From NCBI GenBank assembly GCA_029006015.1, contig JAQXFY010000065.1:1-36679 (forward strand): a stretch of 36,679 nucleotides of DNA, read 5' to 3'. The stretch comes from a bacterium (GTDB lineage Bacteria; Bacillota; Clostridia; Christensenellales; SUG1161). Positions 1-36,679 of the stretch are shown piece by piece. A program made the position numbers and the translations under genes. The stretch's first letter is position 1, and each line of letters begins with the position of its first letter. Under the pieces are notes generated by a model. The model made no database searches. It saw nothing but the letters and a program-made list of their open reading frames with translations, and was not told the origin of the DNA.

Positions 1-117
1 TTTTGTTTTTTTTCGCGTATAATAAAGCGCATATGGTTTTTATCGGCGCCCGGCAACGGGTATGGCCAACATGCCTGCGGGTAGATAAAACATATCTCGC
101 GTGTGGAGGGATGGATT

Positions 118-1197
118 TTGTCCAAATGTATTTTGCTGACCGGCGGCGGCACGGCCGGGCATGTCACGCCCAATCTTGCGCTGGTACCCCTGCTTAGGGA
201 AAAAGGCTACGATATCCACTATGCCGGCACTGCCGACGGGCTGGAGCGCCAGCTGCTGGCCCGGTATCCCGATATTCCCTACCACATTGTCCAGGCAGGC
301 AAGCTGCGCCGCTATCTGGATATTAAAAATTTAAGCGATCCTTTCCGTACCCTGGCAGGCATCCGGCAGGCCAAGCGCATTTGCCGGGAGATCAAGCCCG
401 ATGTCGTCTTTTCCAAGGGCGGTTTTGTATCGCTTCCCGTGGTGATGGGTGCGCATGGCGCCGGGGTTCCCTGTATTTTGCACGAAAGCGATTATACCCC
501 CGGCCTGGCCAACAAGCTGGCCGGCCCCTATGCCAAGGTGATCTGCACCACTTTTCCCGAAACCGCCCAAAGCTTGGGCAAAAAGGCCGTCTACACCGGC
601 ACCCCCGTGCGGCCGGAGCTTTTTTCGGGCGATGCGCTGCGCGGCCGGCGGCTGGTTGGTTTTTCGGGCGCCAAGCCCGTGCTGCTGATTATCGGGGGAA
701 GCCAGGGCGCGGCCGCCATCAATCAGGCGGTGCGCGATGGGCTGCCCCGCTTGAAGGAGCGCTTTGATATCATCCACCTGTGTGGCAAGGGCAAGCTGGA
801 TGAAACCTTATTGGGCACCGCCGGCTATGTTCAGATGGAATATGCCTCCGAGGAACTGCCCGATTTGTTTGCCGCTGCGGATATCGTACTCTCGCGTGCC
901 GGAAGCAACACCCTGTGCGAGCTTATTGCCCTGGAAAAGCCCCATGTACTGGTTCCGCTGCCGCTGTCGGCCTCCCGCGGGGATCAGATTTTAAACGCCA
1001 ATTCCACGCGCGCGCAGGGCTTTTCTGCGGTGCTGCCGCAGGAAAATCTGACGCCCCAAACCCTGTATGATACGCTATGCACCGTATACCTGTCCCGCAG
1101 GGGCTATATCAGCGCCATGCGAAGCGCGGATTACCGCCATGGTGCGCAAAAAGCCATCGATGTTATCGAAGATCTTGTGGAAGGGAAAACGCCATGA
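118..1197 (+). CDS. murG: MurG-like UDP-N-acetylglucosamine--N-acetylmuramyl-(pentapeptide) pyrophosphoryl-undecaprenol GlcNAc transferase
   Basis: GGGTAGHVTPNLAL N-terminus, FSKGGFVSLPV, ESDYTPGLANK and IIGGSQGAAAIN motifs. Likely TTG start at 118 with SD GGAGGG at 105-110; the ORF track starts at GTG 103. Confidence 0.88.
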   Translation: MSKCILLTGGGTAGHVTPNLALVPLLREKGYDIHYAGTADGLERQLLARYPDIPYHIVQAGKLRRYLDIKNLSDPFRTLAGIRQAKRICREIKPDVVFSKGGFVSLPVVMGAHGAGVPCILHESDYTPGLANKLAGPYAKVICTTFPETAQSLGKKAVYTGTPVRPELFSGDALRGRRLVGFSGAKPVLLIIGGSQGAAAINQAVRDGLPRLKERFDIIHLCGKGKLDETLLGTAGYVQMEYASEELPDLFAAADIVLSRAGSNTLCELIALEKPHVLVPLPLSASRGDQILNANSTRAQGFSAVLPQENLTPQTLYDTLCTVYLSRRGYISAMRSADYRHGAQKAIDVIEDLVEGKTP

Positions 1198-1598
1198 AAG
1201 ATCAAGAATTTAAGGTATATTGGCAAAAAGTGCGCGCCAAAGGGCGCAGCCGCTACATCCTGACGCGCGGCATGCTGCTGTGCGGGGGCATCTACCTGAT
1301 CGGCTGGTCGATCATGGGGGTATTTGTTTTTAGTTATTTCCTTGGCGATAAGGCTGCCCTTCAATCCATTATCAACACCTGCCTGGCCTTTGCCTTTGGC
1401 TGGCTGATGGGCGCCACGCTGTGGAAAACAAAGGAATACCGCTATTCCATGCTGCGCCAGGCCGAAAAACGGGTGCGCACACCCTGGGATAAAGGTTTTA
1501 CCCCGCCCGATGCAGCCGAGGCCCCCCTTCCTGCCGCCAAGAAGGAGGCAGCCGTTAAATCCGCCGGCAAACCCACCCAGCGCAGGCGCAAGGGATAG
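1195..1598 (+). CDS. small membrane protein with two predicted TM segments, unknown function
   Basis: Starts MKDQEFKVYWQKV and overlaps the murG stop (ATGA). Two hydrophobic segments and a Lys/Ala-rich tail; ends in TAG. Confidence 0.75.
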
Positions 1599-1630
1599 CA
1601 CCCTTGATTGGGATATCCAAATAACCTGGT

Positions 1631-1668
1631 CAGCCCCCCGTTAAACAACAATGGGGGGCTGATTATTT
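1631..1668 (+). terminator. probable rho-independent terminator
   Basis: Stem CAGCCCCCC / GGGGGGCTG (1631-1639 / 1653-1661) followed by ATTATTT. Confidence 0.55.
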
Positions 1669-1709
1669 GCCCCCCCATTGCCGCCTATTGGTTTTAATAT
1701 AGCCTGCCT

Positions 1710-2954
1710 TTATAGCTGTTCCTGCGATTTTACCGGCTGTGTATTGAGTTCGCCTGCCCATTCAAACCCTTTCTTGGCAACAATAACGGCGATAATTTCA
1801 TTGATAACAGCGGCCGCAGCGATGGTTCCCTGAATAATCCTGGCACATTCCGGCGCGGGGGTAACCAAAACGGAAACAGCGATCCCCGTAAACACCAGCG
1901 ATACGCCGGAGTGCGGCAAAAGCGTAAAACCAAGGTATTTTTGCACGGTAGATGGCATGTGGGTGATTTTGGCCCCCAGGCGGGCACCAAAGTATTTACC
2001 GGCGGCACGGAAAACGATGTAAATAAGGGTATAAAAGCCGGCTCCAAGGATGGCATGGTAATCAAGCGGCGCACCCAGGTTCAAAATAACCATAATCATG
2101 GAAATGCCCAGCAGCGGGTTGAAATCGCTTGTGATTTGCTCCAGCCGCTCTTCGGACACCATATTGGAAAAGGTGGCGGAAAACGCCATGCCCATCAGCA
2201 TAAAGTTGAGCAGCGGCGATGGCATCAAATAGGTATTGCACAAAAAGCCGATGATTGTGGTGGCCAAAATCATGGCGCATAAAATCAAAAGCGACACCGG
2301 CTTGGAGCGTTTTCTTTTTAAAAGCAGCCCCGCCGGGATTCCCGTAATAACGCCAATCAGCAGCGGCAAAAAGATCATGACGGGGATCATATACAGCGGC
2401 ATGCCGCCCCCCGAAACCTGCCGCGCAACCACCGCAACCGTTGTAAAAAACACCACCACGCCGATCATATCATCCAGCGCAGCCATGGGAATAAGCGTCT
2501 TGGTCACCGGCCCATTTGTTTTAAATTCCCTTACAATAGAAAGCGCCGGAGCCGGGGCTGTGGCAAGCGCGATGCCGCCAAATAGGAAGGCCAGGTAAAC
2601 CGGGATATCGGCCATGGCAAAAACCACGCCGAAAACAGCGGAAACCAGGATAAATGTGCCCAGGGACTGCGTTACAGTGGTTACGACCAAGGCTTTGCCA
2701 TATTGTTTAATTTTTCTCCAAACCAATTCCGTACCGATCATCAAACCAACGGCACATTCCAATACATGGATGATCGCCTGATACCAGAAGGTATCCAGCA
2801 AAGCATCCGGCATGAGGCCAAAGCCATGCGGGCCCAGTATCATGCCGGCAATCAGCCAGCCCAGAATAGAAGGCAGCTTAAGTTTTGATACCAGCTTGCC
2901 AACCAAAAAAGCCAAGACGATCGCGCCAAGCCATTGCAAAACCATGATAAACAT
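1710..2954 (-). CDS. cation:proton antiporter (CPA2 / Na+/H+ exchanger family)
   Basis: Polytopic 414-aa protein with LPSILGWLIAGMILGPHGFGL, typical of CPA2 exchangers. No C-terminal TrkA-N domain visible. Confidence 0.82.
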   Translation of the reverse strand: MFIMVLQWLGAIVLAFLVGKLVSKLKLPSILGWLIAGMILGPHGFGLMPDALLDTFWYQAIIHVLECAVGLMIGTELVWRKIKQYGKALVVTTVTQSLGTFILVSAVFGVVFAMADIPVYLAFLFGGIALATAPAPALSIVREFKTNGPVTKTLIPMAALDDMIGVVVFFTTVAVVARQVSGGGMPLYMIPVMIFLPLLIGVITGIPAGLLLKRKRSKPVSLLILCAMILATTIIGFLCNTYLMPSPLLNFMLMGMAFSATFSNMVSEERLEQITSDFNPLLGISMIMVILNLGAPLDYHAILGAGFYTLIYIVFRAAGKYFGARLGAKITHMPSTVQKYLGFTLLPHSGVSLVFTGIAVSVLVTPAPECARIIQGTIAAAAVINEIIAVIVAKKGFEWAGELNTQPVKSQEQL

Positions 2955-3562
2955 CAGATATTCCCCCTTACAGCAATACCGTACATCATCAGATCGATGA
3001 TTTTTTTCAGATGGGTCTCATGAAAACTGATCTTATCCTCAAACGGAATATTATGGTAAGCCGGGCTGCTGAAATAGCTGTTAAACATCTCCTGCATAAG
3101 CATGAAATACGCCATAGCATCCTCGCAGGTAATGCCCTGGCGCAGGGTAACGGCGGCAATCATATCCCTAAACAACGCTTTGTTTAAATCATCAAGCTCT
3201 TTGCGAAGCGCCCCGATTTCCTCGCGCAGGGGGTCCGGCGGCTGTAACACTGCATCAAAGAAAATATGCGCCTGCGCATCATGCTCCCGAAAAAATTCCA
3301 TTCGGGCCATCATATATTTTTCAAGGCTGCCCCCTGTACCGGCATTTTTCAAATATGCGGTTAATTGGTCAAAGCATATCTTGACACAGGCCAGGTAAAG
3401 CGCATCCTTATTTTTAAAATTATGGTATATCAGCCCTTTGGGAATGCCGGATTGGCAGATATTGTTCAGGCTACCCCCGGCATATCCGTTTTGCCCAAAC
3501 TCGTTTATCGCAGCCGTTAATATTTTCTGTTTTGTCAACGCCGTTTTTTCTTCCTGTTTCAT
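2954..3562 (-). CDS. TetR/AcrR family transcriptional regulator
   Basis: N-terminal HTH: KQKILTAAINEFGQNGYAGGSLNNICQSGIPKGLIYHNFKNKDALY. Stop overlaps the antiporter start (TGATG). Confidence 0.9.
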   Translation of the reverse strand: MKQEEKTALTKQKILTAAINEFGQNGYAGGSLNNICQSGIPKGLIYHNFKNKDALYLACVKICFDQLTAYLKNAGTGGSLEKYMMARMEFFREHDAQAHIFFDAVLQPPDPLREEIGALRKELDDLNKALFRDMIAAVTLRQGITCEDAMAYFMLMQEMFNSYFSSPAYHNIPFEDKISFHETHLKKIIDLMMYGIAVRGNI

Positions 3563-3586
3563 CCTGCACCCTCCTTACATGCGATA

Positions 3587-3606
3587 AATAGACCGATCAG
3601 TCTATT
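3587..3606. promoter_or_regulatory. TetR-type palindromic operator
   Basis: AATAGACCGATCAGTCTATT is a 20-bp inverted repeat with one mismatched pair, immediately upstream of the tetR-like gene. Confidence 0.75.
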
Positions 3607-3632
3607 ATATTACACTTATGCTCCGGAATCAA
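3604..3632 (-). promoter_or_regulatory. sigma-A-type promoter of the tetR-antiporter operon
   Basis: On the minus strand TTGATT-N17-TATAAT (-35 at 3627-3632, -10 at 3604-3609). Confidence 0.65.
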
Positions 3633-3840
3633 CCACAATCAAAACCGGCTCAATGCAAAATGGGTGCAAAAAAGGGCCATGCCGCTGATACCACATCGCC
3701 CTTTTACATTTTATTGGGTTATCATAGGCAAACGCAAAGGGCATAAGCCGCACAGGCACCCCACGTTTTTCCCGGCTTATAGCCGGGCTGGAAACCGCTT
3801 GATACCATGCTGCACGGGGGCGTTCCCCCTATTTGGGGCC

Positions 3841-5754
3841 TTATTGCCCCGCGCCGCCTTCAAGCGCAGCTTGGGCGCGCGGGCTGACGGCATACACCAA
3901 ACGCCCATTCATGTGAATGACGATGGGGAAATCATGGCCCAGGCCGGCCTGCACGGCATACTTTCTTTGCTCCGCATCGGTCAGCACCAGGTAATCCACC
4001 CCCATTTCCCCGGCATGTTCCAGAAGGTAGCCGGCGCTTTCATAGCATTGCTGCACCTGCTGCGCGCGCTCGCCATAGGATACGCCATGGTAATACAGGT
4101 AGATGGGCGTTCCCGTATACAACCGGCGGCCAGCCAGCGTGGATACCGGTTGATTGTGCTGATCGGCCGTAATAAAAATACCGTCCCGCAGCGTGTTGTC
4201 CCGAATGGCCTGGGCAAAGGCCACATCCTCGCCGGAAAAAACCTGGTAGCTGGAAACCGCCTCCCGCGCCAGTGACATGGTGCCCGACAGCGTACAGGCC
4301 ACCACCACCATGCCTGCCAGCAGCCTGCGCCCCGGCATGCCTGCCAGGCGGCCATAAACATCGGCCATCCAATCGACAATGGCGATAACCAGCAGCGCAA
4401 AGGCAACCATCATCAGCTTGTTGTTGTCATAGGGATTGGGCTGGAAAGCCAGCACCTCGCTAATGGCGATGATGGGCAAACTGGCCAGCGCCATGCGCCG
4501 GGTGCGCGGTCTGCCCCCCAGCAGCGCCAGAGGAATGGCCAGAAAGAACAGGCCCAGGTTTTTCAGCCAGAACCACAGGGTATGATCGGTGGTGTTGCAC
4601 CAATCCAGGTTCCACCATAAAAATGTCTGCCCACCGGTTTGCCTGAACGTCCAATAAAACAGCTGCGGCATGGAAAGGCACAGGGCAACGGTGCCGTAGA
4701 TGGCAACGCCAATGATATAATCCTTGCGCAGCGCCTTTTCCCCGGGGAAATAGGCAAACATCCACACGGCGCTTATCATTCCCAGCGCCAGGAAAGAATG
4801 CGTGTGTACCATGGGCATCATCCCGGCTACCAGGCCGGCCAGATAAAAATCGCGCCGATTGCCCGCCGTCATGGCCCGGTACAGCAGCCACAACGCCAAA
4901 AAGAGCATGCCCCAACCAAACAGCAGCGTGCGCTGGGGCACCATCAAATCGCAAATAGCGTTAACCCACCGAATGCCCTTACCGGTAAAATTGGTAGGCG
5001 TTTCGTAGAAGGTTTGCATCATGTTTGTAAGGGCATCCGGGTTTTCCTTGAGCATATCAAAAAAATAGGCAAAACCAAACCCGCCGCCCAGAAAGAAAAA
5101 GGCGGTTGCCGCCCCTGCGCGCCTGCGGCTGCGCATAACCTCATAGGCCAGGGTGGCAAAGCCTGCAAATACGCAAAAAGACATGACCAGCTGGGGAAGC
5201 AGTAACGCCATGCGCAGCGAGGTACCCATCTGGATAAGCGCCGCGGACAGGCTATCGGCCAGGAAAGGGTAATTAAGGTTGAGGCCGGCAAACAGCGTGT
5301 ATTCCGGCGGAAACGCCTGCTGGACAGCCAGGCCCTGCGCGATGCCGGCATGCAGGCATAAATCCCCAAAGGTAGATTGCCCCACCAGCAGGTTGCCCTG
5401 CCCGTCCGCAAGCAGCGTATGCGTATGTAAAAGGTAGGCCATAACAGCCGTCAGCGGCAGCGTGCAGGCCGCCATCCACACCCAGCCGCCCTGGCGAAAA
5501 GCCACCTTTTTCGGCCGGGGCAGCGCCAAGCAAGCCCATACCGCCAGGCCAATGGAAATCACCAGCGTCAGCACATTGGCAAGCGGCGTAAAATCAAAAA
5601 TAAAAGCAAAGGGCATTACCCCCACCATGGGGATGATAATGCCGCATGTCACCCCGGCCCACACCCGAACCGCGGGCAGCTGTTCCCCCAGCACACGCCA
5701 CATGATGACGATACCCAGGGCAATATGGCACAGTAAAAAAACGATTCCCAGCAT
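3841..5754 (-). CDS. polytopic membrane protein, possible GT-C-fold glycosyltransferase
   Basis: 637 aa with many hydrophobic segments, an FGDLCLHAGIAQ segment in an early loop, and a soluble C-terminal tail. Start overlaps the stop of the upstream MFS gene. Confidence 0.6.
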   Translation of the reverse strand: MLGIVFLLCHIALGIVIMWRVLGEQLPAVRVWAGVTCGIIIPMVGVMPFAFIFDFTPLANVLTLVISIGLAVWACLALPRPKKVAFRQGGWVWMAACTLPLTAVMAYLLHTHTLLADGQGNLLVGQSTFGDLCLHAGIAQGLAVQQAFPPEYTLFAGLNLNYPFLADSLSAALIQMGTSLRMALLLPQLVMSFCVFAGFATLAYEVMRSRRRAGAATAFFFLGGGFGFAYFFDMLKENPDALTNMMQTFYETPTNFTGKGIRWVNAICDLMVPQRTLLFGWGMLFLALWLLYRAMTAGNRRDFYLAGLVAGMMPMVHTHSFLALGMISAVWMFAYFPGEKALRKDYIIGVAIYGTVALCLSMPQLFYWTFRQTGGQTFLWWNLDWCNTTDHTLWFWLKNLGLFFLAIPLALLGGRPRTRRMALASLPIIAISEVLAFQPNPYDNNKLMMVAFALLVIAIVDWMADVYGRLAGMPGRRLLAGMVVVACTLSGTMSLAREAVSSYQVFSGEDVAFAQAIRDNTLRDGIFITADQHNQPVSTLAGRRLYTGTPIYLYYHGVSYGERAQQVQQCYESAGYLLEHAGEMGVDYLVLTDAEQRKYAVQAGLGHDFPIVIHMNGRLVYAVSPRAQAALEGGAGQ

Positions 5755-7088
5755 TATTCTTTTCCTTCCAGGTGTTTTTGCCTGCGGGCATAGCGCCAGC
5801 AGTTCAGGGCGGCCAGCGCACGCAAAAAGGCCGTCATGCTAAGCGAAAGCACAATGGCGGTAGCACCCGGCATCCACGCCCCCAACCCCCGATAGATCCA
5901 CACGCCGACAACCGGGAAAATAGCGTTGGAAATGGCCAGCACCGTTTGATAGACGGCAATGGCCAGCGAACGGTTTTGAATTTCGCCGGGCAATACCCGG
6001 ATCATACCATCATACAGCGGCAGCACAAAAGCGCCGTTTGTCAGCCCCACGATAAACTGGCAAACAACCATTCCAAGGCGCGTAGGCGCTATCATCATGC
6101 CCACGGGGTTAAATGCCAGCCCTGCCATGCCAACCACAAGGATCATGATGCTGCTGTGGCGCTGCATACGCCTGGACCACCAGGCATAGCTGAGCAAACT
6201 GCCCATGCCAAAGGAAATGGTAAACGATGCCAGCCAGATTTCCGTGCAATCGCGGTAATCCACCTGGTAGATAAAAAACTGTGTCCACCCCATATGCCAG
6301 CTGATGTGAAAAAGCAGCACCACCGTCAAATAGCCGATAAAAGCTTTGCTGGTAAACAGCACTTTAAGGGTTTGGCGCAGTTCTTCCCACCCCGCCCGGC
6401 GAGACTGCCCCGCAGGCTGATAGGTGCGCATGCGCGATAGCATAATCACCTGGCAGATGGACCACACCAGCGCGCTTGCAAAAAACGCCTGGTACATCAT
6501 CTGGCGGATGGCCCCCTGCTGCGCGGGATCGCCGGACACGGCCATGGGCAAATATTCCAGCCCTACCCCGCCTACCAGGATAGCCAGGTTGGAGCCGATC
6601 TGCTGATAGCGCGATCTTCTGGCATATGCCGGGGCGCACATCGGGCCGGGAAAAACCTCCGCCACAAAGGATTGCATGGCCACGTTATACAGCGAAGCCG
6701 GCCAGTTGACCAGCGAGATAACCGCTACATAGGCCCATACCCGCCAGGCAGGCGCAGCATACGGCGTCAGCGCGGCCAGGGGGTAGATAATGCCCATCCC
6801 CAGCGCCAGCAGCATGACCATACGCCGCTGATCCCTCCGGCTGCCCAGATACAGCGCGCCCGGCACCATGGCCAGCACGCCCACCAGCTGCGGCAGGCCC
6901 GAAAGCAAACCCAATTGAAAATCGCCGGCACCCAAATTTTTAGCAAACATGGATACAAACGGGGAAATCAAGTTGATTAAAAAAGCGCCAAAAGCCCCTT
7001 CCAGCGCAAGCATGCGGCTGTCCCGCTCCGGGGCGGTTTCGATAATGCGTCTGGATAAAACAGCATGCAGCCAGGCAGGCAATTTCAT
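5754..7088 (-). CDS. major facilitator superfamily transporter
   Basis: About 12 hydrophobic segments; GALYLGSRRDQRRMVMLLALGMG resembles the MFS loop 2-3 motif. Confidence 0.75.
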   Translation of the reverse strand: MKLPAWLHAVLSRRIIETAPERDSRMLALEGAFGAFLINLISPFVSMFAKNLGAGDFQLGLLSGLPQLVGVLAMVPGALYLGSRRDQRRMVMLLALGMGIIYPLAALTPYAAPAWRVWAYVAVISLVNWPASLYNVAMQSFVAEVFPGPMCAPAYARRSRYQQIGSNLAILVGGVGLEYLPMAVSGDPAQQGAIRQMMYQAFFASALVWSICQVIMLSRMRTYQPAGQSRRAGWEELRQTLKVLFTSKAFIGYLTVVLLFHISWHMGWTQFFIYQVDYRDCTEIWLASFTISFGMGSLLSYAWWSRRMQRHSSIMILVVGMAGLAFNPVGMMIAPTRLGMVVCQFIVGLTNGAFVLPLYDGMIRVLPGEIQNRSLAIAVYQTVLAISNAIFPVVGVWIYRGLGAWMPGATAIVLSLSMTAFLRALAALNCWRYARRQKHLEGKE

Positions 7089-7312
7089 GGCCTATGCCCC
7101 CCTAAATGATAAAAAACGCTGCTTTATTATACCAATAACGCCCTGCCAGTTCAATCGATGCCGCATATTCCCGCCGCCGTCCATGGTTTGCACCGGCATG
7201 GCGCCGCGATATCCGCCCAGGCCGCCTGGGCCGCAGCCTGGCGGATGAATACTCCCGCACCGAAGGCCGCCCATAACCACCGGAATAGAAAGCCTGTTTT
7301 CCATCGCCATAG

Positions 7313-7344
7313 AAAAAAGGATGGCAGCCTATTGGCTGCCATCC
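7313..7344 (-). terminator. rho-independent terminator of the LytTR gene/floA operon
   Basis: Minus strand GGATGGCAGCC-AATA-GGCTGCCATCC followed by TTTTTTC. Confidence 0.85.
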
Positions 7345-7368
7345 CGGGCTAAACGATGTGAACAGGGG

Positions 7369-8127
7369 TTATTGTGCCCCCAGCGCACTTTCAATTTGCT
7401 GCAGTTTTTCATGGGTGGCCAGCGCATCCTCGCGGATGCCTTCCAGTTTGACAACATATGTCCACCGGCCATAGGGCTCCACCCGTTTGACGCAGGCCAA
7501 ATTGATGATATAGGATTTATGGCACCTTAAAAAATACTGGCCATCCAGCCGTTTTTCGATATCAGTCAGCGATTCGCTGGTGGCAATGCGCTCGTTTTGC
7601 GTTAAAATAACGCTTTGCCTGTCGCTGCGCTCGATGAGCACGATATCATCCATATCCACATAGCTGGTGCCCTCCCGCGTGCGGACGGCCAGCTTGCGCA
7701 GCCCACGCGGGCGCTGCGCCTGGACAGGCTCTGCCGCAAGCCCGCTGCGGCCGGTCAGCACCGAGCGCACACGCTCCAGCGTATTGAGCGCCCGCTCTGC
7801 CGAAAAGGGCTTGAGCAGGTAATCGAAGGCATATACCTCAAAAGCCTCCCGCATGTAGCCCTCGTGCGCGGTGGCAAAGATCAAAACCGTCTGCGGGCAT
7901 ACATCTTGAATATAGCGCGCGCACTCCACCCCGCTGATGCCAGGCATTTCCACATCCAGAAATACCACCTGCGGACGAAACTGCTCAAACAGCTCCAGCG
8001 TCTGCTGCCCTTCCTGCGCCTGGGCCACCAGATCAAACCCGCCGACCTTTTCCAGGATACGCGAAAGCAGCAGGCGCATGCCGGGTTCATCATCGGCGAT
8101 CATGCAGGAAATGCCCATGCACATCAC
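7369..8127 (-). CDS. LytTR-family response regulator (receiver + LytTR DNA-binding domain)
   Basis: Receiver: ADDEPGMRLLLS..VVFLDVEMPGISG..FATAH..AFDYLLKPF. LytTR: YVDMDDIVLIERSDRQSVI..FLRCHKSYIINLACVKRVEPYGRW. Confidence 0.92.
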   Translation of the reverse strand: MMCMGISCMIADDEPGMRLLLSRILEKVGGFDLVAQAQEGQQTLELFEQFRPQVVFLDVEMPGISGVECARYIQDVCPQTVLIFATAHEGYMREAFEVYAFDYLLKPFSAERALNTLERVRSVLTGRSGLAAEPVQAQRPRGLRKLAVRTREGTSYVDMDDIVLIERSDRQSVILTQNERIATSESLTDIEKRLDGQYFLRCHKSYIINLACVKRVEPYGRWTYVVKLEGIREDALATHEKLQQIESALGAQ

Positions 8128-8618
8128 CTCCGGTTAAGGGCGCGGCCGCCGCGGCGGGATAATGCCTCACCCAGTACCATGGCCTGCAAGACGGCTTGCG
8201 CATCGGTATGCAGGGTTGGCTCCTCGTTGGAACTCAAAGTCGCCGCCACATCCATCTGTTGGGGCTCGATGGCATGCCCTTCGGCATGGGGCTCCTCTCC
8301 CTCGGGCGAAGCATAGCTGAGGCTTTGCCCCTGCCCATCAGCCTGTGCGGGCTGGGCCTGCTGTTGTGAAGCAGGCGACACCTGCGAAAGCGGCATCTGA
8401 TAAGTTGCCGGTGCCTGTTGCCGGGGCGCCGCAGGCGCCTGACGGGGCATCGGATACGGCGTGCCGGGCCGGCCCTGCGTGGGCATTCCCGGACGCGGGG
8501 GCTGCCCGTTGGGATGATTGGTTACCTGGCTGGCCTTTTTAACCGCGCTGACTATCAGGATGACCATGCCCACAAAAAAGAAAATGGGGAACATTCCGCC
8601 CAATATCAATTCCACCAC
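8124..8618 (-). CDS. single-TM protein with Pro/Gln-rich linker, unknown function
   Basis: GTG start; N-terminal hydrophobic helix (MVELILGGMFPIFFFVGMVILIVSAV), P/Q/A-rich middle, C-terminal AVLQAMVLGEALSRRGGR. Stop overlaps the LytTR gene start. Confidence 0.7.
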   Translation of the reverse strand: MVELILGGMFPIFFFVGMVILIVSAVKKASQVTNHPNGQPPRPGMPTQGRPGTPYPMPRQAPAAPRQQAPATYQMPLSQVSPASQQQAQPAQADGQGQSLSYASPEGEEPHAEGHAIEPQQMDVAATLSSNEEPTLHTDAQAVLQAMVLGEALSRRGGRALNRR

Positions 8619-8643
8619 CCGCGCTTCACCTCCCTATCATGTG

Positions 8644-8672
8644 CCCTCCGGGCGCGCTTGGCGCCCGGAGGG
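8644..8672. other. strong intergenic RNA hairpin without U-tract
   Basis: CCCTCCGGGCGC-GCTTG-GCGCCCGGAGGG, 12-bp perfect stem, between floA and the downstream ORF. Confidence 0.6.
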
Positions 8673-8691
8673 TTGATACAAAACGTCGTTA

Positions 8692-9705
8692 TCATTCAGG
8701 TTTGACCGGCCCGTTGTCGCTTTTGGCGATGGAAGCGCGCATGCTGGTATCGGCCTGCAGGTTCTGCAGGTTGTAATAATCCATAACCCCCAGCTTACCC
8801 TCGCGCAGCGCCTCGGCCATGGCCTTGGGCACCTCGGCCTCGGCTTCGACAACGTGCGAACGCATTTCCTGCACGCGGGCCTTCATTTCCTGCTCCTGCG
8901 CAACAGCCATGGCGCGGCGCTCTTCGGCGCGGGCCTGGGCAATGCGGCGGTCAGCCTCGGCCTGATCCATCTGCAGCTGGGCGCCGACGTTGCGGCCGAC
9001 GTCTACATCGGCAATATCGATAGAAAGGATTTCAAACGCCGTACCGGCATCCAGGCCTTTGGACAGCACGGTGCGGGAAATGGAATCGGGGTTCTCCAGC
9101 ACTTCCTTGTGCGTGGAGGCCGAGCCTACCGTCGTGACGATGCCTTCGCCGACACGGGCAATGATGGTTTCCTCGCCGGCGCCGCCGACCAGGCGATCGA
9201 TGTTGGTGCGCACGGTAACGCGGGCTTTGGCGCGCAGCTCGATACCATCCTTGGCAATGGCCGCTACGATAGGCGTTTCGATAACGCGCGGGTTAACGGA
9301 CATCTGCACCGCCTGAAGCACGTCGCGCCCTGCCAGGTCGATAGCGGCAGCGCGGGAAAACTCCAGCGGGATCTGCGCACGCTGCGCGGCAATTAAGGCG
9401 TTGATGACGCGCTTGACGTTGCCGCCGGCCATGAAATGGCTTTCCAGGCTGGGCAGCGGAACCTTGATACCGGCCTTGGTGGCCTGGATCAGCGGCTCGA
9501 TAATGCGCTGCGGCTGAATTTTACGAAGCCGCATGCCGATGAGCGACCCGATGGACACCCTCACGCCCGAAGCCAGCGCGGTAATCCACAGGCCAAGCGG
9601 CACAAAGTAGGACAAAATGGCGATGGCAATGATGATGGCCACCACGATAATGCCCAGCAGCATCAGCGGCTGTACGCCGGCAACAGCCAATGTCAGAAGA
9701 TCCAT
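8692..9705 (-). CDS. floA: flotillin-like protein FloA
   Basis: N-terminal membrane hairpin, then [121 protein letters not shown], characteristic of FloA. Confidence 0.95.
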
Positions 9706-9758
9706 AACCCTCTCTCCTTTCAAATCAAACCCCATTTTGGGGGAACGCCCTTAGTATA

Positions 9759-10274
9759 TCACGATTGCGGTGCCAAACGCACCACGATGCGGCACCCTTC
9801 GACGGCCACGATCTGCACCTGGGCATTGGCCGGCAAAAAGTCCCCTTCGGAAACAATATCCAGCCGCACCCCGTCAAATACGCCGACGCCCGCGGGCCGC
9901 AGCACGGTCAGCGTGGTGCCGATTTTGCCTTTAAAGGCCGATAAATCCTCGTTGGAAATAAAGCCGCCCTCCGTGGTGGCAGCCGCCTTTAGGATAAGCG
10001 GCGTTTTGGCCAGCCGCCCGTTGGTGGCCGATTTAACCACTATCAGCAGCACCACCCCCAGCAGCAGGGCCGAGCCGACAAACCACAAAAGCCCTTCCAT
10101 AAAGGTTTGGCTTTTAAGCACAATGCCCGCAAGCAGGCTGATGGTGCCCAGCGTGCCCGGCAGGCCAAAGCCCGGGATAAACATTTCCAGAATAATCAGG
10201 CCAAACCCGATAACCATCAGCACGATGGCCAGCGCTGTCCATTCCGCCCCTACCCATGATAATGCCGCCAGCAT
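9759..10274 (-). CDS. NfeD-family membrane protein (short form)
   Basis: Hydrophobic region with LIILEMFIPGFGLPGTLGTISLLAG, followed by an OB-like domain (GKIGTTLTVLRPAGVGVFDGVRLDIVSEGDFLPANAQVQIVAVEGCRIVV). Directly upstream of floA. Confidence 0.88.
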   Translation of the reverse strand: MLAALSWVGAEWTALAIVLMVIGFGLIILEMFIPGFGLPGTLGTISLLAGIVLKSQTFMEGLLWFVGSALLLGVVLLIVVKSATNGRLAKTPLILKAAATTEGGFISNEDLSAFKGKIGTTLTVLRPAGVGVFDGVRLDIVSEGDFLPANAQVQIVAVEGCRIVVRLAPQS

Positions 10275-10390
10275 GCAATCCCTCCCTGTATTTTTGTTGA
10301 GGCTATTGTATACCGCCTTTTTCCCATGCTCAAGCCCTGGCGTCGGCAAGGTGCCATTCCGGCGCCCAAGTGTCGAATTTTGCGTTCCAT

Positions 10391-10420
10391 TTGCATCGGC
10401 CTTTTGAATTGCCCTATAAT
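10391..10420 (+). promoter_or_regulatory. candidate promoter for the histidine kinase
   Basis: TTGCAT-N18-TATAAT; the -10 is perfect and the -35 is weak. Confidence 0.4.
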
Positions 10421-10553
10421 ATAGAAAGCAGGGAACGCCTGCCGGGGCACAGCATAGCTGCCCCGGGCTCTTATCAAAAACGTTTCAAAAAGCATGGCCC
10501 ATGCCATGGCATCAAGCCTGCCCTTTAATCGCATCGCTGTCAGGAGGCCGGAT

Positions 10554-11420
10554 ATGACGCTTACAAATACATTCAACGCACAAAAGGCTGGCCAGATCTC
10601 CCGCATACTGGGCATCATCATCTGCATCGCCATCCCGGTGGTGCTGGTTATTGCCACCTTTTTTCGGGATGTGCTCCCCATCAGCTCGGTCTGGCTGATG
10701 TGGGGACTCGGCCTGGCGGGATGGGCGCTCAGCCTGGCGCTGCTGCGCAGCAGCCACGATCTGGACCGCGCACGCGATCAGGCGCTTGCCATTTCCCAGG
10801 CGCTGACGCAGGTAGAAAACCTTAATCTGACACTGCGCCAGCAGCGGCACGATTTTTTCAACCATTTGCAGGTGATATACGGCCTGCTGGACCTGGGCGA
10901 TATCGATGATGCCCGCGGCTATCTGGAGCATGTCAGCGCGGATTTAAGGCGCATCTCCCGCGTGATGCGCACCAGCATGCCGGCGGTAAACGCCCTGCTT
11001 CAGGCCAAATCCGATGCCTGCGAGGACCGCGGCGTGGTGTTTGAATGCTCCATCAGCACCTCGCTGGAAGGGCTGCCCATGGAGCAATGGGAGGCCTGCC
11101 GCGTGCTGGCCAACCTGCTGGACAACGCCATGGATGCCGCAGGCCAGCTGGAAAGCGGGGGACGCGTGCACATCATTTTGGATGAGGATGACGCCGGTTT
11201 TTCCTTTATTGTTACCAACAACGGCAGCCCCATTCCCACCGAGCACCTGGGGCGCATCTTTGAGCGCGGCTTTACCACCAAACCCACCGGGCAAGGCCTG
11301 GGGCTTGCCATCATCAAGGATACGCTGGCAGATTGCGGCGGCAGCGTGCATGTTGAAAGCAACCCGCTGGAAACCCGTTTTTTATGCCGCATCCCCAAAA
11401 AGCCAACGCCAAACAGCTAA
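10554..11420 (+). CDS. sensor histidine kinase with Spo0B/AgrC-type dimerisation domain
   Basis: Two N-terminal TM segments, RQQRHDFFNHLQVIYGLLDLG H-box, NLLDNAMDA N-box, GQGLGLAI G-box. SD AGGAGG upstream. Confidence 0.9.
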   Translation: MTLTNTFNAQKAGQISRILGIIICIAIPVVLVIATFFRDVLPISSVWLMWGLGLAGWALSLALLRSSHDLDRARDQALAISQALTQVENLNLTLRQQRHDFFNHLQVIYGLLDLGDIDDARGYLEHVSADLRRISRVMRTSMPAVNALLQAKSDACEDRGVVFECSISTSLEGLPMEQWEACRVLANLLDNAMDAAGQLESGGRVHIILDEDDAGFSFIVTNNGSPIPTEHLGRIFERGFTTKPTGQGLGLAIIKDTLADCGGSVHVESNPLETRFLCRIPKKPTPNS

Positions 11421-11473
11421 CCCCACAGGCGGCATGCTGCCCGCCAAGCTTTATCCAGCCCCACCATGCATCA

Positions 11474-11517
11474 GGGCGCCGGGAATACTCCCGGCGCCCT
11501 GATCGGCATTTATTTTG
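11474..11517 (+). terminator. rho-independent terminator of the histidine kinase gene
   Basis: GGGCGCCGGGA-ATAC-TCCCGGCGCCC followed by TGATCGGCATTTATTTT. Confidence 0.7.
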
Positions 11518-11572
11518 GGCCGCATCCTAAACCGGCTGCCTCCTATCCTGTGCCAGCGGCACCCTGCCCATC

Positions 11573-11611
11573 AAAAACAGGCGGGGGCCGGGCCCAGCCC
11601 GTACCCCCGCC
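11573..11611 (-). terminator. rho-independent terminator of the beta-helix gene
   Basis: Minus strand GGCGGGGG...CCCCCGCC stem with an internal GGGC/GCCC pairing, followed by TGTTTTTG. Confidence 0.7.
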
Positions 11612-11641
11612 AACGGTTTCGTGCCGGTTGTATGCCCGGTT

Positions 11642-13777
11642 TTAAACAACCTCCGCCGGATCGGTAAAAGCACCGATATTGGGCCGGCCGGTTACCTTTC
11701 CGTGGGGCGCCTGCATGGTTTGGGAATCAACCGGGGCGTTTTCCAGCTGCATCAGCGGGCGCGGGAAGGCGTTATCGCGGTTGGTCAAATCGTGCATGGC
11801 CGCCACATGCTTGCTTTCATCCGGCACATCGCTGAGCACACGGGTATGCTCTTCATTCCAATGGCCAAAATCCGGAAGCAGGTTATGCCAATCGGGCCAG
11901 GTAGCCACGGTGTTATCCATTTGCACCCCAGCGCCGGCCAGCGGGCTGCCCGCCTTTACGCGCACATCCTTTGTTCCGGGGGTAACATCCACCAGGCCGG
12001 GATCCTCGCCCACCAGGGTATCCGTCCACTCCTGCGGCACGCCCTTGGCGCCGGGCTGTACCCAGTTATGGCTGCCCTTGACGCACCGTTTGCCGGACGC
12101 CCATTGGACGGTATTGACAATTTTTTGATCCAGGCACTCGGCCACCACTTCGATGGGCATGTTGCCTGCGGCATCGGGATGGCGGTAGAAAACATTGTTA
12201 TAGCATTCCACGCTTTCCACGCCAAACTCCAGCCGGATGCAGGGGAAATTGCCGCGCCCATGCCGGATAAAGGTATTGTTGACAAAGCGGTAGCGCCCAA
12301 ACGTCATGCCGTGGCCATAGGTTGTTTCCGGCATGCTCCACAGGCTGCCCGTGCCATCGCCGCCGCAGCGCACCGCCGCACCGATTTTTTCAATGACGAC
12401 GTTGCCCACCACATCGCTGTCCTCGCGCACGGTATGCTCGCCATAGGTAGGATCGATGGCGCGCAGCTTTTCGGCGGAGGTATAGCCCACGCCCTCCTGG
12501 TAGCCCGGATCGGGCCCGATCAGCTCCATGCTCTGGTGATAGTTGTTTTCAAACCAGTTAAAGTAAATTTCATTGCGGGCGGCACGGGTTTTAAGGCCGT
12601 TGCCGGATACCGAATCATGGATGTAGCAATATTGCACGCGGGCAACCGCCTCGGGATGGCACACCTCGTCCGTGGCCAGGTACAGGTTATGATCGCCCCC
12701 GCCGGCGCCGTTATGATAGCACTCGCAATATTCCACCGTGATGGAGCCGGAGCCAAAATCGGAGCTGATGATGCCCTGGCGATTATCCCGCACCAGGCAG
12801 CGGCGCACCGTCAGGTTATCCCCAACCTGGTGAACCCCAAAGAAAGTGGTTTCAAAATGAAGGTTGCGCGTCTGCAAATCGCCCGCGTTGCGCCCGGTAA
12901 AGACGCTTTCCTTTTTGCCCGCCCGGTGCAGCACGTCCGTCAGGTTGCCGATAATTTCCATATTTTCCAGCACCACATGGTCGGCATGCACCTGGAAAAC
13001 ATAGTTGCCGTGGGTGGATTTGATAACCGGCCGCTTGCCCTGCCGGGCGATACCGCGGATCATGATGGGCTTTTCCCGGCTGGTTTCAAGGCAGGCCGGC
13101 AGGTTGATGTGCCCCGGGTAGGTGCATCCGCCCTCCACCTCCACCACGTCGCCGCCCTTAAGGCAGGCCAGAACATCCTGTATTTTATGGAAGCGATGCC
13201 CGGGCCCAACCCGGAAAACACGCCCGTCCTGCGTGGATACGGGGTTTTGCTCCTCCACATCGCCGCCATCGACGGCACCCAAAATGGCGTGGGATAAATC
13301 CCTGATGTCAAACCCGCCCTTCAGGCTGACCACGCCCAGCACGCCGATATCGGCAAACTCGCAGGTGGGCCGGGATGCCGGCGGCTGGAAAGGGGCATCC
13401 TGCACCAGCGCCACGCCGCCCGCCACCAGGCTGTATGTATTGCCCTGCCGGCTGCCGGACAGGGTAAAGGAAAGCTTTACCTCAAGCGCCTGCCCTTTTT
13501 GAAGGGCCACCCTGGGGCCCCCTTCCACGCTAAAGGCAAACCCATCGGCCATATGCAGCGGCATCAGCATTTCCCTGGCGCCCGTCATCAGGCGCTGCAC
13601 GCTGTTCCAGGCCACCGTGCCGGCCACGCCATCCTGAGCCGGTACAAGGGTAAAGGTGACGGTATGCTCCCCCGCCCCCAGCATTTGTTGCAACGGATAT
13701 GTCATCGGCGCACCTTCCGGCGTTTCGGGCACCCATACCCGGGTTGCCCCCTTGCCGCACACCGCATCATATCGCAT
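11642..13777 (-). CDS. right-handed parallel beta-helix repeat protein (possible polysaccharide-active enzyme)
   Basis: PbH1-like repeats (VLENMEIIGN, LTVRRCLVRDNRQGIISS, ITVEYCECYHNG, VQYCYIHDSVSGNGLKTRAARNEIYFNWFENN, YRFVNNTFIRHG, VECYNNVFYRHP). No obvious signal peptide. Start taken at MRYDAVCGKG. Confidence 0.78.
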   Translation of the reverse strand: MRYDAVCGKGATRVWVPETPEGAPMTYPLQQMLGAGEHTVTFTLVPAQDGVAGTVAWNSVQRLMTGAREMLMPLHMADGFAFSVEGGPRVALQKGQALEVKLSFTLSGSRQGNTYSLVAGGVALVQDAPFQPPASRPTCEFADIGVLGVVSLKGGFDIRDLSHAILGAVDGGDVEEQNPVSTQDGRVFRVGPGHRFHKIQDVLACLKGGDVVEVEGGCTYPGHINLPACLETSREKPIMIRGIARQGKRPVIKSTHGNYVFQVHADHVVLENMEIIGNLTDVLHRAGKKESVFTGRNAGDLQTRNLHFETTFFGVHQVGDNLTVRRCLVRDNRQGIISSDFGSGSITVEYCECYHNGAGGGDHNLYLATDEVCHPEAVARVQYCYIHDSVSGNGLKTRAARNEIYFNWFENNYHQSMELIGPDPGYQEGVGYTSAEKLRAIDPTYGEHTVREDSDVVGNVVIEKIGAAVRCGGDGTGSLWSMPETTYGHGMTFGRYRFVNNTFIRHGRGNFPCIRLEFGVESVECYNNVFYRHPDAAGNMPIEVVAECLDQKIVNTVQWASGKRCVKGSHNWVQPGAKGVPQEWTDTLVGEDPGLVDVTPGTKDVRVKAGSPLAGAGVQMDNTVATWPDWHNLLPDFGHWNEEHTRVLSDVPDESKHVAAMHDLTNRDNAFPRPLMQLENAPVDSQTMQAPHGKVTGRPNIGAFTDPAEVV

Positions 13778-13868
13778 CAATACCCCTCCTTCACGCGCCC
13801 CATCGGGGCTGACTTCAGGCATTATAGCATTTCATCCCGATTGCCACAACATTTTGGGGTTTTATGTC

Positions 13869-13897
13869 TTGACAGGCCGCATAGGATGTGCTTTAAT
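13869..13897 (+). promoter_or_regulatory. sigma-A-type promoter of the cupin-XRE/pot operon
   Basis: TTGACA (13869-13874)-N17-TTTAAT (13892-13897). Confidence 0.75.
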
Positions 13898-13906
13898 AAG
13901 CGAGTT

Positions 13907-13960
13907 GTTTAGGGAAAGTAAACCCCGGGTTTACTTTTTATTTCTAAACGCAGGGTTTAG
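13907..13960. promoter_or_regulatory. tandem inverted-repeat operator candidates
   Basis: GTAAAC-N5-GTTTAC (13918-13934; extended arms AAAGTAAACC/GGTTTACTTT) and CTAAAC-N5-GTTTAG (13944-13960), plus a half-site GTTTAG at 13907-13912. Confidence 0.65.
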
Positions 13961-14018
13961 TTTTTTCAAACCGCGGGCCTGTTTTGGCGGCCTTCGGCTC
14001 TGGAGGGAGGATAAATGC

Positions 14019-14555
14019 ATGCAACTGGGCAATAAACTCAGGCGCCTTCGCCTTCGGCACGGCCTAACACAGCAGGAGCTTGCCACCCGCTGCGATTTAT
14101 CCAAGGGCTTTATCTCGCAGCTGGAAAGCGACCAGACCTCGCCCTCCATCGCCACGCTTGTCGATATTCTGGAGGTACTGGGCACCGATCTGAGGGATTT
14201 TTTCAGCGAACCGGTGGAAGAAAAGCTGGTGTTCGGGCCGGAGGATATCTTTGTCAGCACCGATGAGGCCGGCATTGCCACCGCATGGCTGGTGCCCAAT
14301 TCCCAAAAAAACGATATGGAGCCTATTTTGATCGAGCTGCCGCCCGATGCCGCCACCCCCGTGGATGATCCCCACGCCGGGGAGGAATTTGGTTATGTGC
14401 TGTCGGGCGCCATCCGCTTGCATGTGGGCGAGCGTGTTCAGCGCGCGCGCAAGGGCGAAAGCTTTTATTACCGCGCCACCCAACCCCACAGCATCGAAAA
14501 CGCCGGTAAAACGCCGGCGCGCATCCTGTGGGTCGCCACCCCGCCCAGCTTCTGA
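14019..14555 (+). CDS. XRE-family HTH regulator with C-terminal cupin domain (PuuR-like)
   Basis: MQLGNKLRRLRLRHGLTQQELATRCDLSKGFISQLESDQTSPSIATLVDILEVLG HTH; cupin DDPHAGEEFGYVLSGAIRLHVGERVQRARKGESFYYRATQPHSIEN. SD GGAGGGAGG. Confidence 0.92.
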   Translation: MQLGNKLRRLRLRHGLTQQELATRCDLSKGFISQLESDQTSPSIATLVDILEVLGTDLRDFFSEPVEEKLVFGPEDIFVSTDEAGIATAWLVPNSQKNDMEPILIELPPDAATPVDDPHAGEEFGYVLSGAIRLHVGERVQRARKGESFYYRATQPHSIENAGKTPARILWVATPPSF

Positions 14556-14570
14556 TTTGGAGGAATGACC

Positions 14571-15728
14571 ATGCCCGAAAAGCTGATTGAGCTTCAACAC
14601 ATCACCAAGGTGTTTGATGGCGTAACCGTGCTGGATGATGTTGATTTTTACATCAACCGTAACGAGTTTATCACGCTGCTGGGCCCCTCCGGCTGCGGCA
14701 AAACCACGACGCTTCGCATCCTGGGTGGTTTTGAAAAGCCCGATGAGGGGCGCGTGCTGTTTGAAGGGGTGGATATTACCACCATTCCCCCTTACAAGCG
14801 CCAGCTCAACACAGTTTTTCAGCGGTACGCCCTGTTCCCCCATATGAATGTTTTTGATAACATCGCCTTTGGCCTGCACATCAACAAGCGCCCCAAGGAC
14901 GAGGTTCGCCAGCGCGTCATGGATGCTTTGCGCCTGGTGGACTTAACCGGCTTTGAATACCGCCATGTTGACAGCCTGTCCGGCGGGCAGCAGCAGCGCG
15001 TTGCCATCGCGCGGGCCATCGTCAACCGGCCGCAGGTGCTGCTGCTGGATGAGCCGCTGGCTGCTCTGGACCTCAAGATGCGCAAGGGCATGCAGCGCGA
15101 GCTCAAAGAAATGCAGCAGCAGCTGGGCATCACCTTTGTCTATGTTACCCACGATCAGGAAGAAGCGCTGACCATGTCCGATACCATCGTGGTCATGAAC
15201 GGCGGCGTGCTCCAGCAAATCGGCCCGCCCACCTCCATTTATAACGAGCCTAAGAACCGCTTTGTTGCCCGGTTTATCGGGGAATCCAACATTCTGGACG
15301 GCATCATGCCCAAGGATTGCCTGGTGCGCTTTGGCGGGGCGGAATTTGAATGCGTCGATACCGGCTTTGCCCCCGACGAGGCGGTGGATGTTGTCGTCCG
15401 GCCGGAGGATATCTACATCGTGGATGAGAAAAACGGCCATATCACCGGCGAGGTCATTTCCGTTACCTTTATGGGCATGTTCAACGAAATCATCGTGCGC
15501 GCGGATGACGGCTTTGAGTGGCGCATCCAGGATACCGGCAGCCGGCCGGTTGGCAGCCGCGTAGGGTTGATTGTCCGCCCGGATGACATCCACATCATGC
15601 CCCAGCCCAAGGATTCGACCGAGGCGGTTGAGGTCAATGTTTTTGATGCGGATGCGGCAGAGGAAGCCTTTGCCGAGGAGCTCGAGCCCGACCCGGCCGC
15701 CATGGAGGACAAGGGTTATGACGCGTAA
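14571..15728 (+). CDS. potA: spermidine/putrescine ABC transporter ATP-binding protein
   Basis: Walker [11 protein letters not shown], signature [14 protein letters not shown], Walker [13 protein letters not shown]-terminal TOBE-like region. ATG at 14565 is an alternative start. Confidence 0.93.
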
Positions 15729-16560
15729 ATCCTTAAGTTACCCTTACCTGGTGTGGATGGCGCTGTTTATCCTGCTGCCGCTGGGCCTTATCATTTACTA
15801 TTCCGTTACCAGCGATAACGGCGGCTTTACCCTGGAGCATTTTTCCCGTTTCCTGGAAAAAGATTATCTGATGGTGCTGGCGCGCAGCCTGTGGCTGGCC
15901 CTGATCTGCACCGTCATCTGCCTGCTGCTGGGCTACCCAGCTGCCTATATTCTGGCTTCCCGCACGCTAAAGCGGGCCAACATGCTGCTGGTGCTGTTTT
16001 TGCTGCCCATGTGGATGAACTTTTTGCTGCGCACCTATGCCTGGGCCTTTTTGCTGGAGCGCGGCGGCATCATTTATACGTTTTTACAGAAAATCGGCAT
16101 TTCTGATCCCCCGCCCATGCTCAATACCCAGGGGGCCATCGTGCTGGGCATGGTTTATAACTTTCTGCCCTTTATGGTGCTGCCCATCTACACCGCGCTG
16201 AGCAAAATGGACCATCACCTGGTGGAAGCCGCTTATGATCTTGGCGCCACCCCGGTGCGCGTTTTCGGCAAGATCACGCTGCCGCTGTCCATGCCGGGGG
16301 TCATTTCCGGCATTACGATGGTCTTTATGCCCTCGGCCTCGACGTTTGTTATTTCCAAGCTGTTGGGCGGCGGCAAACAGATGCTGATCGGCGATTTGAT
16401 CGAAAGCCAGTTTACCATCTACCGCAACTGGCACTTTGGCAGCGCGGTCAGCATTGTGCTGATGCTGTTTATCCTGTTGTCCATGCGGATGGTCAACGGC
16501 GCATCTGAAGCCGACCTGGACCGGGGTAAATCGCGCGAGAAAAGGAGGCGCCGCGCATGA
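15718..16560 (+). CDS. potB: spermidine/putrescine ABC transporter permease
   Basis: Polytopic; [29 protein letters not shown] permease motif. Overlaps potA by 11 nt. Confidence 0.92.
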
Positions 16561-17348
16561 AACAGGCTTTTCGCTATCCGCTGCGCAAGCTGTATCTGGC
16601 CCTGCTGCTGATTTTCCTGTATGCGCCGCTGATGGTGCTTATCGTATATTCATTCAACAAATCCGGCGATATGGGCGGCTTTACCGGTTTTTCCTTTAAA
16701 TGGTATATCGAGCTTTTTACCAATCCGCGAAACGACGGCGTTTTGCAGGCGCTCTACATTACGCTGGCGGTGGCGGCACTTTCTTCCGTTATATCCACGG
16801 TGTTTGGCACGATAGCGGCGCTTGGCATCTATGCCTACCGGCGCGGCGTGCGCAACGCCATTTTAAACATTACCTACCTGCCCATGCTCAATCCCGATAT
16901 CGTCACCGGCGTATCCCTGATGGTGGTGATGACATTTGCCCGCCTGCCCTTTGGGTTTTTAACGCTGCTTTTATCCCATATCGGCTTTAACGTGCCCTAT
17001 GTGATTTTCTCCGTATTGCCCAAGCTTGGCCAGGTGGATACCCGTACCTATGAAGCCGCGCTCGATCTTGGCGCTACGCCGGGCCGCGCCATCCGCAAGG
17101 TGGTCATCCCCCAAATCATGCCGGGCATTATCACGGGGGGGCTGCTGGCCTTTACGTTGTCGCTGGATGATTTTGTCATCAGCTACTTCTGCTCCGGCGA
17201 GGTGCAGAATTTATCGGTTCTGGTCTATTCCATGGCCAGGAAAGGCGTCACGCCGGAACTTAACGCGCTGTCGACGCTGATGTTTATCGTGGTACTGGGG
17301 TTGCTGCTGCTCATCAACCGCCGCAGCGATTCCGTTATCAGTTTCTAA
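16557..17348 (+). CDS. potC: spermidine/putrescine ABC transporter permease
   Basis: EAALDLGATPGRAIRKVVIPQIMPGIITGGLLAFTLSLDDFVISYF. Overlaps potB by 4 nt. Confidence 0.93.
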   Translation: MKQAFRYPLRKLYLALLLIFLYAPLMVLIVYSFNKSGDMGGFTGFSFKWYIELFTNPRNDGVLQALYITLAVAALSSVISTVFGTIAALGIYAYRRGVRNAILNITYLPMLNPDIVTGVSLMVVMTFARLPFGFLTLLLSHIGFNVPYVIFSVLPKLGQVDTRTYEAALDLGATPGRAIRKVVIPQIMPGIITGGLLAFTLSLDDFVISYFCSGEVQNLSVLVYSMARKGVTPELNALSTLMFIVVLGLLLLINRRSDSVISF

Positions 17349-17367
17349 TTTGAAGGAGGAATGTTGC

Positions 17368-18402
17368 ATGAAGAAGGTTCGGCTGCTTGCGTTGGTGCTG
17401 ATCATCGCGCTGTTGGCCCCCTTCGCCACTGCCTGCGGCCAGTCCGGCCCGGTGCTGCGCGTCTTTAACTGGGAGGATTATATCGATCCCTCCGTCCTCA
17501 AGGATTTTACAAAGGAAACGGGCATCCAAATCAAGTATATCCGTTTCACCACCAATGAGGATATGTATGCCAAGCTCAAAATGGGCACCACGGAAATGGA
17601 CGTCGCCTTCCCTTCCGATTATATGATCGAGCGCATGGCCAACGAAGATATGCTGGCCACCCTCAACCGGGATAACATTCCCAATTTTGCCAATCTTTCC
17701 GAGTTTGTTCTCAACAAAGGCTTTGATCCGGACAATGCCTATTCCATTCCCTACATGTGGGGCACGCTGGGCATCCTGTATGATAAAACCCAGGTGCAAA
17801 AACCCGTGACCAGCTGGGACATTCTGTGGGACAAGGATTATTCCGGCAAGATTTTAATGATCGATTCCGTGCGCGATGCCGTGGGGATCGCCCTCATTAT
17901 GGAAGGCTATTCCCTGAACGATTTTTCCGATGAAGCCATGGAAAAGGCCAAGCAGCGCCTGATAAGCCAAAAGCCCCTGCTGCAGGCCTACTCGCTGGAC
18001 AGCGCCAAGGATATCATGCGCCGCGGCGCCGCCGCGATGGCCGTGGTTTATTCCGGCGATGCGGTAACCGCCATGGGTAAAAACGAAAATCTGGCTTATG
18101 CCGTGCCGGAGGAAGGCAGCAACATTTGGTTTGACAACATGGTTGTGCTCAAAAACAGCAAGATGATCCCGGAGGCGGAGCAGTTTATCAACTTCCTCTG
18201 CCGGGAGGATATTGCCAAGCGCAACGCGGAATACATCGGTTATTTCAGCCCCGTAAAGGGCGTGACCGAAGGCCTGGTGGAGGATGGCACCCTGCCGGAC
18301 ATCCTGCCCGCGGAGGATTCCTACGACACGCTGGAGGCCTTCCTGGACCCCGGCGAGGATATCTCCAAGTTTGATCTGCTCTGGACGGAGCTTACCCGCT
18401 AA
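17368..18402 (+). CDS. potD: spermidine/putrescine-type substrate-binding lipoprotein
   Basis: Lipoprotein signal ...LLAPFATACGQ; LRVFNWEDYIDPSVLKDFTKETGIQIKY; IPYMWGTLGILYD; WDILWDKDYSGKILMIDSVRDAVGIAL. Confidence 0.92.
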   Translation: MKKVRLLALVLIIALLAPFATACGQSGPVLRVFNWEDYIDPSVLKDFTKETGIQIKYIRFTTNEDMYAKLKMGTTEMDVAFPSDYMIERMANEDMLATLNRDNIPNFANLSEFVLNKGFDPDNAYSIPYMWGTLGILYDKTQVQKPVTSWDILWDKDYSGKILMIDSVRDAVGIALIMEGYSLNDFSDEAMEKAKQRLISQKPLLQAYSLDSAKDIMRRGAAAMAVVYSGDAVTAMGKNENLAYAVPEEGSNIWFDNMVVLKNSKMIPEAEQFINFLCREDIAKRNAEYIGYFSPVKGVTEGLVEDGTLPDILPAEDSYDTLEAFLDPGEDISKFDLLWTELTR

Positions 18403-18437
18403 GCGCGGCTCTGCCCCTTTCCGTGGGATAGCAAACG

Positions 18438-18467
18438 CCCCCATGCCCGGTGCATGGGGGTATTTTT
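18438..18467 (+). terminator. rho-independent terminator of the pot operon
   Basis: CCCCCATGC-CCGGT-GCATGGGGG followed by TATTTTT. Confidence 0.85.
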
Positions 18468-18597
18468 ATGTCGGCGGATAAAAGCCCCTGGCATGGGGTC
18501 TACAGGCCCACCCACGCCCCTTGCCTGCCGGTATCGCTGTGCTGCCATTACCATACAGCCCGGCCCCAAATCGCCCGCCCACCCCGATGAATGCCCA

Positions 18598-18723
18598 TCA
18601 TGCTCCGGCACGCCCACGGGAGGGATGCTTGAGAAAAGGATTGGCGCCTTTCAAAACCGATACTTGGCAGTCAATATCCTGCTTTGTTTCGTTGGTGGAG
18701 CATCGTGCGTAACCGCATTCCAT
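18598..18723 (-). pseudogene. truncated serine recombinase (resolvase/invertase N-terminus)
   Basis: Minus-strand 41-aa ORF MECGYARCSTNETKQDIDCQVSVLKGANPFLKHPSRGRAGA*. GYARCSTNETKQDID matches the YxRxSTxxxxQxxD catalytic N-terminus. SD AAAGGAGAG lies upstream; the rest of the gene is missing. Confidence 0.65.
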
Positions 18724-18821
18724 AATCTTCTCTCCTTTTGGTGGCGGGGCTGTTGCCCCGCCTTGTCTGCTTGGGGAGCGGACAGGGGAAATGATTTTCC
18801 ACCACCCTTTCCACTATTGGA

Positions 18822-18857
18822 CGAAAAAAGAGGAGAAGGATTGCTCCTTCTCCTCTT
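18822..18857 (-). terminator. rho-independent terminator of the rubrerythrin gene
   Basis: Minus strand AAGAGGAGAAGGA-GCAA-TCCTTCTCCTCTT followed by TTTTCG; 13-bp perfect stem. Confidence 0.85.
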
Positions 18858-18884
18858 GGAAAAGCCTTGTTTCAGGCGCTTTTC

Positions 18885-19424
18885 TTACTTGAAGTACCGA
18901 TTCAGCAGGCCTTCGAAAGCGCGGCCGTGGCGGGCTTCGTCCTTGGCCATCTCGTGAACGGTATCATGGATGGCATCATAGTTACGGGCCTTGGCCAGCT
19001 TGGCCAGTTCCTTCTTGCCCGCGCAGGCGCCGTTCTCGGCATCAACGCGCATCTCCAGGTTCTTCTTGGTGGAAGCGGTCACAACTTCGCCCAGCAGCTC
19101 GGCAAACTTGGCGGCATGCTCAGCTTCTTCCCAGGCAGCCTTCTCCCAGTACAGGCCAATCTCGGGATAGCCTTCACGGTGGGCCACACGGGCCATCGCC
19201 AGATACATACCAACCTCGGTGCACTCGCCATTGAAATTGGCGCGCAGCTCCGCCAGGATATCGTCTTCCACGCCCTGCGCCACGCCGACAACATGCTCAT
19301 CCGCCCAGGCGCGCTCGCCGGATTGCTCGTTAAATTTGGCCTGGGGAGCGCCGCACACCGGGCACTTATCAGGGGCAGCCCCTTCAGCAACATAACCGCA
19401 TACGCTGCAAACAAATTTCTTCAT
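18885..19424 (-). CDS. reverse-type rubrerythrin (N-terminal rubredoxin, C-terminal diiron ferritin-like domain)
   Basis: [27 protein letters not shown] rubredoxin domain first, then [11 protein letters not shown] and [18 protein letters not shown]. Confidence 0.92.
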
Positions 19425-19466
19425 TCAAATCATCCTCCTGTTTCCATGGATTCTGGCTACATGTTT

Positions 19467-19495
19467 ATTTTATACCATTTTGGGGTATCTTACAA
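19467..19495 (-). promoter_or_regulatory. candidate rubrerythrin promoter
   Basis: Minus strand TTGTAA-N17-TAAAAT; the spacer contains the palindrome ATACC-N7-GGTAT (19472-19488). Confidence 0.5.
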
Positions 19496-19612
19496 GTGGG
19501 TAAGGTAAATTTTTAGCTTTGTCAGCGCCATGCCGCAGGCATGCGTAAGCACCGTCATGTTCGCACAAAAAGCACGGTGAGAGAAGTTTTCCCCACGGCC
19601 GGCACCATCCAT

Positions 19613-19646
19613 ATAGCAAAAGCCCCCATGCATTGCACAGGGGCTT
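19613..19646 (-). terminator. probable terminator after rpsI
   Basis: Minus strand AAGCCCC...GGGGCTT stem (19620-19626/19640-19646) followed by TTTGCTAT. Confidence 0.6.
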
Positions 19647-19684
19647 GGATGCCATTTTTCCTGCCATACGGCTGGGCTTGGAAT

Positions 19685-20077
19685 TTAACGCTTGGAGAAC
19701 TGCGGCGCACGACGGGCAGCCTTCAAGCCGTACTTCTTGCGCTCCTTCATACGCGGATCGCGCGTCAGGTAACCGGCCTTTTTCAGGGCGCCCTTCAGCT
19801 CCTCATCCGCCTTGACCAGCGCGCGGGCGATGCCATGGCGGATAGCGCCCGCCTGGCCATTCAGGCCGCCGCCATAAACATTAACCAACACATCAAACTT
19901 GCCGGCCGTTTCCGTCAGCTCCAGGGGAGCGCGAACCGTCATTTTAAGCGTTTCCAGGCCGAAATAATCGTCCAGATCGCGCTTGTTGACCAGGATATTG
20001 CCCTCGCCGGGCAGCAGCCGCACACGGGCAACCGCCTTTTTACGGCGACCGGTTCCAAGATACTGCACAGTTGCCAT
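19685..20077 (-). CDS. rpsI: 30S ribosomal protein S9
   Basis: [34 protein letters not shown] ... [14 protein letters not shown]. Confidence 0.97.
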
Positions 20078-20095
20078 TTCTGTTTCCTCCCCCGA

Positions 20096-20524
20096 TTACA
20101 GCGTCATGACTTCGGGCTGCTGCGCCTGATGCTCATGCTCGCCGCCGCGATAAACGCGCAGCTTTTTCATCATAGCGCGGCCCAGAGGGCCCTTGGGCAT
20201 CATGCCCCGCACCGCTTCGTACACAACGAACTCGGGCTTTTTCTGCATCAGATCTTTGTACGACGTTTCTTTCAAACCGCCGACATACCCGGAGTGGGAA
20301 CGATACTTCTTCTGGTTGAGCTTGTCGCCCGTTAAAACAACCTTATCGGCATTGAGCACAATGACATAGTCCCCGCAATCAACATGGGGGGTGAACTGCG
20401 GCTTGTTCTTTCCGCGCAGCACCGTCGCTACCTTGGTAGCCAGACGGCCCAGTACCAAACCGCTGGCATCGATCACATACCATTTCTGTTCGACCGAGCC
20501 GGGTTTTGCCATATAGGTATTCAC
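20096..20524 (-). CDS. rplM: 50S ribosomal protein L13
   Basis: [49 protein letters not shown]; upstream of rpsI. Confidence 0.97.
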
Positions 20525-20680
20525 AATGAATTCCTCCCGCTAAACCAACCTTTCACCCATGCCCCATGATGGACAACATGCGGCCAGGCTATGCCCCCCA
20601 TTGTCCGGGGCGAACAACAGCGGACACAATGCTTATTTTAGCCCCTTAACGCCTTGTTTGTCAAGGCCTTTTGAGCAAAA

Positions 20681-21472
20681 TCAGCCCTTCTTATCCGTTT
20701 TTGGCGGATCCGGCCGAACAAACGTAAAAGGGGCATCCAACAGCTCAATATTCCATAACACCAGCCCCTGGGGCGGCGCTGTCGGCCCGCCCAGCGTCCT
20801 GTCGCCCGTGGCGATCATGCGCGCCAGCACATCCTCGGGAAGCCTGCCTGCGCCAATCAGCGCCAGCGTGCCCGCCAGGATGCGCACCATGTTATACAAA
20901 AAGCCATTGCCTGCAATTTCCAGATAGATAAAATCCCCGTCCCGCCATACGCGCGCCCGCTCCACGGTGCGCACCGTGGTTTTGGTAGAAGCCCCCGCCG
21001 CCTGGAAAGCACAAAAATCGTGCGTGCCGATCATCTGCCGGGCTGCGCGGTCCATGCGGGCATCATCCAGGGCATCGAACACATGCCAGCTTTGGTTGCG
21101 GTAAATGGCGCTGGCATGGGGCCTTGCGCATATACAATAGCGGTAGGTTTTGATCTTGGCGCAAAAGCGGCTATGAAAGCCTTCCGGCGCCAGACGGGAT
21201 GCGGTAACCCGGATATCATCCGGCAGCTTGGTATTGAGGGCATAGCAAAATTTATCCGCCGGAATGGCGCATTCCGTATCAAAATGCGCAATCTGCATGC
21301 GGGCATGCACGCCCGCGTCCGTGCGGGAAGCCCCCGTGATGCGGATGTTTTCCCCCGTCAAGCGGGCAAGGGCTTCTTCCACGCATTGCTGGACAGCAAG
21401 GCCATTGTTCTGCCGCTGCCACCCGGCATAGGCGGTGCCGTCATATTCGATTTCAAGCAAAATGCGCCTCAT
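20681..21472 (-). CDS. truA: tRNA pseudouridine synthase A
   Basis: MRRILLEIEYDGTAYAGWQRQNNGLAVQQCVEEAL; TGASRTDAGVHARMQ; FLYNMVRILAGTL. Confidence 0.96.
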   Translation of the reverse strand: MRRILLEIEYDGTAYAGWQRQNNGLAVQQCVEEALARLTGENIRITGASRTDAGVHARMQIAHFDTECAIPADKFCYALNTKLPDDIRVTASRLAPEGFHSRFCAKIKTYRYCICARPHASAIYRNQSWHVFDALDDARMDRAARQMIGTHDFCAFQAAGASTKTTVRTVERARVWRDGDFIYLEIAGNGFLYNMVRILAGTLALIGAGRLPEDVLARMIATGDRTLGGPTAPPQGLVLWNIELLDAPFTFVRPDPPKTDKKG

Positions 21473-22260
21473 AGGAAGATCATGGCGCATGTCAGCGCCG
21501 CCATGCATATACAGCCAACGGCATCCCGCCAAGTGGCATGGAACTGGCGCATGCGCGTGCGCCCCTCCCCGCCCTGATAACACCTGGCTTCCATGGCCAT
21601 GGCCAAATCCTCCGCCCGGCGAAAGGCCGCCACAAACAGCGGCACCAGCAGCGGCACCATGGCCTTGGCCCGCCGGAGCAGGTTGCCCGATTCAAAATCC
21701 GCCCCACGGGCCATCTGGGCTTTCATGATGCGGTCGGCCTCCTCCATCAAAGTGGGGATAAACCGAAGGGCAATGGACATCATCATGGCCAGCTCATGTG
21801 CGGGAAAATGCACCCATTTGAGCGGCTTCATCAGGCTTTCCAGCCCATCCGTCAGATCCAGGGGCGATGTGGTCAGCGTCAGAAGCGAGGTACCCATCAC
21901 CAGCATCACCAGCCGCACAGACATCAGGATAGCCTGCCGGATACCGCCCTGTGTAATCCGCAAAAAATGCCATTGCCACAGGATTTCGCCCTCGTTTACC
22001 AGAAACAGGTTAAAGCCCAGGGTAAACACCAGTATAAACAAAAGCGGCTTAACGCTGCGAAAAACCAGCCCCACCGGCAAACGGGAAGCCGCGATAGCCA
22101 GCACGACAAAGGCCGTCAGCGCGCCGTAGGCCAGCCAGGTTTTGCCCAGAAACACCGCCACGATAAACCATATTGCCAGCGCCAGCTTGAAGCGGGTATC
22201 CATGCGGTGCAGGAAGGAATCCCCCGGCACAAACTGGCCCATCATAATATCCTTACTCAT
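21469..22260 (-). CDS. ecfT: energy-coupling factor transporter transmembrane protein EcfT
   Basis: GQFVPGDSFLHRMDTRFKL; ARGADFESGNLLRRAKAMVPLLVPLF; AMEARCYQGGEGRTRMR. Confidence 0.95.
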   Translation of the reverse strand: MSKDIMMGQFVPGDSFLHRMDTRFKLALAIWFIVAVFLGKTWLAYGALTAFVVLAIAASRLPVGLVFRSVKPLLFILVFTLGFNLFLVNEGEILWQWHFLRITQGGIRQAILMSVRLVMLVMGTSLLTLTTSPLDLTDGLESLMKPLKWVHFPAHELAMMMSIALRFIPTLMEEADRIMKAQMARGADFESGNLLRRAKAMVPLLVPLFVAAFRRAEDLAMAMEARCYQGGEGRTRMRQFHATWRDAVGCICMAALTCAMIFL

Positions 22261-23104
22261 GGCCAGCCTCCCTCCACGCCTCCAGGATATGGCCCGCCAT
22301 TTCCTCCACGGTCAGGCCGGGTTGTATATCGATGCCGCGCGTCGCCAATTCCGCAGCCAGGCGGAAGGTTTCGGGCGCATCCAGGCCCATGGCGGATAAC
22401 TCCTCCCCACGGCAAAAAATATCGCGCGGGGCGCCGTCCATCACCAGCTTGCCCTGGCGGATGACCAGCACGCGCGTACACAACCACGCCACGTCATCCA
22501 TGCTGTGGGATACCAGGATAATGGTTTTTCCCTGGCCGTGCAGCTTACGGATCAGCCGCAGGATATCATCCCGCCCCGTGGGATCCAGACCGGCAATGGG
22601 CTCATCCAAAATCAGGGTGCCCGGCCTCATGGCCAATACCCCGGCGATAGCGACCCGGCGCTTCTGGCCCCCCGAAAGCTCAAAAGGGGAACGGGAAAGC
22701 AGCCCTTCCTCCAGCCCCACCAGCGCCATGCTTTCGCGAACGCGCTCCGGGATCTCCTTTTCGTCTACCCCCAGGTTGCGCGGCCCAAAGGCAATATCCT
22801 TTTCAACGGTTTCCTCAAACAGCTGATATTCGGGATACTGGAAAACAAGCCCGGCCTTGGCGCGCACCTTGCGGCGCACATCCTTTTGGGCCAAATCCAT
22901 GCCATAGACCACCACGCGGCCCTGCGTCGGCTGCAACAGGCCGTTGATGTGCTGCACCAGCGTAGATTTACCGCTGCCTGTCGCGCCAATAACGGCCACC
23001 AGTTCGCCCTCGGTAATATTGAAGTTGACCTCCGACAACCCAATGCTTTCCAAGGGGCCGTTTTGCGCGTAGATATGGCTTACGTTTTCAAAAACAACCG
23101 GCAT
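22253..23104 (-). CDS. ecfA2: energy-coupling factor transporter ATP-binding protein EcfA2
   Basis: GATGSGKSTLVQHINGLLQPTQG; FELSGGQKRRVAIAGVLAMRPGTLILDEPIAGLDPTGR. Confidence 0.95.
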   Translation of the reverse strand: MPVVFENVSHIYAQNGPLESIGLSEVNFNITEGELVAVIGATGSGKSTLVQHINGLLQPTQGRVVVYGMDLAQKDVRRKVRAKAGLVFQYPEYQLFEETVEKDIAFGPRNLGVDEKEIPERVRESMALVGLEEGLLSRSPFELSGGQKRRVAIAGVLAMRPGTLILDEPIAGLDPTGRDDILRLIRKLHGQGKTIILVSHSMDDVAWLCTRVLVIRQGKLVMDGAPRDIFCRGEELSAMGLDAPETFRLAAELATRGIDIQPGLTVEEMAGHILEAWREAGHE

Positions 23105-23922
23105 ATTGCCTCCGTCACCTCCCCCAGTTCCATGGCGTCCTGCGCAATGGGCATGCCGCCTGCACGCAGGCACTGCGCCAGCTCCGCCATGCGGGGAACA
23201 TCCAGCCCAAGGGAACGCACGCGCTGCGCATCGGCAAAAAAGTCCCTGGGCGGCCCGTCAAAAACCATCTTGCCCAAATCCAAAGCAATGACGCGCCCAG
23301 CGGAAAGCACTTCCTCCATAAAATGGGTGATCAGGATGATGGTTATGCCTTCCTCCCGGTTCAGGCGGCGGACAGCTTCCAGCACTTCCTTGCGGCCAAC
23401 GGGATCCAGCATGGCGGTAGGTTCATCCAGCACCAGGGCGCGCGGGCGCATGGCCAGCGCACCGGCAATGGCCACCCGCTGTTTTTGCCCACCCGACAGG
23501 GCGTGCACGCTGCGCCTGGCCTTATCCTGCATGCCTACCTCCCGCAGGGCCTGGGCTACCAGCTCCCGCATGCGGGCCGGCTCTACCCCAAGGTTTTCCG
23601 GGCCAAAGGCCACATCCTCTTCAACGATGCTGGCTACCAGCTGGTTATCCGGGTTTTGGAAAACCATGCCGACCGTCTGGCGCACCCCACGGGTATTATC
23701 CGGATTGGAAGCATCCAGCCCGGCTACCCGCACCGCGCCTTCCTTGACGGTAAACAAGCCGTTTAGCAGCTTGGCCAATGTCGATTTCCCGCTGCCATTT
23801 CTGCCCACAATGGCAACAAATTCCCCTTCCTCAATGGAAAAGGAAACGCCTTTTAAAACGGGGGTTTCCTCCCCGGCATATCCGTAAACGGCATTTTCCA
23901 CCTCGATCAGAGGCTGGGCCAT
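23080..23922 (-). CDS. ecfA1: energy-coupling factor transporter ATP-binding protein EcfA1
   Basis: GRNGSGKSTLAKLLNGLF; HALSGGQKQRVAIAGALAMRPRALVLDEPTAMLDPVGRKEVL. Confidence 0.95.
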   Translation of the reverse strand: MAQPLIEVENAVYGYAGEETPVLKGVSFSIEEGEFVAIVGRNGSGKSTLAKLLNGLFTVKEGAVRVAGLDASNPDNTRGVRQTVGMVFQNPDNQLVASIVEEDVAFGPENLGVEPARMRELVAQALREVGMQDKARRSVHALSGGQKQRVAIAGALAMRPRALVLDEPTAMLDPVGRKEVLEAVRRLNREEGITIILITHFMEEVLSAGRVIALDLGKMVFDGPPRDFFADAQRVRSLGLDVPRMAELAQCLRAGGMPIAQDAMELGEVTEAICRLFLKT

Positions 23923-23958
23923 ACACTTTCCCCCTCCCCATTTATGCCTAGACATACC

Positions 23959-23996
23959 AAAACCGAACACGGGCACTAGCGGCCGTGTTCGGTTTT
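23959..23996. terminator. terminator-like hairpin between rplQ and ecfA1
   Basis: AAAACCGAACACGG-GCACTAGCGG-CCGTGTTCGGTTTT, 14-bp stem with an A/T-rich base. Confidence 0.6.
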
Positions 23997-24015
23997 AAGT
24001 GGCTATCGGTTTGGG

Positions 24016-24525
24016 TTATACCAGTTCCAAAATGACCATTTCAGCCGCATCGCCGCGCCGGGGCCCCATCTTAACGATGCGGGTATAGCCGCCGCGTACG
24101 CCCTTTTCCTTGGCGCGCTCGTCCTATTTGGGCGCCAACTCGCCAAAGATCTTTTCGATCAGGGGATGCTTGATGTCCTTGGTGCGATCCTGATAATCGG
24201 ATTTGCTTTCGCCATCCTTGCGCAGTTCCTTGACATCATACAGCATCTGCATCATGCGGCGCCGGGCCACCAGCTTGGACGGGGCATCGTTGCGCACCTC
24301 GGTCGGTACGGCCTGGCCCTTGTCGTTGATGATGTCCTTGGTCACCGTTACGTTATCGTTATAGGTATCGATAGCCAGGGTCAACACGCGCTCCGCCAGC
24401 GAGCGGACTTCCTTTGCGCGGGTTTCCGTGGTTTCGATACGGCCGTTCCACAAAAGCGCAGTGGTCTGGTTACGCAGCAAGGCCATGCGTTGATCCGTGG
24501 GGCGGTTGAGTTTGCGAGTTCCCAT
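24016..24525 (-). CDS. rplQ: 50S ribosomal protein L17, interrupted by an in-frame TAG at 24124-24126
   Basis: [51 protein letters not shown]...[15 protein letters not shown]-[TAG][38 protein letters not shown]. The frame is continuous across the TAG, and the C-terminal part is the conserved L17 end. Confidence 0.9.
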
Positions 24526-24555
24526 GCGAATTCACTCCTTCAGCGTCTGCGGCCG

Positions 24556-25506
24556 TTATTCGTCGCCGCTTTTCAGGCCCATGCCCAGCACGGCCAGCTT
24601 TTGAATAACCTCGTCCAGCGATTTACGGCCAAGATTGCGCACTTTCATCATTTCGGCCTCGCTGCGAGAAATCAAATCCTCCACCGTGTTGATGCCAGCG
24701 CGCTTGAGGCTGTTATAGCTGCGCACCGAAAGCTCCAACTCTTCGATGGCCATATCCACCGTCTTATCCCCTGTGCCGCCTACACGCTCCGACGAAGGTT
24801 CGGATACCGGTACACAGGCGTCCAGCTCGGCAAACAGCTCAAGGCGTTCAACCAGTACCTTGGCCGCCATGCTGGTGGCTTCTGCCGGGGACAGGGTGCC
24901 GTTGGTCCATACGTCCAGCGTCAGCTTATCGTAATCGGTCACCTGGCCAACGCGGGTATTTTCCACCGCAAAGTTGACCCGGCGAACCGGCGTAAAGATG
25001 GCATCAATCGGAATCACGCCGATGGGCATGCCGGATTTTTTGTTATGGTCCGCCGTGCTATATCCGCGGCCCTGATCCACCGTCAGCTCCAGCGTCAGGC
25101 GGGCATCCTCGTTAAGCGTGGCAATGTGCAAATCGGGGTTCATGATCTGAACTTCGGCATCCACGGCAAGATCCGCAGCCGTCATCTCACAAGGCCCCTT
25201 GACCGAGATCAAAAGCGACTTGGGCGTATCCGTCAGCAGCTTAACCGCTACTTCCTTCATGTTCAGCACAATTTCCGTCACGTCTTCTTTGACGCCGGGA
25301 ACAGTGGAAAACTCATGCAACACGCCATCGATGCGGATGCTAACAATTGCCGCGCCGGGCAAAGTAGACAGCAACACGCGGCGCAGAGAATTGCCTAGCG
25401 TCGTGCCAAAGCCACGCTCCAAGGGCTCCACCACAAACTTGCCATAGCAACCAGATGCATCGGTCTCTATGCACTCAATGCGGGGCTTTTCCTCCATTTC
25501 GAACAT
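24556..25506 (-). CDS. rpoA: DNA-directed RNA polymerase subunit alpha
   Basis: [34 protein letters not shown]-terminal [43 protein letters not shown]. Confidence 0.98.
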
Positions 25507-25555
25507 CGATCAGAATCCTCCTTGCCCACTGTATGCGCCGGATTCTTAATAAGAA

Positions 25556-26179
25556 TTAGCGCGAGTACAATTCAACAATCAGCTGGCGCTGGATGCTCAG
25601 GTCAATGTCATCCCCAACAGGCAGGCGCACCACGGTGCCCTCCAGCCCATCGGCATTAAAGCTCAGCCAGCCCGGCACCACGCGATCCGCACCCTCACGG
25701 GCTTCCTTAAAGCGGGCGATATCCCGGCTCTGCTGCTTGACGGCAATGACATCCCCCGCGCTGACCAGGTAAGAGGGGATATTAACCTTCTTGCCGTTGA
25801 CGGTGAAATGCGCATGGGTAACAAACTGCCGCGCCTGCGCACGGGAAGCACAGAACCCCATGCGGTATACCACGTTATCCAACCGGCGCTCGAGCAATTC
25901 AAACAGGTTTTCACCCGCGACGCCCTTCATGCGCTCGGCCTCGTCAAAGTAGCCTTCAAACTGGCGCTCCAACACGCCATAGGTACGGCGGGCCTTCTGC
26001 TTTTCACGCAGCTGGTGGCCATATTCGCTAACGCGGCGGCGGCTCTGCTTATGCTCGCCAGGGGCGCTGTTGCGGCGGGTCACGGCGCATTTGGCGCCAT
26101 AGCAGCGATCGCCCTTTAAAAAGAGCTTGGTGCCTTCACGGCGGCACAGGCGGCACACCGACTCGGTATATCTAGCCAT
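25556..26179 (-). CDS. rpsD: 30S ribosomal protein S4
   Basis: Full-length S4: [60 protein letters not shown]. Confidence 0.97.
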
Positions 26180-26199
26180 TTATGATACCCCTTTCTCGG

Positions 26200-26598
26200 T
26201 TATACGCGCCGGCGCTTGGGCGGACGGCAACCGTTGTGCGGGATGGGGGTGACATCTTTAAACATCGTCACATCCAGACCCGCGGTCTGCAACGCACGGA
26301 TTGCCGCTTCGCGGCCGGATCCGGGCCCTTTTACATACACTTCCACCGTACGCAGGCCATGCTCCATCGCCGCCTTGGCCGCCACTTCAGCCGCCGTCTG
26401 CGCCGCAAAGGGCGTAGATTTCTTGCTGCCGCGGAAGCCCAGGCCGCCTGCGCTGGCCCACGAAAGCGTGTTGCCGGCAGTATCGGTCATGGTAACGATG
26501 GTGTTGTTGAACGAAGCACGGATATGGGCAACCCCGCGCTCGATATTCTTGCGTTCACGCCGCTTGCGCGTCGCTTGACGCTTGGTTGGCTTGGCCAT
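26200..26598 (-). CDS. rpsK: 30S ribosomal protein S11
   Basis: [63 protein letters not shown]. Confidence 0.98.
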
Positions 26599-26618
26599 CT
26601 CGTCTCAACCTCCTATGC

Positions 26619-26996
26619 TTACTTACCGGCCTTTTTCTTTCCGGCAACCTGTTTCTTCGGACCCTTGCGGGTGCGGGCATTCTGCTTGGTGTTCTGGCCG
26701 CGCACGGGCAGGCTCTTGCGGTGACGCACGCCACGGTAGCTGCCGATCTCCACCAAACGCTTGATGTTGAGCGACACCTCCCGGCGCAAATCGCCTTCCA
26801 CATGGAGATTGTGATCGATATACTCGCGCAGGCGGTTGACTTCAGCTTCCTGAAGGTCGCTCACGCGCGTATCGGGGTTGATATCGGTAGCAGCCAGGAT
26901 CTTCTGCGCCGTGGTACGGCCGATGCCATAGATATACGTCAGGCCGATTTCTACGCGCTTTTCGCGGGGCAGGTCGACGCCAGCAATACGAGCCAT
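26619..26996 (-). CDS. rpsM: 30S ribosomal protein S13
   Basis: [64 protein letters not shown]. Confidence 0.98.
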
Positions 26997-27119
26997 GTTT
27001 TTTGTTACACCTCCGAATAATGTAGGGAGTTATCGGGCGCACGTCAAACCCACCAGGTTACCCGCCTGCCCGTACGCCAAAGCAGATAGGTACAGCCGCC
27101 CTGTGGGGTTTTGCCTGGT

Positions 27120-27236
27120 TTAACCCTGGCGTTGCTTGTGCTTGGGCTTGTCCGAGCAGATCACCATGACCTTGCCCTTGCGCTTGATGATCTTGCAGTT
27201 CTCGCAAATCTTCTTAACCGACGGACGAACTTTCAT
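27120..27236 (-). CDS. rpmJ: 50S ribosomal protein L36
   Basis: Minus-strand [38 protein letters not shown] (38 aa, Zn-ligand Cys/His retained). Too short for the ORF track. Confidence 0.97.
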
Positions 27237-27278
27237 GGGATGTATCCTCCTTACCCCTCTATACAAAATGGACTTTCA

Positions 27279-27497
27279 TCAGGCCTTATCGCGCCATGTG
27301 ATGCGCCCGCGCGTTAAGTCGTAGGGGGATAATTCCACCTTGACCTTGTCGCCTGCATAGACGCGGATGTTATACCGACGCAGCTTGCCCGAAACATGGG
27401 CGATAATTTTATGCCCGTTGGGTAGCTCCACGGTAAACATATCATGGTTACTATCGGTAACTACGCCCTCTACCTCAATAGCGTCATCCTTGGGCAT
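27279..27497 (-). CDS. infA: translation initiation factor IF-1
   Basis: [69 protein letters not shown]. Confidence 0.98.
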
Positions 27498-27801
27498 TCG
27501 CTCGCTCCTCTCCCATGTTGATTTGGCATGCGGAATAACCTAGTAATTTTAGCGCTTTTCTGACATCGCTGTCAAGCACAAAGGCGCCTTTTAGCACATT
27601 TTCCCTAAAATTTTCCGCTACTTGCGGCTTCAACGCCACATGTTTTAGCTTTTTCTTTTTGGGATGTGCAAACACACGCAGGTCACCATCCGCCAGATAC
27701 ACATAATCCGAACCGGCAGCCACGATCAAAAATGCCCTTCCCCGATCGCGCCCGGCCCTGGATATTGCCACTCGCCCGATATCCGGGCCAAATGTTGCCA
27801 T
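27484..27801 (-). CDS. KOW-domain (L14e/L6e/L27e-like) RNA-binding protein
   Basis: [54 protein letters not shown], located between map and infA. Confidence 0.8.
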
Positions 27802-27817
27802 GAAACCTCCCCTTTGG

Positions 27818-28564
27818 TTACGGCAGCGTCAGGATTTGGGGCTCATCCTCCGTCACCAGCACGGTGTGTTCATAGTGTGCAGCCAGGCTGCCATCCATCG
27901 TGACCACCGCCCAGCCGTCCCCCAGCGTTTCCACCTGCCAGGTACCGGCGGTAATCATGGGCTCACACGCCAGCACCATGCCGTGCTTAAGCTTAAGCCC
28001 GGTACCCTCCCGGCCAAAGTTGGGGACACTGGGTTCCTCGTGCATGTTGCGCCCGATGCCATGCCCCGTCAGCGCCCGTACAACGCCGCAGCCATGGCTT
28101 TGGGCATAACGCTGTACCGCTGCGCCATAATCGCCCAAGCGCGCCCCTTCGCGCAGCACCTTGAGGCCTTCCTCAAAGCAGCCGCGCGTTACATCGATCA
28201 AGCGCTGGGCTTCGGGAGAAATCTCCCCAACCGCAAAGGTATCGGCCATATCGGCTTGCCAGCCTTCCAGAATGGTACCGATATCGATGCTGACGATATC
28301 CCCTTCGCGCAACCGCCTGTTGCCCGGAATGCCATGCACCACGCATTGGTTGACGGAAGCGCAAATGCTGCCCGGGAAGCCCATGTACCCTTTAAAACTG
28401 GGCACCCCGCCGCCCTGGCGGATGGCCTGCTCGGCCACCTGATCCAGCTCAAGCGTCGTCACACCCGGGGCAATGGCAGCTTTTACCGCCTGCAAAGCAA
28501 TGGCATTCAGCCGTCCGGCTTCCCGCATCAGGGCAATCTGATGGGGGTTTTTACACAGCGCCAT
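27818..28564 (-). CDS. map: type I methionyl aminopeptidase
   Basis: GGVPSFKGYMGFPGSICASVNQCVVHGIPGNRRLREGDIVSIDIG; ALTGHGIGRNMHEEPSVPNF. Confidence 0.97.
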   Translation of the reverse strand: MALCKNPHQIALMREAGRLNAIALQAVKAAIAPGVTTLELDQVAEQAIRQGGGVPSFKGYMGFPGSICASVNQCVVHGIPGNRRLREGDIVSIDIGTILEGWQADMADTFAVGEISPEAQRLIDVTRGCFEEGLKVLREGARLGDYGAAVQRYAQSHGCGVVRALTGHGIGRNMHEEPSVPNFGREGTGLKLKHGMVLACEPMITAGTWQVETLGDGWAVVTMDGSLAAHYEHTVLVTEDEPQILTLP

Positions 28565-29187
28565 TATGCCACCCCCAGCAGACGCAGAATTTCTGCAAAA
28601 ACGTTTTCCGTCTCCTGAGCGCCATCCACGGGCCTAAGCAAGCCGCGTTCCCGATAATAGGCAATCAGAGGGGCCGTCTGCGCTTCATACACCGCAAGGC
28701 GGCTTTTGACGGTTTCGGGCCGGTCATCGTCCCGCTGCATCAAAGCAGCGCCGCACCGCGTGCAGGTATCGCCCGTATAGTGGGACGTGTGATACGGCGC
28801 GCCGCAGGCAACACATACCCTGCGCCCGCACAGCCTGTGCATCAGAACATCCCCGTCCACCTCGATGTCGATAACGGCATCCAGCGTTTCCTGTTCGCCC
28901 AGCAGCTCCGCCTGGCGAATGGTGCGGGGAAATCCGTCCAGAATATACCCACCGGCACAGTCATCTTCGGCAATACGCTGGGCAACCAGCTGCCACGTCA
29001 CATCATCGGGTACCAGCTGCCCTGCATCCATCAGCCCCTTCACCTTACGGCCAAGGGGCGTTTGATTTTTGATATGGGCACGGAAAAGGTCGCCGGTCGA
29101 AAGATGCACAAGGCCCAGTTTCTGGGCCAAGCGCACCGCCTGCGTACCTTTTCCTGCACCCGGAGGACCGAGTAAAACGATTTTCAT
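28564..29187 (-). CDS. adk: adenylate kinase (Zn-binding lid)
   Basis: MKIVLLGPPGAGKGTQAVRLAQKLGLVHLSTGDLFR; lid CVACGAPYHTSHYTGDTCTRCG. Confidence 0.98.
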   Translation of the reverse strand: MKIVLLGPPGAGKGTQAVRLAQKLGLVHLSTGDLFRAHIKNQTPLGRKVKGLMDAGQLVPDDVTWQLVAQRIAEDDCAGGYILDGFPRTIRQAELLGEQETLDAVIDIEVDGDVLMHRLCGRRVCVACGAPYHTSHYTGDTCTRCGAALMQRDDDRPETVKSRLAVYEAQTAPLIAYYRERGLLRPVDGAQETENVFAEILRLLGVA

Positions 29188-29197
29188 ATCCTATCCC

Positions 29198-30451
29198 TTA
29201 ATTCAGGAAGCCCTTGTAATTGCGAACCAGCATCTGGCTTTCCAACTGCTTACTGGTTTCAAGCGCTACGCTGACCATAATCAGGATGGAAGACGCGCTA
29301 AAGATTTGCTGCAGGCCAGATCCTGCGGAAAACAGCAACGGAATAATCGCCACAATGGACAGGAAGATGGCGCAGAAGAACGTCAACCTTCCCGAAATGC
29401 GCTTGATGTACTCCGTCGTCGGTTTGCCCGGGCGGATCCCCTGCACAAACCCACCATACTGCTGCAGGTTCTTGGCGATATCCTGCGGGTTGATGGTGAT
29501 GGAGGTATAGAAGAACGTAAACGCGAAGATCAGCAACATGTACAGGACAACATAGATCCATCCGCCCGAAAGATACCGGTTGACAAAGTTATAAAAGCCG
29601 GTTCCCGGGAAGAACTGCGCGATCAAACGCGGGAACGTCAGGAAAGAGATCGCGAAGATGATCGGCAACACGCTGGCGGAATTGACCTTCAGCGGCAGAT
29701 GGGTGGATTGCCCACCATAAAGCTTGCGCCCTTTCTGCTGCTTGGCGTATTGCACCGGTATGCGCCGCACGCCCAGGTCGATAAAGGTAATCAGGGCAAT
29801 CAGCGCAATCGCGCCGGCAGCAATAATGGCATACATCCAGGGGTTGCTCGCCCACGTCTTATAAATCTGCACGATAATGCTGGGCAGACGGGCCACAATG
29901 CTGACAAAGATCAGCAGGCTGATGCCGTTGCCGATACCTTTTTGCGTGATCTGCTCACCCATCCACATGACAAGCGCCGCACCGGTTGTTACCGTAAAGG
30001 CAATGACAATGTAGGTAAACCAGTTGGCCTTTTCAACCAGCAAGCCGTTCTGGTTCAGGGTGACGATAAACCCAATGGCTTCGATCAAAGCCAATCCAAT
30101 GCTGGAATAGCGCGTAATGGCATTCAGCTTCTGGCGGCCATTTTCATCTTCCTTGGCCATCCGCTCCAAGGCGGGAATGGCCACCGTTAGCAGCTGGATG
30201 ATGATGCTGGCCGTGATGTAAGGCGAAATGCCGAGCGCAAACAGCGTGAAGTTTGCGAACGAACCACCCGAGATGATGTCCATCAACCCAAACAGGGGGT
30301 TTTCGGCCACCAGTGTTTGCATCACTTCGGAACTAACACCAGGCACCGGAATCCAGCATCCAAGCCGGTAAATGAACAGTACGATAAGCGTAAAAATAAT
30401 CTTTTTACGCAATTCCGGGATTTTCCAGGCATTACGGAGTGTCTGCAACAT
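29198..30451 (-). CDS. secY: preprotein translocase subunit SecY
   Basis: IPVPGV; GGSFANFTLFALGISPYITASIIIQLL; multiple TM segments; downstream of rplO. Confidence 0.97.
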   Translation of the reverse strand: MLQTLRNAWKIPELRKKIIFTLIVLFIYRLGCWIPVPGVSSEVMQTLVAENPLFGLMDIISGGSFANFTLFALGISPYITASIIIQLLTVAIPALERMAKEDENGRQKLNAITRYSSIGLALIEAIGFIVTLNQNGLLVEKANWFTYIVIAFTVTTGAALVMWMGEQITQKGIGNGISLLIFVSIVARLPSIIVQIYKTWASNPWMYAIIAAGAIALIALITFIDLGVRRIPVQYAKQQKGRKLYGGQSTHLPLKVNSASVLPIIFAISFLTFPRLIAQFFPGTGFYNFVNRYLSGGWIYVVLYMLLIFAFTFFYTSITINPQDIAKNLQQYGGFVQGIRPGKPTTEYIKRISGRLTFFCAIFLSIVAIIPLLFSAGSGLQQIFSASSILIMVSVALETSKQLESQMLVRNYKGFLN

Positions 30452-30452
30452 G

Positions 30453-30896
30453 TTAAATCACCTCGGCGGACCCACCCGCTCCTTCAATTTTTGCTTTCGC
30501 AGATTGGCTGAACGCATTGGCTTTTACCGTTAATTTACGCGTTAACTCGCCATCACCCAGGATTTTGATGCCGTCCATCGCTTTGCTGACCACACCGGTG
30601 GACAGAAGCAGTTCGGGCGTTACCTCGGTGCCATCCTCAAACCGCTCCAGAGCGCTGACATTAACACCCGCATATACCTTGGTAAAACGGCTGTTGGAGA
30701 ACCCGCGCTTGGGCAGACGGCGGTTGATGGGCATCTGGCCGCCTTCAAAGCCGATGCGCACGCCGCCACCCGAACGGGCCTTCTGCCCCTTATGCCCGCG
30801 CGTAGCGGTTTTTCCCATACCGGAGCCAATGCCGCGGCCAACGCGGCGGCGCTCCGTGCGGGAGCCGGGGGCAGGTTGCAACTCGTGTAATTTCAT
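30453..30896 (-). CDS. rplO: 50S ribosomal protein L15
   Basis: [44 protein letters not shown]. Confidence 0.98.
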
Positions 30897-30911
30897 ACCG
30901 ATTCCCTCCGA

Positions 30912-31097
30912 TTATTCCGCAACAGGCTCGCAGGTAACCAGATGGCGCACACGGAAAACCATGCCGCGGATCATCTCGTTGTCCTCATGCACGACGCTCT
31001 GACGGATTTTCTTGAGGCCCAGCGCTTCGACGGTGGCCTTTTGCTTTTGCAGGCAACCGTTTGTGCTCTTGATGAGCGTGATCTTCACCTTAGCCAT
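30912..31097 (-). CDS. rpmD: 50S ribosomal protein L30
   Basis: KVKITLIKSTNGCLQKQKATVEALGLKKIRQSVVHEDNEMIRGMVFRVRHLV. Confidence 0.96.
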   Translation of the reverse strand: MAKVKITLIKSTNGCLQKQKATVEALGLKKIRQSVVHEDNEMIRGMVFRVRHLVTCEPVAE

Positions 31098-31110
31098 CGA
31101 TCATCCCTCC

Positions 31111-31614
31111 TCAGCCCTGCAGCCGTTCAACCGGAAGGCCGCGCAACTTGGCGGTTTCCTCCGCGGTTTTCAGCTGCTTAAGCGCCTCAATGGTGGCCTT
31201 GACGCAGTTGATGGGGTTGTTGGAGCCATAGGATTTGGAACGGATATCCTTAATCCCGGCAAGCTCCAGCACCGCACGAACCGGGCCGCCTGCGATAACG
31301 CCGGCGCCTTCCTCGGCCGGAAGCAGCAACACATGGCCGCTGCCAAAACGTCCTTCCACACGGTGGGGGATCGTTGTTCCGACGGTCGCAACCTTGACCA
31401 TGTTCTTTTTGGCATCTTCGATGCCCTTGCGGGTAGCTTCCATGGTTTCACTGGCCTTGCCGATGCCGCAGCCTACATGGCCGTTGCCATCGCCAACCAC
31501 CATCAAAACGCTCCAACGGAAGTTTTTGCCGCCCTTGACAACCTTTGCCACGCGGTTGACCGCTACTTGGCGATCCTTAAGATCCAGCGTGGAAGCATTA
31601 ATTCTCTCCTGCAT
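31111..31614 (-). CDS. rpsE: 30S ribosomal protein S5
   Basis: [41 protein letters not shown]. Confidence 0.98.
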
Positions 31615-31632
31615 GGAACAAACCCTCCCGTC

Positions 31633-32001
31633 TTAGAAGTTCAACCCGGCTTCACGGGCCCCGGCGGCAACTTCCGCCACACGCCCCGTGTACAGGTAAC
31701 CGCCGCGGTCAAACACAACGGCCTCTATGCCCTTTTCCTTGGCACGCTCGCCAACGCGCTTGCCAACCAGATGGGCAACGCCCTTCTTATCCAGATCCTT
31801 GATCTGATCGCGCAGGTCAGCTTCCATGGACGAAGCCGAAACCAGGGTATGCCCGGCCAGGTCGTCGATGATCTGCACATAAATATGGTTGGTGCTGCGG
31901 TAAACATTCAGGCGCGGGCGCTCCGCCGTGCCGGAAATACGCTGGCGCACGCGGTTGTGGCGCACTTTGCGCAATTCATTTTTATCTGGCTTGCTGATCA
32001 T
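31633..32001 (-). CDS. rplR: 50S ribosomal protein L18
   Basis: [68 protein letters not shown]. Confidence 0.98.
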
Positions 32002-32016
32002 GTTGCCACTCCCCCG

Positions 32017-32571
32017 TTATTTCTTGCCGCCCTTACCGCCAGCCTTGCCCGCTTTCAGACGAACCACTTCGTCCTTATAACGGATGCCCTTGCCGTGATA
32101 CGGCTCCGGCGGACGGATACGGCGAATGCAAGCGGCGATTTCACCAACCTGCTGCTTATCGATGCCCTTAACCACGATCTGGTTCTGCGCGGGCACTTCC
32201 AGCGTGATACCAGCCTGCTCCGGAATCTCCACAGGATGGGAGAAGCCGATTTGCAGCGTCACCTTATTGCCCTGCTTCTGGGCGCGGTAACCCGTGCCAA
32301 CCAGTTCCAGCGCACGCTCATAGCCCGTGGTAACACCCGTCACCATGTTGAAAATCAACGCGCGGGTCAAACCGTGCAGGGCGCGGTTTTCCTTTTCATC
32401 GTTGGGCCGGGAAACCGTTACTTCGCCATCTGCCTGCGCGATGGTCATCGCGGGGGCAAATTTCTGGGTCAGCGTTCCCTTCGGGCCCTTTACCGTTACG
32501 GTATTATCCCCAGCCACGGTAACCGTAACACCGGCGGGGACCTTGACCGGCATCTTGCCGATTCGAGACAT
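32017..32571 (-). CDS. rplF: 50S ribosomal protein L6
   Basis: [42 protein letters not shown]. Confidence 0.98.
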
Positions 32572-32598
32572 TGTGTTTACACCTCCGTCTAACTTGGC

Positions 32599-32997
32599 TT
32601 ACCAGATGTAAGCCAGCACTTCCCCGCCGACACCCTCGGTGCGGGCATCGCGATCGGTCATGATGCCCTTGGACGTCGAGAGAATGGCAATGCCCAAGCC
32701 ACCCAGCACCTTCGGGATTTCATCGCGGCCGGCATATACGCGCAGGCCGGGCTTGGAAATCCGCTTAAGGCCGGTGATAACACGCTCGCGGTCAGCACCA
32801 TATTTCAGGGTAAGGACCATGTTGGGCCCCTGAGCATCGTTTTGCAGTTCTACGCCTTTGATATACCCTTCCTGCAGCAAAATCTGGGCAATCGCCTTTT
32901 TGATACGGGAAGCCGGCACAACCACCGTTTCACGCCGGGTCACCAGCGCGTTGCGGATGCGCGTGAGCATATCGGCAATGGGATCGGTAACCACCAT
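32599..32997 (-). CDS. rpsH: 30S ribosomal protein S8
   Basis: [63 protein letters not shown]. Confidence 0.98.
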
Positions 32998-33026
32998 GTC
33001 AAATGCCTCCTTTCACTACGCCGCCG

Positions 33027-33212
33027 TCACCAGCTGGCCTTCTTGACACCGGGAATCTGGCCCTTGTAGGCCAACTCACGGAAGCAAATGCGGCAGATGC
33101 CATATTTCCGAAGCACCGCATGGGGGCGGCCGCACAGGCGGCAGCGCGTATAAGCGCGGGTGGAAAATTTAGGAGTGCTCTGCTGCTTGTTAATCAGGGC
33201 TTTTTTGGCCAT
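33027..33212 (-). CDS. rpsN: 30S ribosomal protein S14 type Z
   Basis: [61 protein letters not shown] (two CxxC). Confidence 0.97.
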
Positions 33213-33225
33213 TTCCGTTTCCTCC

Positions 33226-33768
33226 TTACTGTTGGGCGAAGGGCATGCCGAGAAGACGCAACAGCTCGCGTGCCTCCTCGTCGGTCTTGGCCGTGGTTAC
33301 AAAGATGATATCCATGCCGCGGATCTTTTCTACTTTATCATACTCGATTTCCGGGAAAATCAGCTGTTCCTTGATACCCATGGCATAGTTGCCGCGGCCA
33401 TCGAAGGAGGTGGCGGACACTCCGCGGAAGTCGCGTACCCGGGGCAGAGCGATGTTGATCAGCTTATCACAGAACTCATACATCCGCTCCCCGCGCAGCG
33501 TTACCTTGGCGCCAACGCTCATCCCCTCGCGCAGCTTAAAGTTGGCGATGGAACGGCGGGCTTTGGTAACCAGCGGTTTCTGGCCGGCAATGATGGTCAG
33601 GTCGCGCACAGCGGCTTCAAGCAGCTTGGGGTTATCGCGCGTATCGCCAAGGCCCATGTTGATAACGATCTTATCCATCTTGGGCACCTGGTTGATATTC
33701 TTATAACCAAAGCGCTGCTCCAGCGCCGGAACGGCTTCCTTGAGGTATTTATCCTTTAAACGGCTCAT
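33226..33768 (-). CDS. rplE: 50S ribosomal protein L5
   Basis: [63 protein letters not shown]-type sequence. Confidence 0.98.
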
Positions 33769-33789
33769 CGTTTACTCCCTCCCGGCCCG

Positions 33790-34149
33790 TCAGCCCAAAT
33801 CCGCGCCGCAATGCTTGCACACGCGGGTTTTCTTGTCGCCATCCAGCTTGTGCTGGATGCGGGTCGGCTTCTTGCACTTTTCGCAGTACAGCATTACCTT
33901 GGAGGCGCTGATGGGCATTTCGCGCTCGATGCGCCCACCTTCCTGCTGCTGGCCATTCTGGCCGCCGCGCGCACGGGTATGGCGGATGCGGATGTTGACA
34001 CCTTCCACCACCACGGTGCCAGCCTTGGGGCTGGCCGAAAGCACCTTGCCGATTTTAGCGGTATGGTTGCCTTCCTTATCGCGCAGGTTAGCATCACTGC
34101 CGGAAATGACCATCACGGTATCGCCTTTTTTAACATGCAATGTGTTCAT
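33790..34149 (-). CDS. rplX: 50S ribosomal protein L24
   Basis: LHVKKGDTVMVISGSDANLRDKEGNHTAKIGKVLSASPKAGTVVVEGVN; CxxC ... CKHCGAD tail. Confidence 0.97.
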   Translation of the reverse strand: MNTLHVKKGDTVMVISGSDANLRDKEGNHTAKIGKVLSASPKAGTVVVEGVNIRIRHTRARGGQNGQQQEGGRIEREMPISASKVMLYCEKCKKPTRIQHKLDGDKKTRVCKHCGADLG

Positions 34150-34164
34150 CGTGATGTCCTCCCC

Positions 34165-34533
34165 TTACAGCACTTCGGGCGCCAGCGATACAATCTTCAT
34201 GTAATCGCGGTCGCGAAGTTCGCGCGCCACGGGCCCAAAGATACGGGTGCCACGGGGCTGCTTTTGATCGTTGATAATAACAGCGGCATTGTCATCGAAA
34301 CGGATGTAGCTGCCGTCCGGACGGCGGATGCTCTTAGCGGTGCGAACGATAACCGCCTTGACCACTTCGCCTTTTTTCACCACGCCACCGGGCGTGGCGG
34401 TCTTAACGGAAGCCACGATGGTATCGCCAATGCCCGCCGTTTTGCGGAAGGAACCGCCCAGCACACGGATGCACATAATTTCCTTTGCGCCCGTGTTGTC
34501 GGCCACCTTCAGCCGGGTTTGCGGTTGAATCAT
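34165..34533 (-). CDS. rplN: 50S ribosomal protein L14
   Basis: [56 protein letters not shown]. Confidence 0.98.
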
Positions 34534-34557
34534 GGTCTATACCCTCCTCGTGTGGCC

Positions 34558-34839
34558 TTACTTCGCCTTTTCGATAATCTCGACCACGCGCCAGCGTTTT
34601 TCCCTGGACAGCGGCCGGGTTTCCATTACGCGGACGCGGTCACCCACGCCGCAGGCGTTCTCTTCATCATGGGCCTTCAGCTTGATGGTGCGGTTAACGA
34701 TCTTGCCGTACAGCGGATGCTGCACGCGCGTTTTCATCTGCACAACAACGGTTTTATCCATCTTATCGCTGATTACCGTGCCCACACGGACTTTGCGCAT
34801 GTTGCGCTCTTCGGACATGAACGCTCCTCCTCTCATCAC
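34558..34839 (-). CDS. rpsQ: 30S ribosomal protein S17
   Basis: [70 protein letters not shown]. Confidence 0.98.
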
Positions 34840-35039
34840 TGCGCCTGCGTTTTGAGCTCACGCTCGCGCAGGATGGTCTTGACGCGCGCAATGTCCTTGC
34901 GGCACTGGCGGATCGTCATCGGGTTGTTCAACTGGCCGATCGCCATTTGAAAGCGGAGATTGAACAGCTCGGATTTGAGCGTCTGCTCGCGCTCGGTCAG
35001 TTCGGCCGTCGACATCTCATGGAACTGCTTAGCCTTCAT
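34836..35039 (-). CDS. rpmC: 50S ribosomal protein L29
   Basis: [60 protein letters not shown]. Confidence 0.97.
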
Positions 35040-35472
35040 TGCGCTCACCGCTCCCTTCGGCTGCCTTGGTATCTTCGCGCTTGACAATCTTACAGGTTAC
35101 CGGCAGCTTATGGCTGGCCAGGCGAAGCGCTTCACGCGCAGTGGCCTCATCCACGCCGGCAATTTCAAACATCACGCGATCGGGGCGGACAACAGCCACC
35201 CAGTATTCCGGGGAGCCCTTGCCCGAACCCATGCGGGTTTCTGCCGGCTTTTGCGTTACCGGCTTATCCGGGAAAATCTTAATCCAAACCTGGCCGCCAC
35301 GCTTGATGAAACGGGTCATCGCGATACGGGCCGCCTCGATCTGTTGACTGGTCACCCAGCCGGGCTGCGTCGCCATCAAGCCAAATTCGCCGTTAGAAAC
35401 GAAGTTACCCCGGTTGGCGCGGCCCTTCATGCGCCCGCGGAATACGCGGCGGCGCTTGACGCGCTTGGGCAT
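35029..35472 (-). CDS. rplP: 50S ribosomal protein L16
   Basis: [91 protein letters not shown]. Confidence 0.98.
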
Positions 35473-35479
35473 CAACATA

Positions 35480-36151
35480 TCATTTCCCTCCCTCTTTGGC
35501 GGGCTTGTTCACCTTGGGGAGAACCTGGCCCTTGTAAATCCAGACCTTGCAGCCGATGCGGCCATAGGTGGTATGCGCCTCGGCAAAGCCGTAATCGATA
35601 TCCGCACGCAAGGTTTGCAGCGGAATGGATCCCTCATGATAATGCTCGGTCCGGGCAATTTCAGCGCCGCCCAGACGGCCGGACACCATGGTCTTGATAC
35701 CCTTGGCGCCACCCTTCATGGCACGCTGCATCGCCATTTTCATCGCGCGGCGGAAGCTGGTACGCTTTTCCAGCTGCGCGGCGATGTTTTCGGCCACAAG
35801 CTGCGCATCGACATCGGCGTTACGGACTTCGACGATGTTCACGATAGCCGTACGGCCGGCGCCCAGCTTGCCTTCGACCTCTTTTTTCAGCGCCTCGATA
35901 CCGGCGCCGCCGCGGCCAATGATGATGCCCGGGCGGGCGGCATGAATGTTAAAGATAACGCGGTTGTTGGCGCTGCGCTCAATCTCGATGTGCGAGATAC
36001 CAGCCGCGTAGAGCTTTTTCTTTAAATACTCGCGGAGCTGGAAATCTTCCACCAGGTTGTCGGCAAAATTCTTTTTACCGGCGTACCAGCGGGTATCCCA
36101 GTTTTTAATCACGCCAACGCGCGCGCCGTGAGGATTAACTTTCTGGCCCAT
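35480..36151 (-). CDS. rpsC: 30S ribosomal protein S3
   Basis: [67 protein letters not shown]. Confidence 0.98.
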
Positions 36152-36175
36152 CAGGTTCCCTCCCAGTTCTATCGA

Positions 36176-36562
36176 CTACTTGATCGTGTCGAGCACCACG
36201 GTGATGTGGCTGCTGCGCTTTTTGATGACATCCATGCGGCCACGGGCACGCGGCACGCCACGGCGCTGCGTCGGCCCCTGACCCGCGTACACTTCCGCAA
36301 CATACAACGTGGAAGGATCCAGGTTCAAGTTGTTTTCGGCGTTGGCCATGGCCGATTTGATCAGCTTGGTCACAACAGGCGTAGCCGCCTTGGGGGTATA
36401 CATCAGGATGCCAAGGGCCTCCTGGACGGGCTTGCCACGGATCAGATCGATGACGATCTTAACCTTGCTAGCCGAAAGATGGACGTATTTCAGGCTGGCG
36501 CGCGGGCGCATGTCCTTGGTTTGGGCACGCTTGGCCGCCTTTTCTCTTTCACGGGTTGCCAT
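36176..36562 (-). CDS. rplV: 50S ribosomal protein L22
   Basis: RASLKYVHLSASKVKIVIDLIRGKPVQEALGILMYTPKAATPVVTKLIKSAMANAENN; ends in TAG. Confidence 0.98.
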   Translation of the reverse strand: MATREREKAAKRAQTKDMRPRASLKYVHLSASKVKIVIDLIRGKPVQEALGILMYTPKAATPVVTKLIKSAMANAENNLNLDPSTLYVAEVYAGQGPTQRRGVPRARGRMDVIKKRSSHITVVLDTIK

Positions 36563-36577
36563 CGTTTTCCCTCCCCT

Positions 36578-36679
36578 TTACTTGGACTTCGAGGCCTTGT
36601 CGCCGCTATGCCCGCGGAACAGGCGGGTGGGGGCGAACTCGCCCAGCTTATGGCCAACCATATCCTCCGTGATGTAAAC
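36578..36679 (-). CDS. rpsS: 30S ribosomal protein S19 (C-terminal part, runs off the window)
   Basis: Minus-strand [33 protein letters not shown]. Confidence 0.95.

Follow-up and report, generated by a model that had tools for sequence, protein, structure and literature searches.

In gamma-delta resolvase, the residues of the active site are Ser10, Arg8, Arg45, Arg68 and Arg71. The closest relatives of the locus described here are small serine recombinases whose sequence starts with GYARCSTNExKQDI. Truncated recombinase or transposase pseudogenes occur in bacterial intergenic regions, and dead gene fragments in general are common and ordinary in bacterial genomes.

The window, the whole stretch of 36,679 nucleotides of contig JAQXFY010000065.1 that was analysed, contains a short minus strand reading frame that resembles both. 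Like the small recombinases, it has the Y-A-R-C-S-T segment with the catalytic serine, the KQDI sequence and the same placement of the Shine-Dalgarno sequence and ATG. However, it retains only about 26 of their approximately 195-205 codons, a tyrosine and an arginine at nearly invariant positions are both replaced by cysteine, and the SxxRxxR motif, the dimer helix and the HTH are absent from an ORF of 41 residues. With truncated recombinase and transposase pseudogenes it shares the form of a 5' fragment that lacks the rest of the gene and occupies a short interval flanked by housekeeping genes, and the only difference is its particular place. The fragment itself was confirmed, and it is almost certainly a dead, ordinary 5' pseudogene.

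The reading frame and its surroundings

Direct translation of the minus strand from 18723 to 18598 gave MECGYARCSTNETKQDIDCQVSVLKGANPFLKHPSRGRAGA*, exactly the peptide that an earlier note on this DNA had reported. The Shine-Dalgarno-like sequence also claimed there was read as AAAAGGAGAGAAG just 5' of the ATG (18724-18736, minus strand), and the gap, given as roughly 480 bp, was measured as 482 bp from the potD stop at 18402 on the plus strand to the end of the rubrerythrin gene at 18885 on the minus strand, the two genes being convergent. Translation, homology and profile searches identified the segment 18646-18723 (minus strand) as what survives of a small serine recombinase gene, namely about 26 codons of its 5' end. 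The remaining segment, 18598-18645, encodes a non-homologous tail, about NPFLKHPSRGRAGA, followed by TGA.

Intrinsic terminator-like sites were found 3' of both neighboring genes, at 18437-18461 on the plus strand for potD and at 18828-18857 on the minus strand for rubrerythrin. The latter is strong and separates the fragment from rubrerythrin transcription. Since each gene has its own terminator-like site, neither transcript obviously includes the 41-residue ORF, and the region yielded no sigma-70-like promoter. A 167-residue ORF on the plus strand (18454-18957) overlaps the 3' end of the rubrerythrin gene in antisense and was taken to be spurious.

Homology of the amino end

The 41 residues were searched against an order-wide sample of 396 genomes and a class-wide sample of 391 genomes, partly overlapping and roughly 790 in total. 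Matches with 57-73% identity were obtained in 15 other genomes, all limited to residues 1-28 of the query (22-28 residues). The matching proteins are small serine recombinases of Clostridia, and small serine recombinases are also found on viral contigs. The matched frames in the other Clostridia are nearly all open, approximately 160-280 residues long and in most cases about 200 (195-205); one (locus L033) runs into assembly Ns. The best NCBIfam model for an intact relative was the master DNA invertase Mpi family (NF009949), with a score far below the cut-off.

In the comparison with PF00239 (Resolvase) that had been proposed as a check, residues 4-25 aligned to profile positions 3-24, including the Y-x-R-x-S catalytic serine motif, which appears in the ORF as GYARCST. 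The alignment was thus obtained, but the score of 12.1 bits (E 0.22) did not reach the cut-off of 23.3 bits because the match is so short, about 22 residues, or 22 of the 145 profile positions. Subfamily profiles built from 4 intact recombinase proteins and from 20 sequences were decisive. With the first, the fragment was the sole match at E<=10 in the whole 2.0-Mb genome of the organism (E 1.1e-5). With the second, it scored 28.9 bits in the window (E 5.5e-8), where the next match had 4.6 bits; among ten shuffled windows the highest score was 6.2 bits. Given the genome-wide E value and the separation from the shuffled controls, the sequence comparison indicates that the common ancestry of the amino end with the small GYARCSTN recombinases is real and beyond chance, as the earlier assignment to resolvase/invertase-type recombinases had proposed. 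A tblastn search of plasmids gave no match, the same search of phages gave only weak matches (best E 0.4), no match was found in the PDB and a literature search on the fragment returned no relevant paper.

The fragment keeps GYARCST, KQDI and the following Q. The residue before GYAR is cysteine, although it is tyrosine in 23 of 25 homologues and otherwise F or W. The arginine of the DRQ/RQ motif, present in 23 of the 25, is likewise cysteine, so that the DCQ noticed earlier was seen again in the alignment. From what is known of the family, the fragment should hold the equivalents of Arg8 and Ser10 but no later catalytic arginine, dimer helix or HTH, and for want of these parts its 41-residue product is presumably unable to recombine DNA.

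Loss of the remainder

Where the family continues RQ(I/V)RELKAAGAEE(V/I)IFEYEHGD, the fragment reads CQVSVLKGA|NPFLKHPSRGRAGA*. Both the alignment and the profile match end at approximately residue 26-28, within the 25-30 residues estimated previously. Relative to an intact gene, about 170 codons are missing. These would require approximately 510 bp and only about 240 bp lie between codon 28 or so and the potD stop, so the missing part cannot fit before the end of potD. The potD gene itself does not appear to be cut, since its relatives align to within two residues of the carboxyl end. The 20-sequence profile gave no significant match to the remainder in any downstream frame of the minus strand, and neither the SxxRxxR arginines nor a full catalytic domain was detected in those frames. 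A profile search of the organism's own genome did not detect the carboxyl part elsewhere in the assembly. This assembly is a draft of 203 contigs, 88% complete, and had the gene been broken by an inversion instead of a deletion, the missing part could lie in sequence that was not assembled.

The possibility was considered that a second patch of the recombinase survives in another frame. The sequence GPVDPMPGAFIR (about 18512-18474, minus strand) aligned with G-x-IDPMSQAFIQ of intact recombinases. However, 15 of 1000 dinucleotide shuffles scored equally well (p about 0.015 with a small query set), the patch overlaps a G/C-rich half-hairpin, and it was discounted because its score weakened to E 0.08-0.11 with the larger, 20-sequence profile.

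With its homologous amino end, abrupt break, absent remainder and two lost residues of near invariance, the fragment is, with high probability, a pseudogene relic of the 5' end of a small resolvase/invertase-like recombinase gene truncated by deletion or rearrangement. A gene for a recombinase of about 200 residues would formerly have lain on the minus strand at this place, or would have been brought here by rearrangement. The ribosome-binding site and the first 26 or so codons would have survived, while deletion or rearrangement would have taken away everything after them, fusing codon 26-28 or thereabouts to unrelated intergenic DNA before the potD terminator. The product is presumably non-functional, and the intact gene may have belonged to a mobile element. 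What counts against a relic is that the start codon, the good Shine-Dalgarno sequence and the reading frame are all intact, which is not required of a purely neutral remnant, though 41 codons are short. As a record, the relic shows that the lineage of the host once lost a recombinase gene, and it matters for little beyond annotation.

A possible mobile element or rearranged segment

Intact relatives of the fragment are present on IMG/VR viral contigs, which makes a mobile origin plausible. The truncated end could then mark where a decayed integrated element, or an inverted segment, stops, its recombinase gene having been split by recombination. The segment carrying the fragment and the rubrerythrin gene lies between two copies of a 19-nt repeat in direct orientation (18428-18446 and 19613-19631, 95%), as it might between the ends of an element. 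However, both copies belong to hairpins of potD and rpsI that resemble terminators, and the genome has further occurrences of their GCCCCCATGC stem. They were rejected as element ends, and among the notable flanking repeats, all of them terminator stems, no convincing end was found near the fragment. Moreover, inspection of the window ORFs by eye revealed no other element genes, the neighborhood consisting of ribosomal-protein, ECF-transporter and potABCD genes, and no tRNA was found nearby. Together with the failure to find the carboxyl half elsewhere, these results make an element boundary unlikely. Of the earlier interpretation, the recombinase relic has good support, whereas the scar of an entire mobile element is only a possibility.

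The AGCAAA lead together with the GCCCCCATGC core is shared exactly only by 18428-18446 and 19613-19631.

The convergent potD-rubrerythrin arrangement was looked for in other genomes and occurred in none of the rubrerythrin and potD loci sampled. In the other rubrerythrin loci of the order, potD was not found near rubrerythrin, and the 80 best loci of GTDB r220 lack the convergent arrangement. In locus L070, a potD of 42% identity precedes rubrerythrin, both genes lying on one strand, which is a different arrangement. No rubrerythrin or recombinase gene was found within approximately 1.5 kb in the 29 best potD loci.

One viral contig (L134, around 1971) carries a recombinase copy whose amino-terminal frame is interrupted shortly after GYARCSTNEK. 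The frame is 23 residues long and the match resumes at residue 15 in another frame; either a frameshifted copy or a sequencing error would account for it.

A possible functional small protein

The same intact translation signals, and the well conserved first 26 codons, would also suit a small protein with a function of its own, built on the recombinase amino end, which might for instance act on a recombinase as its dominant-negative partner. An unusual hairpin lies just 5' of the Shine-Dalgarno sequence, a perfect 8-bp G+C stem, GGCGGGGC-AACA-GCCCCGCC (18743-18762, minus strand), and the surrounding 101 nt fold unusually well (z = -3.7). It occurs once in the genome and has no T-run, it had no match near a gathering score in Rfam, and it was not seen 5' of the intact recombinase relatives inspected. 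No short version of the protein was present in the roughly 790 sampled genomes, where the matching frames are long, apart from the one entering Ns. Furthermore, the genome has no intact recombinase of the same subfamily to serve as a partner, its sole PF00239 match being a 552-residue frame on another contig. With the loss of two nearly invariant residues and no promoter-like site, a functional small protein is very improbable, and the cryptic small ORF offered as an alternative in the earlier note finds no support, given the short form missing from those genomes and the same substitutions. A translated micro-protein under selection, derived from the recombinase amino end and controlled by the upstream hairpin, is slighter still as a prospect.

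A chance ORF that only resembles a recombinase at its start, as the short match below the Pfam cut-off and the negative plasmid and PDB searches might suggest, is hardly credible against the genome-wide E value, the shuffled controls and a match that starts from the ATG, behind a proper Shine-Dalgarno sequence, as in intact homologues. A remnant of 26 codons was recognisable by the subfamily profile even though it scored under the Pfam cut-off.
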